From Chondrocystis sp. NIES-4102 (lineage in GTDB: Bacteria; Cyanobacteriota; Cyanobacteriia; Cyanobacteriales; Xenococcaceae): DNA of 64,000 nt. Positions within the stretch are counted from its first letter, which is position 1; every line of letters starts with the position of its first letter. The stretch lies in assembly GCA_002368355.1 (NCBI GenBank), contig AP018281.1:1-64000 (forward strand). The letters are read 5' to 3'. The translations under genes and the position numbers were made by a program. Of the stretch, positions 1 to 64,000 are shown one piece after another. The notes under the pieces are model-generated. The model saw only the letters and a list, made by a program, of their open reading frames with translations, was not told the origin of the DNA and did not search any database.

Positions 1-21
1 ATAATTTAATATGTAAAATTC

Positions 22-61
22 AAAAGCTCACTCTTAAATGTTTAATTAAGGGTGAGTTTTT
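22..61 (+). terminator. Intrinsic terminator of an upstream gene
   Basis: An 11-bp stem (27-37 with 46-56, one G.T pair) has an 8-nt loop and is followed by five T. A run of A before the stem could also pair with the T run, so it may work in both directions. The gene it ends lies left of the window. Confidence 0.7.
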
Positions 62-238
62 GCAATTAAAACCATATTAAGCTGAAGGAACATAAAATGA
101 TCATAAAAGTGATCCATGTTGTTGGCATTATATAATTATGCATCGATAATTGTCTAAAAGACTGATATAAAAATATAAGCTCTACTTGTATCTTGGAATG
201 ATTGATTTCCTAAAGTTCTTAGTTTACTAATTAAAATT

Positions 239-952
239 ATGCATACTGTTTCTGCTAAAATCTTGGTCGTAGATGATGATCCTGCAATTCGCAATCTGAT
301 ATATCGTTTTCTTAGTCAGAAAAACTATTTACTAGAGTCAGCTGAAAATGGTCAAAATGCATTAAAGATTTTTGAGCAGTTTAATCCAGACTTAGTAATA
401 CTAGATGTTAATCTTCCAGATGCGTTGGGGTATAATTTATGTGAAGAAATGCAGCGTCATACAGATGTGTTCATTTTAATGCTTACAAGTCGTGCTGATG
501 CTGCCGACAAAAAAGAAGGATTTCTCAAGGGTGCTGATGATTATTTAACTAAGCCTTTTGACTTACAAGAATTAGAATATCGTGTAAAAGCAATTTTGAA
601 ACGACAGAGAACAGTTACAACATCTGAGAAGCAACCATTAGTATTTAGTAATTTAATTATCGATCCTGTTCGCAGAGAAGTTAAAATTAATGATCAACCA
701 ATTTTATTAACTGCATTAGAATTTGATTTATTGCATTTTTTAGCTACAAGACCTGGGCGAGTCTGGCGTCGAGATGAATTGATTCAAAATGTTTGGGATT
801 ATGATTACGTGGGAGATCAAAGAGTTGTTGACGTTCATATAGGTCAAATTCGTAAAAAAATAGAAATAGATTCTTCTGAACCTTCCTTTATTCAAACTGT
901 ACGTGGTGTCGGTTATAAATTTGAGGTTGATAATACTTCTAATATTGTTTGA
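239..952 (+). CDS. OmpR/PhoB-family DNA-binding response regulator
   Basis: A two-component transcription factor of 237 residues, the normal length for the family. The receiver domain (about residues 7-120) has the acidic triad DDD at 12-14, the phospho-acceptor Asp56 in LVILDVN, a switch Thr in MLTSR and the invariant Lys in LTKPF. The winged-helix DNA-binding domain (about 135-230) has the typical LTALEFDLLHFL and VDVHIGQIRKKI stretches and ends in TVRGVGYKFE. No histidine kinase is adjacent, so the signal is unknown, as is common for cyanobacterial regulators. I could not match it confidently to RpaA, RpaB or NblR. The start is the first ATG after a long AT-rich spacer and puts the receiver domain in its usual place. 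Confidence 0.93.
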   Translation: MHTVSAKILVVDDDPAIRNLIYRFLSQKNYLLESAENGQNALKIFEQFNPDLVILDVNLPDALGYNLCEEMQRHTDVFILMLTSRADAADKKEGFLKGADDYLTKPFDLQELEYRVKAILKRQRTVTTSEKQPLVFSNLIIDPVRREVKINDQPILLTALEFDLLHFLATRPGRVWRRDELIQNVWDYDYVGDQRVVDVHIGQIRKKIEIDSSEPSFIQTVRGVGYKFEVDNTSNIV

Positions 953-996
953 TAATTTGGACTTTGAACAAACAATAGTGACTATTTGGCAATATT

Positions 997-1530
997 TTAA
1001 AGATCATTTTGAGATTTTAAAGTGTTAGCGATCGCCTTGAGAATCTCTTGCTGTTGTTGAGGATCATAATTCCATTGAGTTAAAAAATCTTTGTAATCCC
1101 CGTTTCCAGTAACAATGGTGCTTTCTAATTTTTGTAATTCTTCAGTTAATGAGTGCAATTGAAGGTGTTTTATTAGATTACTAGTACGCTGACTAACTTT
1201 TCGTGATCCTTCAAGGTTATCTATATCATTATTAAGAGTATGAGTAATGGTCATAGCAGAAGACATAGCTAGGTTTTTGACCAATAATTCAGTAACTAGA
1301 TCATTTGCTGATTTCAACCCATTGATAACCCCAACTGAAGGAAAATCTGCTAGTGGTATTTCACTAGTTAGATAAGCTACAAAGAAGCCTCTAGCTCCAG
1401 TTTTACTATTTACAATTGTAGAAATTTTCTGCTCAATCGTAATTTCATCCAATTGATTAACAGTTATTTGCTCCATTAAATATTGAGTTGCTGCGATCGC
1501 TTCAGGAAAAGATAACGAGTCAGTGGTCAT
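997..1530 (-). CDS. Conserved hypothetical protein, cyanobacterial type
   Basis: A 177-residue soluble protein that I do not recognise. It has no signal peptide, membrane segment or catalytic motif, is rich in Leu, Ile, Thr and Asn, and is probably mostly helical. The tail ends with a Gln-rich turn followed by a helix (QQQQEILKAIANTLK). The reading frame is clean, carries a HIP1-type octamer like its neighbours and has an ATG start. It converges on the response regulator, 44 bp away, with no clear terminator between them. It lies just upstream of the TPR gene on the same strand, 49 bp apart, so co-transcription is possible. Confidence 0.75.
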   Translation of the reverse strand: MTTDSLSFPEAIAATQYLMEQITVNQLDEITIEQKISTIVNSKTGARGFFVAYLTSEIPLADFPSVGVINGLKSANDLVTELLVKNLAMSSAMTITHTLNNDIDNLEGSRKVSQRTSNLIKHLQLHSLTEELQKLESTIVTGNGDYKDFLTQWNYDPQQQQEILKAIANTLKSQNDL

Positions 1531-1579
1531 AAAACACCTTACAAATAATTTTTTATCTTTTTATCTATATATAATCAAT

Positions 1580-2398
1580 TTAATTAAGATTGAGAAATCT
1601 TTCCAGTGCTTCGACCATTGAAGGAGGCCAGCGACGAATATTTTTAATCCAGTCGAGGTCTTGATAGCGATTATCTAAACCTACTGCAGCAACCCAATTA
1701 CTTTCTGCTTCTCCTTGTTGATTTGAAACCCATAAAGCAGCAGCTAATGCTGCACGCATATCCGCATACATAGGATACTTACGTACCAAGTTACGCATAG
1801 TACGAATAGCTTCTGAATGGTTACCTAATTGATACATAATTAGAGAAGCATTACCACGAGCGATAGGAAAGTTGGGAGAAATGTTTGCAGCTTGTTGATA
1901 ATCTTCTAAAGCAATTTCCCATTTCTGTTGACCTGCTTCAGCATTACCTCTGTTATTTAAAGCTACTGGATCATCGGGAGTAATAGCCAATACTTGATTA
2001 TAATCAGCGATCGCCTCATCCCAAAGTTTTTTACCTTCATAAGCGATACCACGATTAAGATAAGCATCAGGATATTCTGGAGCAATTTCAATTGAACGAT
2101 TAAAATCTGCGATCGCTTCTGTTAATTTATATTGACCAATACGAACATTACCACGATTACTCCAAGCAGCAGGATTATCAGGAAATTGAGTAACTAATTC
2201 AGTCCAATAGCTTTCTGAACGGGCAAAATCGCCTTGTTGAGCAGCTTGAAACGCTTTTTTAGCTATTTTTTCTCCTTGAGCAATTTGTTCTTCGGTAAGG
2301 TTAATAGTTTGATTGGACATCGCTGTCACTGGTTTGACGACGCTAGGTGCGCTCCAAAATGAAAAAATTAGAACTAAACTGATTAACCAACGGGTCAT
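1580..2398 (-). CDS. Secreted or lumenal TPR protein
   Basis: A 272-residue protein with a hydrophobic N-terminal signal segment (LISLVLIFSFWSA) followed by about five tetratricopeptide repeats between residues 35 and 235. Repeat signatures include AWSNRGNVRIGQYKLTEAIA, AYLNRGIAYEGKKLWDEAIA and ALNNRGNAEAGQQKWEIALE. TPR arrays are protein-interaction scaffolds. In cyanobacteria such exported TPR proteins often help photosystem assembly or act in the periplasm or lumen, but no specific role can be assigned here. The start is the ATG that gives the signal peptide. Confidence 0.88.
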   Translation of the reverse strand: MTRWLISLVLIFSFWSAPSVVKPVTAMSNQTINLTEEQIAQGEKIAKKAFQAAQQGDFARSESYWTELVTQFPDNPAAWSNRGNVRIGQYKLTEAIADFNRSIEIAPEYPDAYLNRGIAYEGKKLWDEAIADYNQVLAITPDDPVALNNRGNAEAGQQKWEIALEDYQQAANISPNFPIARGNASLIMYQLGNHSEAIRTMRNLVRKYPMYADMRAALAAALWVSNQQGEAESNWVAAVGLDNRYQDLDWIKNIRRWPPSMVEALERFLNLN

Positions 2399-2498
2399 TA
2401 CTTTGTTATTAAGATAATTTTAAGGGTTTATACCTAAGATATAATAATTACAGGGTAATACAGAAAAAAAATCCAAAATAAGTCCAATTTCTAAATAG

Positions 2499-2541
2499 CC
2501 AGAGATTACTCCGTTAGTATGTTATACGGAGTTGGCTCTGA
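2499..2541. terminator. Long hairpin between glmU and the TPR gene
   Basis: Two nested perfect stems, CAGAG/CTCTG outside and ACTCCGT/ACGGAGT inside, close on an 11-nt loop. There is no T run on either strand. It lies 25 bp downstream of glmU on that gene's strand, so it may stabilise the 3' end or attenuate read-through into the TPR gene rather than act as a classical terminator. Confidence 0.5.
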
Positions 2542-2566
2542 CCATAAATTATCGATTTATCAATAA

Positions 2567-3916
2567 TTACTCAGCTTGATGCCAGTTAGGGATTTCTTTT
2601 TGACGAGATCGGGCAATAACTAAAGCATTATCTTCTACATCTTGCGTAACTATTGAACCTGCTGCTACAGTTACATTTTCCCCTAAAGTCACAGGAGCAA
2701 CTAGAACACTATTAGAACCCGTTTTAGTTCCTTGCTTAATAATGGTAGGATGTTTTCTTTTACCATCATAATTAGCGGTGATAGTACCTGCACCAACATT
2801 AACTCGATCGCCAACCGTTGCATCTCCTAAATATGATAAGTGAGCAACATTAGTGTTTGAACCTATGGTAGTTTTCTTAAGCTCAACAAAATTACCAACA
2901 CGACAACTTTCACCCAATTTCACGTTACCTCGCAGATGAGCATAAGGGCCGATTCTAGTATTAGAGGCAACTTCTGAATCAGTGACAACTGAATACAAGA
3001 TAGTTACGTTATTACCAATTTTACTATTCTCTATCAAGCTACCTGGCCCAATGCGACTACCTGTAGCGATTGTAGTATTACCTCGTAAATGAGTTTGAGG
3101 TTCGAGAATTACATCAGGCTCTAATTGCACAGTTTCATCTATAGTAATGCTGTCAGGGTTAACCATTGTTACTCCTGCTTTCATCCAATCATCTTTAATT
3201 CTTGCTTGCAAAACATCGTAGGCTGCTGATAGCTGTTGACGATCATTAATACCGTTGGTTTCAAGATAATCATCGGCATCATAAGCCATAACAGGACTGA
3301 GATAATTAACAACTTCAGTCAGATAATACTCTTGCTGATCATTATTAGTTGAAAGTTGAGGTAGAGAAGCTGCCAATTTTTGCCAATTAAAACAATATAT
3401 TCCAGCATTTACTCGTCTATTTTGCTTTTGAGCGGTATTACAATCACGGTCTTCAATAATATGACTAACTAAATTATCACCGTTGCAGAATACACGTCCG
3501 TAACCTTGAGGATTTGGTAAATTAGCAGTTAACAAAGTTGCTGCATTTTGTTGAGACTGATGAGTAGATACCAGTTGTTGAAGAGTAGTGGGGCGTAACA
3601 ATGGTGCGTCTCCATTTAAAACTAACAAATCCCCCTCATATCCCTCCAAATGAGGCATTAACTGTTGTACTGCATGACCAGTACCCAATTGCTCTGTTTG
3701 TTCCACAAATTCAACATCTTGACGATGACTCAGAGCCTGTTTAACTTTTTCTCCCTGATAGCCAATAATTAAAATCTGCTTATCTAAATTTAGTAAACTA
3801 CAACTATCAAGTACTCGTTCAACAAGCGATCGCCCTGCTAAAGAATGCAAAACTTTGGGTAAATCTGATTTCATACGTGTCCCTCGCCCTGCTGCTAAAA
3901 TTGCTACCGCTACCAT
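2567..3916 (-). CDS. glmU: Bifunctional GlcNAc-1-P uridyltransferase / GlcN-1-P acetyltransferase
   Basis: Makes UDP-GlcNAc for peptidoglycan and envelope polysaccharides in two steps: acetylation of GlcN-1-P, then uridylation. The N-terminal nucleotidyltransferase domain (1-225) shows [18 protein letters not shown] and [10 protein letters not shown]. The C-terminal left-handed beta-helix (about 250-449) shows hexapeptide repeats, including [22 protein letters not shown] and [15 protein letters not shown], which form the acetyl-CoA site. At 449 residues it is full length. The ATG start lies directly before the nucleotide-binding loop. It is cytoplasmic and not clearly in an operon. Confidence 0.98.
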
Positions 3917-4018
3917 ATTGCCTACAATTAATTATTGATGTAAATCCGATTGGAGTATAGCTTTTCAGAGGATGATAGTGCAAAGAAAAATTGATTTTAT
4001 TACTCAAAATTAGTAATT

Positions 4019-4060
4019 GTGACGCGACCCCTGGATGTGAACTCCCATGGCTTCCGTCAC
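4019..4060 (+). promoter_or_regulatory. Structured 5' leader before the cellulose-synthase-like gene
   Basis: A perfect GTGACG/CGTCAC outer stem and an inner TGG/CCA pair lie 80 bp upstream of the glycosyltransferase start, in sequence that is noticeably more GC-rich than the spacer around it. It is followed by CTCTACGGGTTAACG. It does not fit the c-di-GMP (GEMM) consensus or any other riboswitch class I can recall. It may be a cis-regulatory RNA or a remnant of a dispersed repeat. Confidence 0.35.
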
Positions 4061-4139
4061 CCTCTACGGGTTAACGAGAAATTTACATATGGTTTGTTAA
4101 GCTGTGTCTACTTGCGATAGGTACAATAACTATTAAATA

Positions 4140-6362
4140 ATGCAAACTATCAAGCCAATATCAGGTTCTAAAGGAGCTAGATATACAATTAGAAAACCTG
4201 TAAGTAACGCTGGGGTCGGTATTCCAACTGCATTAATTTTAGCGTTCTGCGGTTTTTTTGGCGCGATCGCTGTTTCTTGGGTTTTGGGAAATAATCATGT
4301 TACAGAATTATTTATACAGCTACACATAGGACAACAGAACCCCCCTGCTTGGTTACAACCACCCCAGGTTACCAATAAATACTATCTATTTTTACCAACA
4401 GTTATTTTATTTAGCTTGGGGCAAATAATTATTAAGTTGTCCCCTGAGCCTACAACTTGGTCGAGGCGTATAGTTGCCACTATTTTACTGACATTATTTA
4501 TCCGTTATTTTATGTGGCGCTCGCTGACTACTTTAAATTTGGCTAACCCTGTCGATGGAATAGTAAGTATTTTGCTATTTTTGATGGAGTTATTGGCAAT
4601 GGTGGGTGGAGCATTGCAATTATTATTATTATTTAGTGTTAAAAACCGTGACATAGAAGCAGATAGATATGCTGCTCTTGCTAAAGAAAATAATTACAAT
4701 CCTACCGTAGATATCCTTATACCTACCTATAACGAGCCTGACTTTATTCTCAAACGTACAATTATGGGCTGTCAGGCATTAAATTATCAAGCAAAAGAAA
4801 TATATGTTTTAGACGATACCAAAAGACAAAGTATTCAACAATTAGCTCAAGAATTAGGCTGTCATTACATTACTCGACCTGATAATCTTCATGCCAAAGC
4901 AGGTAATTTAAATAACGCCCTCAAACAAACCCACGGGGAATTAGTAGTAGTTTTTGATGCTGATTTCATTCCAACTAGTAACTTTTTAGAACGTACTATT
5001 GGCTTTTTTCAGAAAGAGAAAATAGCTTTAGTGCAAACTCCTCAAAGCTTTTATAATTACGATCCCATCGCTCATAACTTAGGGCTAGAAAACGTTTTAA
5101 CTTCCGAAGAAGAAGTATTCTATCGTCATCTACAACCATTAAAAGACGGTGTGGGGAGTGTAGTTTGCGCTGGTACATCTTTTATTGCGCGCCGTAAAGC
5201 CTTAGAAGCAATTAATTATTTTGTTACCGAGTCATTATGTGAAGACTATTTTACAGGGATCAAATTAGCTGCTCAAGGTTACGAATTAGTTTATTTAGAT
5301 GAAAAATTGAGTGCAGGGTTAGCAGCAGAAAGTATTGGTGCGCATATAGAACAAAGATTACGATGGGCAAGAGGTACTTTACAAGCTCTATTTATCAAAT
5401 CCAACCCTTTAACTATTGCTGGTTTAAATATTTGGCAAAGATTAGGGCATTTAGACGGTCTACTACATTGGTTTACCTGTATTGCTAGGGTATTCTTCTT
5501 ATTTTTCCCTCTATTGTGTATTTTTGCCCAATTAAATCCTATAGAAAGCAACTTAGGGGAACTAATTTATATGTTCCTACCTTATTATGCAATGCAGATT
5601 GCCTTATTCACATGGATAAATAAGCGATCGCGTTCTATTTTACTTTCTGATGTTTACTGCCTAGTACAAACCATCCCTATCTTTATGACTGTAGTTAAAG
5701 TTATGTTTAATCCTTTTGGTAAAGGGTTTCAAGTTACCCCTAAAGGAGTTGCTCGTGATAAATTTAACTACAATTGGTCATTGGCTTTACCTATGGCATT
5801 TATATTTAGTGCAACTTTGATCAGTTTTAGTTATGGTTTACTGAATTCCTCTAATGGCAACCTTAATTTAAGTTTATATTGGAGTGGATATAATCTACTA
5901 ACTATTGCTGTGGCGATGATCACTTTATTAGACCTACCAAAACCCAGTTTTTATGAATGGTTTAAAGTGCGCAAAGAAGTCAATATCTATAGTGAACAAG
6001 CTGCATATCAAGGTGTCGCTCAACAGCTTTCGGAAGAAGGGATAGATATTATTATCGAAGATACAGCTAATTTAGCTACAGAAGTAACTGTGGAAATTTT
6101 ACCAGAATTGTTAATAGTATCGGGCAGAGTAACCCGTAGTTATGTTCAAGATGATGCTGTAAGAGCTATTATCAAGTTCCAGAATTTAAGTACTGAACAA
6201 CATAGAGAATTAGTGGAGATGTTATACTGTCGTCCTGGGCAATGGCGCAGAAGAAATTCACCTAGTGAATTACAATCAATATTTATTCTCTTTAAATTAT
6301 TATTGCGACCTTTAATGTTTCTTAATCGCAAAAAAGTTAGTCAGTTAAAATTGCAATATTAA
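4140..6362 (+). CDS. Cellulose synthase-like family 2 glycosyltransferase (BcsA type)
   Basis: A 740-residue inner-membrane processive beta-glycosyltransferase, probably making cellulose or a related beta-glucan from UDP-sugar. Four N-terminal membrane segments precede the GT2 core (about 190-420). The core has the first Asp in LDDTKRQ (about 225), DAD at about 270, the catalytic-base motif CEDYFTG (about 367) and QRLRWARG (about 405), that is D, DxD, ED, QxxRW. More membrane helices follow, then a C-terminal PilZ-like region (about 605-710). In that region LSEEG resembles the D/NxSxxG motif, but the arginine RxxxR motif of PilZ is not evident, so c-di-GMP control is uncertain. No bcsB or bcsC neighbours are present, as is usual in cyanobacteria. 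A glycosyltransferase gene converges on it, ending 23 bp away. Confidence 0.92.
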   Translation: MQTIKPISGSKGARYTIRKPVSNAGVGIPTALILAFCGFFGAIAVSWVLGNNHVTELFIQLHIGQQNPPAWLQPPQVTNKYYLFLPTVILFSLGQIIIKLSPEPTTWSRRIVATILLTLFIRYFMWRSLTTLNLANPVDGIVSILLFLMELLAMVGGALQLLLLFSVKNRDIEADRYAALAKENNYNPTVDILIPTYNEPDFILKRTIMGCQALNYQAKEIYVLDDTKRQSIQQLAQELGCHYITRPDNLHAKAGNLNNALKQTHGELVVVFDADFIPTSNFLERTIGFFQKEKIALVQTPQSFYNYDPIAHNLGLENVLTSEEEVFYRHLQPLKDGVGSVVCAGTSFIARRKALEAINYFVTESLCEDYFTGIKLAAQGYELVYLDEKLSAGLAAESIGAHIEQRLRWARGTLQALFIKSNPLTIAGLNIWQRLGHLDGLLHWFTCIARVFFLFFPLLCIFAQLNPIESNLGELIYMFLPYYAMQIALFTWINKRSRSILLSDVYCLVQTIPIFMTVVKVMFNPFGKGFQVTPKGVARDKFNYNWSLALPMAFIFSATLISFSYGLLNSSNGNLNLSLYWSGYNLLTIAVAMITLLDLPKPSFYEWFKVRKEVNIYSEQAAYQGVAQQLSEEGIDIIIEDTANLATEVTVEILPELLIVSGRVTRSYVQDDAVRAIIKFQNLSTEQHRELVEMLYCRPGQWRRRNSPSELQSIFILFKLLLRPLMFLNRKKVSQLKLQY

Positions 6363-6385
6363 AATCTAGATAACCTGCTTCATGC

Positions 6386-7600
6386 TCACTCGACAGCCAT
6401 AGCTTGTAACCATTGTAGATGTTGGGGCAGTAACTTACTTAAATCGTAACGGTCTAAAATTGTTTCTCTGGCGCGAATACGAATATTTGCCATTGCTTGA
6501 GGGTTATCTAAAGCTTCGATAACGCGATCGCTAATTTGTTGAGGAGAGAAAAAATCAACCAATAGCCCATTAACTCCATCCTCAATCACTTCCGTCACAG
6601 GCGCAGTATTACTGGCTACAATTAAACATCCAGTTGCTAAAGCTTCTAGCATTGACCAAGATAAAACAAAGGGACGAGTTAAGTAAATATGTACTGAAGA
6701 GGCTTGTAGTACCTGAAGATATTCATCATAGGGTAAAAGACCAGTAAAATGTACCCGACTAAGATCTAAAGGAAATTTCTCTAACATCGCTTCCTTATAA
6801 CTTTTACCGTCAGGAAGACTTTTACCATAAGCAACTCGATTTTGCCCCACAATAACAAAGTGAGATTGAGGACGCTTTTGCTGCAAAATGTGAATAGTCT
6901 CAATTAACTGTGGGAAACCGCGATAAGGTTCCATTCCCCTGGCGACATAGGTAATAATTTCAGGGACACCGATAAGATTAAGATTAATTCGAGGTAAAAA
7001 CAACTTTGTATTAGGTAAGGGTTGAAAATAATTAGTGTCAATTCCATCGTGATGAACTTTAATTTTAGAATGAAACTCAATAGGAAACTGCGATCGCTGC
7101 CAAAAAGTAGGAGATAAACCGCGATCGCAACTAAATAAATCAATTAAAATCGGAGCATTTTTAATCCTAATTCTCGCCTCATCATCAGCATTAATTGGGT
7201 CACTGGGGTCAAAGCTTGCATCTGAACCATAGGCGCGATAAAACCATTCAAAATAGCATAGTAAAGTAGCTCTCGGAAAAATATCCTTCATCAATAAAGT
7301 AGGTCCCCACCCAGAATGACCATAAACAAGATCGGGGTAAAAACCTTGGTCTTTTAGTTGCTGTGCTATACGATATGCTGCTTGGGCTTCTAAAACAGCA
7401 TTTTCTAACGGTTTAACATAATGATGAGTTTCGGGACGGGCGGTACGAGACTTATCGTAAATTACCTTATTTACCCCAGGAATTTGACCTTCACGACGAT
7501 TAGTTGCATACACCACAGTATTATGGGGTTGCTGACCCAAAACAGTAGCTAAATGGCGAAATTGAGCAGGAAAATTAGGGTGTAAAAATAAAATCTTCAT
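6386..7600 (-). CDS. Family 4 (group 1) glycosyltransferase
   Basis: A 404-residue cytosolic GT-B transferase that probably adds a sugar from an NDP-sugar donor to an envelope polysaccharide. The N-terminal half begins MKILFLHPNFPAQFRHLA and carries an HSGWGP loop. The C-terminal donor domain has YVARGMEPYRGFP, a strand-turn FVIVGQNRV, and the E-x7-E-type motif in SWSMLEALATGCLIVASNTAPVTEVI. It converges on the cellulose-synthase-like gene and may act on the same extracellular matrix, but the acceptor is unknown. The ATG start gives the usual N-terminal strand. Confidence 0.9.
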   Translation of the reverse strand: MKILFLHPNFPAQFRHLATVLGQQPHNTVVYATNRREGQIPGVNKVIYDKSRTARPETHHYVKPLENAVLEAQAAYRIAQQLKDQGFYPDLVYGHSGWGPTLLMKDIFPRATLLCYFEWFYRAYGSDASFDPSDPINADDEARIRIKNAPILIDLFSCDRGLSPTFWQRSQFPIEFHSKIKVHHDGIDTNYFQPLPNTKLFLPRINLNLIGVPEIITYVARGMEPYRGFPQLIETIHILQQKRPQSHFVIVGQNRVAYGKSLPDGKSYKEAMLEKFPLDLSRVHFTGLLPYDEYLQVLQASSVHIYLTRPFVLSWSMLEALATGCLIVASNTAPVTEVIEDGVNGLLVDFFSPQQISDRVIEALDNPQAMANIRIRARETILDRYDLSKLLPQHLQWLQAMAVE

Positions 7601-7703
7601 TACTCACTCTAGATAACCAGTTAATTAATTTCACAATCTTAGCTTTTGTTTTCAAGACTGTAGTAATCTGTAGCAAGAATTAGTAAGTGAGATAAATTAA
7701 ATT

Positions 7704-8312
7704 ATGACTTCTTGGCGCGATCGCATTTCTAAATTCAGTGGCAAAACTCGCTTTGTAGTTTCTCGCATCTTTATTCACCTAGCAGGCGACGATGTAGCCC
7801 CAATGTTGGGAGTACTAAATCGTGTAGCAAGAGAAGCAATTGATGCCGACGGTGATTTAGAAATATTGGGAGAAGGATTAGTTTCAGTTTGTCAAAATCT
7901 TCTACAGATGAGTAGTTATTGGCAGTCTGCAGGGAATGAAGGCGATGTAATGTGGGATGAGGGTGAAGCAGGAGACTATGTAAATGAACTGTTTACCGAC
8001 TCAGCACAAAGATATCTCAGTGAAATAGATACCTCTCAAGCAATAGATGAAGAAGACGACTTACCTCTATCTTTGCCTGTAACTCGTAACCTAGTAATTA
8101 TGTTGACGGTTGCTTTTGAAGGAGAATCTCCTGATCTTGAAAATAATTTAGCGGATATAGAAGCATTAGAATACGGACTTAAAGCCCTAATCAATTTACA
8201 TTACCAAGAAAAATTACGGGCTATACAAATTCATTTCTCCCCTGCCAAATTGGGGGATGAACTCAACGGTGAACAATTACTGCTTAATTTCCCTGAACTA
8301 GTTCCATTGTAA
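7704..8312 (+). CDS. DUF1517 family protein
   Basis: A 202-residue protein that I assign to the cyanobacterial/plastid DUF1517 family from its C-terminal half: RNLVIMLTVAFEGESPDL, LKALINLHYQEKLRAIQIHFSP and LLLNFPELVPL. No signal peptide is present, unlike the longer membrane-anchored relatives. Its function is unknown. It sits on the plus strand 91 bp before rpmI and could feed into the ribosomal transcript. The ATG start gives a basic N-terminus (MTSWRDRISKFSGKTRF) that may be surface-binding. Confidence 0.8.
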   Translation: MTSWRDRISKFSGKTRFVVSRIFIHLAGDDVAPMLGVLNRVAREAIDADGDLEILGEGLVSVCQNLLQMSSYWQSAGNEGDVMWDEGEAGDYVNELFTDSAQRYLSEIDTSQAIDEEDDLPLSLPVTRNLVIMLTVAFEGESPDLENNLADIEALEYGLKALINLHYQEKLRAIQIHFSPAKLGDELNGEQLLLNFPELVPL

Positions 8313-8403
8313 AAAAATAATTAATAATTATCCCTGATTAAACCAGTTGTTTGATTAGCAAAACAAAGTATAATGGTAAATTGTGTTTAATTATTAATTG
8401 TTC

Positions 8404-8607
8404 ATGCCTAAGCTAAAAACTAAAAAATCGGCTGCCAAGCGTTTTCGTATAACTGGCAGTGGCAAGAAAATTATGCGTCGTAAAGCGTTTAAAAACCACT
8501 TATTAGAACGTAAGAGCAAAGAACGTACTCGCCGTCGCCTATCAAGTATGGCTGTAGTGCATGAGACTGATGAAAAAGCAGTACGCACTATGATGCCCTA
8601 TAGCTAG
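8404..8607 (+). CDS. rpmI: Ribosomal protein bL35
   Basis: A 67-residue, strongly basic protein of the large subunit with the typical [14 protein letters not shown] start and a [20 protein letters not shown] core. I chose the ATG at 8404 over the in-frame TTG two codons earlier because the family begins MPK. It is followed 63 bp later by rplT, the usual bL35-bL20 pair. infC is not in front of it here. Confidence 0.97.
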
Positions 8608-8670
8608 TTTCTCGAAAAACTGAAAGCTAATAGTTAAATCTAATATCAATAAAACCCTTGAATATATAGT

Positions 8671-9024
8671 ATGAGTAGAGTAAAACGCGGTAATGTAGCC
8701 CGCAAACGTCGTAAAAAAGTCCTCAAGCTGGCAAAAGGCTTTAGAGGTTCACATTCAAAGCTATTTCGCACCGCTAACCAACAGGTGATGAAGGCATTGC
8801 GTAATGCTTATCGCGATCGCCGTAAACGCAAACGTGATTTTCGTCGTCTTTGGATCACCCGTATTAATGCAGCAGCCAGAATTAATGGTTTAAGTTACAG
8901 TAAGCTAACTCATCAGTTAAAGAAAGCAGAAATAGGTTTAAATCGCAAAATGTTAGCACAGCTTGCTATGGTTGATCCTCAAGCTTTTGAGAAGGTTGTA
9001 GAAGTTGCCAAATCAGCACAGTAA
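8671..9024 (+). CDS. rplT: Ribosomal protein bL20
   Basis: A 117-residue large-subunit assembly protein that binds 23S rRNA early. The N-terminus ([20 protein letters not shown]) is the conserved basic extension, followed by [21 protein letters not shown] and the globular C-terminus. Length is normal. It forms a two-gene unit with rpmI and ends at a strong hairpin terminator 43 bp on. In some bacteria L20 represses its own operon by binding the leader, but I do not see an obvious mimic here. Confidence 0.98.
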
Positions 9025-9066
9025 ATCTGAAGTAGCTTAAAATAATTGAATGGCTATAAGACGTAG

Positions 9067-9098
9067 AAGACTCGGTTATGTTCATACAGCCGAGTTTT
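9067..9098 (+). terminator. Terminator of rpmI-rplT
   Basis: The stem AAGACTCGG with CCGAGTTTT (one G.T pair) has an additional inner TATG/CATA pairing, and the T-rich 3' arm ends the transcript. Confidence 0.8.
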
Positions 9099-9124
9099 AC
9101 GCTTTCTAGGGCAAAAATAAGTCT

Positions 9125-9646
9125 ATGGTTAGTTTTAATAAACGTATAGTTATTATTGGTTGTTGCGGTGCAGGTAAATCAACTTTGGCGAAGATTTTAG
9201 GAGAAAAACTTGATTTGCCTGTGATCCATCTAGATACGTATTATTGGCAACCAGGCTGGCAGGAAACCGAGGAAAATGACTGGTTAACAATACAACAAGA
9301 ATTAATTAAAAATAGTTGCTGGATTATTGATGGTAATTATATCAATACAATGGATATCCGTTTAGCTGTAGCAGATACAATTATTTGGCTTGATTTTAAT
9401 CGTTATTTATGTCTGTGGAGAGTCTTAAAAAGATATTTACAGTATTCTGGTAAGACAAGACCAGATATGGCTACTGGGTGTCTAGAAAGGTTTAATTGGG
9501 AATTTTTACAATATGTTTGGAATTTTAATCAAATACATCGCCCCACAATTTTAGAACAAATAGCAAAGTATCGAGGTAATCAACAAATTATTATTCTGCA
9601 AAAGCCGCATCAAGCGTTAGATTTGCGATCGGGAATTAATACTTAA
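9125..9646 (+). CDS. Small P-loop kinase-like NTPase (FlaR/adenylate kinase-like)
   Basis: A 173-residue cytosolic nucleotide-binding protein. It has a Walker A motif at residues 12-19 (GCCGAGKS), the HLDTYYWQPGW segment typical of the 'DNA topology modulation protein FlaR' and adenylate-kinase-like group, and WIIDGNY followed by DTIIWLDFNRYLC resembling a Walker B strand. The substrate is unknown, and the topology name of the family is historical. It is followed after 5 bp by a binding-protein gene, so the two are probably co-transcribed. Confidence 0.85.
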   Translation: MVSFNKRIVIIGCCGAGKSTLAKILGEKLDLPVIHLDTYYWQPGWQETEENDWLTIQQELIKNSCWIIDGNYINTMDIRLAVADTIIWLDFNRYLCLWRVLKRYLQYSGKTRPDMATGCLERFNWEFLQYVWNFNQIHRPTILEQIAKYRGNQQIIILQKPHQALDLRSGINT

Positions 9647-9651
9647 TATTA

Positions 9652-10416
9652 ATGAAACAAAAGCTTTTCAATTTACTTATAACAATCCCATTACTAGCAC
9701 TTACTCCACAACTAGTATTAGCTCAAGAATGGTCAGAAATAAAAGAGCGTGGATTAAAAGTTGCGGTTAAAGATAATATACGCCCTTTAGGTTTTACAGA
9801 CAAAGACGGTAATTTAGTGGGGCTAGAAATCGATTTAGCACGTAAACTAGCCGAAGAATTATTAGGAGATGCTCAAGCAGTCAAATTACTTCCTGTAAAC
9901 AATAAAGAAAGATTACAAGTAGTTTTAGATAAACAGGTAGATATGGCGATCGCTGTAGTCGCTGTTACCACTTCTCGCGCCAGAATAGTAGATTTTAGCA
10001 ATTATTACTATTTAGACGGTACAGGGATAGTTACCAACCAGCCAGCAGTTAAAAATATTAACGATTTAACCAATAGTAAAATAGCTGTCTTAAAAAATTC
10101 AGTAACCATCGCCGTAATTAAAAACAAATTACCCCAAGCAACCTTAATTGGTGTAGATTCCTATCAAGCAGCCTTACAACTATTAGAAACCAAACAAGCA
10201 GATGCTTTTGCTAGCGATCGCTCTATACTTACAGGCTGGATACAGGAATACCCCAACTACAAATTATTACCAGAAAGACTATCAGGGGCTGCTTTAGCTA
10301 TTGTTATGCCCAAAGGATTACAATATCAAGAATTACGTTCCAAAGTAAATAAAGCGATCGTTCGATGGCAGAAATCTGGGTGGCTGGAAACAAGAATTAA
10401 GTATTGGGGATTATAA
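9652..10416 (+). CDS. Orphan amino-acid-type periplasmic binding protein (SBP_bac_3)
   Basis: A 254-residue solute-binding protein with a signal peptide (LLITIPLLALTPQLVLA, cleaved before QEW). The family-3 fold shows GLKVAVKDNIRPLGFTDKDG, VGLEIDLARKLAEELLG and the hinge-region stretch MAIAVVAVTTSRARIVDFS. Such proteins bind polar amino acids for ABC import. No permease or ATPase gene is next to it, so it must work with components encoded elsewhere or act as a sensor. A second orphan of the same family lies at 59997-60845. Repeats begin directly after its stop codon. Confidence 0.9.
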   Translation: MKQKLFNLLITIPLLALTPQLVLAQEWSEIKERGLKVAVKDNIRPLGFTDKDGNLVGLEIDLARKLAEELLGDAQAVKLLPVNNKERLQVVLDKQVDMAIAVVAVTTSRARIVDFSNYYYLDGTGIVTNQPAVKNINDLTNSKIAVLKNSVTIAVIKNKLPQATLIGVDSYQAALQLLETKQADAFASDRSILTGWIQEYPNYKLLPERLSGAALAIVMPKGLQYQELRSKVNKAIVRWQKSGWLETRIKYWGL

Positions 10417-10423
10417 TTACATT

Positions 10424-10498
10424 TGGGTAGTAGGTAGTAGGTAGTAGGTAGTGGGGGTTTGGGTAGTAGGAAATAGGTAGTAGGTAGTAGGAAAGGAG
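10424..10498. repeat. GGTAGTA heptamer tandem repeat
   Basis: Two short arrays of a 7-bp GGTAGTA unit, separated by a G-rich interruption, follow the binding-protein gene. They resemble the short tandemly repeated repetitive (STRR) heptamers described in cyanobacteria. Confidence 0.75.
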
Positions 10499-10545
10499 TA
10501 ATCCCACAAGGGGACAATGAGAGTAATCCCACAAGGGGACAATGA
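10496..10545. repeat. Two perfect tandem copies of a 25-bp repeat
   Basis: The unit starts GAGTAATCCCACAAGGGG and ends ACAATGA. Copies are 10496-10520 and 10521-10545, followed by GAGTAACGAG. A third copy with the same flank lies at 59857-59881. Confidence 0.9.
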
Positions 10546-10645
10546 GAGTAACGAGTCTGGTAGTAGGAGTAGTAGTTAAAACTAAAAGCGTATTGCTAAA
10601 AGCGTATTGCTAGTCCGTGATAGATAAAATAATTATCAACTAGTA

Positions 10646-11056
10646 TTATTTGTTATTTTCCAACCAAGCAAGTATCATCGCTGGTAAATCAATTCTTTTC
10701 CTCACTTGAGGATTAATACAAACATGACGGGTTTGAGCGTGGGCAACAAGTTGATTTAAATTATTAAGATTATAAATTTTATAGGCGATCGCAAACTCAC
10801 TTTGACTAATCAAATTAGCTACCAGGGTTATTTGTATTTGATCATTACAAAATAGAGGCAAGAAAAAATCAATTTCTGCATGGGTAACTGGTAAAGCAAT
10901 TTCTCCTGCTTGCAATATCTCTTGTAAACTAATATCTGCTTGAGCTAAAGACTCCTCATAAGCTTCGTGACAGATGTTAATTAATTGGGCAAAATAAACA
11001 ACTCCAGCAGCATCAGTATCACCTAAATAAATCCTGCGAGTATGATTAAAAATCAT
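10646..11056 (-). CDS. 1,4-dihydroxy-2-naphthoyl-CoA hydrolase-like hot-dog thioesterase
   Basis: A 136-residue hot-dog thioesterase. The motif YLGDTDAAGVVYFAQLINICHEAYE is the 4-hydroxybenzoyl-CoA-thioesterase signature with its catalytic Asp in GDTDAAG. Proteins of this type and length in cyanobacteria (Slr0204 group) hydrolyse DHNA-CoA in phylloquinone synthesis. The window also encodes MenE (61708-63117), an earlier step of that pathway, though not adjacent. A general acyl-CoA thioesterase role cannot be excluded. The gene is divergent from the guanidine operon, and the spacer between them holds that operon's promoter. Confidence 0.85.
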   Translation of the reverse strand: MIFNHTRRIYLGDTDAAGVVYFAQLINICHEAYEESLAQADISLQEILQAGEIALPVTHAEIDFFLPLFCNDQIQITLVANLISQSEFAIAYKIYNLNNLNQLVAHAQTRHVCINPQVRKRIDLPAMILAWLENNK

Positions 11057-11150
11057 TTCCCAAATAAACTTAAATAAATTGTTATTGTAGTAATGCTGAA
11101 CAAAAAATTGCCAATTATTTTATAAAAATATTTTAAATTATTTTCATTTT

Positions 11151-11192
11151 GTACAATTTATTACTTTTTATAATTTTAAACTTTGCTACATT
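11151..11192 (+). promoter_or_regulatory. Canonical NtcA-activated promoter of the guanidine operon
   Basis: GTA at 11151-11153, eight bases, TAC at 11162-11164, 22 bases, then TACATT at 11187-11192. This fits exactly the class II NtcA promoter pattern GTA-N8-TAC-N22-24-TAN3T known from cyanobacterial nitrogen genes. Transcription should begin shortly after, upstream of the riboswitch. NtcA control is inferred from this match alone. Confidence 0.72.
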
Positions 11193-11235
11193 TAGAGCCA
11201 TAAAATATATTAAGATAATTCAAATTATGAACTGC

Positions 11236-11335
11236 TTCTAGGGTTCCGATTTAACTAGCGTTTTAAATGCCTGGTCCAAGAGAAGCAAGCCAATAGTTAT
11301 TATTGGCTACACGGCGGGATAAAAGCCCGGGAGAT
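11236..11335 (+). ncRNA. Guanidine-I riboswitch (ykkC RNA)
   Basis: The conserved blocks of the ykkC/guanidine-I aptamer appear in order: TTCTAGGGTTCCG, CTGGTCCAAGAGAAGC, a variable hairpin (CCAATAGTTATTATTGG), and ACGGCGGGATAAAAGCCCGG with GAGA after it. The class binds guanidinium and switches on detoxification or degradation genes. It lies between the NtcA promoter and gdmH, as expected for an ON switch of guanidine degradation. Confidence 0.95.
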
Positions 11336-11385
11336 ATTAGTGATCTACACAACATAGGTCATCAAGTCTCCTGGGTTTTGTTTTT
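11326..11385 (+). terminator. Riboswitch expression-platform terminator
   Basis: CCCGGGAGA (11326-11334) pairs with TCTCCTGGG (11367-11375, one G.T pair) and is followed by TTTTGTTTTT. The 5' arm overlaps the last conserved block of the aptamer, so guanidine binding should sequester it and allow read-through into gdmH. Confidence 0.88.
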
Positions 11386-11424
11386 ATTAGTCCAAATACA
11401 AATAATGGGAATAATCTTAAAATC

Positions 11425-12606
11425 ATGAGTGAACAACCATCATTCCAGCCCTCAGATAACAATCAATCAGAAGCCAAACAAGCCTTAGAAAAAGAATTAA
11501 AATTACCTTTAACTGGGTGGCAACAAGAAGTTGATCGAGGATTAGAATTAGGTTTAGAAGCAGCCCCAAGTATTCGCGATCGCAGTATCCCTACCTTTTC
11601 TCGTGGAGAATTACCTCACTATGCAGGTATTAATACCTTTCTCAAAGCTCCTTATTTAGAAGATGTCCGTAAAGTCGGAGAATATGACATCGCTATTATG
11701 GGAGTACCTCATGATTCTGGTACAACCTATCGTCCTGGCACACGTTTTGGCCCCCAAGGCATTCGGCGTATTTCAGCTTTATATACCCCCTATAACTTTG
11801 AATTAGGAGTTGATTTACGTGAACAAATTACCCTCTGTGATGTTGGCGATGTGTTCACCATTCCAGCTAATAATGAGAAATCTTTTGATCAAATTTCCAA
11901 AGGAGTTGCACACGTTTTTAGCTCTGGAGCATTTCCAATCATTTTGGGTGGTGATCATTCAATTGGCTTCCCCACGGTTAGAGGCGTTTGTCGCCATTTA
12001 GGAGATAAAAAAGTTGGTATTATTCACTTTGATCGCCATGTGGATACTCAAGAAACCGATTTAGACGAAAGAATGCACACTTGTCCTTGGTTTCACGCTA
12101 CTAATATAGCTAATGCCCCTGCTAAAAATCTAGTCCAGTTAGGTATTGGCGGTTGGCAAGTACCACGTGAGGGGGTTAAAGTCTGTCGCGAAAGAGCTAC
12201 AAATATTCTTACCGTTACAGATATTACCGACATGGGGTTGGATGCAGCAGCAGATTTCGCCATAGAAAAAGCTACAGATGGTACTGATTGTGTCTATATC
12301 AGTTTTGATATTGATTGCATAGATGCAGGATTTGTACCTGGTACAGGTTGGCCCGAACCTGGTGGTTTATTGCCCCGCGAAGCACTCTATCTACTCAAAA
12401 AAATTGTGCAAAATGCCCCCATTTGCGGATTAGAAATAGTGGAAGTATCCCCCCCGTACGATGTCAGTGATATGACCTCCCTAATGGCAACTAGGGTTAT
12501 CTGTGATACAATGGCGCATTTAGTAGTTTCAGGACAATTACCCAGAAAAGAGAAACCTGCATATATTCATAGTGAAGCTCAAGTGGTAGATGAACCTTGG
12601 CAGTAA
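11425..12606 (+). CDS. gdmH: Nickel-dependent guanidine hydrolase (ureohydrolase family)
   Basis: A 393-residue cytosolic enzyme, probably hydrolysing guanidine to urea and ammonia. The ureohydrolase fold gives the binuclear-metal ligands His178 (GGDHS), Asp203, His205 and Asp207 (FDRHVDTQ), and Asp295 and Asp297 (SFDIDCIDAGF). HFDRHVDTQ and DIDCIDAGFVPGTGWPEPGG differ from ordinary agmatinase motifs (FDAHxD, DxDxxDPxxAPG) and match the Sll1077 type shown to be a Ni-dependent guanidine hydrolase. Automatic tools often call this agmatinase. An N-terminal extension of about 80 residues precedes the core, as in that group. The guanidine riboswitch upstream and nickel chaperones downstream support the assignment. 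Confidence 0.93.
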   Translation: MSEQPSFQPSDNNQSEAKQALEKELKLPLTGWQQEVDRGLELGLEAAPSIRDRSIPTFSRGELPHYAGINTFLKAPYLEDVRKVGEYDIAIMGVPHDSGTTYRPGTRFGPQGIRRISALYTPYNFELGVDLREQITLCDVGDVFTIPANNEKSFDQISKGVAHVFSSGAFPIILGGDHSIGFPTVRGVCRHLGDKKVGIIHFDRHVDTQETDLDERMHTCPWFHATNIANAPAKNLVQLGIGGWQVPREGVKVCRERATNILTVTDITDMGLDAAADFAIEKATDGTDCVYISFDIDCIDAGFVPGTGWPEPGGLLPREALYLLKKIVQNAPICGLEIVEVSPPYDVSDMTSLMATRVICDTMAHLVVSGQLPRKEKPAYIHSEAQVVDEPWQ

Positions 12607-12631
12607 GTAACAGATAACTGATAACTAAAAT

Positions 12632-12988
12632 ATGCACGAAACCGATATGACCAAAGCTTTAATTCTAACTGTTAAAGATTGGTACGACTCACAATTAGAA
12701 AAGCCCAAAATTGAGAAAATTCATTTGCTAGTCGGGGAATTTACGTGTGTAGAACCTGTTAGCTTGAAATTTGCCTTTGAAGCTCAAGCTAGCAATACTT
12801 TTCTTGAAAATGTGGAATTAGTAATTAAGGAAAAGCCATTAATTGCTTTTTGTCATCATTGTCAAAGGGAATATCGACCAGAAATAGGCATTCAATATGC
12901 TTGTCCTGATTGTAATTGCCCAATGGAAGATATTCGATCAGGTAGGGAATTAAAAATTGAACGCTTGGAATATTCATCTAACTATTAA
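12632..12988 (+). CDS. hypA: Nickel metallochaperone HypA (guanidine-operon copy)
   Basis: A 118-residue nickel-delivery protein. It begins MHETD, where His2 and Glu3 are the Ni-binding residues of the family, and has a zinc-finger with two CxxC pairs (CHHC and CPDC, about residues 74-94). HypA usually matures NiFe hydrogenase with HypB. Here it lies 25 bp after gdmH and 8 bp before hypB with no hydrogenase gene nearby, so it most likely loads nickel into the guanidine hydrolase, as proposed for the equivalent Synechocystis genes. Confidence 0.95.
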
Positions 12989-12996
12989 CTAAAATT

Positions 12997-13665
12997 ATGC
13001 ACCAAACTTTCGACGCAGCATTAGAAATTAACCTACTTCATGTTAATCAAGATGGTGCTAACCATAATCGTCAACACTTCGATAATTGGGGTATTACTTG
13101 TCTCAACATTATGAGTAGCCCTGGTGCTGGAAAAACCGTTTTACTCGAAAAGACCCTGGCTGCTTTACAGGATAAGCTACAAATTGCGGTCATTGAAGGA
13201 GATATGACGACAGAACTAGATGCCGATCGCCTGCGTCAATATAATGTGCCAGTGATTGCAATTAATACTGGACGTTCCTGTCATTTGGATTCCAAAATGG
13301 TAGCAGGAGGAATTCATATTTTAGAACAGCAATATAATCCTCAAAATATTGATTTAGTTTTGGTGGAAAATGTCGGAAATTTAGTATGTCCTGCCGAATT
13401 TGAAGTAGGAGAACATGGTAAAGTTGCTCTATTAAGTGTTACCGAAGGTGAAGATAAACCCTTAAAGTATCCAGTCATGTTTCGCGAAGCTAATTGTTTA
13501 TTAATCACAAAAATTGACCTTGCGCCTCATTTAGATATTGACATAGATCGTCTAATTGACAATGTACGTCAAATTAATCCCAAGGTCACAATCATTTCTT
13601 TATCTGCTAAAACAGGAGAAGGTTTAGAGCAATGGCTCAATTGGATAGAGAAACAAATTAAGTAA
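12997..13665 (+). CDS. hypB: Nickel-insertion GTPase HypB (guanidine-operon copy)
   Basis: A 222-residue GTPase that drives nickel transfer. The P-loop is [14 protein letters not shown] (about residue 41). [13 protein letters not shown], the inter-motif [13 protein letters not shown] with metal-binding Cys and His, and [13 protein letters not shown] (NKxD-like) follow in order. It lacks the His-rich stretch and the CxxCGC N-terminal nickel site of some HypB proteins, so it depends on HypA for nickel supply. It is in the gdmH-hypA-hypB transcript and precedes an ABC importer by 28 bp. Confidence 0.95.
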
Positions 13666-13693
13666 TTAAACTTATCAAAGGAAAATTCAGTTC

Positions 13694-14737
13694 ATGCAGC
13701 TAATCAAATCTTGCCGTTCTTATATTACATTATTCGCTGTCACTCTACTTTTAGTAGTTAGTTGTTCTAACCCTGCGACTAAAATTCCCACCGACACCGC
13801 AACTCCTCCCGTGGCAGCTAATGCAGTACGCTTGGGGTACAGTGCTTGGCCAGGTTGGTTTCCTTGGAAAGTTGCCGAACAACAACAAATATTTGCACAG
13901 AATAATGTTCCTGTAGAACTTACTTGGTTTGATGGTTATCTCGAATCTATTAGCGCACTAACCGCACAACAAATTGATGGTAATGGTCAAACCTTGGGAG
14001 ATACGGTAAGTTCAGTATCAGGTGGTGCTGATCAGGTAATTGTTTTAGTAAATGATAATTCCACAGGCAATGACAAGATAATTGTTGCCCCCGAAATTAA
14101 CACCATTGCCGATCTCAAAGGTAAGAAAGTAGCAGTAGAAGAAGGAACTGTTGATCATTTCCTATTGCTTCAAGGATTAAAGAGAGCAGGATTATCTGGA
14201 GAAGACATTGAATTGATACCTCTAGAAACAGGTAAAGCAGCCTCCGCTTTTGTTGCAGGACAAGTAGATGCCGTAGCGGTATTTGCCCCCTATACCACTC
14301 AAGCATTCAAACGTCCACAAAGCAAAGAACTATTTAGTTCTAAAGATTTCCCAGGGTCAATTTCCGATCATTTAGTCTTTACTCGTAGTTTTATCGATGA
14401 AAACCCCCAACAAGTACAGGCGATCGTAGATTCGTGGTTTACGACCCTGGAATATATTGAAAATAATCCCGATCAAGCCTATCAAATCATGGCACAAAGG
14501 GCAGGGGTGAGTGTAGAAGAATATCAATCCTATGCTGAAGGGACTAAGATCTTTACCTTAGATGAAAACCTCAAGGCTTTTGAGCCTGGCAATGATCTAA
14601 ATTCTTTATCATTTGCTGCCAAGAAAATGGCGGAATTTCTCGTGGAGGTAGGCTTTACTCCATCCCTACCAGATACCAGCCAACTTTTTGACCCTCGCTT
14701 TGTTCAAGCCTACGCTGCTAAACATCAAAACTCCTAA
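13694..14737 (+). CDS. Lipoprotein substrate-binding protein of the guanidine-locus ABC importer
   Basis: A 347-residue NMT1/SsuA/TauA-type binding protein. It has a lipoprotein signal with lipobox VVSC (lipidated Cys24), then a Pro/Thr-rich linker. The core shows VRLGYSAWPGWFPWKVAEQQ, NGQTLGDTVSSVSGGADQ and DLKGKKVAVEEGTVDHFLLLQGL. Family members bind taurine, nitrate or thiamine-precursor-like ligands. In this operon, behind a guanidine riboswitch, the ligand is most likely guanidine or a related cation; the corresponding Synechocystis transporter has been reported to import guanidine. It is followed by the permease gene after 4 bp. Confidence 0.88.
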   Translation: MQLIKSCRSYITLFAVTLLLVVSCSNPATKIPTDTATPPVAANAVRLGYSAWPGWFPWKVAEQQQIFAQNNVPVELTWFDGYLESISALTAQQIDGNGQTLGDTVSSVSGGADQVIVLVNDNSTGNDKIIVAPEINTIADLKGKKVAVEEGTVDHFLLLQGLKRAGLSGEDIELIPLETGKAASAFVAGQVDAVAVFAPYTTQAFKRPQSKELFSSKDFPGSISDHLVFTRSFIDENPQQVQAIVDSWFTTLEYIENNPDQAYQIMAQRAGVSVEEYQSYAEGTKIFTLDENLKAFEPGNDLNSLSFAAKKMAEFLVEVGFTPSLPDTSQLFDPRFVQAYAAKHQNS

Positions 14738-14741
14738 AATT

Positions 14742-15593
14742 ATGAATCATCAAAATGGACATAGATCAAGTAGCTCCCTAAATAAATCTAAAACCCTTCG
14801 TCCTACAGTTTTTTGGCGGTTAGCAGAAGATATTCCCCAACCCCTTAGTACCTCTTTAATAATTACTTCCATCGCCTTACCCCTAATTTTATGGTGGATG
14901 GTTACAACCTTGAGTAATATTGACCCCAAATTTTTGCCCTCTCCAGCTAATGTTTGGTCAGCCTTTATTCGCTTATGGTCTAGTGGTGAACTGATTCAAG
15001 ATACTGTTGCCAGTTTATGGCGAGTGGGTATAGGGTTTGGTTTAGCATTATTACTTGCTATTCCTGTGGGCATTTTAATGGGTGCTTTTGCTAGTATTCG
15101 TGCTTTAGTTGAACCTTTATTCGGTTTGATACGCTATATGCCCGCCCCTGCTTTTATTCCCCTATTAATTTTATATTTGGGCATTGGTGAAGAAGCAAAA
15201 ATTGCTTTAATTTTTATCGGTGTTTTCTTCTTTATTTCTCTAATGGTGATGGATACGGTAAAGTTTGTCCCTAAAGATTTAATTGAAGCAACTTATATTT
15301 TAGGTGGTAACCGTTTGGCAGTTTTGAAAAGAGTAATTCTACCCTATGTTTTGCCAGGAATTATTGACGCTTGCAGAATTAATTTAGCTGCTGCTTGGCA
15401 ATTAGTTATTGTCTCAGAATTGATTGCTGCTAATGAAGGTTTAGGTCGTCGGATTAGTGTGGCGGGTAGATTTCTCAAAACTGATGAAATTTTTGTGGGT
15501 TTAATTGTGATCGGGATCATTGGACTAATTTTTGATTTAGTTTTTCAATATCTTTTAAGAGTTACTTGTAAATGGTCAAGTCTCAAGGGTTAA
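14742..15593 (+). CDS. ABC importer permease (guanidine locus)
   Basis: A 283-residue inner-membrane permease of the nitrate/sulfonate/taurine class. It has about six hydrophobic segments and the EAA loop (IEATYILGGNRLAVLKRVILPYVLPGI) that docks the ATPase. I chose the ATG at 14742, four bases after the binding-protein stop, rather than an upstream TTG overlapping that gene. It partners the preceding binding protein and the following ATPase. Confidence 0.92.
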   Translation: MNHQNGHRSSSSLNKSKTLRPTVFWRLAEDIPQPLSTSLIITSIALPLILWWMVTTLSNIDPKFLPSPANVWSAFIRLWSSGELIQDTVASLWRVGIGFGLALLLAIPVGILMGAFASIRALVEPLFGLIRYMPAPAFIPLLILYLGIGEEAKIALIFIGVFFFISLMVMDTVKFVPKDLIEATYILGGNRLAVLKRVILPYVLPGIIDACRINLAAAWQLVIVSELIAANEGLGRRISVAGRFLKTDEIFVGLIVIGIIGLIFDLVFQYLLRVTCKWSSLKG

Positions 15594-15716
15594 ATCAATT
15601 AAAATTACCCTACTTTATGAAAAATTTGTGTTGCATATTACACTTAATTGACAAAAAAAATGATAAATTTCAACCATATATTTATATGATTAAATTAAAG
15701 TCAGTTAAGTTTTACT

Positions 15717-16493
15717 ATGTTTTTACAAATAGATCACCTTCATAAGCATTTTGCAACTAAAAATGGCAATTTAATTGTCCTTAAAGAAATAAATATGGCG
15801 ATCGCCAAAGGAGAATTTATCTGTACAGTGGGTGCATCAGGTTCGGGAAAATCTACTCTTCTGCGTCAAATTGCAGGACTAGATACCCCAACCAGTGGGC
15901 ATGTGAGAATCAATAATCAACCGATAAAAGGCCCAGGTCCAGACCGTGGTATGGTTTTTCAACAATACACACTTTATCCTTGGATGAATGTGCAGGAAAA
16001 TACAGAATTTGGTTTGAAACTTCAAGGTATACCTGCAAAACAAAGAAAAGAACAGGCAAGTTATTACTTAAACGTCGTTGGCTTAAGTCAATTTGCACGC
16101 TTATTACCACAGGAATTATCTGGTGGGATGAAACAAAGGGTAGCGATCGCTCGTGCTTTAGCTTCAGAACCACAAATCCTCTTGATGGATGAACCTTTTG
16201 GGGCTTTGGATCTGCATACAAGGGAGTCTATGCACGAATTTATTCTCGATCTTTGGCAGCGTACAGGTATTACTGTATTTATGATTACTCACGATGTGGA
16301 AGAAGCGGTTTTTCTCTCCAATCGAATTTACGCTTTAGGTTCACGTCCTGGTACTGTTCGCAAAGAGATTACTATTCAATTGCCAGAACGCACTCAAACA
16401 ATTAAACGTCATTCTATATTTCACGATTATCGAGATGAATTGATGGCTTTAATGCGTCAGCACGGAAAAGAGGCACTTGCAGCAATAGCTTAA
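15717..16493 (+). CDS. ABC importer ATPase (guanidine locus)
   Basis: A 258-residue ATPase of the nitrate/taurine (NrtD/TauB) class. Walker A GASGSGKS (about residue 40), Q-loop QQYTLYPWM, signature LSGGMKQRVAIARA, Walker B ILLMDEPFG and the H-loop THDVEEA are all intact. It energises uptake with the two preceding genes. A 123-bp AT-rich spacer separates it from the permease gene and contains a TTGACA that could be an internal promoter, though no good -10 follows. It is the last gene of the guanidine locus. Confidence 0.93.
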   Translation: MFLQIDHLHKHFATKNGNLIVLKEINMAIAKGEFICTVGASGSGKSTLLRQIAGLDTPTSGHVRINNQPIKGPGPDRGMVFQQYTLYPWMNVQENTEFGLKLQGIPAKQRKEQASYYLNVVGLSQFARLLPQELSGGMKQRVAIARALASEPQILLMDEPFGALDLHTRESMHEFILDLWQRTGITVFMITHDVEEAVFLSNRIYALGSRPGTVRKEITIQLPERTQTIKRHSIFHDYRDELMALMRQHGKEALAAIA

Positions 16494-16793
16494 TATAATT
16501 ACTCAATCATACACCTTTAGTAATAGTGCATTATCTCAAAGAAAACTTCTAAATAATAAAATTCAATAATCAATCTATTTAAATATTCAATTTAGCTACA
16601 AACCTTTAATTTATCGGTTTTCTAGTTCAAAATATTAACGCCAAATTATCCACTTTAAGCTAAATTCTTTTCTAATTGTCATTGATTATCTGTGCATCTT
16701 TAATTTAGGAAAAACCTCCGCATAGAGACTCAGATTGTCATGGGAGTTAAAATATTGCAAGATATTGGTGAGTATTTTTTTGAAGTAGGGAAA

Positions 16794-17933
16794 ATGAGAA
16801 TAAATAACGAAAAATACCTGAATTTGTGCTTAAAATCGCCTTTGACAACCAAACATTGGCTATTTTCTGCACTAATTTGGGTTTTAATGCTTTTACCTGC
16901 CCAGGCATTGGAGTTAAGGGTAGCAATTCAAAAAAACGTTTCTACTATTAAAGTGGGTAGTTCCACCACCGCTATAGTTAAAGATGGTACAGGTAAGCAA
17001 ATTGGTAAGCTTAGTTCCATGTCTTCCCTAGCAGCGCAACCAGAAGGTACTGGGGTGAGTATTAATGACCGTGTACAAGCGGGAGAAATAATCATTGAAC
17101 CTGAAAAAAATGGCTATGTTTGGATAGGCGATCGCTGGTATCGTGGTAGAACTCATTTAATTCGTCAGGGTGATGGTTTGACTGCCATTAACTATGTAGA
17201 TTTAGAACAATATCTTTATAGTGTTGTCGGTGCAGAAGCGGTTTCTAGTTGGCCCATCGAAGCCTTAAAAGCTCAAGCCGTAGCAGCACGATCCTATGCT
17301 TTATACAAACGTAATACTGAAGCTAATAGTATTTATGATGTAGATACAACCGTAGGAACGCAGGTATATAAAGGCTTAGATACGGAATATACTACCACCC
17401 ATGCTGCAGTTAATGGAACTTTAGGTCAGATCATGACTTATAACAATAAAGTTATTTTAGCTGCTTTTCATTCTTCCTCTGGTGGACACACTGAAAATGT
17501 TGAGGATATCTGGACTTCCCCTCTACCTTATCTAAGAGCGGTAGTAGATTACGATCAAAAATCTCCTGTATTTCAATGGGAGAAAATATTTCCTGTTAGT
17601 CAAATTCAAGATTTAGTAGCAGGAGTAGGCACAATTAAAGGGTTGCAGCCAGCAGAAATGACTCCTTATGGGCGAGTAATTACTATGAAAATTACAGGCG
17701 ATCGCGGTACAGCTATGGTTAGTGGGCAAGATTTACGCAAAGCGTTGGATCTTCGTAGTACTTTGTTTCGGATCTCTACAGATGGTAATAATTTACAAGT
17801 TGAAGGGCGAGGTTTTGGTCATGGGTTGGGTTTGAGTCAATGGGGTGCTTATTATTTAGCCAAGCAAGGAGTTAATTATCATCAAATTCTCGCTCATTAT
17901 TATCAAAACGCTCATTTAACCAGGTTGAAATAA
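16794..17933 (+). CDS. SpoIID/LytB-domain cell-wall protein
   Basis: A 379-residue exported protein with an N-terminal signal or anchor (HWLFSALIWVLMLLPAQALE). The SpoIID domain (about 130-370) shows YLYSVVGAEAVSSWPIEALKAQAVAARSYALYKR and GRGFGHGLGLSQWGA. SpoIID is a lytic transglycosylase on stripped glycan, and LytB homologues enhance amidases. Cyanobacterial members are little studied, so peptidoglycan remodelling is inferred. I chose the ATG at 16794, preceded by a purine-rich stretch, over an ATG 54 bp earlier without a ribosome-binding site. Confidence 0.88.
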   Translation: MRINNEKYLNLCLKSPLTTKHWLFSALIWVLMLLPAQALELRVAIQKNVSTIKVGSSTTAIVKDGTGKQIGKLSSMSSLAAQPEGTGVSINDRVQAGEIIIEPEKNGYVWIGDRWYRGRTHLIRQGDGLTAINYVDLEQYLYSVVGAEAVSSWPIEALKAQAVAARSYALYKRNTEANSIYDVDTTVGTQVYKGLDTEYTTTHAAVNGTLGQIMTYNNKVILAAFHSSSGGHTENVEDIWTSPLPYLRAVVDYDQKSPVFQWEKIFPVSQIQDLVAGVGTIKGLQPAEMTPYGRVITMKITGDRGTAMVSGQDLRKALDLRSTLFRISTDGNNLQVEGRGFGHGLGLSQWGAYYLAKQGVNYHQILAHYYQNAHLTRLK

Positions 17934-17991
17934 GACGATCTCACAGCCTGAAGGGAATTTTCTGTATTAATTTGTCTAATATTTATTTACT

Positions 17992-19131
17992 ATGTCTATC
18001 AACTCAACTGCAAAAGATGCAGATGTATTACCACGTATTTTAGTTGTATCAGTTCGTGGGTATCGTTTTCAGGTAGCTAATTGTTGTATTTATGAATTTG
18101 AAGATCTTTTAACCGATTTAGAATCTGCTCAATTATATACTCCCACTCATGAATTCGATTTTGCTCGTAAAATTTACCGCACAACTAAATATATTGGTGG
18201 ATCTGATACTTTGGCGGAGAAAATTGCACCATTTCCAGAGGAATTAGTTTTAGATCATGATTATGATTTACTATTTGCAGTGTTGGATAACCCTTGGCAA
18301 TTTCACTTATTAAAATCCATCAAAGGGTTGCGCGATCGCTGCCGTTACACCGCCTGTTTTATTGCCGAAATGTGGCAGCCTGATTTAAACAATTGGCGAT
18401 TATTTAAAGAACCTTGGGCAGATTTTGACCATGTATTTTTAGGGGTAACACAGTGTCTTGATGGGTTAAGTAAACTTATTGAACCCCCCGTAACTTATAT
18501 ACCGCCTGCGGTTGATACCCTGAGATTTTCCCCTTATCCCAATCCACCCCAGCGTTCAATTGATGTTTCCTATGTAGGCAGGCGATCGCCAATTATTCAT
18601 AATGCCTTAGTTCAACATTCAATAGAGAAAAATTTCTTTTATTATTACGACACTATAAAAGGTAAATTACAAATTGCTAACCCTAGAGAACACCGTATTC
18701 TACTCGCTAATATCTTTCAACGTAGTCGTTACAACATTACTAACTACGCTAAATTTGATGAAAGACAAGAAACAGGAGGTACACAGGAAATTGGGTATCG
18801 CTTTTTTGAAGGTGCAGCAGCAGGTACGGTTATGGTAGGAATGCCACCAGGTGGATCGGCTTTTCCGCGTTATTTTGATTGGGAAGATGCCATTGTTAAG
18901 GTAGATTTTTCGGGTACAGATGTTATAGAAGCGATCGCCGAATTGGATGCTCAACCAGAAAGATTACAACGTATTAGTCGTATGAATGTAGCTAATTCCT
19001 TACTCAAACATGATTGGGTTTATCGTTGGCGTGATATGTTGGCTGCCTTCAATCTTGAACCAAGTTCGGCAATGGTAGAAAGGGAAAAATATTTGCAACA
19101 ATTAGCTAAAAGTATTGTCAAATCCGTCTAA
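17992..19131 (+). CDS. GT-B glycosyltransferase-like protein (Glyco_trans_1_2 type)
   Basis: A 379-residue soluble protein. The N-terminal half is divergent. The C-terminal half resembles the CgeB/spore-maturation-type glycosyltransferase domain: VTYIPPAVDTLRFSP, DVSYVGRRSP, then GYRFFEGAAAGTVMVGMPPGG in place of the usual donor-binding E-rich motif, and a final helix region. The sugar and acceptor are unknown. It sits 58 bp after the SpoIID-like gene, so it could share its transcript, and converges on the LpxB-like gene. Confidence 0.75.
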   Translation: MSINSTAKDADVLPRILVVSVRGYRFQVANCCIYEFEDLLTDLESAQLYTPTHEFDFARKIYRTTKYIGGSDTLAEKIAPFPEELVLDHDYDLLFAVLDNPWQFHLLKSIKGLRDRCRYTACFIAEMWQPDLNNWRLFKEPWADFDHVFLGVTQCLDGLSKLIEPPVTYIPPAVDTLRFSPYPNPPQRSIDVSYVGRRSPIIHNALVQHSIEKNFFYYYDTIKGKLQIANPREHRILLANIFQRSRYNITNYAKFDERQETGGTQEIGYRFFEGAAAGTVMVGMPPGGSAFPRYFDWEDAIVKVDFSGTDVIEAIAELDAQPERLQRISRMNVANSLLKHDWVYRWRDMLAAFNLEPSSAMVEREKYLQQLAKSIVKSV

Positions 19132-19144
19132 AACTCAGGGAAAA

Positions 19145-20356
19145 TTAACCTTTAAGTAGTTTATCCTCTAAATATTGAGCAATTCTAGCTGCTGCACCAG
19201 CTTCTCCTAAACGTTGCTTACCATTTAGGGCGATTTGAGCTAATAACTGAGGCTGATCCATCACCTGGGCGATCGCCATGCTAACTGCAACAGGACTTTC
19301 TACTAAGATAACCGAACATCCCAGCAAACGAGATTGTGCCTCTGCAAAAGCATAATTAAACTGAGGGCCTTGTCCTGGCATAATTACTACAGGTTTTCCT
19401 AACCCGACAAATTGCTCTGTTGCTGTCCCTGCCATCGCGATCGCTATATCTGCCTGATTTAAAAACTTTTGATAACTTTGCGCGCTCAGAATTAATTTAC
19501 TGTTATTCTGAACTAAGGTGATAGATTGGTCGTTTTCTTGACTTATTTGCCATTGTTGAGTAATTGCCGAGTTGATAAAGGGTTGAAGATCCAAAGCAGG
19601 AGCGATCGCAGCTAAAAATTCTACTTGCTTTGTTTGCTCACCTGCAATTATCTTTACTAAAGAAGTTAGAATCTGTTGCCAATTATGCAGGGCTTCAGGC
19701 ATTCTAGATCCTGGTAGGAGTAAAACGGTAAGCTTGTGGGGTTGAGAAATTCTAGTTGTAGCAACTAAACCATCCATCATAGGATTACCCAGATCATAAG
19801 CAGGAATTGACCAGTTTTGTAATATTTTTGTCGTCAGACTGTCTCTTGGAAAAACCGCTTTACAAGTAGGACGGCTCATTAACCAACGTTCCCAGGGTAA
19901 ATATACCGAACCCAATTTTTTTTCTAACCAAGAAGTCTTAGTTAACCATTGCTGATCATCACGTAAATAATATTCCGATTTAGCAGTACCAACAAAAGCA
20001 TAATTACTCCTACTCCACCAAGCATAAAACAGAGGAACAATATCCCCCACTGCTAAAACTAAACCTCCCTGACTACCCCAGTGCTTTACTAAGCGTAATT
20101 GTTCTAAAGTAAGATTAATTAAACCACCTTGAAGATCTTGTAATAGAGGTTTTCCCCCCTGATAAATAAACCCCCCAGAAGGCATTTGTTGTACCCTACC
20201 CGCGATCGCCATATTTGCTTGAGTGTAACTATAACCTTCTCCAACAATAGGAAGAGCAGTTATTTCTAATTGTTTGGTAATATTTTGTAATTGTTCTATA
20301 ATTCTCAAAGCGATCGTATCTTCTCCATGACCATTACTCAAAACTAACAGCTTCAT
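19145..20356 (-). CDS. Lipid-A-disaccharide synthase-related protein
   Basis: A 403-residue GT-B protein of the cyanobacterial lpxB-related family (begins MKLLVLSNGHGEDTIALRI). Conserved stretches include LAVGDIVPLFYAWWS, TVLLLPGSRMPEALHNW and AIAMAGTATEQFVGLGKPVVIMPGQGPQFNY, which resemble the UDP-sugar-binding half of LpxB/MurG. Family members are found in species that often lack a normal lipid A pathway, so the true acceptor is unknown. The ATG start is unambiguous because the family begins at the nucleotide-binding turn. Confidence 0.88.
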   Translation of the reverse strand: MKLLVLSNGHGEDTIALRIIEQLQNITKQLEITALPIVGEGYSYTQANMAIAGRVQQMPSGGFIYQGGKPLLQDLQGGLINLTLEQLRLVKHWGSQGGLVLAVGDIVPLFYAWWSRSNYAFVGTAKSEYYLRDDQQWLTKTSWLEKKLGSVYLPWERWLMSRPTCKAVFPRDSLTTKILQNWSIPAYDLGNPMMDGLVATTRISQPHKLTVLLLPGSRMPEALHNWQQILTSLVKIIAGEQTKQVEFLAAIAPALDLQPFINSAITQQWQISQENDQSITLVQNNSKLILSAQSYQKFLNQADIAIAMAGTATEQFVGLGKPVVIMPGQGPQFNYAFAEAQSRLLGCSVILVESPVAVSMAIAQVMDQPQLLAQIALNGKQRLGEAGAAARIAQYLEDKLLKG

Positions 20357-20546
20357 TAACTTTTCATAAACTCAATAATTAAACTGAACAAAAACAGAAT
20401 AATCCTAGTCTGATATATTGATTACTAATTATCTTGATCCCTAAATGTCTAACTAATAACTGCTAAATAATTACTGCTTTTTAGCTTTTAGCTCACTGCT
20501 AACTTATTAATTATCATTGCTAATTGCTTTCATTGTATACAAATTA

Positions 20547-20837
20547 ATGATCTACATAATTATTGCTATTAATTTATCCATAACACTGTTAAATGTCTAT
20601 TTGGCAATAAGAATATGGCAGTTTAGATGCTTAATCAGGAGAATATCTGCTTTATTTAACAATTATGAGCATTATTTCCATGTTTTACTCAATTTTGCTC
20701 CAGAATTCATTTATCAGGGACAAAGTAATATCTATCAGGTACGTCAACAATATCAAATATTACAATTACAGATAGTAAAAGTAAGACAGTTAGTTTGGTT
20801 AATAAACTGGAGCTATCGAAGTTGGCGTAGAACTTAA
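20547..20837 (+). CDS. Small membrane-anchored hypothetical protein
   Basis: A 96-residue protein with one N-terminal membrane helix (IYIIIAINLSITLLNVYLAI) followed by a basic, amphipathic, Gln- and Arg-rich region (YQVRQQYQILQLQIVKVRQL). I do not recognise the family. It lies 16 bp before the DUF4126 gene on the same strand, which suggests co-expression. I chose the ATG at 20547; a TTG ten codons earlier is possible. Coding status is supported mainly by the tight spacing and membrane-helix pattern. Confidence 0.65.
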   Translation: MIYIIIAINLSITLLNVYLAIRIWQFRCLIRRISALFNNYEHYFHVLLNFAPEFIYQGQSNIYQVRQQYQILQLQIVKVRQLVWLINWSYRSWRRT

Positions 20838-20853
20838 AATAATATATAAAGTT

Positions 20854-21435
20854 ATGGAAATTATCTTAGCTCTCTGTTTAGGTTTAACTCTTAGTGCAGC
20901 TTCAGGGTTTCGGCTATTTTTACCCCCTTTCGTGTTAAGTTTGGCAGCTAATTTAGGAAATGTTGAGCTATCTTCAGGATTTGAATGGGTGGGTACATCC
21001 CCAACGGCGATCGCTCTAGGTATAGCCACAGTAGCAGAAATCTTGGCTTACTATATACCTGTGGTCGATAATCTTTTAGATACAATCGAAATTCCTACAG
21101 CAGTAGCTATTGGGACATTATTAACTGCTGCTAATTTAGGGGATGTTAACCCTTTATTACAATGGAGTTTAGCAGCGATCGCTGGGGGAGGGTCAGCAGG
21201 TATTATTGAAACTTTTACAGCAATGACTAGGGTTGCTTCTACGGGTGTAACCGCAGGTACAGGAAATTTTTTAATCTCTACCACTGAAGCATTGAGTGCT
21301 GGAATTTTATCTTTATTGGCTATTACTCTACCTGTACTATCTATAGCTTTAGTAATTGGTCTATTAATTATGGCAGCAATAAAAATACCTAGATTAATAG
21401 CTAATCGACAACGTCAAAAAAATAAGAGCATCTAA
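20854..21435 (+). CDS. DUF4126 family membrane protein
   Basis: A 193-residue integral membrane protein with four to five hydrophobic segments. The N-terminus ALCLGLTLSAASGFRLFLPPFVLSLAA and the glycine-rich SLAAIAGGGSAGIIETFTA are typical of the DUF4126 family. No biochemical role is established. It follows the small membrane protein closely and ends with a basic tail (RLIANRQRQKNK) that probably faces the cytoplasm. Confidence 0.85.
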   Translation: MEIILALCLGLTLSAASGFRLFLPPFVLSLAANLGNVELSSGFEWVGTSPTAIALGIATVAEILAYYIPVVDNLLDTIEIPTAVAIGTLLTAANLGDVNPLLQWSLAAIAGGGSAGIIETFTAMTRVASTGVTAGTGNFLISTTEALSAGILSLLAITLPVLSIALVIGLLIMAAIKIPRLIANRQRQKNKSI

Positions 21436-21520
21436 GCGGTATTATATCAGTCGGGAACTATATTATTACAGAGATATAAATATTAAAAATTCTTGAGTTA
21501 GATTGATTGGAGTTAAATAA

Positions 21521-23278
21521 ATGAAATATTTGGGGCGGATAAATAAATTTCTGATGGCAGGGACAGTAGGGGCAACCATAGCTTTTAGTATATGCTTGGT
21601 CAAATTAAAACCCTCAGTAGCTTCCGCTAGCATAATTAAGTTAGCTCAAATTCTCTCCCCCGAAGAAGTTAATCTACGTGCCAAACCAATTATTGTGCGT
21701 ATTGATGGTGCGAATGTTGGTTCAGGAACACTAATTGATTATTCTAATAAAGTATATACCGTACTAACCAATTGGCACGTAATGCAGAATACTGGCGAAT
21801 ACATAGTGCAAACAATTGACGGTAGAACCCATAAAGTAGACCCTGCTAGTATAAAACAATTACCAGGACTAGATTTAGCAATTCTTAAATTCACGAGTGA
21901 TCAAAACTATCAAATCGCCCAATTAGGTAATTCAGCTAACTTAAATGAGGGTCAAAGTATTTACTTTGCTGGGTATCCTGGAGAATTACGCCGAGAAGAT
22001 AATCGCTACTATCGTTTTTTTACAGTTAATTTAGTCGGAATTTTACCCAAGGCTACAGAAAATGGCTATTCTATAATTTACAATGGCGAAGCCTTTCCAG
22101 GAATGAGTGGAGGGCCCGTATTTAACCAAGAAGGTTTGATGATTGGGGTACACGGGGAAGCTAATGTTAATGCCATATCTGGGGGAACTTCCAATTATGC
22201 AATTGGGATAGATAGTTATCGACAAGCGATTGCGAAATTAAATACTACTCCGCCAGCTAATAATACTACCGTAGCCAAACCTCCACAAGCACCCGCAACT
22301 AATCCCCCAACCAATAATTCAACTGCTGCTAAACCTGAAGATTCTAATAATGTTGTTTCTGTACCTACTTTTATTTCAAGTTCACCTAAACCAACTCAGA
22401 ATACAGAGGTAAAATCACCACCAGCAGAAGGCGATCTTGCAAAACCTACAGAGGTTGAGAAAAAACCTGAAGTAATAGTAACTTCCCCCAAACCAACACA
22501 GGTTGAGAAAAAACCAGAAATACCAGTAACTAATCAACCAACAGAAGTTAAACCCCAAAGCCAAACCCCAGTAACTAATCAACCAACAGAAGATAAACCC
22601 CAAAGCCCAACACCAACACAAACAGTAGATTTAGCCTCAACTGAACAAAGAGTAACTTTAATCTCTCAAAAAACAGGTATTGACTATACAACTTTAAAAA
22701 ATCTACTCAAAGAGCAAAAATGGTCAGAGGCAGATATCCATACCTATAAGCTAATTGAACAAATAGTTAAAACTGCTAAACGAGAAAATCCACATATATT
22801 TATTGAGTTAAAAAGTATTGCCGAATTCTCTTGTCCTGATATTAGAACTATAGATTACCTTTGGAAACAATACAGTGGTAATAAATTTGGGTTTAGTTCT
22901 CAACAGGAGGTTTGGCAAAGTGTTAATCAAAAAGGTGACTTTTCTACTGAAACTTGGCGTAATTTTGCAACTAAAGTCGGCTGGAAAAAAGGTGATGTAG
23001 CAAGCAGTAGTGGTTATTTACTATATAATCAATTAAACTTTAACCCCAAAGAAGCCCCCGCAGGACATTTGCCTTGGTGGTTTGCTCTGCCTGAAGAGGA
23101 ACAAAAAGTAATCAAACATTTATTTGCACAGTGTAATTTTAATCCGAACCAGCAAGAATTAGAAGCCAGCAATCAAAAAAATCATGCCCAAAATACGACT
23201 AATTTAACAGGGATTTTAAATAAAAATAAATCTCGTGTTAGTAAAATTCCTAAATCCTTGCAAAAGTTAATTAAATAA
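21521..23278 (+). CDS. Secreted trypsin-like serine protease fused to a GUN4 domain
   Basis: A 585-residue fusion. A signal peptide (about 1-36) precedes a trypsin-like domain (about 45-245) with the His of TNWHVM (about 86), the Asp of LDLAILKF (about 120) and the catalytic Ser of GMSGGPVF (about 195). A Pro/Thr/Lys-rich linker (about 245-370) with repeated TNQPTE-like units follows. The C-terminus (about 375-540) is a GUN4 domain: LKNLLKEQKWSEADIHTYKLI, CPDIRTIDYLWKQYSGNKFGFS, TKVGWKKGDV and APAGHLPWW. GUN4 binds porphyrins and stimulates Mg-chelatase in chlorophyll synthesis. GUN4 domains are also attached to signalling proteins in cyanobacteria. Here the fusion is exported, so a periplasmic or lumenal porphyrin-responsive protease is a possible, untested role. 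Confidence 0.9.
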   Translation: MKYLGRINKFLMAGTVGATIAFSICLVKLKPSVASASIIKLAQILSPEEVNLRAKPIIVRIDGANVGSGTLIDYSNKVYTVLTNWHVMQNTGEYIVQTIDGRTHKVDPASIKQLPGLDLAILKFTSDQNYQIAQLGNSANLNEGQSIYFAGYPGELRREDNRYYRFFTVNLVGILPKATENGYSIIYNGEAFPGMSGGPVFNQEGLMIGVHGEANVNAISGGTSNYAIGIDSYRQAIAKLNTTPPANNTTVAKPPQAPATNPPTNNSTAAKPEDSNNVVSVPTFISSSPKPTQNTEVKSPPAEGDLAKPTEVEKKPEVIVTSPKPTQVEKKPEIPVTNQPTEVKPQSQTPVTNQPTEDKPQSPTPTQTVDLASTEQRVTLISQKTGIDYTTLKNLLKEQKWSEADIHTYKLIEQIVKTAKRENPHIFIELKSIAEFSCPDIRTIDYLWKQYSGNKFGFSSQQEVWQSVNQKGDFSTETWRNFATKVGWKKGDVASSSGYLLYNQLNFNPKEAPAGHLPWWFALPEEEQKVIKHLFAQCNFNPNQQELEASNQKNHAQNTTNLTGILNKNKSRVSKIPKSLQKLIK

Positions 23279-23634
23279 TTATAGATAGAAACATATAAGG
23301 GTGAGGAAAAAGTCAGACAGATATATTTTTTCGATTTCTAATATTTCTAAAAAAGAAGAATTTAATTAACAACTATTATCAATGAGCAGTTGTATAGTAA
23401 GCAGGTGGGATAGTAGTAAATATAAATACTGTTTACCAGTGAGCAATTATCGTGCTGCATCTAAGGGAGCGACACCATCTATCTGAAAACTGTATTAACA
23501 ATCATGATACATATAGACCAATGATGAAAGCTCTTAGCGTCTTAGTGTCTTTGCGTGATCTATAGCTCAATTCTCTTAACCTCTGCTGCAATTTCTATAC
23601 TATATTGTCCTAATAGAGAGACATATTCTTAGAT
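23279..23634. other. Intergenic region without a recognisable gene
   Basis: 356 bp of AT-rich sequence between the protease and yjbQ. I see no RNA motif. A short CTTAGCGTCTTAGTGTCTTTG stretch near 23535 has a partly repeated pattern seen in many cyanobacterial spacers. The yjbQ promoter presumably lies at its 3' end. Confidence 0.5.
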
Positions 23635-24054
23635 ATGAAACACCATCAAACTGCTTTAAAAATAAAAACAACAGGCAAATCATTACATAAAATAACTCAG
23701 CAAGTAGAACAAGCCGTAGCCCAAAGTGCGATCGCCACCGGACTATGTACTATTTTTGTGCGTCATACTTCTGCCTCCTTAGTAATACAAGAGAATGCAG
23801 ATCCTGATGTGTTATTAGATTTAGAAAACTTTTTCGCTCGTTTAGTACCTGAAGACGGTATGCGTTATATACATAGTGCCGAAGGCAAAGATGATATGCC
23901 AGCCCATATTCGCTCGGCTTTAACCCAAACATCAGAACATATTCCTATATCTGGAGGGAGGTTAGTTTTAGGTACTTGGCAGGGAATTTATCTCTGGGAG
24001 CATCGCCAACGTAGTCACCAGCGAGAATTAATTATTCACATTAGTGGTGACTAG
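23635..24054 (+). CDS. YjbQ family protein
   Basis: A 139-residue protein of the YjbQ/UPF0047 family. It has TGLCTIFVRHTSASLVIQENADPDV with the conserved His and Glu/Asn/Asp, then HSAEGKDDMPAHIRSALTQ, GTWQGIYLWEHR and a basic tail. E. coli YjbQ has weak thiamine-phosphate synthase activity, but the physiological role is unsettled. Length and motifs are complete. It converges on hemB, ending 33 bp away. Confidence 0.95.
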   Translation: MKHHQTALKIKTTGKSLHKITQQVEQAVAQSAIATGLCTIFVRHTSASLVIQENADPDVLLDLENFFARLVPEDGMRYIHSAEGKDDMPAHIRSALTQTSEHIPISGGRLVLGTWQGIYLWEHRQRSHQRELIIHISGD

Positions 24055-24087
24055 CAGCGACAATTGTATATTTAAACTAAATATTAC

Positions 24088-25071
24088 TTATTCATTGAGC
24101 CAACGGACAGCATCCTTAGCATGATAGGTAAGAATTAAATCTGCACCAGCACGTTTAAAACTAGTTAAGGTTTCTAGAGTAACTTTTTTCTCATCGATCC
24201 AACCATTAAGGGCAGCAGCTTTAATCATCGAATATTCCCCAGAGACATTATAAGCAGCCACAGGTAAATTAGTAGCTTCCTTAACTCGCCAGATAATATC
24301 CATATAGGATAAAGCAGGTTTAACCATTAACATATCTGCACCTTCGGCAATATCCAAGGCAATTTCCTTTAAAGCTTCAGTGCCATTAGCAGGATCCATT
24401 TGATAGGTACGGCGATCGCCAAATTGGGGAGAAGATTCAGCAGCATCGCGAAATGGCCCATAATAAGCAGAAGCATATTTAGCAGCGTAAGAAAGAATGG
24501 GGATATCTGGAAAACCAGCCTCGTCTAAACCTTCTCTAATTGCCTGTACAAAACCGTCCATCATTCCCGAAGGTGCAATAATATCTACCCCAGCTTTTGC
24601 TTGAGAAACGGCAGTTTTTTTGAGTAACTCTAAAGTTGGATCATTTAAAACTCTACCTGTTAAATCCCCTATTTCTAAATAACCACAATGCCCATGACTG
24701 GTATATTCACACAAACAAGTATCAGCAATTACTACTAATTCAGGTACAGACTCCTTAATAGCTGTGGCTGCTTTTTGAACTATCCCGCAATCATGCCAAG
24801 CACCAGTAGCTTCAGTATCTTTATCTTCAGGAATACCAAATAAAATTACCGCAGGAATACCCAGATCATAAACTTCCTTAGCTTCCTCGACAATTTTATC
24901 AACCGATAACTGATATACTCCAGGCATAGATTTAACTTCCTTGGCGTAAGCATTACCTGGTACAGCAAATAGAGGGTAAATTAAATCATTGGCGGTGACT
25001 ACCGTTTCTTGCACCATGCGACGTAATTGAGGTGAAGAACGCAAACGGCGAGGACGATTGATAGGAAACAT
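24088..25071 (-). CDS. hemB: Porphobilinogen synthase (5-aminolevulinate dehydratase)
   Basis: Condenses two 5-aminolevulinate molecules to porphobilinogen for haem, chlorophyll and bilins. The 327-residue form from the ATG at 25071 ([13 protein letters not shown]) matches the family; an upstream in-frame ATG would add an atypical 23-residue extension. The motif [14 protein letters not shown] carries the three cysteines of the zinc-binding type. Active-site lysines are in [15 protein letters not shown] and [10 protein letters not shown]. It is cytosolic and its neighbours are unrelated to tetrapyrroles except the GUN4-domain protease nearby. Confidence 0.96.
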
Positions 25072-25335
25072 AATATTTTTAATACTAAACTGATACTTTA
25101 AAACAGCAAAATTTGATTCACTTATACTCTGATAAACCAAAGTTTGTTTTAACTACGAAATCTTGACTTTCACAAACAAGGGTTTATTCGTATAGGTTCT
25201 AGTGTAAAACGAATCTTAGTATTAATTTTAGGTATAATAACCTTGCTCAATGTTTTGTAACGTTTAAATTGCAATTTAATCAGCAAAGAGCCAAAAATTT
25301 AGCTACAATACTACTTGAGTGAAAATGCTCAACAA

Positions 25336-25716
25336 GGGGCCGTAAAGGTTTCGACAGGTTAGCAAAAGCTGACTCGTGATACAGGTCGAGAGTGAGTAAT
25401 CTCTCGTTAATCCAGACTCAAACTTAAATATAGATGCAAACAACATCGTAAAATTTGAGCGTCAGGCAGTAGCTGCCTAAATCTAACTTAGATTTGCTCG
25501 TCCTTAGTTTGACTCCGTTAAGAGCTAAAGACAAAACCCCAACGGATGCTTTTATTGGTTTTCTCTGGTAGACCGATAAAAAAAGACTTTACTAGAGAAT
25601 CCTACCATCAGGGATAAGTGGTGGTTCTCGCTCCAAGGATTAGAGGAGCTAAACCTGTGAATGAATGGGCAAGTGAATAGTTGGTCTGGACAGCAGTTCG
25701 ACTCTGCTCGGCTCCA
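25336..25716 (+). ncRNA. ssrA: tmRNA (trans-translation RNA)
   Basis: A one-piece tmRNA. The 5' acceptor arm GGGGCCG pairs with CGGCTCC near 25709-25715, the 3' end has the T-arm GTTCGACTC, and the CCA end is not encoded. The tag reading frame at 25436-25480 encodes ANNIVKFERQAVAA and a TAA stop. It rescues stalled ribosomes with SmpB and marks the peptide for proteolysis. A pseudoknot-rich region follows the tag, as in other cyanobacteria. Confidence 0.97.
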
Positions 25717-26041
25717 TAATTTAGATAGATATGTAGAGGAGATTAGAGGGAATCTTATCCTTTTTTCTCCCATTAAAACTATTGATGTAATGTTATACAG
25801 ACTTAAATAAAATCACCTCTCAAGATATTAAGAAAAGTCTAAGAAAAACTTTTAACCCTTACTGAATAAAGCTTGATTAATTAATTAATTTTTTTTTAAT
25901 CATTTTACTATTTAAAAAAATTGATTTTATCGATTTAATTAAGAAGAAAGCCCTTAAAAGCAAAATACTCATCGAGCTTAATTAGGGGTAAAGGAGCAAT
26001 TATTTACTTAATAGAACACAATTATTTAAGGAGCATTCCTA
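25717..26041. other. ssrA 3' flank and gap1 promoter region
   Basis: 325 bp without a gene. A weak hairpin (AGATT/AATCT near 25740) followed by TCCTTTTTTCTCC may terminate ssrA. The remainder is very AT-rich. A clear ribosome-binding site (AAGGAG) precedes gap1. Confidence 0.5.
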
Positions 26042-27079
26042 ATGGCAACTATTAAAGTAGCGATTAATGGTTTTGGTCGCATTGGTAGATTGGTATTTCG
26101 GGCGGGGATCGATAATCCTGAAATAGAATTCGTTTGTATCAATGATCTTGTACCAGCAGAAGCGATCGCCTATTTGCTCAAATATGATTCCACTCATGGA
26201 CGTTTTACAGGTAAAGTGGAAGCGCAGGAAGACGGTATTGTAGTCAATGGCAAACATATTCCCTGTGTTTCCCTCAAAAATCCCACAGAATTACCCTGGG
26301 GAAAATATCAAGTAGATTATGTAGTTGAATGCACGGGACTATTTACCGACTATGAGGGAGCAGCACAACACCTAACCGCAGGAGCAAAAAGAGTCGTTAT
26401 CTCAGCACCCACCAAAGATCCCGACAGAGTTAAAACTTTACTTGTGGGAGTAAATCATCAGAGTTTCGATCCCCGTACAGATGCGATCGTTTCTAATGCA
26501 AGTTGTACTACTAATTGTCTTGCTCCTATAGCTAAAGTAATTAATGATAATTTTGGCTTAGTAGAAGGCTTGATGACTACTATTCACGCCATGACTGCTA
26601 CTCAACCAACTGTAGATGGCTGTAGTAAAAAAGATTTACGGGGCGGACGTGGTGCAGCACAAAATATTATTCCAGCCTCAACAGGTGCAGCCAAGGCAGT
26701 AAGCTTAGTACTACCAGAATTAAAAGGAAAATTAACAGGAATGGCAATGCGTGTCCCCACACCCGATGTCTCAGTGGTTGATTTAACTTTCCGCACAGAA
26801 AAAGAAACTACCTATGCTGAAATTTGTCAAGCAATGGCTCAAGCAGCAGCAGGAGAGATGCAAGGGGTTTTAGGCTATACCGATGAGCCTGTGGTTTCAA
26901 CAGATTTTACTGGTGATCCCCATTCTAGTATTTTCGATGCAGGGGCAGGTATGGAGTTAACTAATAACTTCTTTAAAGTGATTGCTTGGTATGACAATGA
27001 GTGGGGTTATTCAAATCGCGCCATTGATTTAATGTTGCTGATGGCAGCTAAAGAAAGCGAAATGTTAGCTATTGCTTAA
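26042..27079 (+). CDS. gap1: Glyceraldehyde-3-phosphate dehydrogenase, Gap1 (glycolytic) type
   Basis: A 345-residue cytosolic enzyme that oxidises glyceraldehyde-3-phosphate with NAD. The Rossmann start [16 protein letters not shown], catalytic Cys in [12 protein letters not shown], and [11 protein letters not shown] are complete. The N-terminal pattern ([16 protein letters not shown]) resembles the cyanobacterial catabolic Gap1 rather than the Calvin-cycle Gap2 type. It is followed by eno and glgP, which supports a role in glycogen breakdown. Regulation is not visible beyond a good ribosome-binding site. Confidence 0.93.
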
Positions 27080-27098
27080 AAAGCAGATTAGTAACAAT

Positions 27099-27150
27099 GA
27101 TTACACCTCAACTGTGGTATGTCATAGAACTATTACAAGTTGGGGTAATC
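27099..27150 (+). terminator. Hairpin after gap1
   Basis: An imperfect stem of GATTAC plus CC and CAACT pairing with AGTTGGGGTAATC closes a loop of about 24 nt. There is no T run, so it may be a 3'-end stabiliser rather than a strict terminator. Confidence 0.45.
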
Positions 27151-28717
<1,567 letters not shown>

Positions 28718-28751
28718 ACTACAACAATTAAGTTTTTCAACTAAAGGTTAA

Positions 28752-28771
28752 GGCTTGGCAAAACCCAAGCC
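28752..28771 (+). terminator. GC-rich hairpin after eno
   Basis: A perfect GGCTTGG/CCAAGCC stem with a 6-nt CAAAAC loop lies 34 bp after the stop codon. There is no strong T run. The following 380 bp up to glgP contain no gene I can support, and no recognised RNA. Confidence 0.55.
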
Positions 28772-29153
28772 CTAATTAGGAATCTGATAGTACCCTATAA
28801 AAAGTTGAATTTAATTAAGTATGGCATTATAAAAAAGAGTATATGAAATTGAATCTAGACGAGATTAAACATCATTACTATTGTTATTAGCAAAATACCT
28901 ATCTTATATAACCTCAATTTCAGTCTGATTAAATTAATCAGTTAAAATAGCTACCCTATATTGTTATCTTGTAAGGTTTGGCAGTTAAGGAAAGAGATTT
29001 ATGCTCAATACAGCACATCAATAGCTATTCTAGAACCAATAACCCCCCGTCAATCTTCTAAAAAAGTGTTTGCCCAATTCTTGGCTATTGCCACTCGAAG
29101 GGTTATCTACCAGCAATTATTTATTGGAATATCATCATCTAAAAGCAATAAAC

Positions 29154-31718
29154 ATGGAAACAACATCTTCTCAAAAACTTGGTCAAACTGTTGCTACTAA
29201 TAATTTAGTGGACGATATCAAGATGGAAGACGATCGCACAGGGATGAGCGTTGAAACTCTTAAACGAGCCTTCGCTGATAATCTGTTTTATGTTCAAGGA
29301 AAAGATGAGTCTAGTGCTACTCCTCATGATTATTATCAAGCATTAGCTTATACAGTACGCGATCGCCTTCTACACCGTTTTATTAAAACTGGACGCACCT
29401 ACTACGAAGAAAATGTTAAAGTCGTCTCTTATCTGTCGGCGGAATTTTTGATGGGTCGTCATTTGGAGAATAATTTAATTTCTCTGGGGATCTATGAAAA
29501 AATGCGTCAGGTGGTTAAAGAGTTTGGCTTGGAGATTGAAGACTTAATTGAACAAGAGCCTGATCCTGGTCTGGGTAATGGTGGTTTGGGTCGTTTAGCA
29601 GCTTGTTTTCTAGACTCTTTGGCAAATTTGGAAATGCCTGCCATTGGTTATGGTATTCGCTATGAATTTGGAATCTTTAATCAAGCACTTAGGGATGGTT
29701 GGCAAGCAGAAATCCCTGATAATTGGCTGATGTTTCAAAATCCCTGGGAAATCGCTCGCCCTGAAAATTCCGTTGAAGTCAAACTTGGTGGGCATACCGA
29801 AGTCTATCGAGATGAAAAAGGACACAATTGTGTAACTTGGATCAGCGATCGCAAAGTTAAAGCTATTCCATATGATACACCAGTACCAGGTTATCGCACT
29901 AATACAGTAAATTCCCTACGTTTATGGAAAGCTGAAGCCAGCGAAGAATTTAACTTTGAAGCATTTAATGCAGGAAATTATGACCGTGCAGTCGCCGAAA
30001 AAATGAGTTCGGAAACTATTTCTAAAGTTTTATACCCCAATGATAATACACCCCAGGGTAAAGAACTACGCCTTGCACAACAATACTTTTTTGTCTCTGC
30101 TTCGCTACAAGATTTAATCCGTATTCACCTGCATCTTCATCCCAATCTTAGCAACTTCCACGAAGGGGCAGCTATTCAACTAAACGATACCCATCCTGCT
30201 GTGGCGGTAGCAGAATTAATGCGGTTGTTGATTGATGAACATAGTATGGACTGGGATCAAGCTTGGAATATTACCCAGAAAACCCTCGCCTACACTAACC
30301 ACACCTTACTACCAGAAGCCTTAGAAAGATGGTCAGTAAGCCTATTTAGTCGTATGCTACCGCGACATATCGAAATTATCTACGAAATCAATCAGCGTTT
30401 CATCAATGATCTTCGTACTTGGTTTCCCGATGATCAGAATTTAATTCAAGAACTTTCAATTATTGAAGAAGGGCCAGATAAAAAAGTCCGTATGGCTAAT
30501 TTAGCCTGTGTAGGAGCTCATGCAATTAATGGGGTAGCAGCTTTGCATACTCAATTGCTACAAAAATACACCCTCCAAGGTTTTGCTAAACTGTGGCCAG
30601 AAAAGTTCTTTAATAAAACTAATGGAGTTACTCCCCGTCGTTGGATCTTACTTAGTAACCCCAGACTTGCCAAACTAGTTACAGAAAAAACCCAAAGCGA
30701 TCGCTGGTTAAAAAACCTGGATGAAATGAGAGTTTTGGAAAACTTTATTGATGATCCTGAGTTTTGTCAACAGTGGCGAGATATCAAGCGTAAAAACAAA
30801 ATTGCCTTAGCAGCACAAATCAAGAAAACTAAAAACATCGATGTCAATATAGATTCCATCTTTGATGTTTTGGTTAAACGAATTCACGAATACAAACGCC
30901 AACACTTAATGGTGTTACACATCATCACCCTCTATAACCGTATCAAGCAAAATCCCAATATTGAGATAGTACCTCGTACCTTTATCTTTGGTGGTAAAGC
31001 TGCACCTGGTTACTTTATGGCAAAGTTAATCATCAAATTTATTAACTCAGTAGCGGATGTAGTCAATAAAGATCCTGATGTTAGAGGACGTTTAAAAGTA
31101 GTTTTCTTGCAAAACTTTAATGTTTCCCTAGGGCAAAAAATCTATCCTGCTGCCGACTTATCCGAACAAGTTTCTACGGCTGGGAAAGAAGCTTCAGGGA
31201 CAGGGAATATGAAGTTTGCCATGAATGGGGCTTTAACTATTGGAACATTGGACGGGGCAAATATTGAAATTCGCGAAGAAGCAGGGGAAGAAAATTTCTT
31301 CTTGTTTGGCTTAACTGCGGAAGAAGTTTATCAGATGAAAGAAGACGGTTATCAACCAATGTCTTTTTACGAAAGCAATGAGGAATTAAAAGGAGTAATT
31401 GATCGCGTTTCTAAAGGCTATTTTAGTCAGGGTGATACTAAATTATTTAAACCCATTGTAGATTCATTACTTTACGACGATCCTTATATGCTTTTGGCAG
31501 ATTACCAAGCCTATATTGATTGCCAACAAAGAGTATCTTTAACCTATCAAGATCAAGACAAGTGGACAAAAATGTCTATTCTTAATTCGGCACGCATGGG
31601 CAAATTCTCCAGCGATCGCACCATTAAGGAATATTGTGAAGAGATTTGGGATCTAAAACCAGTAGAGATTAATTTGGATGCCTACGGAAAAAACAATCAT
31701 CTACCCAATAATCAATAA
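29154..31718 (+). CDS. glgP: Glycogen phosphorylase
   Basis: An 854-residue cytosolic enzyme releasing glucose-1-phosphate from glycogen. The N-terminal GLGNGGLGRLAACFLDSLA, RYEFGIFNQ, central NDTHPAVAVAELMRLL, and the PLP site EASGTGNMKFAMNGALTIGTLDGANIE with its Schiff-base lysine are intact. I chose the ATG at 29154 (METTSSQKLG), which gives normal length. An upstream extension to 29070 would lack homology-like character. Clustering with gap1 and eno suggests a dark or fermentative catabolic unit. Confidence 0.96.
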   Translation: METTSSQKLGQTVATNNLVDDIKMEDDRTGMSVETLKRAFADNLFYVQGKDESSATPHDYYQALAYTVRDRLLHRFIKTGRTYYEENVKVVSYLSAEFLMGRHLENNLISLGIYEKMRQVVKEFGLEIEDLIEQEPDPGLGNGGLGRLAACFLDSLANLEMPAIGYGIRYEFGIFNQALRDGWQAEIPDNWLMFQNPWEIARPENSVEVKLGGHTEVYRDEKGHNCVTWISDRKVKAIPYDTPVPGYRTNTVNSLRLWKAEASEEFNFEAFNAGNYDRAVAEKMSSETISKVLYPNDNTPQGKELRLAQQYFFVSASLQDLIRIHLHLHPNLSNFHEGAAIQLNDTHPAVAVAELMRLLIDEHSMDWDQAWNITQKTLAYTNHTLLPEALERWSVSLFSRMLPRHIEIIYEINQRFINDLRTWFPDDQNLIQELSIIEEGPDKKVRMANLACVGAHAINGVAALHTQLLQKYTLQGFAKLWPEKFFNKTNGVTPRRWILLSNPRLAKLVTEKTQSDRWLKNLDEMRVLENFIDDPEFCQQWRDIKRKNKIALAAQIKKTKNIDVNIDSIFDVLVKRIHEYKRQHLMVLHIITLYNRIKQNPNIEIVPRTFIFGGKAAPGYFMAKLIIKFINSVADVVNKDPDVRGRLKVVFLQNFNVSLGQKIYPAADLSEQVSTAGKEASGTGNMKFAMNGALTIGTLDGANIEIREEAGEENFFLFGLTAEEVYQMKEDGYQPMSFYESNEELKGVIDRVSKGYFSQGDTKLFKPIVDSLLYDDPYMLLADYQAYIDCQQRVSLTYQDQDKWTKMSILNSARMGKFSSDRTIKEYCEEIWDLKPVEINLDAYGKNNHLPNNQ

Positions 31719-31760
31719 TCTAATTGTGTTTTGATTCCAATAATTTAAAAATATCTAAAT

Positions 31761-31790
31761 AGATGTCCTAATCTGGGCATCTTTTTTTTT
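31761..31790 (+). terminator. Strong terminator of glgP
   Basis: AGATGTCC pairs with GGGCATCT (one G.T pair) around a 6-nt loop and runs into ten consecutive T residues (last stem base included). Confidence 0.92.
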
Positions 31791-31993
31791 AGCAATATTA
31801 ATAATGTCGATAAATTTGGGAATTCTAAAATTGCTCAAGTCTTACTAATTCATATTAGAACAAATTAATTACTCTAGTTTTTACGATAAATATATGAATG
31901 ACAGTTGATACATCTAGTGCAAACAAAAATTTTCTGACAAAGGTTATCATACTAAATCTAAATACTTACTTTTGGCTAAAAGGTTTTATCTAA

Positions 31994-32368
31994 ATGAATT
32001 TAAAAAGTTCTGTCATCGGCATATTTATTTGTTTACCAGTAATCTCAAATCTAGTTTTGAGTCCCAAAGACGTTAACGCTGCAACTCGTATCGGGTCTGC
32101 GAGCGGAAGTTATTGCGACTCCTATTCTGGCAATTTTTCTAGAGGAGAAGAATTTGTTCTTAGTCTAGGTGATGGACAAAGTTTTAGTGTTCGTAATACT
32201 GGTAGTCAAGCTAAATATTATGTCTCCGTTTATGGGTCTACTGGATATATTTACGGTAATAAAGTATCTTCAGACCAGCTTAATTTTTATGCTCCCCAAA
32301 AAGGTGATTACAGAGTTCATATTAAGTCCAATAATCTCTACAACTCAGTAGAATTTTGTGCCTACTAA
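31994..32368 (+). CDS. Small secreted hypothetical protein
   Basis: A 124-residue exported protein. The signal segment (SSVIGIFICLPVISNLVLS, likely cleaved after VNA-A) precedes a mature part rich in Ser, Gly and Tyr with two Cys residues, one near the start (SYCDSY) and one near the end (EFCAY), that could form a disulfide. The pattern suggests a small beta-sandwich such as a PPC-like domain, but I do not recognise the family. It stands alone between the glgP terminator and the convergent mutS2. Confidence 0.75.
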   Translation: MNLKSSVIGIFICLPVISNLVLSPKDVNAATRIGSASGSYCDSYSGNFSRGEEFVLSLGDGQSFSVRNTGSQAKYYVSVYGSTGYIYGNKVSSDQLNFYAPQKGDYRVHIKSNNLYNSVEFCAY

Positions 32369-32409
32369 ACCCAGTTACTAATGATTAGTAGATATCAATC
32401 AAACATATC

Positions 32410-34830
32410 TTATTTCAAGTAAACTACAGTAACCCCTGCACCACCATCTTTTTGAGTTGCTAATTCAAACTTATCTACTTGAGGATGCTGCTGAAGAAAT
32501 TCATGTACTCCTTGACGTAAACGTCCTGTACCTTTGCCATGAATAATCCAAAGCACTCCAGATTCAATAGCTAAGGAAAGCCCTTTCTCAATTTCCCTTT
32601 CAGCATTATCTACCCGACTTCCGCGAATATCGAGGGTATTTTTAGATGTACGTACCATTAATGCTTGTTTTGGGGGTTTAACTGGTGCTGGGGCTGCCTT
32701 ATTTGTATTTCCCTTGGCTTTAAGTTGGACATCGGGTTTTTGTCCATCAAGAGATTCAATTTCTTCTAACCCCACACTCATTTTCATAATTCCAAATCTG
32801 ACTGTTAATTGGGCTGCATCTTCCTCTATGCTTAATACCTCTCCTGTTTGATTAAGACGCACAATTCTTACTTTTTCGCCAACTTGGGGTTTATAACTAG
32901 GTTTGGCTGGTTTGGGGGTTTGAGTTTTAGCTAATTCGCGTAAAGCCAATTGATTTATCGCTTCAGTCGCCTGTTGTGTTTGCTGCATGGTTGAATTACC
33001 CTGCTGAAGACGGCGAATAACTTTAGCAATTTCCTGTTTAGCCATTGCGATCGCCTGTTGCACTTCCTGTTCTTGATAGGCTTTTAACGCCTGTTCTCTC
33101 GCTTGTAGGGAAGACGCTTTTTCTGATACTTCACTATAAAAACGCTCTGTTTGCTCTAATAACTTCCCTGCTTCCTTGGCTTTCTCCTCCTGCTCTCTTC
33201 TTTGGGCTTCTAGGGCTGCTATTACTTCGTTTACGTCTTCTGTCCCCCCAAGAGCAACTAATGATTGTGCTTCGGTAACAATTTCTGTATTTAACCCCAG
33301 ACGTTGAGCAATAATTAAAGCATTTGAACGCCCAGGAATTCCCCACAACAAACGGTAGGTAGGTTGGAGAGTGCTATCATTAAATTCCACTGAAGCATTT
33401 TCAAATCTAGCATCTTGATACTTGAGGGCTTTTAATTCTCCGTAGTGGGTGGTAGCAATAGTTAATAAACTGTGTTGGGCTAAATATTTCAACAAAGCGA
33501 TCGCTAAGGCACTTCCTTCTGCTGGATCTGTCCCTGCACCCACTTCATCTAAGAGAATTAAAGCATTGGCAGCATTGGTATCGTTTTCTTTTAAAGCTTC
33601 GATAATCCGACTTATACGGCGTATATGCCCCGAAAAAGTAGATAAACTCTGTTGCAAAGACTGTTCATCTCCAATATCAGCTAAAACTACTTCAAACCAC
33701 GGTAATTCAACGGGTTCTTTAGCGGGAATAAACATACCAGCCTTAGCCATCAAAGCAGCTAACCCTAGGGTTTTGAGAGTTACGGTTTTTCCGCCTGTAT
33801 TGGGGCCTGTAATCGCTACTACCTTGGTTTGGGGTTTGACAATTACATCAATTGGTACAACTTCTGTTCCCTCCTCATGCTGCTGTTGCCAAACTAATAA
33901 AGGATGACGTAAACGACGCAGGGTTGTAGTTTCTGCTTGAGTGGGATTAATAAATCGGGGTGGATTTGCATTTAACCATAACCCATAACGTGCCTTGGCT
34001 GTGGCTAAATCTAACATGGTGGCGACAGCTAATAAGCGTTCTAAATCTGCTTGTACTTCCGCTATTTTATCGGATAAGGCTTTTAAGATAATTTCTTCTT
34101 CTCGTTGTTCTTGTTTTTCTTTTTGCCTTAATTGATTACCTAATTGCACGATCGCATTGGGTTCTATATAATAGGTCGAACCTGTGCTGGAAACATCGTG
34201 AACAATCCCCTTAATTGTCTCTTTTTGGGCTGGTTTAACTGGGAGGACAAAGCGATCGCCTCTTTGAGTAATTACCGCTTCTTGAATTGCTGTTGGGTTT
34301 CGCTGAATAATTCCTTGTAGTTGCTTGTAAATGCGCTCACGTAAACTTTTGGTTTCCTGACGAATTCCTGCGAGTTTGGGAGATGCGCGATCGGTTATTT
34401 CTGCGCGATCGTCAATACAATGATGGATTTCTTTTTCAATTTCAGGGTAAGTACGAACATCAACAATTAATTCTGCCAAAGTTACCAATTGTTCGCTTTT
34501 TGCATCAATTAAACGACGTAGATAACGCATTCCCGATAAAGTAGTGGCGATATCTAAGAGTTCTTTTGCCGATAGTATTCCACCTATTTTGACCCTTTCT
34601 AAGGATGCCCCAATATCCTTAATCCCTTTAAAACTCCAACCAGAATCTAACCCTTGTTCTAAATTATATATCTCTTGGGTTTGTGCCAATAGCTTCTCAC
34701 TGGCTGCTTGATTCACAGGCATTTTTAATTGACGTGCTGCCAAAACACCTAACTTAGTTGCTGCAAAAGTGGATAAATGTTGGCACAATCTATGCCATTC
34801 TAATAAATCTAATGTCTCTGTGATAATCAA
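32410..34830 (-). CDS. mutS2: MutS2 family ATPase/endonuclease
   Basis: An 806-residue MutS-family protein that acts on branched DNA or on stalled, collided ribosomes rather than mismatch repair. It lacks the MutS mismatch-recognition domain. The ATPase has Walker A GPNTGGKTVTLK (about 340) and Walker B ILLDEVGAGTDP. A coiled-coil region (about 520-640) and a C-terminal Smr domain with TLDIRGSRVDNAEREIE and WIIHGKGTGRLRQGV follow. Length and domain order are complete. It is divergent from the Hlip gene. Confidence 0.97.
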   Translation of the reverse strand: MIITETLDLLEWHRLCQHLSTFAATKLGVLAARQLKMPVNQAASEKLLAQTQEIYNLEQGLDSGWSFKGIKDIGASLERVKIGGILSAKELLDIATTLSGMRYLRRLIDAKSEQLVTLAELIVDVRTYPEIEKEIHHCIDDRAEITDRASPKLAGIRQETKSLRERIYKQLQGIIQRNPTAIQEAVITQRGDRFVLPVKPAQKETIKGIVHDVSSTGSTYYIEPNAIVQLGNQLRQKEKQEQREEEIILKALSDKIAEVQADLERLLAVATMLDLATAKARYGLWLNANPPRFINPTQAETTTLRRLRHPLLVWQQQHEEGTEVVPIDVIVKPQTKVVAITGPNTGGKTVTLKTLGLAALMAKAGMFIPAKEPVELPWFEVVLADIGDEQSLQQSLSTFSGHIRRISRIIEALKENDTNAANALILLDEVGAGTDPAEGSALAIALLKYLAQHSLLTIATTHYGELKALKYQDARFENASVEFNDSTLQPTYRLLWGIPGRSNALIIAQRLGLNTEIVTEAQSLVALGGTEDVNEVIAALEAQRREQEEKAKEAGKLLEQTERFYSEVSEKASSLQAREQALKAYQEQEVQQAIAMAKQEIAKVIRRLQQGNSTMQQTQQATEAINQLALRELAKTQTPKPAKPSYKPQVGEKVRIVRLNQTGEVLSIEEDAAQLTVRFGIMKMSVGLEEIESLDGQKPDVQLKAKGNTNKAAPAPVKPPKQALMVRTSKNTLDIRGSRVDNAEREIEKGLSLAIESGVLWIIHGKGTGRLRQGVHEFLQQHPQVDKFELATQKDGGAGVTVVYLK

Positions 34831-34930
34831 GATCAGCCTACCTGGTTTTATTATTACTTTGTAACTTTTATGTATTTTGTTAGAATACTCAATTTGGCTT
34901 GCGGGTGAATTGCAACAATCTAGGCAAAAA

Positions 34931-34999
34931 AGTTACACTAAATTAAGAATACTTGACACAAATCGACTCTGCAATAGCATCAGGAAGAATAAATAAATT
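34931..34999 (+). promoter_or_regulatory. Possible light-responsive promoter of the Hlip gene
   Basis: A TTGACA -35 candidate begins near 34953, and GTTACACT (34932-34939) followed by a weak second half resembles half of an HLR1 (RpaB-binding) site. The second half matches poorly, so the assignment is tentative. Confidence 0.25.
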
Positions 35000-35143
35000 A
35001 TGGATAAACAAGAAGGTAAATTTGGGTTTACAGATTTTGCGGAAATTTGGAACGGACGTTTAGCAATGATTGGCTTTGTCAGTGCGATTTTGCTAGAACT
35101 GAATACTGGGCATGGAGTTTTGGCTCAGTTTGGTCTAATGTAA
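35000..35143 (+). CDS. High-light-inducible protein (Hlip/SCP)
   Basis: A 47-residue, single-helix thylakoid protein of the chlorophyll a/b-binding family. The core FAEIWNGRLAMIGFVSAILLEL holds the chlorophyll-binding ExxNGRxAMxGF motif, with a short hydrophilic N-terminus (MDKQEGKFGFTD). Hlips bind chlorophyll and carotenoid, dissipate energy and protect photosystem II assembly and chlorophyll synthase. It has a good ATG start after an AT-rich leader. It is divergent from mutS2 and ends at a hairpin terminator. Confidence 0.95.
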   Translation: MDKQEGKFGFTDFAEIWNGRLAMIGFVSAILLELNTGHGVLAQFGLM

Positions 35144-35170
35144 TTATAATTACTAATAGATATTACTTAT

Positions 35171-35210
35171 CCCCTTGGTTATAGAATCATAGATAAATCA
35201 GGGGGCTTTT
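35171..35210 (+). terminator. Terminator of the Hlip gene
   Basis: CCCCT (35171-35175) pairs with AGGGG, with further imperfect pairing inside (TGGTTAT with ATAAATCA), followed by CTTTTT. Confidence 0.75.
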
Positions 35211-35387
35211 TATGTTGTTTGAAAGATCTAAAATCAGAAAAAACAAATAATACTTGTATACTTTAATTTTATCTAGTTTTAACTAAAAATGTGTTGCCAG
35301 TAAAATATATTTTGCTTTCAATAGAAAGCAGTTGAGCCAGTACACTAGGCAAAGACATAATATATAGTAAATAGAGAGATTTAAAAT

Positions 35388-36533
35388 ATGGTTGCAACTA
35401 CAGGAATTAGCGATCGCTATCGTCTCCAAACTCAACAGCTTGATATGCCTCCACGTTTGCTGTTGGGGCCAGGGCCTGCTAATGTTAACCCTAGAGTTTT
35501 AGCTGCTATGGGGATTAGTCCCGTAGGACATCTTGACCCGACATATCTAGCTTTGATGGATGAGATTAGAGATCTATTGCGTTATGCTTGGCAAACAGAA
35601 AACGAATTGACTATTTCTGTAAGTGGTACAGGATCGGCAGCAATGGAAGCAACGATCGCTAATGCGGTTGAACCTGGAGATGTAGTATTAGTTGGGGTAA
35701 AAGGTTATTTTGGTAATCGTTTGGTAGATATGGCTGGGCGTTATGGTGCTGATGTACGCACTATGACTAAACCTTGGGGACAAGTCTTTAGTTTAGAGGA
35801 AATAAAAACTAATTTAGCCACCCATAAACCAGCAATTCTAGCTTTAGTTCATGCAGAAACTTCCACAGGTGCGCGCCAACCCTTAGAAGGAGTAGCGGAT
35901 CTCTGCCGTCAACATAACTGTTTACTATTGGTTGATACGGTAACGAGTATGGGAGGAGTGCCTTTATATATTGATGATTGGGGAATAGATTTAGCCTATA
36001 GTTGTAGTCAGAAGGGATTAGGTTGTCCCCCTGGGGCTTCTCCTTTTACGATGAGTAGTAGGGCTGTTGCTAAATTAAACAACCGTGCTAAACCTGTTGC
36101 CAATTGGTATTTAGATATGACTCTACTAGCGAAATATTGGGGCGAAGAAAGAGTTTATCATCACACTGCACCTATTAATACCAATTATGGTTTACGAGAA
36201 TCCCTACGCCTGGTAGCAGAAGAAGGATTAGCCCAACGTTGGCAACGTCATCAACAAAATGCCGAAATGCTTTGGTCTGGTTTAGAGAAAATTGGTTTAT
36301 CCCTTCATGTAGAGGCTCAATACCGTCTTCCTACTTTAACTACGGTAAAAATTCCTGAAGGAGTTGATGGAAAAGCGATCGCTCTTGAATTATTAACTAA
36401 ATATAATATCGAAATTGCTGGTGGTTTGGGAGAATTAGGTGGTAAAGTCTGGCGCATTGGTTTGATGGGTTACAATAGTCGTCCTGAAAATGTTCTCTTG
36501 CTTTTAGACGCTTTAGAAAAAGTTTTGAATTAG
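35388..36533 (+). CDS. Class V aminotransferase (alanine-glyoxylate / serine-glyoxylate type)
   Basis: A 381-residue PLP enzyme, probably transferring amino groups to glyoxylate in the photorespiratory pathway. PPRLLLGPGPANVNPRVLAAM starts the fold, the substrate loop is VSGTGSAAMEATIAN, and the PLP lysine is in YSCSQKGLGCPPG. C-terminal GGLGELGGKVWRIGLMG carries the carboxylate-binding Arg. Relatives in cyanobacteria were once misnamed a soluble hydrogenase subunit; nothing here supports that. Confidence 0.92.
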   Translation: MVATTGISDRYRLQTQQLDMPPRLLLGPGPANVNPRVLAAMGISPVGHLDPTYLALMDEIRDLLRYAWQTENELTISVSGTGSAAMEATIANAVEPGDVVLVGVKGYFGNRLVDMAGRYGADVRTMTKPWGQVFSLEEIKTNLATHKPAILALVHAETSTGARQPLEGVADLCRQHNCLLLVDTVTSMGGVPLYIDDWGIDLAYSCSQKGLGCPPGASPFTMSSRAVAKLNNRAKPVANWYLDMTLLAKYWGEERVYHHTAPINTNYGLRESLRLVAEEGLAQRWQRHQQNAEMLWSGLEKIGLSLHVEAQYRLPTLTTVKIPEGVDGKAIALELLTKYNIEIAGGLGELGGKVWRIGLMGYNSRPENVLLLLDALEKVLN

Positions 36534-36785
36534 TAAATACTATCAAGCTCAACTAGTTATTAGCTATCAGGTGTAAATACCCCTGAGTTTAAAGCTGAGA
36601 TAGTTACTAACAACTAAGTAATTGGCGACAGCAAACAAAGGCTTAAATGCGAAGACATCCTCTTGGAGTCTCCCCAAATGGAGCTTCTGGGGCATGATTT
36701 CCTGAGCTAATAACTAATAGCTAAAAGCAGAAAAAATATGAGAAGCTATTGTAATTAAACAAAAAATATTAGCAGTTGAGTCGGT
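36534..36785. repeat. Spacer with dispersed-repeat-like sequence
   Basis: A 252-bp spacer with a CAGGTGTAAATACCCCTG hairpin, an inverted CCCCA/TGGGG pair around 36673-36692, and AGCTAATAACTAATAGCTAAAAGC at 36705-36728. Variants of that last motif recur near 20475-20500, 37735, 59940 and 63555. No gene is visible. Confidence 0.55.
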
Positions 36786-37193
36786 ATGGAGCAATACGAA
36801 CGTCTAATCTCAATGGCGGAAGACGAATTAACACAATATAATACCGAGGCTCGGAAAATTGAGAAACTACGCCGAAAAATAGGTTTATCAGTTTCCGCTA
36901 CTGAGCAACGACAAGTAAAAGAAATGTTGCTTAAAGAAATGCCTCAAGATCCCATTAGAAAACTCATTGCAACACAAAGACAAACAGTAGCACTACCTTT
37001 TTGGGGGATAGCGGGGTTGGGATTACTTTTAAGTATCTCTTTCATGCAGCCTTTAGACTCAATTGCTACGATTATTGGTGGCGCGATCGCAATTTATGTT
37101 CAGAAACTGGGATGGAAACTAGAAGCAAAACGTTTAGTGTTGCAAACTCTCGAAGATATTGAACAGAAAACTACTAATCCTTCAAAAAATTAG
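36786..37193 (+). CDS. Hypothetical protein with two membrane helices
   Basis: A 135-residue protein. A charged, helical N-terminal half (about 1-60, many Glu, Arg, Lys and Gln, possibly coiled-coil) precedes two hydrophobic segments (LPFWGIAGLGLLLSISFM and IATIIGGAIAIYVQKLG, about 65-110) forming a hairpin, and a basic/acidic tail. I do not recognise it. The first codon is ATG, and it lies 17 bp before the YchJ gene on the same strand, so co-transcription is likely. Confidence 0.75.
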   Translation: MEQYERLISMAEDELTQYNTEARKIEKLRRKIGLSVSATEQRQVKEMLLKEMPQDPIRKLIATQRQTVALPFWGIAGLGLLLSISFMQPLDSIATIIGGAIAIYVQKLGWKLEAKRLVLQTLEDIEQKTTNPSKN

Positions 37194-37210
37194 ACTAAAA
37201 GGTTAAGGAT

Positions 37211-37687
37211 GTGAGCCGAGAATTATGTCTATGTGGAAGTAGAAAAGCTTATCAATACTGTTGTCTTATGTACCTATCGGCAAATAAACAACCAGAGACA
37301 GCAGAAAAACTAATGCGATCGCGTTATACTGCTTTTTGCTTAGGTAATGTTGATTATTTAATTTCTACCCTCGCCCCTGCTCAAAGAGAACCCCAGGAAC
37401 AAGCAGAATTAACTAATACCATTAATAATACTAAATGGTTAGGTTTAACAGTTCTTAATACTAATCAAGGTAAAAAGAACGATTCTGTAGGTTATGTAGA
37501 GTTTGAAGCAATTTATCAACTTAAGAGCAATGAACCACAACAACTTCATGAACGCTCCAAGTTTCTCAAAATTGATGGTAAATGGTTTTATGTAAATGGA
37601 GAAATTTTACCAGGAACAAAACCGCAAGCCAATCAACCATGTTGGTGTCACAGTGGTAAAAAGTTTCATAAATGTCATGGAAAATAA
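37211..37687 (+). CDS. YchJ family protein with SEC-C motifs
   Basis: A 158-residue protein of the YchJ/UPF0225 family. An N-terminal SEC-C motif (CLCGSRKAYQYCC) and a C-terminal one (QPCWCHSGKKFHKCHGK), each with the CxC...C-C/H zinc pattern, flank an NTF2-like middle (SRYTAFCLGNVDYLISTL, FLKIDGKWFYVNGEI). The function of YchJ is unknown. The start codon is GTG (37211). It follows the two-helix membrane protein closely. Confidence 0.93.
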   Translation: MSRELCLCGSRKAYQYCCLMYLSANKQPETAEKLMRSRYTAFCLGNVDYLISTLAPAQREPQEQAELTNTINNTKWLGLTVLNTNQGKKNDSVGYVEFEAIYQLKSNEPQQLHERSKFLKIDGKWFYVNGEILPGTKPQANQPCWCHSGKKFHKCHGK

Positions 37688-37798
37688 TTACAGCCAAAGA
37701 AAAAATTAGCTTTTAGCCTTGATGCGCAGCTAACCCGTGATAGATAGCTTTTAGCTTTTAATTGCTAATTAATCGATAATTATCATTCCCCACTACCC

Positions 37799-37967
<169 letters not shown>

Positions 37968-38056
37968 TAAAAATTAATACCATGCCTGCTAATTAGTTTA
38001 GCTATAATTTGCTAGACTAAAAAATTATCGTTTGGTTCAATAGTACTATAAAAAGC

Positions 38057-38413
38057 ATGGGTATTAACATAGTTAATTTAGTTGGTAGAGCAGGGGCTGC
38101 TCCAGAAATCATTCATTTTCAATCAGGCTCGGTTTTATGTAAACTACCTTTAGCGGTTAGCCGTCGCACTCGTAATAACGATCAACCAGACTGGTTTAAT
38201 TTGGAAATATGGGGAAAGACAGCAGAAATAGCAGGAAACTATGTTACAAAGGGCAAATTAATTGGAGTTCAAGGATCTTTAAAAATTGAAACTTGGACAG
38301 ATAAAAATACAGGTGGAATACGTTCACGTCCAACTATAAAAGTAGATCGTTTAGAATTATTAGGTTCAAAGAATGATAGCGATCCTAATGCAGTCAGTGG
38401 GTATCCAGAATAA
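38057..38413 (+). CDS. ssb: Single-stranded DNA-binding protein, short form
   Basis: A 118-residue OB-fold protein (MGINIVNLVGRAGAAPEIIHF, CKLPLAVSRRT, WFNLEIWGKTAEIAGNYVTKGKLIGVQGSLKIETW). It coats single-stranded DNA in replication and repair. The acidic DDDIPF-like C-terminal tip that recruits partner proteins in E. coli is missing. The protein ends GYPE, as I recall for other short cyanobacterial SSBs. It is followed by a long hairpin. Confidence 0.92.
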   Translation: MGINIVNLVGRAGAAPEIIHFQSGSVLCKLPLAVSRRTRNNDQPDWFNLEIWGKTAEIAGNYVTKGKLIGVQGSLKIETWTDKNTGGIRSRPTIKVDRLELLGSKNDSDPNAVSGYPE

Positions 38414-38472
38414 AATTATTATCCTTAATAACTGTGGTTAATGGGAGCAAAAGTGCGTAGAGCCAGGTAAAT

Positions 38473-38522
38473 AAACCTCTCCATCTGCTAGGTACGTGTA
38501 TAAATAAAGGCTGGGGAGGTTT
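38473..38522 (+). terminator. Long-loop hairpin after ssb
   Basis: AAACCTCTCCA pairs with TGGGGAGGTTT (one G.T pair) across a loop of about 28 nt. It could end the ssb transcript, but it lies only 24 bp before the next gene start, so it may instead act on that gene's leader. Confidence 0.5.
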
Positions 38523-38545
38523 AATAATCAAAGGGATTAAGAAAG

Positions 38546-40141
38546 TTGAAGTTGCTAGGTAGAGATCATGTCTATATTCTGATTTTATTAGTTGCTGCTG
38601 TAATTCTCTATACTTTTAATTTAGGAGAATTGCCCTTAAGAGATTGGGATGAAGGTATTGTTGCAGGAGTAGCCCGTAACATTTGGCGTAGTTCTTCTGA
38701 TTTAACTTGGCTTTATCCCACCATTAATTATGATCAACCCTATTGGAATAAACCGCCTTTAATACATGGATTAATTGCCCTTAGTTATAATTGCTTTGGA
38801 GTTAGTGAATGGAGTACAAGAATAGTTCCAGCCTTACTGTCAGCTTTCTCTGTACCATTATTGTACAAAATTGGGCGAGAAATATTTAATACCCGTTTAG
38901 CTGCGCTGTTATCTGCACTGGTATATTTAACACTGTTGCCAGTAGCGCGTCATGGTAGAGTAGCAATGTTAGATGGAGCGATCGCCTGTTGGTTTTGTGG
39001 GGCGATTTGGTGTTTACTGCGTGCTAAAAAGCATTCTGGCTGGTTATTGGGTACAGGGTTGGGTATCGGCTTAATCTGCCTGACTAAGGGGTTAATGATG
39101 GGGCTGTTGTTGGGGGGTATAGCTTTACTATTTATACTCTGGGACAATCCTAGATTAATATTTAATCCGTATCTATGGGGGGGATTAGCTTTAGGAATTT
39201 TCCCTGCGATCGCTTGGTATGGGATGCAGTATTTACATTATGGGCAACAATTTTTAGGAATCAGCTTAGGGAAACAGACCTTTAACCGCATTTGGCAGCC
39301 TGTTAGCGATGCTAGATCGCCTATTTGGTATTATTTCTTGGAAATGATTAAATACACCCTTCCCTGGCTCATATTTCTGCCGAACGGTGTAAAATTAGCT
39401 TGCCATAATCTACATCAAAGTTGGGCAAAATTAGCTTTAGTTTGGAGTGGGGTATATTTATTAGCTATTTCCCTGATGGTTACGAAATTACCCTGGTATA
39501 TAATTCCTCTTTATCCTGGATTATCTCTTTTAATAGGCGCAAGTTTAGCTAATGCAATTGCCACAGAGAAATATCCTAGATTTTGGCAAATATCCCTAGG
39601 TTTAGTTGCGATAATTATTTGGATAGCCACTATTTACTATGGTTTTATCGCGACAGAAGACAATAAGGATTTAAGTAGGATTTTATTAGTTTTAGCTTTT
39701 AGTCTTACCCTCGCCTCAGTATTAATTTGCCTATCCTCGCGTTATTTTCTTGCTGTAACTATAGCTGGATTTTATCTAACTTTACTGCTGTTGTTTAATT
39801 CCCGTTACTGGCTATGGGAACTATCAGAAACATTTCCAGTCCAACCCATAGCAACGATCATCAAACAATATACCCCTGCAAGAGAAACCATCTATACCAG
39901 TTATCCTAATTTACGCCCTGCTTTAGAATTTTATAGCGATCGCCTGATAATTCCAGCTTCAGATGCACAAATCAAACAATATTGGCAAACAACTACACCA
40001 ATCTATTTGCTAGTAAATCCAGACGCGATCGCCAGATTAAATTTAAATCCCCATATAACTTTAGGAACGAAAGCCCATAATGTAGAATGGCAAATTATTA
40101 CGAAGTCAGAGTCAGCAAGTCGTTCCACGGTGAGACAGTAG
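38546..40141 (+). CDS. GT39 (ArnT/PMT-like) membrane glycosyltransferase
   Basis: A 531-residue polytopic membrane protein (about 11-12 helices) that probably uses a polyprenyl-phosphate sugar donor. The first loop carries DWDEGIVAGVARNIW with the conserved acidic residues, and WNKPPLIHGLIALSYNCFG is the usual ArnT-like stretch. Start is TTG at 38546, as no in-frame ATG gives the first helix. The acceptor is unknown. The last 12 or so codons (SESASRSTVRQ) are encoded by sequence that continues into the repeat-like spacer, suggesting the original stop was replaced. Confidence 0.87.
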   Translation: MKLLGRDHVYILILLVAAVILYTFNLGELPLRDWDEGIVAGVARNIWRSSSDLTWLYPTINYDQPYWNKPPLIHGLIALSYNCFGVSEWSTRIVPALLSAFSVPLLYKIGREIFNTRLAALLSALVYLTLLPVARHGRVAMLDGAIACWFCGAIWCLLRAKKHSGWLLGTGLGIGLICLTKGLMMGLLLGGIALLFILWDNPRLIFNPYLWGGLALGIFPAIAWYGMQYLHYGQQFLGISLGKQTFNRIWQPVSDARSPIWYYFLEMIKYTLPWLIFLPNGVKLACHNLHQSWAKLALVWSGVYLLAISLMVTKLPWYIIPLYPGLSLLIGASLANAIATEKYPRFWQISLGLVAIIIWIATIYYGFIATEDNKDLSRILLVLAFSLTLASVLICLSSRYFLAVTIAGFYLTLLLLFNSRYWLWELSETFPVQPIATIIKQYTPARETIYTSYPNLRPALEFYSDRLIIPASDAQIKQYWQTTTPIYLLVNPDAIARLNLNPHITLGTKAHNVEWQIITKSESASRSTVRQ

Positions 40142-40205
40142 CGGTGCGGAGGTTTCCCCCGTTGATCCTACTGTTGAACCCGAAGGGCGCAGTCTGTGTG
40201 ACTAA
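40112..40205. repeat. Dispersed repeat-like GC-rich element at the GT39 3' end
   Basis: GC-rich sequence with CAGTAG (40135-40140) and CTACTG inverted repeats and blocks GGTGCGGAGGTTTCCCCCG and AACCCGAAGGGCGCAG. Such elements recur in many cyanobacterial spacers, as far as I recall. It overlaps the end of the GT39 reading frame. Confidence 0.5.
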
Positions 40206-40290
40206 TCAGTAATTACTTGGTAATCAACAATAATATTTGCTACCTGAACAGGTAAAATCTTTTCTATAAATTACCGAAGATCGAGTAACT

Positions 40291-41433
40291 GTGGATTTAA
40301 AATATGCTTTAGTACATGAATGGCTTACTCCTAAAGCTACAGGAGGATCAGAGTTAGTCGTAAAAGAGATTTTGCAACATCTAGATGCCGATCTTTACGC
40401 TTTGATAGACTTTGAATCAGTTAATCCCGAAAGCTATCTTTATCAAAGGAAAATAGGGACTACATTTTTACAAAAATTTCCCCAGGCTCGTAATGGAGTA
40501 CAGAAATACTTACCCTTATTACCATTAGCCATAGAACAACTAGATCTTAGAAAGTACGATGTAATTTTGTCTTCTTCCCATGCGGTAGCCAAAGGGGTAT
40601 TAACCAATCCCTATCAATTACATATTTGCTATTGCCATACTCCTATGCGTTATGCCTGGGATTTAACCTTTGACTACTTGAAAAGCGATCGCAACGGTCA
40701 GGGAATCAAAGGAATCATTGCCAGATATATTTTACATCGTCTGCGTCAATGGGATGTCGTCTCTGCTAACCGAGTTGATCATTTTATCGCTAATTCCCAA
40801 CATACTGCTAAACGAATTTGGCGTTGTTATCGTCGTGAAGCAAAAGTCATTTATCCACCTGTAAATATAGATAAATTTGAGTTTGATCCTAATAAAGAAG
40901 ATTTTTATCTGACAATTTCACGTTTAGTAAGCTATAAACAAATATGCTTAATTGTCAAAGCATTCAATGAACTAAAAAAACCCTTGGTAATTATTGGTTC
41001 AGGTTCTCAATTAGAAGAAATACGCCAACTCGCTCAGTCCCACATTCAAGTTTTAGGTTGGCAACCCCAAGATATAGTCAACAAATACATAACTAAAGCC
41101 AAAGCGTTTGTGTATGCTGCCTGTGAAGACTTTGGTATTGCCCTAGTGGAAGCACAGGCTTGTGGTACACCCGTAATCGCCTATGGTCAAGGAGGTGCTA
41201 AAGAAACAGTTCAAGATATTCGTACCTATCCTCAAACTGGAACAGGTTTACTTTTCGAGAGTCAAAATCCCGAATCATTAATCAAAGCGGTAAAAACTTT
41301 TGAACAATTACAAAATAAAATCAACCCAACAAATTGTCGCTTGCAAGCAAACAAGTTTAGCCCGACAATCTTTAATCAATCCTACTTAAAATTTATCGAG
41401 GATTGTAGTAAAAAGTGGCAAGAGTCTAATTGA
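40291..41433 (+). CDS. Family 4 glycosyltransferase
   Basis: A 380-residue GT-B enzyme probably adding hexose or mannose to an exopolysaccharide unit. The acceptor half has LVHEWLTPKATGGSELVVKEIL and YCHTPMRYAWDLTFDYL. The donor half has DFYLTISRLVSYKQICLIVKAF and EDFGIALVEAQACGTPVIAYGQGGAKETV, the E-x7-E motif. The GTG start at 40291 gives the natural N-terminus. It begins the exopolysaccharide cluster with the next three genes. Confidence 0.92.
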   Translation: MDLKYALVHEWLTPKATGGSELVVKEILQHLDADLYALIDFESVNPESYLYQRKIGTTFLQKFPQARNGVQKYLPLLPLAIEQLDLRKYDVILSSSHAVAKGVLTNPYQLHICYCHTPMRYAWDLTFDYLKSDRNGQGIKGIIARYILHRLRQWDVVSANRVDHFIANSQHTAKRIWRCYRREAKVIYPPVNIDKFEFDPNKEDFYLTISRLVSYKQICLIVKAFNELKKPLVIIGSGSQLEEIRQLAQSHIQVLGWQPQDIVNKYITKAKAFVYAACEDFGIALVEAQACGTPVIAYGQGGAKETVQDIRTYPQTGTGLLFESQNPESLIKAVKTFEQLQNKINPTNCRLQANKFSPTIFNQSYLKFIEDCSKKWQESN

Positions 41434-41528
41434 AAATTTAAATTTTTCTAGATTCGGAAATTATCAACCGATTAAGACTCGATCAGCTTATTATTGGACA
41501 AGTGTGGTGTGATGTGTGAAGGAGTAAG

Positions 41529-42257
41529 ATGACTGCTAATAGCCAACTTATTTCGGTCAAAATAGTACAGGGACTGATCAGAAAAGGTTATCAATCTTGT
41601 CTTAATGTCTCTAAATTGAATTTATTTTCCTCTGTTTTGAACGGAAATCTTGTTAAACGTATATTTGATATATTTTTTGCTTTATTTATTCTCATCGTAT
41701 TTTCTCCCCTGTATTTGATCTTGATGATTTTAATTGCCCTCAATTCTAAAGGGCCAATTTTTTACGTCCAACAAAGAGTTGGCAAAGATCATCGGCTTTT
41801 CCACTGCTACAAATTTAGAACTATGGTACATAATGCCGATCAAATGCTAGAAACAATTATGGAAGATTCTCAACAAATGCGTGAGGAATTTCAAGATAGT
41901 TTTAAACTAAAGCAAGACCCTAGAATTACTAAAATAGGTAAATTTTTACGTCTGACTAGCCTTGATGAGTTTCCTCAATTTTGGAACGTTCTTAAGGGGG
42001 AAATGAGTGTAGTAGGGCCGAGACCATTAGTACCTGAAGAGTTACCTAGATACGGGAATAAAATCAATACTGTACTCACTATTCGACCAGGTATAACTGG
42101 TTTATGGCAAGTATCAGGCAGAAATGATATTCCTTATCCTAAAAGAGTCCGCATCGATGTTTATTATGCCACCAGTCATAATTGGTTATTGGATCTTTGG
42201 ATTGTTTTTAAAACTATTGGTGTAATCATTTTTCCGCGCAACAATGGTGCTTATTAA
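41529..42257 (+). CDS. Polyprenyl-phosphate sugar-1-phosphate transferase
   Basis: A 242-residue initiating transferase of the bacterial sugar transferase family. One membrane re-entrant helix (IFDIFFALFILIVFSPLYLILMILIAL) is followed by the conserved IFYVQQRVGKDHRLFHCYKFRTM, LRLTSLDEFPQFWNVLKGEMSVVGPRPL and RPGITGLWQVSGR. It transfers the first sugar phosphate onto undecaprenyl phosphate to start an exopolysaccharide repeat unit. The N-terminal segment of about 40 residues is unusually polar, unlike the long multi-helix WbaP. Confidence 0.94.
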   Translation: MTANSQLISVKIVQGLIRKGYQSCLNVSKLNLFSSVLNGNLVKRIFDIFFALFILIVFSPLYLILMILIALNSKGPIFYVQQRVGKDHRLFHCYKFRTMVHNADQMLETIMEDSQQMREEFQDSFKLKQDPRITKIGKFLRLTSLDEFPQFWNVLKGEMSVVGPRPLVPEELPRYGNKINTVLTIRPGITGLWQVSGRNDIPYPKRVRIDVYYATSHNWLLDLWIVFKTIGVIIFPRNNGAY

Positions 42258-42323
42258 AACTGTGGATTAACTAAATCTTTGATCTGAATTTTATCTTTAA
42301 TTAAGATTAATTGGATAAGTATT

Positions 42324-42353
42324 AGTGTGGCTGCATTAAGTGTGGCTGCATTA
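42324..42353. repeat. Two tandem copies of a 15-bp unit before gmd
   Basis: AGTGTGGCTGCATTA is present twice in direct tandem (42324-42338, 42339-42353), 61 bp before gmd, in an otherwise AT-rich spacer. It may be a slippage duplication or a binding site pair. Confidence 0.85.
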
Positions 42354-42414
42354 TTATAGGGGTGGTAACATATTTGTCAGAAAATTTGACAATAAATTAG
42401 GAAATTATAATTAA

Positions 42415-43485
42415 ATGAGTGAGTGTAAAGTCGCCTTAATCACGGGAATTACTGGTCAAGATGGTTCTTATCTAAGTGAGTTTTTATTGGCACAAGATTA
42501 TCAAGTTCATGGGATTATTCGGCGCACTTCTACATTTAATACCGATCGCATTGACCATTTATACGTTGATCCTCATGATCCAGAAGCTAGAATTTTTCTA
42601 CATTATGGTGATTTAACTGACGGTACTACCTTAAGAAGAATTTTAGAAGAAGTTAAACCAATTGAAATCTATAATTTAGGCGCACAGTCCCATGTGAGGG
42701 TAAGTTTTGATTCCCCTGAATACACTGTAGATTCGGTGGGGATGGGAACTTTACGTTTATTAGAAGCAATCAGAGATTATCAGCAACGTACAGGAATTGA
42801 AGTAAAATTTTATCAAGCAGGCTCATCGGAGATGTTTGGCAAAGTTCAGGAAGTGCCTCAAAAAGAGACTACACCCTTTTATCCTCGAAGTCCCTACGCT
42901 TGTGCTAAGGTATACGCCCATTGGCAAACAGTCAATTATCGTGAATCTTATGATTTGTTTGCCTGTAATGGTATCCTGTTTAATCATGAATCGCCTCGGC
43001 GCGGAGAAACCTTTGTCACTCGTAAAATTACTAGGGCTGTAGCTCGCATAATTGAAGGTACACAGAAAAAACTCTATTTAGGTAATTTGGATTCTAAAAG
43101 AGACTGGGGATACGCCAAAGACTATGTTCAGGCTATGTGGTTGATGTTGCAACAAGAACATCCAGACGATTATGTAGTTGCTACAGGAGAAACCTATCAA
43201 ATTCGAGACTTTTTAGATGTTGCTTTTAGTTATGTAAATTTAGATTGGCATGATTATGTAGCTTTTGATCCTCGTTATCTTCGTCCTGCGGAAGTGGAAT
43301 TATTGATTGGCGATCCTACTAAAACCAAGGAAAAATTAGGTTGGCAACCTTCCGTTACCTTTGAAGAATTAGTTAAATTAATGGTCAATGCTGATTTAGC
43401 TGCCCTCAACTTACCTACTCCTGATGGCAGTATAAATGAAGATAACGCCCATTTGCGTCGCTATCTTGCCACGATTGTTGATTAA
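42415..43485 (+). CDS. gmd: GDP-mannose 4,6-dehydratase
   Basis: A 356-residue SDR enzyme forming GDP-4-keto-6-deoxymannose, the first step to GDP-L-fucose. [15 protein letters not shown] is the NADP-binding start. Catalytic Thr/Ser and Tyr-Lys are in [17 protein letters not shown] and [31 protein letters not shown] is the GMD substrate stretch. It is followed 26 bp later by fcl, so the two make GDP-L-fucose for the polysaccharide cluster. Confidence 0.98.
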
Positions 43486-43511
43486 AAATATTTTGCTTTC
43501 CTATCAAGCCG

Positions 43512-44447
43512 ATGTTAAATTTACAAGACAAAAAAATTCTGGTTACAGGTGGGGCTGGATTTCTAGGTAAACAGGTTGTAGAACAACTGTGTCAAGCAGG
43601 AGCGAATAAAAGTAATATAACTATACCGCGATCGCGCTCTGTTGATCTTTGTCAATGGTCTAATTGTCAACAAGCCGTCGAAGGACAAGATATTGTAATC
43701 CATTTGGCTGCTCATGTGGGTGGCATTGGTTTAAACCGCGTCAAACCTGCTGAGTTGTTTTACGATAACTTGATCATGGGGACACAGTTAATTCATGCTG
43801 CTTATCAAGCGGGAGTAGCAAAGTTTGTTTGTGTTGGTACTATTTGCGCCTATCCTAAGTTTACCCCTGTACCTTTTAAGGAAGATGATCTTTGGAATGG
43901 TTACCCAGAGGAAACTAACGCTCCCTATGGAATTGCTAAAAAAGCTCTACTTGTTCAATTGGAAGCTTATCGACAACAGTATAATTTTAATGGTATTTAT
44001 CTACTACCCGTTAATCTTTATGGGCCTGAAGATAATTTTAATCCTCAAAGTTCCCATGTAATTCCAGCTTTAATTTATAAAGTCCACGCAGCCCAACAAA
44101 CAGGTGAGCAACTATTAGTCTGGGGCGATGGTAGTCCCACCCGTGAGTTTTTATATGCTGCTGATGCAGCCCAAGGAATTGTACTGGCTACCCAAAAATA
44201 TAATGAAGCTGCGCCTGTCAATTTGGGTACTAATCAGGAAATTTCTATTAAAGACTTAGTAGAAACTATTTGTGAATTGATGGAATTTACAGGCGAAATT
44301 ATCTGGCAAACAGACCAACCCAATGGACAACCCCGTCGTTGTTTGGATACTCAAAGGGCTAAGGCTAAATTTGGTTTTGAAGCTCAAACTGAATTTCGTC
44401 AAGGACTCAAAAATACTATCGACTGGTATCGTCAATATGTCCAATAA
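43512..44447 (+). CDS. fcl: GDP-L-fucose synthase
   Basis: A 311-residue epimerase/reductase converting GDP-4-keto-6-deoxymannose to GDP-L-fucose with [23 protein letters not shown] is the nucleotide site. [51 protein letters not shown] (with the Tyr-x3-Lys pair) and [18 protein letters not shown] are the family stretches. It pairs with gmd just upstream. Confidence 0.97.
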
Positions 44448-44521
44448 GTAGCTAATAACTGCAAGTATCACCACTACAGCTTTAGCTACTTTTAAGATTA
44501 ATCTACAACTCTAGCCTACTA

Positions 44522-47500
44522 TTAGCCTGTATTTCGCATTCCCGCAGCAATACCGTTAATGGTTAACATCGCCCCGCGCAATAGTTCTTCCTTACTAAAG
44601 CGAAAATGGAGTACTTGCGACTTATCATACTGACGCAAACGCTTGATTAAAGCCACCTGTAAAAAGCCCAAGGGAACGATTGTACCATTACGCAACTGTA
44701 CTGATCGTTGTAGTTCAGGATTGCCATCTAATAATTTCTTCTGACCATTAATTTTGAGAATTAAATCCTTAGTTAAATAATATTCCTGAGAAATTTGGGC
44801 AAATAACTTTTGAAACCGCTCTAAATCTTCAGGCTGAGATAACTCTTTAACATAGTGTTCGGCTATTTGCAGGTCTACTTTAGCCAGAGTCATTTCAACT
44901 TTAGAAATTACAACTCTAAAAAAGGGCCACTTGACATAAAAATATTGTAAAAGATCAAGATTTTTTTGTGGTTCTTGGTCTAAAAATCCTTGTAAAGCCG
45001 AACCCACACCATACCAAGCAGGTAATAAAAAGCGACTTTGTGTCCAACTAAACACCCAGGGAATAGCTCTTAAACTACTCATATCCTTTTTCTTATTATC
45101 ATTGCCTTTAGCAGGACGTTTAGAAGGGCGTGAACCTATTTGTAATTGGCTAATTACATCAACGGGGGTTACTGAATGAAAGAAATCAACAAAATCAGGT
45201 TGTTCATAGATCAAAGCTCGATAAACTGATCGCGATCGCGCTGATAATTCTTCCATGATTTGATTCCACGGCTCTACCCGATCAAACCCACTCCCCAATA
45301 AACTTGCCTGAATTACTGCTGTAGTCATCGTTTCTAAATGATACAGAGCTAATTCTGGTAGGGAATATTTGGAGGCTAATACTTCCCCTTGTTCAGTTAT
45401 TTTAATTCTGCCTTTAATTGTATCGGTGGGTTGCGCTAAAATCGCCGAATAGGCGGGTCCTCCACCACGACCAACTGAACCTCCACGACCATGAAAAATC
45501 CGCAAAGATATATCAAATTTTGAAGCTACCTTTTGTAAGGCGCGTTGGGCTTTATGAATCTCCCAATTACTACTCAAAAACCCCGAATCTTTATTACTAT
45601 CGGAGTAACCTAACATCACTTCCTGAAGATCAGTAGGTTTTAGAGGAATAGTACTAGTTTCAGTAGAAGTATTTTGTTCTTTAATGGTAGCTACGTGTTT
45701 ATATCCCCCTGCTAAAGCTGCTCGATAAAGTGGCAACTCAAACAATTCTTGCATTACTTGAGGGGCGCGTTTTAAATCTTCTACGGTTTCAAATAAAGGA
45801 ACAATTCTAATACTGGTGTGGCAAGTAGCAGGGTCATATAGTCCTGCCTCCTGTGATAGTAATAATACCTCTAAAACATCACTTACAAAATTAGTCATAC
45901 TAATAATATAAGTTTGGCAGATTCCACGTCCAAATTCCTGTTGCAATAAACGTAAAATTCTAAAAGTTTCGATAGTCTCGCAAGTTTCAGGAGAAAATGG
46001 CATTTCTGCTGGAATTAGGGGTCTACGAGTTTTCAATTCTTGAATCAACCAAGCAGTTTTTTCTGTTTCCGAAAGTTCGTTATAGGGTTTTGGCAGAACT
46101 TGTAAATAAGCAGTAATTTCGGCGATCGCTTCTGCATGACGAGAGGAATCTTGACGGAAATCTAATTCTACTAAAGTAAACCCGTATACTTCTGCTTGGC
46201 AAATTAAATTATCTAATTCACGACATTGTAAACTTGTTGCCTCTAAACTACTTTGCATCAGTTTTAATTCAGCAACAAACTCCTCCCCCGAAGTATAAAT
46301 ATTATCTATTTTTATCTCCGATATTGCCTGTCTACCTGCAACCGATGCTAAAGTTTGGTTACGCTCCAAAGTATTCTGTAAACGCTGGGCTATATAAGCA
46401 AGTTTGAGACGATAGGGTTCTTGACGATAACGAATTGACAATTTTTCGTAGATCTCTGGCATTTGTTGCTGATCTTGCTCTAAAGAATCCAGCAATTCTT
46501 GTCCTACATCACTCCAATGTAACGACAGACTTAATAACTCTCGTAATTGCTCAATCGACTTAAGATATTTTTCAATAACAATACTTCTTTGATAACAAGC
46601 TGTTTCCCAAGTCACTTGTGGAGTTACAAAAGGATTGCCATCTCTATCTGCCCCTACCCAAGAACCAAAATAACAAAAATTATGAGTTGGAGCGACTAAA
46701 TTAGGGAAAGAAGTAGTTAAGGACTGTTTTAAACGAGATGCTAATTGCGGAATTACATCAAATAAAACCTCTTGAAAATAGTGCAGAGAGTAATCAACCT
46801 CATCTAAAACCTTGGGCTTAAACTGATGTAATTCATCTGTCCGCCACCAAAGGCGAATTTCTTCGGTTAATTGACTAGTAGCTTCGTTGGTTTCCCAAGA
46901 ATCGGTTAAGCCCATTTCCCGCATCGCTTCTTCAGCAACATCTAGTTGTTCTAGAATTTGAGATATACGTCGCTGCTTTTTACGTATGGTGTGACGCACG
47001 ATTTCTGTCGGATGGGCTGTAAACACCAATCTGATATCCAATTGATCTAATAATCTTTGCAACATCAGAGGTGGCATATTAATTTCTTTTAGATAGGGAA
47101 ATAGCCAATGAAATAAACCTGCTTTATTTTCGCTAGATATACTAGGTTCAATTTGAAGATCGCCATTATTAATCGGGACTACTTGAGACCCATTTTGAGA
47201 ACCATTACTATGATTTTCTACATTAGTAATAGGATGAGTAACACGCCTAGACAGCTTTTGTTCTCTAGATTCGTAATGTTGTTCAATAATATTAGTTAGT
47301 TGAAAATAAAGCGCAAATGCACGAGCAGCTTGTATAGCGTCATTAATATCTAAATCCTCAATTAACTGTGGTACAGAAGATTGCCCAAATGTATCTGTCA
47401 CTTGTCCTTCAGCAGAAGAAAGAGCGCGCATTTGTTGTAATAGGTCTAGCATTTCTTGACCGCATTCAGACCGTAGCACAGACTTCCATAAATCTTCTAT

Positions 47501-47593
47501 TAGTTTTTGTCGATGACGTAATAATAGGTGAGAAGTACCAATTACACCGATTTCTTCTTGTTTAGCTATGGAAGATTGAACAACCGAACTCAT
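44522..47593 (-). CDS. ppc: Phosphoenolpyruvate carboxylase
   Basis: A 1023-residue cytosolic enzyme fixing bicarbonate onto phosphoenolpyruvate to feed oxaloacetate to the TCA reactions. Catalytic stretches [15 protein letters not shown] (the His), [28 protein letters not shown] and [14 protein letters not shown] are complete, and it ends in the typical GMRNTG. Length is usual for cyanobacteria. The plant-type phosphorylation Ser near the N-terminus is absent. It stands alone on the minus strand. Confidence 0.98.
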
Positions 47594-47712
47594 AAAAACC
47601 TCTGTCTGGCGTATATATTTATGTCGTAATTTTGTAACTAAATTAAATTAGATTAGTCAGGAGTTTCTCAATCAAGATTACTGCAATTAGCTAGTCATAA
47701 AAGTCAATGGTT

Positions 47713-47901
47713 CTAATGGTTGTCAAAGTTAGGAAAATTTAGAATTGGCAAACGGTCTGAGCGAAATATTTCTTCACTAGCTTTACCTAATTCAGTGATC
47801 AATTCTGTCAAAAGATATAGGGTTAGAATGCTGATGATAAAGGGACTAGTAGCAAGACTTAAACCCAAAAATGGCATTAGGTCAGATTTATTATGATTCA
47901 T
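47713..47901 (-). CDS. Small single-helix membrane protein, hypothetical
   Basis: A 62-residue protein with one long hydrophobic helix (LMPFLGLSLATSPFIISILTLYLLTELI) and a short soluble tail that ends RSDRLPILNFPNFDNH. It is unrelated to the neighbouring ppc, which lies 119 bp further along. The even hydrophobic pattern and clean ATG frame favour a real gene, but no ribosome-binding site is clear and I cannot place it in a family. Confidence 0.55.
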   Translation of the reverse strand: MNHNKSDLMPFLGLSLATSPFIISILTLYLLTELITELGKASEEIFRSDRLPILNFPNFDNH

Positions 47902-48061
47902 AAGGTTTAGTCAATCTATATTGTTTATCTACTATTGTATGAACTTTGGGCATTAGTAGCGCAAAGCTAGATTATTTTTCTCTTATCAAACCAGAAATTG
48001 CTTGTCTTTGTTGTATATTTTTGTGCAAACGTTCATCTCTGTTTATGTTTAGAAAATAAAA

Positions 48062-48856
48062 ATGAAACAAACGATCATTCAAGTTGATGCTTTCACTAAT
48101 CAAATGTTTCGAGGTAATCCTGCTGCAGTCTGTGTTTTACAAACCCCTCAAAATGAACAGTGGATGCAGGCTGTGGCACAGGAAATGAATCTATCGGAAA
48201 CAGCATTTTTAATCAAACAAGAGCAAGATTACAATTTACGTTGGTTTACTCCCACTACCGAAGTACCTTTATGTGGTCATGCTACATTAGCTAGCGCACA
48301 CGTTTTATGGACGGAGGGTTATGCTTCTACGGGGCAAACAATAAATTTTCAGACAAAGAGCGGTTTATTAACTGCTAAATATCAGGATAATTGGATTAGC
48401 TTAGATTTTCCTGCTAGTCGTTCTCAGGATATTGGGCCGATTACTAAATTACAAGATGCTCTAGGGGTAGATATTAAAACCTTTGCTTATAATTATCTAG
48501 GTTACCTAGTAGAAATTAGTTCTCCTGATCAATTACAACAGTTGCAACCTAATTTTACCCTACTAAAACAACTGCCAATATCAAATGTTATAGTGACTAG
48601 TCTAGCAGCAGCTAATTCAGAATATGATTTTATCTCGCGGTTTTTCGCCCCTGGATTAGGTGTAAATGAAGATCCAGTTACAGGCGCAGCCCACTGTTGC
48701 CTTGCTCCTTACTGGCGCGATCGCTTGGGCAAGGATGAATTTTTGGCTTATCAAGCTTCTAGTCGCGGTGGTGTGGTTAAAATATCTTATGATGGTGGCG
48801 ATCGCGTTTTGCTTCAAGGACAAGCAGTAACGGTAATGCGAGGAGAGCTGCAATAA
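48062..48856 (+). CDS. PhzF family isomerase-like protein
   Basis: A 264-residue protein of the phenazine-biosynthesis PhzF/diaminopimelate-epimerase-like fold. QVDAFTNQMFRGNPAAVCVL starts the fold, NLSETAFL carries the catalytic Glu, RWFTPTTEVPLCGHATLA is the family signature, and NEDPVTGAAHCCLAPYW lies at the second half. No phenazine pathway is present here, so the substrate is unknown. It is transcribed alone and converges on the DUF177 gene. Confidence 0.94.
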   Translation: MKQTIIQVDAFTNQMFRGNPAAVCVLQTPQNEQWMQAVAQEMNLSETAFLIKQEQDYNLRWFTPTTEVPLCGHATLASAHVLWTEGYASTGQTINFQTKSGLLTAKYQDNWISLDFPASRSQDIGPITKLQDALGVDIKTFAYNYLGYLVEISSPDQLQQLQPNFTLLKQLPISNVIVTSLAAANSEYDFISRFFAPGLGVNEDPVTGAAHCCLAPYWRDRLGKDEFLAYQASSRGGVVKISYDGGDRVLLQGQAVTVMRGELQ

Positions 48857-48884
48857 TTACAGATTGGGTAATGGGTAAAAATTA

Positions 48885-49394
48885 TTATTGATTGTTGTTT
48901 AATTGCTCTTTGAGGGCTGCTAAAGAAGACCAACGACTATCTAATTGATTTGATCCTTGAGAAGTTGTGGTGGCTGCCCCTGGACAATTTTCACCGCATA
49001 ATTGTCTTAAAGGTAGAGCTAGAGATAATTGCTCAAATAACCAAGTTTCTGGGTCAAAATGACCATTAGGGGGGAGGGTTTCAGATAAATCTTCCAGGGC
49101 TACTTCCCTTTCTGCTGGTAGATCCTCAATATTTTCTAATTCAGACTCTAACCAAATTAATTCTGAAGTATCAATTTCTAAACGATGATTGTAATGCTGT
49201 AAACAGCGATCGCAAACTAAAGTAATAATTGTTTCTGCTTCAACTTTTATTTCCAGGAAGTTACCCCCGTGACGGACACTAATTGTCCCTTTTACGGGGG
49301 TTAGGGTATTTAACCCTGACACCAAATCATCAACTATGATTTTAATTTGACGTTTTGGTGTTTTAAGTAAATGGGGGATATATATCGCTTCCAT
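48885..49394 (-). CDS. DUF177 (YceD) family protein
   Basis: A 169-residue protein. Family features are CDRCLQHYNHRLEIDTSELI, an acidic middle (ENIEDLPAEREVALEDLSETLPPNGHFDPETWLFEQLSLALPLRQLC), and GENCPG. In plants and bacteria DUF177 proteins aid 23S rRNA processing. It is the last gene of the rpmH-to-DUF177 minus-strand series, 16 bp after khpB, in keeping with a role in RNA or ribosome maturation. Confidence 0.9.
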   Translation of the reverse strand: MEAIYIPHLLKTPKRQIKIIVDDLVSGLNTLTPVKGTISVRHGGNFLEIKVEAETIITLVCDRCLQHYNHRLEIDTSELIWLESELENIEDLPAEREVALEDLSETLPPNGHFDPETWLFEQLSLALPLRQLCGENCPGAATTTSQGSNQLDSRWSSLAALKEQLNNNQ

Positions 49395-49410
49395 TATTTA
49401 GTTAAGTTTT

Positions 49411-49923
49411 TTAATAATCTGCTGGGTTAACTTGACGAAACCGCACAATTAACTTTCTATCTGGTTCTTGACCCCGACTTTCGCTAACAAGCCCTTCTAC
49501 TTGGTCAAGTATAAAATGTACTTGTTTTCTCTCGGCTGAAGACAATCCAGGTATTTCTACAGGTTGTCCTGTTGCTTGAACTTTCTCTATTGCTTCTTTA
49601 GTTAGGATAGCCAACTCTTGATTGCGTCTGACTCTATAACCATCGATTTCTATAATAAAAGAACGAGGTAAGTTTGGATCAGCACTAATATTGAGAATAG
49701 TATTAGCAAGATACTGGATAGCATCAACAGTCTGACCCTGTTTACCAATTAACTGCTGTTTCTGCTCTAAGCTGAGGTTAGTTGCATCAATCTCCAACCA
49801 ATTTGAATTTAAATTAGTTCCAACTGTTTCAAATCCCTCTGTGTTAACTTCCGCAGCTATTTCCATCAAATTCAAAAGCTGCTCTAACCAATTTTTGCCT
49901 GACTGAAGTTGATTTTCCACCAT
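49411..49923 (-). CDS. khpB: KH-R3H RNA-binding protein (Jag/KhpB-like)
   Basis: A 170-residue RNA-binding protein. A KH-like domain (about 50-110) has the GxxG loop IGKQGQTVDAIQYLAN. The R3H domain (about 120-165) has SSAERKQVHFIL, that is RxxxH. The N-terminal Jag domain of Firmicutes proteins is missing, as is usual here. It sits between yidC and DUF177, the standard neighbourhood of jag behind yidC. It probably regulates mRNA or membrane-protein synthesis, by family knowledge. Confidence 0.92.
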   Translation of the reverse strand: MVENQLQSGKNWLEQLLNLMEIAAEVNTEGFETVGTNLNSNWLEIDATNLSLEQKQQLIGKQGQTVDAIQYLANTILNISADPNLPRSFIIEIDGYRVRRNQELAILTKEAIEKVQATGQPVEIPGLSSAERKQVHFILDQVEGLVSESRGQEPDRKLIVRFRQVNPADY

Positions 49924-49935
49924 CTTTGCTGGTTA

Positions 49936-51096
49936 TTATCCCGAAGTTTTTTCTTTCTTTTTAAGACGTTTACGCTCAAAAGGTAAAGCATCTCTTTTTG
50001 CAGCAGCTTCTGCTTTTTCCTGCTCTTCCAAGATCTTTTGTAAATCTTCTGATAAAGGTTCGCGCATTAAGAACCAAGTTTGAGCAATTTGGATAAAGTT
50101 AGCTACCACAATATACATTAATACTCCTGCAGGTAATGGGAAAAACAAAAACATCCCACTGAATAATAAAGGAGTAATTTTATTTACTGCTTGCTGCTGA
50201 TCTGCGCCTGCACCGCCACTTTGCCCATTGGTTAATTGTTGACTAACATACATACCAATTCCAAACAGCAAGACCATGATTAGAATATCAAAGTTTATAT
50301 TGCCACTTTCATCGGTAACACCTACACGACCTAGCTTTTCTATAAATAAGAAACCTTTATTAGCTGCAATCCCTGGAACAGTTACCTGAACCGTGGCTTC
50401 TCCTGGCTCTAAAGCTGTAAATGTACCATCATCATTAATTTTTATTCTTTCTGAACCTTTAGTTACTGCCAAAGTAGGTTCTATCTGATTAGTATTATCA
50501 GGATACTCTTTTAGCCAACTATTGAGGGATTTACCTTCTGGCGTTTGCAATTCTACTTTTGTAGTTTCACCCACTGCAAGTTTATTGCCTCCAGGAAGCA
50601 AGGCAGCTACTTGGTCGTGTACCCCATCAGCAATATAAATATTTTTTGGCTTTGTGGCAAAAGGCTGAGGATCTACTCTTTCTATCTGCTCTTGGGGCAA
50701 AATTTGCACATTAACATCATAAGGAGTATTGGTAAACGGCGACCCTCTCAAAGTGGCAAATAGAGCAAATAAAATCGGCATCTGTAACAATAGAGGTAAA
50801 CAACCCGCTAAGGGATTGCCAAACTCTTGCATCACTTTTGCTGTTTCTTCTCTTTGTTTTTCTGGGTCATTTTTATATTTTTGCTTAATTTGTTCTTGTC
50901 GCTCCTTCATTAAAGGTTGCACGATTTTCATCCGACGCATATTGCGAATTTGTCCTGCACTTAAAGGCACAACCGCCAAGCGAATTACAACCGTAAGGGC
51001 GATAATTGCAAAACCATAACTCGGCACAATCTTATAGAAGAAATCTAGGATTGGGAGCATGATATTGTTTGAAAGAAAGCCGATACCAAAATCCAT
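49936..51096 (-). CDS. yidC: Membrane protein insertase YidC/Oxa1, with an Ig-like insertion
   Basis: A 386-residue thylakoid/plasma membrane insertase. The conserved core starts at [32 protein letters not shown] and runs through [24 protein letters not shown]; the final helices have [33 protein letters not shown] and a basic tail for ribosome contact. Between the second and third core helices (about 130-275) is a soluble insertion with [20 protein letters not shown], typical of a bacterial Ig-like (Big2) fold, probably lumenal or periplasmic. Other cyanobacterial YidC proteins have some insertion here, but how typical this one is I cannot judge. Confidence 0.94.
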
Positions 51097-51211
51097 TTTT
51101 TAATCTGTCCAGCCTTGATGGAATAACTATAGTTTCACTTTTCAGTTTAGTTGATTACCCGTAGGTCGGGTCGAACCAATTTTAACTTTGAATGTTTAAA
51201 TGACGGTTATT

Positions 51212-51607
51212 TTAGTTAACTTGAATAGCTTCAAGTGGTCTACCTGTTTTTGCTGCTGCCCTTTCGGAAATATAATCATAAATTTCCCGAAATTGAGGAA
51301 CTGCACGCATTTCTAAACGACTTTTATCTCTTAGGGTAATTACCAAATCTCCCCACAGACCGACTCCTCTGGGTACTTTAACTATTTTAATAACTTCAGA
51401 ATAAATGATATCTGTTCTTTGTCTACCCATCCAACCACCTATTACAGAAATTCGGCGATCGGTAATACGATAACGTAGCCATAATGCTCTGACGATCGCT
51501 CCTACTGTCAAGGGAATACAAATAACTGTAAACGCCAGTAATATATTAAAAATTAAATCGCCAACGTGGGGACCACCTTCGTAATAAACTTCTTCTTTAA
51601 TGCCCAT
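51212..51607 (-). CDS. PH-domain (DUF304) membrane protein
   Basis: A 131-residue protein with one or two N-terminal membrane helices (LIFNILLAFTVICIPLTVGAIVRAL) and a bacterial pleckstrin-homology-like domain (YRITDRRISVIGGWMGRQRTDIIYSEVIKIVKVPRGVGLWGDLVITLRDK). Its start overlaps the end of rnpA by 11 bp, so translation is probably coupled. It replaces yidD, which commonly lies in this slot. A role in membrane protein insertion is inferred only from context. Confidence 0.88.
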   Translation of the reverse strand: MGIKEEVYYEGGPHVGDLIFNILLAFTVICIPLTVGAIVRALWLRYRITDRRISVIGGWMGRQRTDIIYSEVIKIVKVPRGVGLWGDLVITLRDKSRLEMRAVPQFREIYDYISERAAAKTGRPLEAIQVN

Positions 51608-51959
51608 TGATTATTTTTGCTTGTTTTAATAACTCTTCTAATTCTCGCAAAAAATGTTCATATTTGCATTCAATTGCTTGAGGCTTCACAATAATTATGA
51701 CCTTCCAACCAGGATTAATAGACAGTAAATAAGTTCTAATTACACCTTTAATCTGTCTTTTAAGCCGATTACGAATTACAGCTTTTTTACTAACTTTTTT
51801 ACCGATAGAGATCCCAAACATGGTGTTAGACATTGCTAAAGGATCACTCGGAGCTAAGGCTATTAATGTTAAATGAGGACTGTAACGACGCAAGCCCTGC
51901 TCGTAAACAGTCCGATAATCGTGCCGATTTCTTAGCCTATAGGCTAGTGGCAATCCCAC
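51597..51959 (-). CDS. rnpA: Ribonuclease P protein component
   Basis: A 120-residue basic protein that binds the RNase P RNA for tRNA 5' processing. MGLPLAYRLRNRHDYRTVYEQGLRRYSPHL and the RNR signature ISIGKKVSKKAVIRNRLKRQIKGVIRTY are standard. It follows rpmH by 19 bp and overlaps the PH-domain gene, the usual rpmH-rnpA-yidC order. Confidence 0.96.
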   Translation of the reverse strand: MGLPLAYRLRNRHDYRTVYEQGLRRYSPHLTLIALAPSDPLAMSNTMFGISIGKKVSKKAVIRNRLKRQIKGVIRTYLLSINPGWKVIIIVKPQAIECKYEHFLRELEELLKQAKIINGH

Positions 51960-51978
51960 ACTATTACTATTTATTTAT

Positions 51979-52116
51979 TTAAACTGATAAACGATGACGA
52001 CCTTTCTTACGGCGTGCTTGAATTACTCTTTTGCCGTTACTGGTACGCATACGGGCGCGAAAACCAGATGTTCTTTTTTGTTTGCGGTTAGTTCCGCCTA
52101 AAGTTCGCTGAGTCAC
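51979..52116 (-). CDS. rpmH: Ribosomal protein bL34
   Basis: A 45-residue, very basic large-subunit protein ([19 protein letters not shown], then a RARMRT core and a GRHRLSV end). The start codon is GTG at 52116. It leads the minus-strand rpmH-rnpA-PH-yidC-khpB-DUF177 series. No dnaA is nearby, so this is not evidently an origin region. Confidence 0.95.
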
Positions 52117-52187
52117 TGATTATTTCCTCTATAAAGATTATTTCTTGTGCTTGACAAAAAGCCACAATCCATAATTTTACTACAAGA

Positions 52188-52727
52188 TTAGGGATTAATA
52201 TTCAATACCCACGCTCCGATCATCTGAGGGACTGGAGTACCAGTGGCAGGAACGACTTTAGCATATAAATAATATGTGCCGACTTTAGGGTTACGCACAT
52301 TAGAAAAAACAATTTCTAAGAGTTTAGCTTTCTTTAAAGGTTCGGCTAACTCGATTTTAATTAATTTACTTTTTTCGTCCCAAACAACTGATTTTAATGC
52401 CAAGGATTGCTTTTTATCTTTATTTGGTCGGACTTCTATTTTATCCGTGTCAAACTTACCATTAAAATAGTCAGGATAGGAAATTTCAAATTGAGTTGCA
52501 CCGTTTGGTAGCTTGTTTTTAGGAATTCTCAGACGATAGCGATCGCGTTGACGAGCCTGACCGCCAAAATCTAAGTAATAACTTAATATATCTGTATCTT
52601 GATTGCCAAAAATTATTAACCCAGGTGTACCTTGAGCATTAGCTAGGGTATGGACTCCGCCCAAGCTCAATGTTGCAATACTTAAGGCAGTTAATAAAGA
52701 TTTTAAGTGTAATTTTTGCAATAACAT
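52188..52727 (-). CDS. DUF2808 secreted protein
   Basis: A 179-residue exported protein with a signal peptide (LLTALSIATLSLGGVHTLANA-QG). The mature part (TPGLIIFGNQDTDILSYYLDFG, RDRYRLRIPKNKLPNGATQFEISYPDYFNGKF, VVWDEKSKLIKIELAEPL) is the cyanobacterial DUF2808 beta-rich domain, of unknown function. It lies 71 bp upstream of rpmH on the same strand but is probably transcribed independently. Confidence 0.87.
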   Translation of the reverse strand: MLLQKLHLKSLLTALSIATLSLGGVHTLANAQGTPGLIIFGNQDTDILSYYLDFGGQARQRDRYRLRIPKNKLPNGATQFEISYPDYFNGKFDTDKIEVRPNKDKKQSLALKSVVWDEKSKLIKIELAEPLKKAKLLEIVFSNVRNPKVGTYYLYAKVVPATGTPVPQMIGAWVLNINP

Positions 52728-53083
52728 AATTATTTTTTCACTAAGATCTAATTGTGTAATATGGGATAATTTAATTTTTCAAATAGCTAAACTAGATTGA
52801 GCAGCAATTAATTATTGGTTTAGACAAATTCACCAAACTTTAGCTTGCAATACTCTCTAGATCATCAAGCTATCAAAAAATTTGACGTAATTTAAGGAAG
52901 TAAGTGCCACTTGTTGAGTTGTCAAGTTATCTAGACAAGAAGATAAATTTCTTTATATTTACTTAATTAAGAATTCCACAATTGAGGAAAATAGATATAC
53001 TTATAGCAATTTAAATCTAAACTTTTTTCAAAATTCAGCAAGCAGCCACTTTCAATAACTACTTGCCTAACAACTAAAACTAA
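52728..53083. other. Intergenic region without a recognisable gene
   Basis: 356 bp of strongly AT-rich sequence between two minus-strand secreted-protein genes. I see no RNA motif, inverted repeat of note or plausible short gene. The DUF2808 promoter should lie at its left end. Confidence 0.5.
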
Positions 53084-53491
53084 TTAAAATTGAAAACCTA
53101 TTTTGCCATTAAAACCTCTAACTGAATGGTAGCCTGCACCAACCATTAAATTACTACCAGCAGCAAGATGCGCCCCAACTGAATAAGCTACATTTTCATC
53201 CCCAGTGTAATACCCCAAACCCAAATAAGGAGAAACTACGGGTAAACTAATAAATGTTAAAAAATCCGCTCCTGTCGCCCCTTCTTCCCCCGTACCAACT
53301 TCTATACCAGAACCTGCAAATCTAGCTCCGACCCCATAGCTAATTAAATCATCCACCGATCCTACCGTCCCCCAAACTTCGGGAGAAATAATTTGACTAG
53401 AAGCAGGGGAAACACCTATTGTCGAGATACAAGCAGTTAGAATGCTAGTTACAACTGTTTGCCCAGATAAAAATCTCAAACGATTAAGCAT
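53084..53491 (-). CDS. Small exported protein, barrel-like pattern
   Basis: A 135-residue protein with a signal peptide (VVTSILTACISTIGVSPASSQ). The mature region is glycine-rich with alternating hydrophobic strands (GVGARFAGSGIEVGTG, SPYLGLGYYTGDENVAYSVGAHLAAGSNLMVGAGYHS) and ends in FNGKIGFQF, an outer-membrane-like C-terminal aromatic. It could be a small beta-barrel or barrel-like lipid-facing protein. No family recognised. Confidence 0.7.
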   Translation of the reverse strand: MLNRLRFLSGQTVVTSILTACISTIGVSPASSQIISPEVWGTVGSVDDLISYGVGARFAGSGIEVGTGEEGATGADFLTFISLPVVSPYLGLGYYTGDENVAYSVGAHLAAGSNLMVGAGYHSVRGFNGKIGFQF

Positions 53492-53545
53492 ATTTTTAAC
53501 ACTAAAATTAAATACACAACCAATCTAAGATAATACATTCAACTA

Positions 53546-54022
53546 ATGAACATTCGCATTGGCAACGGTTACGATATTCATCAATTAGTAGCTGATCGAC
53601 CTTTGATTTTAGGAGGGGTAAATATTCCTCACCAGTTAGGCTTATTAGGACATAGTGATGCTGATGTACTTACCCATGCTATTATGGATGCTCTTTTAGG
53701 AGCATTGGGGATGGGGGATATTGGGCATTATTTTCCTCCAAGCGATCCAAAGTGGAAAGGAGCAGATAGTTTAGTTTTGCTAGAGCAGGTAATGGAAATT
53801 ATCCAGTCCGAGGGATGGCAAATTGGTAATATAGATTCGACTGTGGTTGCCGAACAGCCAAAATTGAAGCCACATTTAAATAGTATGCGTTCTAGATTAG
53901 CCGAAACATTGAAAATAGCAATTGAGCAAATCAGTATCAAAGCTACTACAAATGAAAAACTCGGCCCAGTTGGTAGAGAAGAGGGAATCTGTGCTTATGC
54001 TGTAGTTTTACTTCGGCAGTAA
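53546..54022 (+). CDS. ispF: 2-C-methyl-D-erythritol 2,4-cyclodiphosphate synthase
   Basis: A 158-residue enzyme of the MEP isoprenoid pathway. Metal ligands Asp and His are in [11 protein letters not shown], a further His in [32 protein letters not shown], and [19 protein letters not shown] is the C-terminal signature. It supplies IPP and DMAPP precursors for carotenoids, phytol and phylloquinone. It stands alone, divergent from the barrel-like protein. Confidence 0.97.
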
Positions 54023-54312
54023 GGTTTTGATAATTAAAGGTGCAAGATCTCTTAATTATCCAGATTTATTAGTTGTATTGCCAATAATAACTTAATTTAG
54101 AAACTTACAAAAGGCGATCAATAATGTGTCATTCCAAGCAAAGTAGGTTAAGTTAAGATAGCCAAATAGAAGGAACATAATTAATTAACTTCAAGCTTAT
54201 CCAAGCCCAGCTAATTAAGAAACATTTGGTTATTTGGTTTGAATGTCAGAACAATAAAATAAATTGTAATTATTTGTGTTTATTGGCATCTTGTGTGCTG
54301 AACTCAAAAAAT

Positions 54313-55053
54313 ATGAGTGTAGTTTTAGAAGTAGATAATCAAGTTTATACCGCAGAGGAATTGATTCCTCTATTAACTCAGTATCAAATGTTACCAAAGT
54401 TAGCCCAAGAGATTTTAATTGATAAAATCATTGTCGGGGTTGAATGTAGCGAAGAAGAAAACACTCAGACCTATAATCAGTTTTGTCAACAAAATCAACT
54501 AACTTCGCCAGAACAAGTACAAGAATGGTTAGATAGTCAGGGAATGAATCATGAGCAGTTGCAGCATTTGATTACTAAAAAGTTGCGTTTGGAAAAGTAT
54601 AAAGAACAAACATGGGGTGATCAAGTAGATGCTCATTTCATTAAACGTAAATCCCAACTAGATCGTGTAGTTTATTCCTTAATCAGGGTAGAAAAGCCTG
54701 AAGTAGCTCAAGAATTATATTTTCGGATTAAAGATGATGAAAATACTTTTAGTGCTTTGGCGATGGAATATTCTCAGGGGACAGAAGCACAGACGGGGGG
54801 TTTAATTGGGCCTGTAGAGATCAATGCTCCTCATCCTAAAATAGCTCAGATCTTGGCAACTTGTCAGCCAGGTCAGTTAATTCCTCCTACACGAGTTGGT
54901 GAATGGATTGTCATTGTCAGACTGGAAAATTATCTCTCAGCAAAACTTGATCCTCCTATGCGTCAAAGAATGCTCGACGAATTATTTTATCAATGGCTTA
55001 ATAAAACAACCAAACAAAAAATATCTTTCATATCTACTCCAGTCAGCAGTTAG
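54313..55053 (+). CDS. Parvulin-like peptidylprolyl isomerase/chaperone
   Basis: A 246-residue protein with an N-terminal SurA-like helical region (about 1-110) and a parvulin PPIase domain (about 115-225): VVYSLIRVEKPEVAQELYFRIKDDENTFSALAMEYSQGTEAQTGGLIGPVEI and GQLIPPTRVGEWIVIVRLE. No signal peptide. It lies 14 bp before a large ABC exporter gene and probably helps fold or present its substrate. I chose the ATG at 54313; an upstream frame extension is not protein-like. Confidence 0.88.
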   Translation: MSVVLEVDNQVYTAEELIPLLTQYQMLPKLAQEILIDKIIVGVECSEEENTQTYNQFCQQNQLTSPEQVQEWLDSQGMNHEQLQHLITKKLRLEKYKEQTWGDQVDAHFIKRKSQLDRVVYSLIRVEKPEVAQELYFRIKDDENTFSALAMEYSQGTEAQTGGLIGPVEINAPHPKIAQILATCQPGQLIPPTRVGEWIVIVRLENYLSAKLDPPMRQRMLDELFYQWLNKTTKQKISFISTPVSS

Positions 55054-55067
55054 GCAGATCTTGATTT

Positions 55068-58000
55068 ATGACAAACACAAATACTACTAAAATTGTTGAA
55101 CAGTTTCTCTCCTTAGTTCCACAATTTAATCAACTTCCGCCCTCGGCGATCGCTCAAATTGCCCCGAAGTTGAAACCCCTAAGATTTGGGGTGGGCAAAG
55201 TGATGATCATGCGGGAAAAAATGCAGGGACAAGTAGCCATCATTTCGGAAGGGGAAGTACGGTTACTTGGTTATGATCCTCGGACTAAAATGCCAACTAC
55301 CCTAGACAAGTTAAAACCTGGGCAAATTATAGGTTGGGTGAATTTGGCAAGAGGCTTACCCTGTGAAACGGCGATGGCAAGTACTGAAGTTGTCTGTTTG
55401 GCGTTGGATAATCAGGATTTTCTGGATTTAATTGAGCAATATCCCCAGTTGGCAGCAGGATATAAATATCAAGCAGCTAAGGTTGAAATTTTTGATTTAT
55501 TGGGAATTCAACTAGAACAACAGGCACAGGGTGATTGGGAACTTGCAGAATTAGCTGGTAAATTAACCTCAGTTGCCCAGGTGCATTATTTACCCCCAGG
55601 AGAGCATCAGTTAAATAGTGAAATTGCTAAACCTTTAAGAGATCCAGATCTTATATGGTTAGTGAGTGGTGGGGGAGGGATTGATGAATTTTCTATTGGT
55701 AGTCGAATTGAACTGACTAAAGATCGTCAAACTATTACTGTTAATGGTAATCAACCAGTTCGCCTTATTTCTATTCCTCAAGCACATTGGTTTGAGACGC
55801 AGAAAACTGCAAGGGTTAAAGACTCTGGTTTAGAATACAGACCCTTGGATAATCCAATGAACCAGATTATTCCACGTCTGGAGCTTGATGATACGGATTT
55901 TGATGAATCTGAAGGGTTAGGGGAAGGATATACTTTTCAGGGGGAAGAGGAATCAATTCCTAGTGATCCAAAAAATTATCCTTTTGTGGCAGGGAAAACT
56001 ACCTTAGAAATAGGGGTAGCCTGTTTCCAAATGTTGAGTAAGTACTTTGGTATGCCCTTCCGTAAGGAGGTGATTAAGCGCGTACTTTCAGAACAATTAG
56101 AGCGATCGCCGAATTTGTCTTTACCTTTATGTGGTGCGGTATCGGAATTAATGGGGCTTAACCCACAATTAGTTAATGTTCCCTCATCGGCAATTACTCG
56201 TCTAGAAGCTCCTTGTTTGGTAATTTGGCAAGAGAGCTTGGCGATCATGTACGAACTTAATGACAAGGAATTGGTAATTGCTGTTCCTGAATTGGGGGTA
56301 CGTCGTTACAAGCCTGAAGATTTTATTAATACTTGGGGAGAAGGGGGGGAAATACTCTTACTCAAGAAAACAAAAGAAACTCCTCAAGAAACATTTGGTT
56401 TAAGTTGGTTCTTACCTGCCCTAGAGAAATATAAACGAGTTCTAGTTGAAGTTTTTATTGCTTCGTTTTTTGTGCAATTATTTCAATTAGCTAATCCTTT
56501 AATGATTCAAGTAATTATTGATAAGGTAATTAGCCAAAACAGCCCTGATACTTTGGGGTGGATGGTTGTTTTCTTAATTGTACTAAATATTTTTGAAGCT
56601 CTATTAACAACTCTACGTACTTATTTATTTGTAGATACTACTAACCGTATCGATTTAAGTTTAGGTTCAGAAATCATTGATCACTTATTTAGGTTGCCGT
56701 TGCGCTACTTTGAACGACGACCAGTAGGGGAAATTTCTACCCGTGTTAATGAGTTGGAGCAAATTCGTCAGTTTTTGACAGGAACAGCTTTAACAGTAGT
56801 TTTAGACTGTATATTTTCAGTGATCTATGTGGTGGTCATGTTTCTCTACAGTCCTTTGCTTACCGCCGTTACCTTGGCAATTATTCCAGTATTTGTGGGG
56901 TTAACTTTGATGTTTTCGCCAACAATTCGTAAGCAGTTGAGGGTTAAAGCCGAACGAAATGCCGAAACTCAATCTTACTTGGTGGAGATTTTAACAGGTA
57001 TTCAAACAGTTAAAGCCCAAAATATTGAATTGCGATCGCGCTGGAAATGGCAAGAGTATTATGGACGATATATTTCTACAGGCTTTCAAACTGTAATCAC
57101 CTCCACCCTCGCTAAATCTGCTAGTACTTTTTTAAATAAGTTATCGCAAGTTATCACCATAGGTTTAGGGGCTTATTTGGTTTTGGATGGCAAACTTACC
57201 CTAGGTCAATTGATTGCTTTTAGAATTATTGCAGGTTATGTAACTTCTCCTGTGATGCGTCTTGCGACTCTATGGCAAAACTTCCAAGAAACTGCTTTAT
57301 CTTTAGAGCGTTTGGCTGATATTGTTGATCATCCTGAAGAAGGGGAAAGTGACCGTAATAATATCCCCATGCCCGCAGTTAAAGGTAGAGTGAAATATGA
57401 TAATCTCTCCTTCCGCTTTAAAAATAATGGCCCTCTACAATTAAAGAATGTTACCACTGAATTTGCTCCTGGAACATTTGTGGCAATTGTGGGGGAAAGT
57501 GGTGCTGGTAAAAGTACCATGACTAAACTTTTATCCCGACTTTATGAGCCTGAAGGGGGTCGAATCTTAATTGATGGATATGATATTAACCGTGTAGAGT
57601 TGTATTCTCTCCGTCGTCAGATCGGGGTTGTACCTCAAGATACTTTATTGTTTGAAGGCACAATTTTAGATAATATTGCCCTGACTAACCCTGATGCTAC
57701 GACTGAAGAAATAATTGCTGCTGCTCAAATTGCTGCTGCTCATGACTTTATTATGACGCTCCCCAATGGTTATAATACCAGAGTAGGGGAAAGGGGTTCA
57801 TCATTATCTGGTGGACAAAGACAAAGAATAGCGATCGCTCGGACAATTTTACAAGCACCTGCAATGATGGTTTTGGATGAAGCTACTAGTGCTTTAGATT
57901 TTGCAACAGAGCAAGAAGTCTCTCGTAATTTGAAAGAAGCCCTCAAAGGTCGCACTGTCTTTTTTATTACTCACCGCCTAGGGACAATTAAAAACGCCGA

Positions 58001-58115
58001 CACTATTGTGATGATGGATGCAGGTTCAATTGTTGAGCGAGGTACTCATGAGGAATTGATGGCATTGAAAGGACGTTATTGTTATCTCTATCAGCAACAA
58101 GAGTCTTCTGTTTAA
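55068..58115 (+). CDS. ABC exporter with cNMP-binding-like and inactive C39-like domains (type I secretion)
   Basis: A 1015-residue exporter. It has an N-terminal cyclic-nucleotide-binding-like domain (about 25-140), a variable linker, and a C39 peptidase-like domain (about 305-435) in which the expected catalytic-Cys position appears to be Ile (LEIGVACFQML). Such degenerate CLD domains recognise RTX-like substrates without cutting. About five or six membrane helices (about 455-760) follow, then an ABC domain with Walker A GESGAGKST (about 808), signature LSGGQRQRIAIAR and MVLDEATSALD. The HlyD-like adaptor usually beside such exporters is not in this window. The upstream PPIase gene is likely co-transcribed. 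Confidence 0.9.
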   Translation: MTNTNTTKIVEQFLSLVPQFNQLPPSAIAQIAPKLKPLRFGVGKVMIMREKMQGQVAIISEGEVRLLGYDPRTKMPTTLDKLKPGQIIGWVNLARGLPCETAMASTEVVCLALDNQDFLDLIEQYPQLAAGYKYQAAKVEIFDLLGIQLEQQAQGDWELAELAGKLTSVAQVHYLPPGEHQLNSEIAKPLRDPDLIWLVSGGGGIDEFSIGSRIELTKDRQTITVNGNQPVRLISIPQAHWFETQKTARVKDSGLEYRPLDNPMNQIIPRLELDDTDFDESEGLGEGYTFQGEEESIPSDPKNYPFVAGKTTLEIGVACFQMLSKYFGMPFRKEVIKRVLSEQLERSPNLSLPLCGAVSELMGLNPQLVNVPSSAITRLEAPCLVIWQESLAIMYELNDKELVIAVPELGVRRYKPEDFINTWGEGGEILLLKKTKETPQETFGLSWFLPALEKYKRVLVEVFIASFFVQLFQLANPLMIQVIIDKVISQNSPDTLGWMVVFLIVLNIFEALLTTLRTYLFVDTTNRIDLSLGSEIIDHLFRLPLRYFERRPVGEISTRVNELEQIRQFLTGTALTVVLDCIFSVIYVVVMFLYSPLLTAVTLAIIPVFVGLTLMFSPTIRKQLRVKAERNAETQSYLVEILTGIQTVKAQNIELRSRWKWQEYYGRYISTGFQTVITSTLAKSASTFLNKLSQVITIGLGAYLVLDGKLTLGQLIAFRIIAGYVTSPVMRLATLWQNFQETALSLERLADIVDHPEEGESDRNNIPMPAVKGRVKYDNLSFRFKNNGPLQLKNVTTEFAPGTFVAIVGESGAGKSTMTKLLSRLYEPEGGRILIDGYDINRVELYSLRRQIGVVPQDTLLFEGTILDNIALTNPDATTEEIIAAAQIAAAHDFIMTLPNGYNTRVGERGSSLSGGQRQRIAIARTILQAPAMMVLDEATSALDFATEQEVSRNLKEALKGRTVFFITHRLGTIKNADTIVMMDAGSIVERGTHEELMALKGRYCYLYQQQESSV

Positions 58116-58167
58116 TCAACTGTGACAATTTAAGGAACTGCGTTTAGGGTCAATTGTTTTTAGGCAC

Positions 58168-58623
58168 AAGGCACGCTTACACTAGGCACGCTTGTATTAG
58201 GTTTACTGGTATATTGCTTGTATAGAGCCTAATGAATCCTGTAAAAAAATTAAGCGTATACCAAAAAGCTTTTCAACTTTCTATCTTGGTTTACAAAATA
58301 ACTAAACATTTTCCTAAAGAAGAATTGTTCAGTCTTACGAATCAAATGAGAAGATGCGCTGTTTCAGTTCCATCTAATATCGCTGAGGGTAAAGGAAGAT
58401 ATTCAGATAAAGAATATGTTCGATTCCTAGCCATTGCAAGAGGTTCATTATTTGAACTCCAAACGCACAGTTAGATATTTCAGAAGAATTAGGATATATA
58501 GCAAATTTAGAAGATTTGAAAATTACTAATGCGTTAATTGATGAAATCGGACGAATGTTGACCTCAATGATTAACAAGCTTTCCTAGTAGCTAGTGCCTA
58601 GTAGCTAGTGCAAGCGTGCCTTT
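58168..58623. mobile_element. Inverted-repeat-bounded cassette around a four-helix-bundle gene
   Basis: Left copies of AGGCACGCTT (58169-58178 and 58184-58193) are inverted relative to CAAGCGTGCCTTT at 58611-58623. The repeats bracket the frameshifted gene. No transposase is present, so this is at most a non-autonomous or repeat-mediated unit; I call it from the layout only. Confidence 0.4.
58232..58587 (+). pseudogene. Frameshifted four-helix-bundle (23S rRNA IVS-type) protein
   Basis: The reading frame from 58232 gives an 80-residue N-terminal part (KKLSVYQKAFQLSILVY, CAVSVPSNIAEGKGRYSDKEY, GSLFELQT), typical of the S23/four-helix-bundle family. It then meets a stop. A second frame from 58468 continues the family's third and fourth helices (QLDISEELGYIANLEDLK, ALIDEIGRMLTSMINKLS) to a stop at 58587. 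The natural QTQL junction is broken by a +2 or -1 shift near 58463-58470. It is either a pseudogene, a programmed frameshift or a sequencing error. Homologues occur as free-standing genes and in 23S rRNA intervening sequences. Confidence 0.85.
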
Positions 58624-58724
58624 CCACGAGCTATAAAATAGTTTTCTGTTCTAAATTTACCAAATGTGCTTAAACTAAAGATCATTAGCAAAAGCAGCGT
58701 AGAGATAAGCAAAGGCACAGATTC

Positions 58725-59783
58725 ATGAGTGATTTATCTAAAAAACCAATTGGTATCATTGGGGCTTCTGGATACGGTGGGGTTCAATTAGTAAAATTAT
58801 TGTTGGAGCATCCTGGCGTTGAAGTTGTTTATTTGGGGGGTGAAAGTAGTGCAGGTAAACAATATGGCTCTATTTATCCCCATTTAGCTCATTGTATAAA
58901 TCTTAATGTTGAATCTATTGATTTAGAAGTAATTGGCGATCGCTGTGAAGCTGTATTTTTAGGTTTACCCAATGGTTTGGCTTGTGATCTTGCTCCTACT
59001 CTAATTGATAAGGGTTGTAAGGTTCTAGATCTTTCTGCTGACTATCGTTTTAGTGATCTAGATATTTATACTAGTTGGTATAAAAAGGAACGTTCTGATC
59101 AGGCGATCGCACTTGGGGCTGTTTATGGTTTACCTGAGTTGTATCGTGATCAAATTAAACAAGCTCAATTGATTGGTTGTCCTGGATGTTATCCTACTGC
59201 TAGTTTGTTAGCCTTAGCACCACTACTTAAGCAAGGTTTAGTTGACCCATCTACTGTAATTATCGATGCTAAATCTGGTACTTCTGGCGGTGGTCGTCAA
59301 GCAAAAACGAATTTATTATTAGCCGAGGCTGATAATTCTTTGGCTGCTTATGGTGTGGCTAATCATCGTCATACCCCCGAAATTGAACAGATTTGTAGCT
59401 CTCTTGCAAGACAAGAAGTTAGAGTACAATTTACCCCTCATTTGATACCAATGGTTAGGGGAATTTTGGCTACCGTATATGCTACTCTGCGCGATCCTGG
59501 TTTGGTTAGAGATGATTTGATTACTATTTATTCTGCTTTTTACCGCTCTTCATCTTTTGTTAATATTTTGCATAACGGTATTTATCCTCAAACTAAATGG
59601 GCTTGTGGTACTAATGTTGCTCATCTTGGTATTGAAGTTGATTCTCGTACAGGTAGAATTATTGTAATGTCAGCAATTGATAATTTGATTAAAGGTCAAG
59701 CAGGTCAAGCTGTACAATGTTTAAATTTGATGATGGGTTGGGATGAGGATCTAGGTTTACCTAAGCTGGGATTTTATCCTTAG
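58725..59783 (+). CDS. argC: N-acetyl-gamma-glutamyl-phosphate reductase
   Basis: A 352-residue arginine-pathway enzyme. NADP-binding [25 protein letters not shown], catalytic Cys in [11 protein letters not shown], and the substrate region [19 protein letters not shown], with [10 protein letters not shown], are complete. Length is normal. It is not in an operon with other arg genes, as is usual in cyanobacteria. Repeats begin 7 bp after its stop. Confidence 0.97.
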
Positions 59784-59789
59784 TCAATA

Positions 59790-59881
<92 letters not shown>

Positions 59882-59996
59882 GAGTAACGAGCCTGAAGTA
59901 ACTAAAAGCTACCCTAAAGGATTAGCTGCGCGTCATAGCTAATAGCTAAAAACTAACAGTTATCATTTTTATAAGTTATTGTGCTGATCGCTACTT

Positions 59997-60845
59997 ATGA
60001 ATCGCAAATTTATTTTTAGTTTGTTTAGTGGTAGTTTGAGTTTATTATGTCTGGCATCTTCAGTTAAAGCTGAAACTGTTTTAGCTAAAATTGAACGCAC
60101 AGGGGTATTAAGGGTGGCTATTAGGGAAGATTCTGCACCCTTTGGTTATTTGGATGCTAATGATGATTTGAAAGGGTATTGTTTGGATTTTTTCGCGCTG
60201 TTGAGAGAGCAGTTAAATGATAATTTGGAACGTGATACTCTAAGTATTAAATTGTTTAAATCTACTCCTGCTAACCGTTTTGATTTAGTAGAAAATAATA
60301 CAGTTGATCTAGAATGTGGGCCTAATACTATTCGTTCAAATATTCCACCTAATACTATTTTTTCCCAGGGTTTTTTGTCTACAGGTACACAATTTTTAGT
60401 TAAAAATAAGAATAGTCTTTTATTTGATCTTTCACTAGCATTAAAAGATCTACCTATCGGCGTAATTGGTAATACTACCACAGAACAACTTATCAGAGAT
60501 CGCTATCCATCAGCAGTAATTCAAAGATACAGTGGAGTGACTGGTAGAACTAGGGGAGTACAAGCGGTAGTACAAGATAAAATTATCGCTATGGGTAGTG
60601 ATGGAATTTTATTGCAAGCGGAAGCGCAACGACAGGGTTTATCGTCTACGGAATATTCTTTAATACCAAATACTCCCTTAACCTGCGATCGCTATGGAAT
60701 GATTATTAGAAATAATGATCCTCAATGGCAGGAGTTTATTAATTCTGTAATTAGTAGTCCTCAAGCAGCTAACTTAGCTAATATTTGGTTTGGGGATTTA
60801 TTTAATGTTAATATAAATTCCTTAGATTCTTGTAGAAGTAATTAA
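59997..60845 (+). CDS. Orphan amino-acid-type periplasmic binding protein (SBP_bac_3)
   Basis: A 282-residue family-3 solute-binding protein with a signal peptide (FSLFSGSLSLLCLASSVKA). The core has GVLRVAIREDSAPFGYLDANDDLKGYCLDFFALL, VDLECGPNTIRSN (the hinge-like stretch) and GVIGNTTTEQLIRDRYPS. A Cys pair (YCLDF, LECGP) may form a disulfide. No permease or ATPase is adjacent. It converges on the Tab2 gene, 3 bp apart. The 25-bp repeat also found after the other orphan binding protein lies just upstream. Confidence 0.88.
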   Translation: MNRKFIFSLFSGSLSLLCLASSVKAETVLAKIERTGVLRVAIREDSAPFGYLDANDDLKGYCLDFFALLREQLNDNLERDTLSIKLFKSTPANRFDLVENNTVDLECGPNTIRSNIPPNTIFSQGFLSTGTQFLVKNKNSLLFDLSLALKDLPIGVIGNTTTEQLIRDRYPSAVIQRYSGVTGRTRGVQAVVQDKIIAMGSDGILLQAEAQRQGLSSTEYSLIPNTPLTCDRYGMIIRNNDPQWQEFINSVISSPQAANLANIWFGDLFNVNINSLDSCRSN

Positions 60846-60848
60846 AGT

Positions 60849-61691
60849 TTACAGGCTTTCTTTTAATAACCAGAAGGCTGTATAAGTCATACCTGAATTG
60901 TCTGGTTGAATTAATAAAAAATGTAATCCTTTGGCTGCTTGTTTCTTTTGTTCATAACTATTAGCAATTGTAGCAGCTTGGGGTGATTCAAAGGTATTAA
61001 ACACCCAGCGATCAACTAAACCCGTTTCTAGGATAAAACCACCAGACTGACCTACTTCTGTAGGTATATAATTAATAGAATCAGGTATTTTATTTTCAAT
61101 CCAACGGGCAAGCTGCATTGATTTCCTACCGCCATAAATTATAATTCCAGGAATAAATATATCTGAGGCAATTCCTAAGTTAATAGGCAGAAATTCATTA
61201 GGTAAACTACAAATTGGTAGAGGGCGATCGCGAAATAATTCTACAATTTGTCCCGCTATTATATTAGCTATTTGCCATTCTTCTCCCCAAAGGTTTTCTG
61301 GTAGGGGTTGGGGTGGTGGTTTATCTAAGGCTAAAGGGTTGTAGTTAGGAAACTGCTGTTGATATCTATCCTTTAAAACTTTTTTTAATACTTCTGTATT
61401 TCTTTTCGCTTCAATTTTTATTCCCAATTTTTCCCCCACAATAGTTAATATACCTTCCACTTGCGGACGAAAAAACTGTATTTTAGTTGGTAATTTTCCC
61501 TGGGCTGCTATTATTATTTGTTGCTCTACCCATGCTGCATTAGCCTCTTTTGCGCTACATTGGGCAGTATATTTAGGCTGCTTACTCGAGTTTTCTACAT
61601 TATGATTATTATTATTAAGTTCACAAATTACTAATTCCCATTGTGTAGCTGCTGATGGTAAATAATAAAAATCAGCTTGCCAAATATCCAT
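60849..61691 (-). CDS. Tab2/Atab2 family RNA-binding protein (DUF1092)
   Basis: A 280-residue protein of the Tab2 family. MDIWQADFYYLPSA begins the fold, then FFRPQVEGILTIVGEKLGI, WGEEWQIANIIAGQIVELFRDRPLPI and the C-terminal DRWVFNTFESPQAATIANSYEQKKQAAKGLHFLLIQPDNSGMTYTAFWLL. In algae and plants Tab2/Atab2 activates translation of psaB and other photosystem mRNAs. The cyanobacterial role is less clear. It lies 16 bp downstream of menE on the same strand, so probably in one operon, linking it with phylloquinone for photosystem I. Confidence 0.9.
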   Translation of the reverse strand: MDIWQADFYYLPSAATQWELVICELNNNNHNVENSSKQPKYTAQCSAKEANAAWVEQQIIIAAQGKLPTKIQFFRPQVEGILTIVGEKLGIKIEAKRNTEVLKKVLKDRYQQQFPNYNPLALDKPPPQPLPENLWGEEWQIANIIAGQIVELFRDRPLPICSLPNEFLPINLGIASDIFIPGIIIYGGRKSMQLARWIENKIPDSINYIPTEVGQSGGFILETGLVDRWVFNTFESPQAATIANSYEQKKQAAKGLHFLLIQPDNSGMTYTAFWLLKESL

Positions 61692-61707
61692 ATAACCTAT
61701 TACCTAA

Positions 61708-63117
61708 TTATCTATTATTTGCTCTTGCGATCGCTTGTAGCTTCTGATAATTTATTTTACCTTGTGGGTTACGGGGAAGTTTATTTAGTTTGATCCAATT
61801 TTTTGGTTGTTTGTATTTTGCTAGTTGTGATTTTATCTGAGTTTTAATTATATTTATATCAGGGTTTGATTCTAAAGGAACATAAATTGCTGTAACTGTT
61901 TGTCCCCAATATTTATTTTCCACCCCTATAATACAGACTTCTTTGACTAATTTTGTGGCTAAAATTACTGCTTCTACTTCTCTTGGGAAAACATTCTCTC
62001 CCCCTGTAATTATTTTGTGACTATTACGACCAATTATATATACATAACCAGCACAATCAATATATCCCAAATCATCGGTAATAAATTGTTGTTTACCCTT
62101 ATTTAAATCTGGATAATATCCCAAAAAAAGAGAATTAGACTCTATTTTAATTATACCGATAGGCTGATCAGCAACAAAATCATTGTTGGGTTCAATTTCT
62201 ATTTTTGCATGGGGTAAAACTTGACCACTACTATCATTACCAGCTAAAAAATCATGGGGTTTTAGGGTAACTATTTGAGATGCGGTTTCTGTCATTCCAT
62301 AACTAATAGCTAGGGGTAAATGATATTCTCTGGCTAAATTTAAAAGCGATCGCTCTGCTGGCGCACCACCTATTAATATGGTTTTAAATTGTTTTAACCA
62401 GTCTGGACTTTGTTGTATTATTTGGTTTAATTGGGTGGGTACTAAAGAGATAAAGCAGTCAGTATATTGAGGATTTATTTGCTGATTCTTTATTAAACTG
62501 TATGGGCAAATAATTAGCTTTCCTTGGGTAATAAAAGAACGAACAAACTGCATCAAACCACTAACATGATAAAGTGGTAAGCTACAAAAACAATTAATTT
62601 TATCACAATCAAAATAAGCTTGAAATCCCCTAACTGATGCTGTTAAAGTTGACCAATTATGTATGGCAAATTTAATTTTTCCAGAAGTGCCACCAGTGGG
62701 AATCATAATTAATGATTGTCTATCTATATTAACTATATTAGATGTAATTGCTACTTTTTCTACTAAATTGTCGATAGAGCGATCGCGAAATATAGCATCT
62801 GGTTTAATTATATTTAATGCTTCTTGCCATTCTTTTGCTTGCCAGTTGGGATTAGCAAGAAATATATCCACCTGCGCTGTAATTGCTGCGATTAAAGTAG
62901 CTAAAAATTGAATTGGATCTGCTGCTGCTATAACTATTTTTATTTTTCTATCAGATGATTTTTTAATTATTAGTATATTTTCTAAATGTCTTAAAGTTAA
63001 TTGATATAACTGCTGGCTAATATTTTGAGGCTTAATTGTTATGGCATCATTATTTTGTGCCTGATAATACCATAACCAATTTTCTTCTGTGCAAAGTTTC
63101 AGATGTGCCAACAGCAT
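61708..63117 (-). CDS. menE: o-Succinylbenzoate-CoA ligase
   Basis: A 469-residue adenylate-forming enzyme that activates o-succinylbenzoate in the phylloquinone pathway. The P-loop-like MIPTGGTSGKIKFAIHNW, ISYGMTETASQIV, DDLGYID and GRNSHKIITGGENVFPREVEAV signatures and the C-terminal LPRNPQGKINYQKL lysine are intact. The pathway assignment rests on the length and the relation to cyanobacterial MenE proteins. Next to Tab2 and with a DHNA-CoA thioesterase elsewhere in the window. Confidence 0.88.
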   Translation of the reverse strand: MLLAHLKLCTEENWLWYYQAQNNDAITIKPQNISQQLYQLTLRHLENILIIKKSSDRKIKIVIAAADPIQFLATLIAAITAQVDIFLANPNWQAKEWQEALNIIKPDAIFRDRSIDNLVEKVAITSNIVNIDRQSLIMIPTGGTSGKIKFAIHNWSTLTASVRGFQAYFDCDKINCFCSLPLYHVSGLMQFVRSFITQGKLIICPYSLIKNQQINPQYTDCFISLVPTQLNQIIQQSPDWLKQFKTILIGGAPAERSLLNLAREYHLPLAISYGMTETASQIVTLKPHDFLAGNDSSGQVLPHAKIEIEPNNDFVADQPIGIIKIESNSLFLGYYPDLNKGKQQFITDDLGYIDCAGYVYIIGRNSHKIITGGENVFPREVEAVILATKLVKEVCIIGVENKYWGQTVTAIYVPLESNPDINIIKTQIKSQLAKYKQPKNWIKLNKLPRNPQGKINYQKLQAIARANNR

Positions 63118-63307
63118 TTACTAATAATGTTATTAAATGAACAGATAATAGATACCAAAAAAAGTATTTAATTGAATCATCTAGATAGATAGAAATACCG
63201 ATTTATTCAAATTTTATAGTCACAAGTTTCTGTATAAAAACTAATGGCAACGTCAGAAACATAACCGAAAATTAAAATAACTAAACTTAGTTATAAACTT
63301 GATATCT

Positions 63308-63454
63308 ATGACAATATTTGAGCGAGCAACTATCTTTTCTAGTGTGTTTGTCTTTATCCTTTTTGGAATTGTAGGTTTAAAATATTACCATTCCCTAGAA
63401 GGCAAAAAACAAGCCAGCACAACATCTATTAAAGCTGAACTTCAGCAAAAATAA
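63308..63454 (+). CDS. Small single-helix membrane protein, hypothetical
   Basis: A 48-residue protein with one membrane helix (TIFSSVFVFILFGIVGLKYY) and a polar tail (HSLEGKKQASTTSIKAELQQK). No family recognised. It is divergent from menE, in an AT-rich spacer, with an ATG start and TAA TAA double stop. Many small membrane subunits in cyanobacteria have this shape, but coding is supported only by composition and frame. Confidence 0.5.
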   Translation: MTIFERATIFSSVFVFILFGIVGLKYYHSLEGKKQASTTSIKAELQQK

Positions 63455-63578
63455 TAATTAATAATTACCTCAAGATATAGCAATACTAAATAATTAAGTT
63501 TTTAGCTAATAAATACTATCTACTATCTATTGGTTATATCTTATCCTTTAGGACTAGCTTTTAGCTTTTAGCTGGTAA

Positions 63579-63604
63579 TACCTACTACCTACTACCTACT
63601 ACCC
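63579..63604. repeat. Reverse-strand GGTAGTA heptamer repeat
   Basis: TACCTAC units in tandem, the reverse complement of the array at 10424-10498, preceded by AGCTTTTAGCTTTTAGCTGG, a variant of the dispersed AGCTAAAAGC repeat. Confidence 0.75.
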
Positions 63605-63624
63605 TATTCCTGACTCCTATCTAT

Positions 63625-64000
<376 letters not shown>

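Follow-up and report, generated by a model that had tools for sequence, protein, structure and literature searches.

The guanidine hydrolase operon of Chondrocystis sp. NIES-4102 is most likely (with a probability of about 0.84) transcribed from a class II NtcA-dependent promoter directly upstream of its guanidine-I riboswitch, an arrangement which would act as a two-input AND gate. Because an NtcA-type site stands in front of a guanidine-sensing RNA, the genes for guanidine use should be expressed only if nitrogen is short and guanidine is available. That NtcA is the regulator and that control is dual were at first guesses from a single sequence; it is the comparison across loci, rather than the pattern alone, that settles the case as far as sequence can.

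Candidate promoter, riboswitch and operon

In the window, the whole stretch of 64,000 nucleotides that was analysed, the candidate NtcA-type binding site GTACAATTTATTAC occupies positions 11151-11164 of the plus strand, with GTA at 11151-11153 and TAC at 11162-11164 on either side of N8; its bases were read directly, and pattern statistics and a promoter scan were applied to it. It is followed after exactly 22 bases by TACATT (11187-11192, plus strand), a -10 box of the form TAN3T, for which offset statistics were used in addition to the bases and the scan. Class II NtcA promoters are described in the accessible part of PMC3898017 as a GTAN8TAC centred near -41.5 with a TAN3T box about 22 bases away. 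Both sequence features are present here, and with the centre of the site set at -41.5 this geometry predicts a transcription start at 11198-11199 on the plus strand. The sequence-only reading had called the promoter perfect: letter by letter, GTA-N8-TAC, the 22 bases and TACATT are as claimed at 11151-11192, and the word is justified for GTA and TAC, for the spacing and for the TAN3T box but not for the inner bases, which are unusual and with which the 26-base site ranks only 59th of 71 related sites in a leave-one-out score.

The Guanidine-I (ykkC) riboswitch aptamer (RF00442) lies at 11227-11335 on the plus strand with an Rfam score of 97.2 bits (E 1.8e-16, cut-off 63), the sole copy found by the RF00442 search of this genome, and the predicted leader would start about 28 bases 5' of it. 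The expression platform is a strong intrinsic terminator (11322-11385, plus strand; fold -29.4 kcal/mol, z -6.9) with its T run at about 11376-11385; its 5' arm (11322-11335) overlaps the conserved 3' end of the aptamer. The following genes, all on the plus strand, encode the guanidine hydrolase GdmH, a member of the ureohydrolase family and ortholog of sll1077 (11425-12606), a hypA-type (12632-12988) and a hypB-type (12997-13665) nickel chaperone, an ABC transporter substrate-binding protein of the SsuA family which is the probable guanidine importer (13694-14737), the ABC transporter permease (14745-15593, with the start chosen at ATG 14745) and the ABC transporter ATPase (15717-16493). The three-gene ABC transporter is of the SsuA/Tau kind, and the order gdmH-hypA-hypB-ABC matches that of the guanidine-assimilation operon. 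Outside this system lies a divergent YbgC/FadM-type thioesterase gene (10646-11056, minus strand). Short tandem GTAGGTA-like and AGTAATCCCACAAGGGGACAATGAG repeats are found between two genes at 10427-10560 of the window.

NtcA binding, the start site and the way in which this organism responds to each of the two signals are what we infer from this arrangement. NtcA acts with 2-oxoglutarate and PipX; under nitrogen shortage it would bind 11151-11164 and bring RNA polymerase to the -10 box (from 11187), with the start near 11198/11199. The nascent leader would then fold into the aptamer. With guanidine absent, the 3' end of the aptamer would be drawn into the terminator (11322-11385) and transcription would stop; with guanidine present, the aptamer would be held together, the terminator prevented and gdmH-hypA-hypB-ABC made. 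As the terminator is built on the 3' end of the aptamer, nitrogen status would set initiation and guanidine would set elongation, and the two inputs, nitrogen need and substrate, would multiply as in an AND gate.

Conservation of the site and its spacing

By itself the 42-base pattern is weak evidence and not significant, because 0.74 chance matches are expected per window and the inner bases are poor: the window holds 2 matches, and 14 of 100 shuffled windows hold at least as many. Significance from the pattern alone was rejected on this chance expectation. The sequence elements, their spacing and the terminator can be read directly, as can their conservation, for which the riboswitch comparison was confined to cyanobacterial loci. 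RF00442 is present in 40 of 60 relatives and, in a class-wide search, in 159 of 290 genomes, from which only 29 new loci were read; 80 named gdmH loci were also taken, 10 of them without an aptamer in the upstream bases read. The resulting 139 loci contain 134 aptamers, 125 of them unique, and 118 upstreams were kept after dropping near-identical or short ones, namely 97 that are gdmH-linked (a set from which loci L170-L183 are excluded) and 21 others.

In 19 of the first 30 loci GTAN8TAC precedes the aptamer by 40-100 bases, and in 14 of the 19 it stands at -57 to -59. Of the 97 non-redundant gdmH-linked loci, 62 have the site in the last 130 bases before the aptamer, while each of ten other spacers (N3-N7, N9-N13) is found in 1-4 of the 97 and each of eleven other palindromic N8 triplet patterns in 0-9. 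It precedes the aptamer in 9 of the 21 loci that are not gdmH-linked, and a TPP riboswitch in 2 of 28 control loci (28 of 30 used, from the same set of relatives). Of 71 sites, 32 are followed by TAN3T at offset 22 and 5 at offset 23, against an average of 1.58 for other offsets, and the complete class II pattern with a spacing of 22-23 is present in 31 of 97 loci, where wrong site spacers give 1, 0, 0 and 0. The distance from site to aptamer ranges from -44 to -116 with the site-to-box spacing constant at 22; in the window the site is at -76, the usual position in relatives being -57 to -59. The exact site occurs at gdmH loci in ten of the 22 family codes, in the window's own family at 10 of 14 gdmH loci, and a similar terminator arrangement is seen in 67 of the 97 gdmH loci by a crude test.

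The exact site is absent from 35 of the 97 gdmH-linked loci. Ten of these have GTAN8CAC instead (other spacers 0-4), including four loci of family f34, whose small genomes look like those of marine picocyanobacteria; in family f45 only 1 of 6 loci has the exact site. In L063, L069, L071 and L073 a conserved GTAN8CAC at -47/-48 has GACAGT or GAAAGT 22 bases further on, a combination that reads as a relaxed variant of this promoter. Eight Nostocales-type loci (L131, L135, L138, L140, L150, L158, L163, L165) carry GTAN8TAC at about -95 to -98 and no TAN3T at 19-26 past the site; by eye, Nostocales-type loci show TATAAA about 38 bases past GTAN8TAC, possibly another promoter class. That the NtcA/guanidine-I AND gate is conserved across cyanobacteria, with GTAN8CAC in small-genome (picocyanobacteria-like) lineages and a re-spaced site in Nostocales, has slightly better than even odds.

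Other arrangements were seen along the way. L067, L068 and L075 hold divergent pairs of guanidine-I riboswitches on opposite strands, about 235-271 bases apart, with a single GTAN8TAC palindrome between the two; one riboswitch precedes a urea-carboxylase-associated-type gene, which by eye we take to be a probable carboxyguanidine deiminase, and the other an ABC substrate-binding gene. In L043, L053, L080 and L159 the guanidine-I riboswitch precedes what looks by eye, from the translation, like a sodium:solute-symporter gene, with a class II NtcA-type promoter of spacing 22 at L053.

NtcA in this genome and competing explanations

The genome encodes NtcA (385 bits). The pattern matches 67 times in its 5.0 Mb, as opposed to 38 times for a backwards-read control; of 50 distinct sites examined, a rough test places 21 within reading frames, and the intergenic ones include those of gdmH, nirA (ferredoxin-nitrite reductase), urtA (urea transporter) and an aliphatic amidase gene. 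According to the accessible part of PMC3898017, nirA and urtA are canonical NtcA targets. The upstream stretch of glnA that was inspected has no exact class II site, and GTAACATCGACAAC was noticed there by eye only. At 4480854-4480895 on the minus strand (L236) a class II pattern begins 159 bases before the aliphatic amidase gene, a candidate NtcA target. The reading as a class II NtcA promoter is supported by position-specific conservation in many genera, the same-genome controls nirA and urtA and the presence of NtcA; dual control by nitrogen and ligand gains from the same evidence, from the terminator expression platform and from the published ammonium repression in Synechocystis.

A model of the promoter built from 31 other loci (training scores 12.2-34.4) ranks the 11151 promoter best in the intergenic region with 18.6, a score reached by none of 300 Markov-simulated copies of that region, with the caveat that its training set demanded the exact pattern and so favours 11151. 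The runner-up, with 6.2, is the main rival: a second, degenerate candidate site TTAAACTTTGCTAC (11176-11189, plus strand; TTA-N8-TAC) which has one defining base wrong and overlaps the -10 box. It could be the working NtcA site and the ortholog of the site at about -58 in relatives, 11151-11164 being an additional upstream site; TACATT would then be the right half of a site (relatives read TACATTTTT) and transcription would start at about 11217-11224. An alignment with six relatives does set their site opposite 11176-11189, which at -51 from the aptamer has the more usual distance, and the exact site of the window scores low among its kind (59 of 71) and lies farther out (-76). The broken defining base, the much lower scan score and the lack of a good -10 box at 22 make this unlikely, and it would shift the start by about 20 bases and leave NtcA as the likely regulator.

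An explanation without NtcA has a lower probability still. The match would be a product of chance and guanidine the only control, the operon being read from a standard promoter of the sigma-70 type, for instance TTGCTA-N17-TATATT (11183-11211). The chance expectation per window and the 35 of 97 relatives without the exact site are in its favour, and the sigma-70 promoter does match at 9 of 12 positions, but such matches are about as frequent here as in shuffles (3 versus 2.0), and the enrichment and fixed spacing across genera count against chance. Least credible is that the target of the site is the divergent thioesterase gene, whose start is 95 bases away, or that NtcA is a repressor here; the palindromic form of the site is in favour of this, but the -10 box at 22 is on the gdmH side. 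None of the 123 related loci searched has a match to the thioesterase, and the site persists in them; the NtcA-type site therefore travels with gdmH, and the thioesterase was rejected as its target.

Comparison with known systems

Guanidine riboswitches have long been regarded mainly as detoxification switches. A nitrogen-limitation promoter before a guanidine riboswitch in many genera would make guanidine a regulated nitrogen source, and if the gate is indeed conserved, cyanobacteria would treat guanidine primarily as a nitrogen source, its toxicity coming second. This predicts little induction by guanidine while ammonium is present, and has a bearing on expression tools made from the guanidine riboswitch and on the natural occurrence of free guanidine.

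In aptamer, gene and gene order the operon resembles the Guanidine-I riboswitch of Synechocystis sll1077 (gdmH) and the genes sll1077-1082, as described in the accessible parts of PMC8390497 and PMC10094980; unlike the candidate here, an NtcA-type promoter is not described for sll1077 in those parts of PMC8390497. Excess ammonium represses sll1077-1082, and the portion of PMC10094980 that was available reports this repression as dependent on Slr1821 and does not state NtcA control of the operon. The repression is as expected from the proposed gate, the requirement for Slr1821 aside. The guanidine and gdmH literature, partially covered, yielded no statement on NtcA control of gdmH, which is no proof of novelty.

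NtcA and a glutamine riboswitch act jointly on one gif gene, a precedent for placing a nitrogen gene of cyanobacteria under both kinds of control. In the gif case NtcA is a repressor and glutamine the ligand, whereas here NtcA should be an activator, with the substrate guanidine as the ligand; the gif genes, NtcA and the glutamine riboswitch class are described in PMC6698751, as far as its accessible part goes. The geometry of GTAN8TAC and TAN3T is that of the NtcA class II promoters of nirA, urtA, glnA and ntcB, with the difference that their start feeds a plain 5' UTR and the one predicted here a ligand-sensing leader. The components are all of known kinds, and the NtcA-type promoter before a guanidine-I riboswitch appears to be a new and widely conserved example of their combination.
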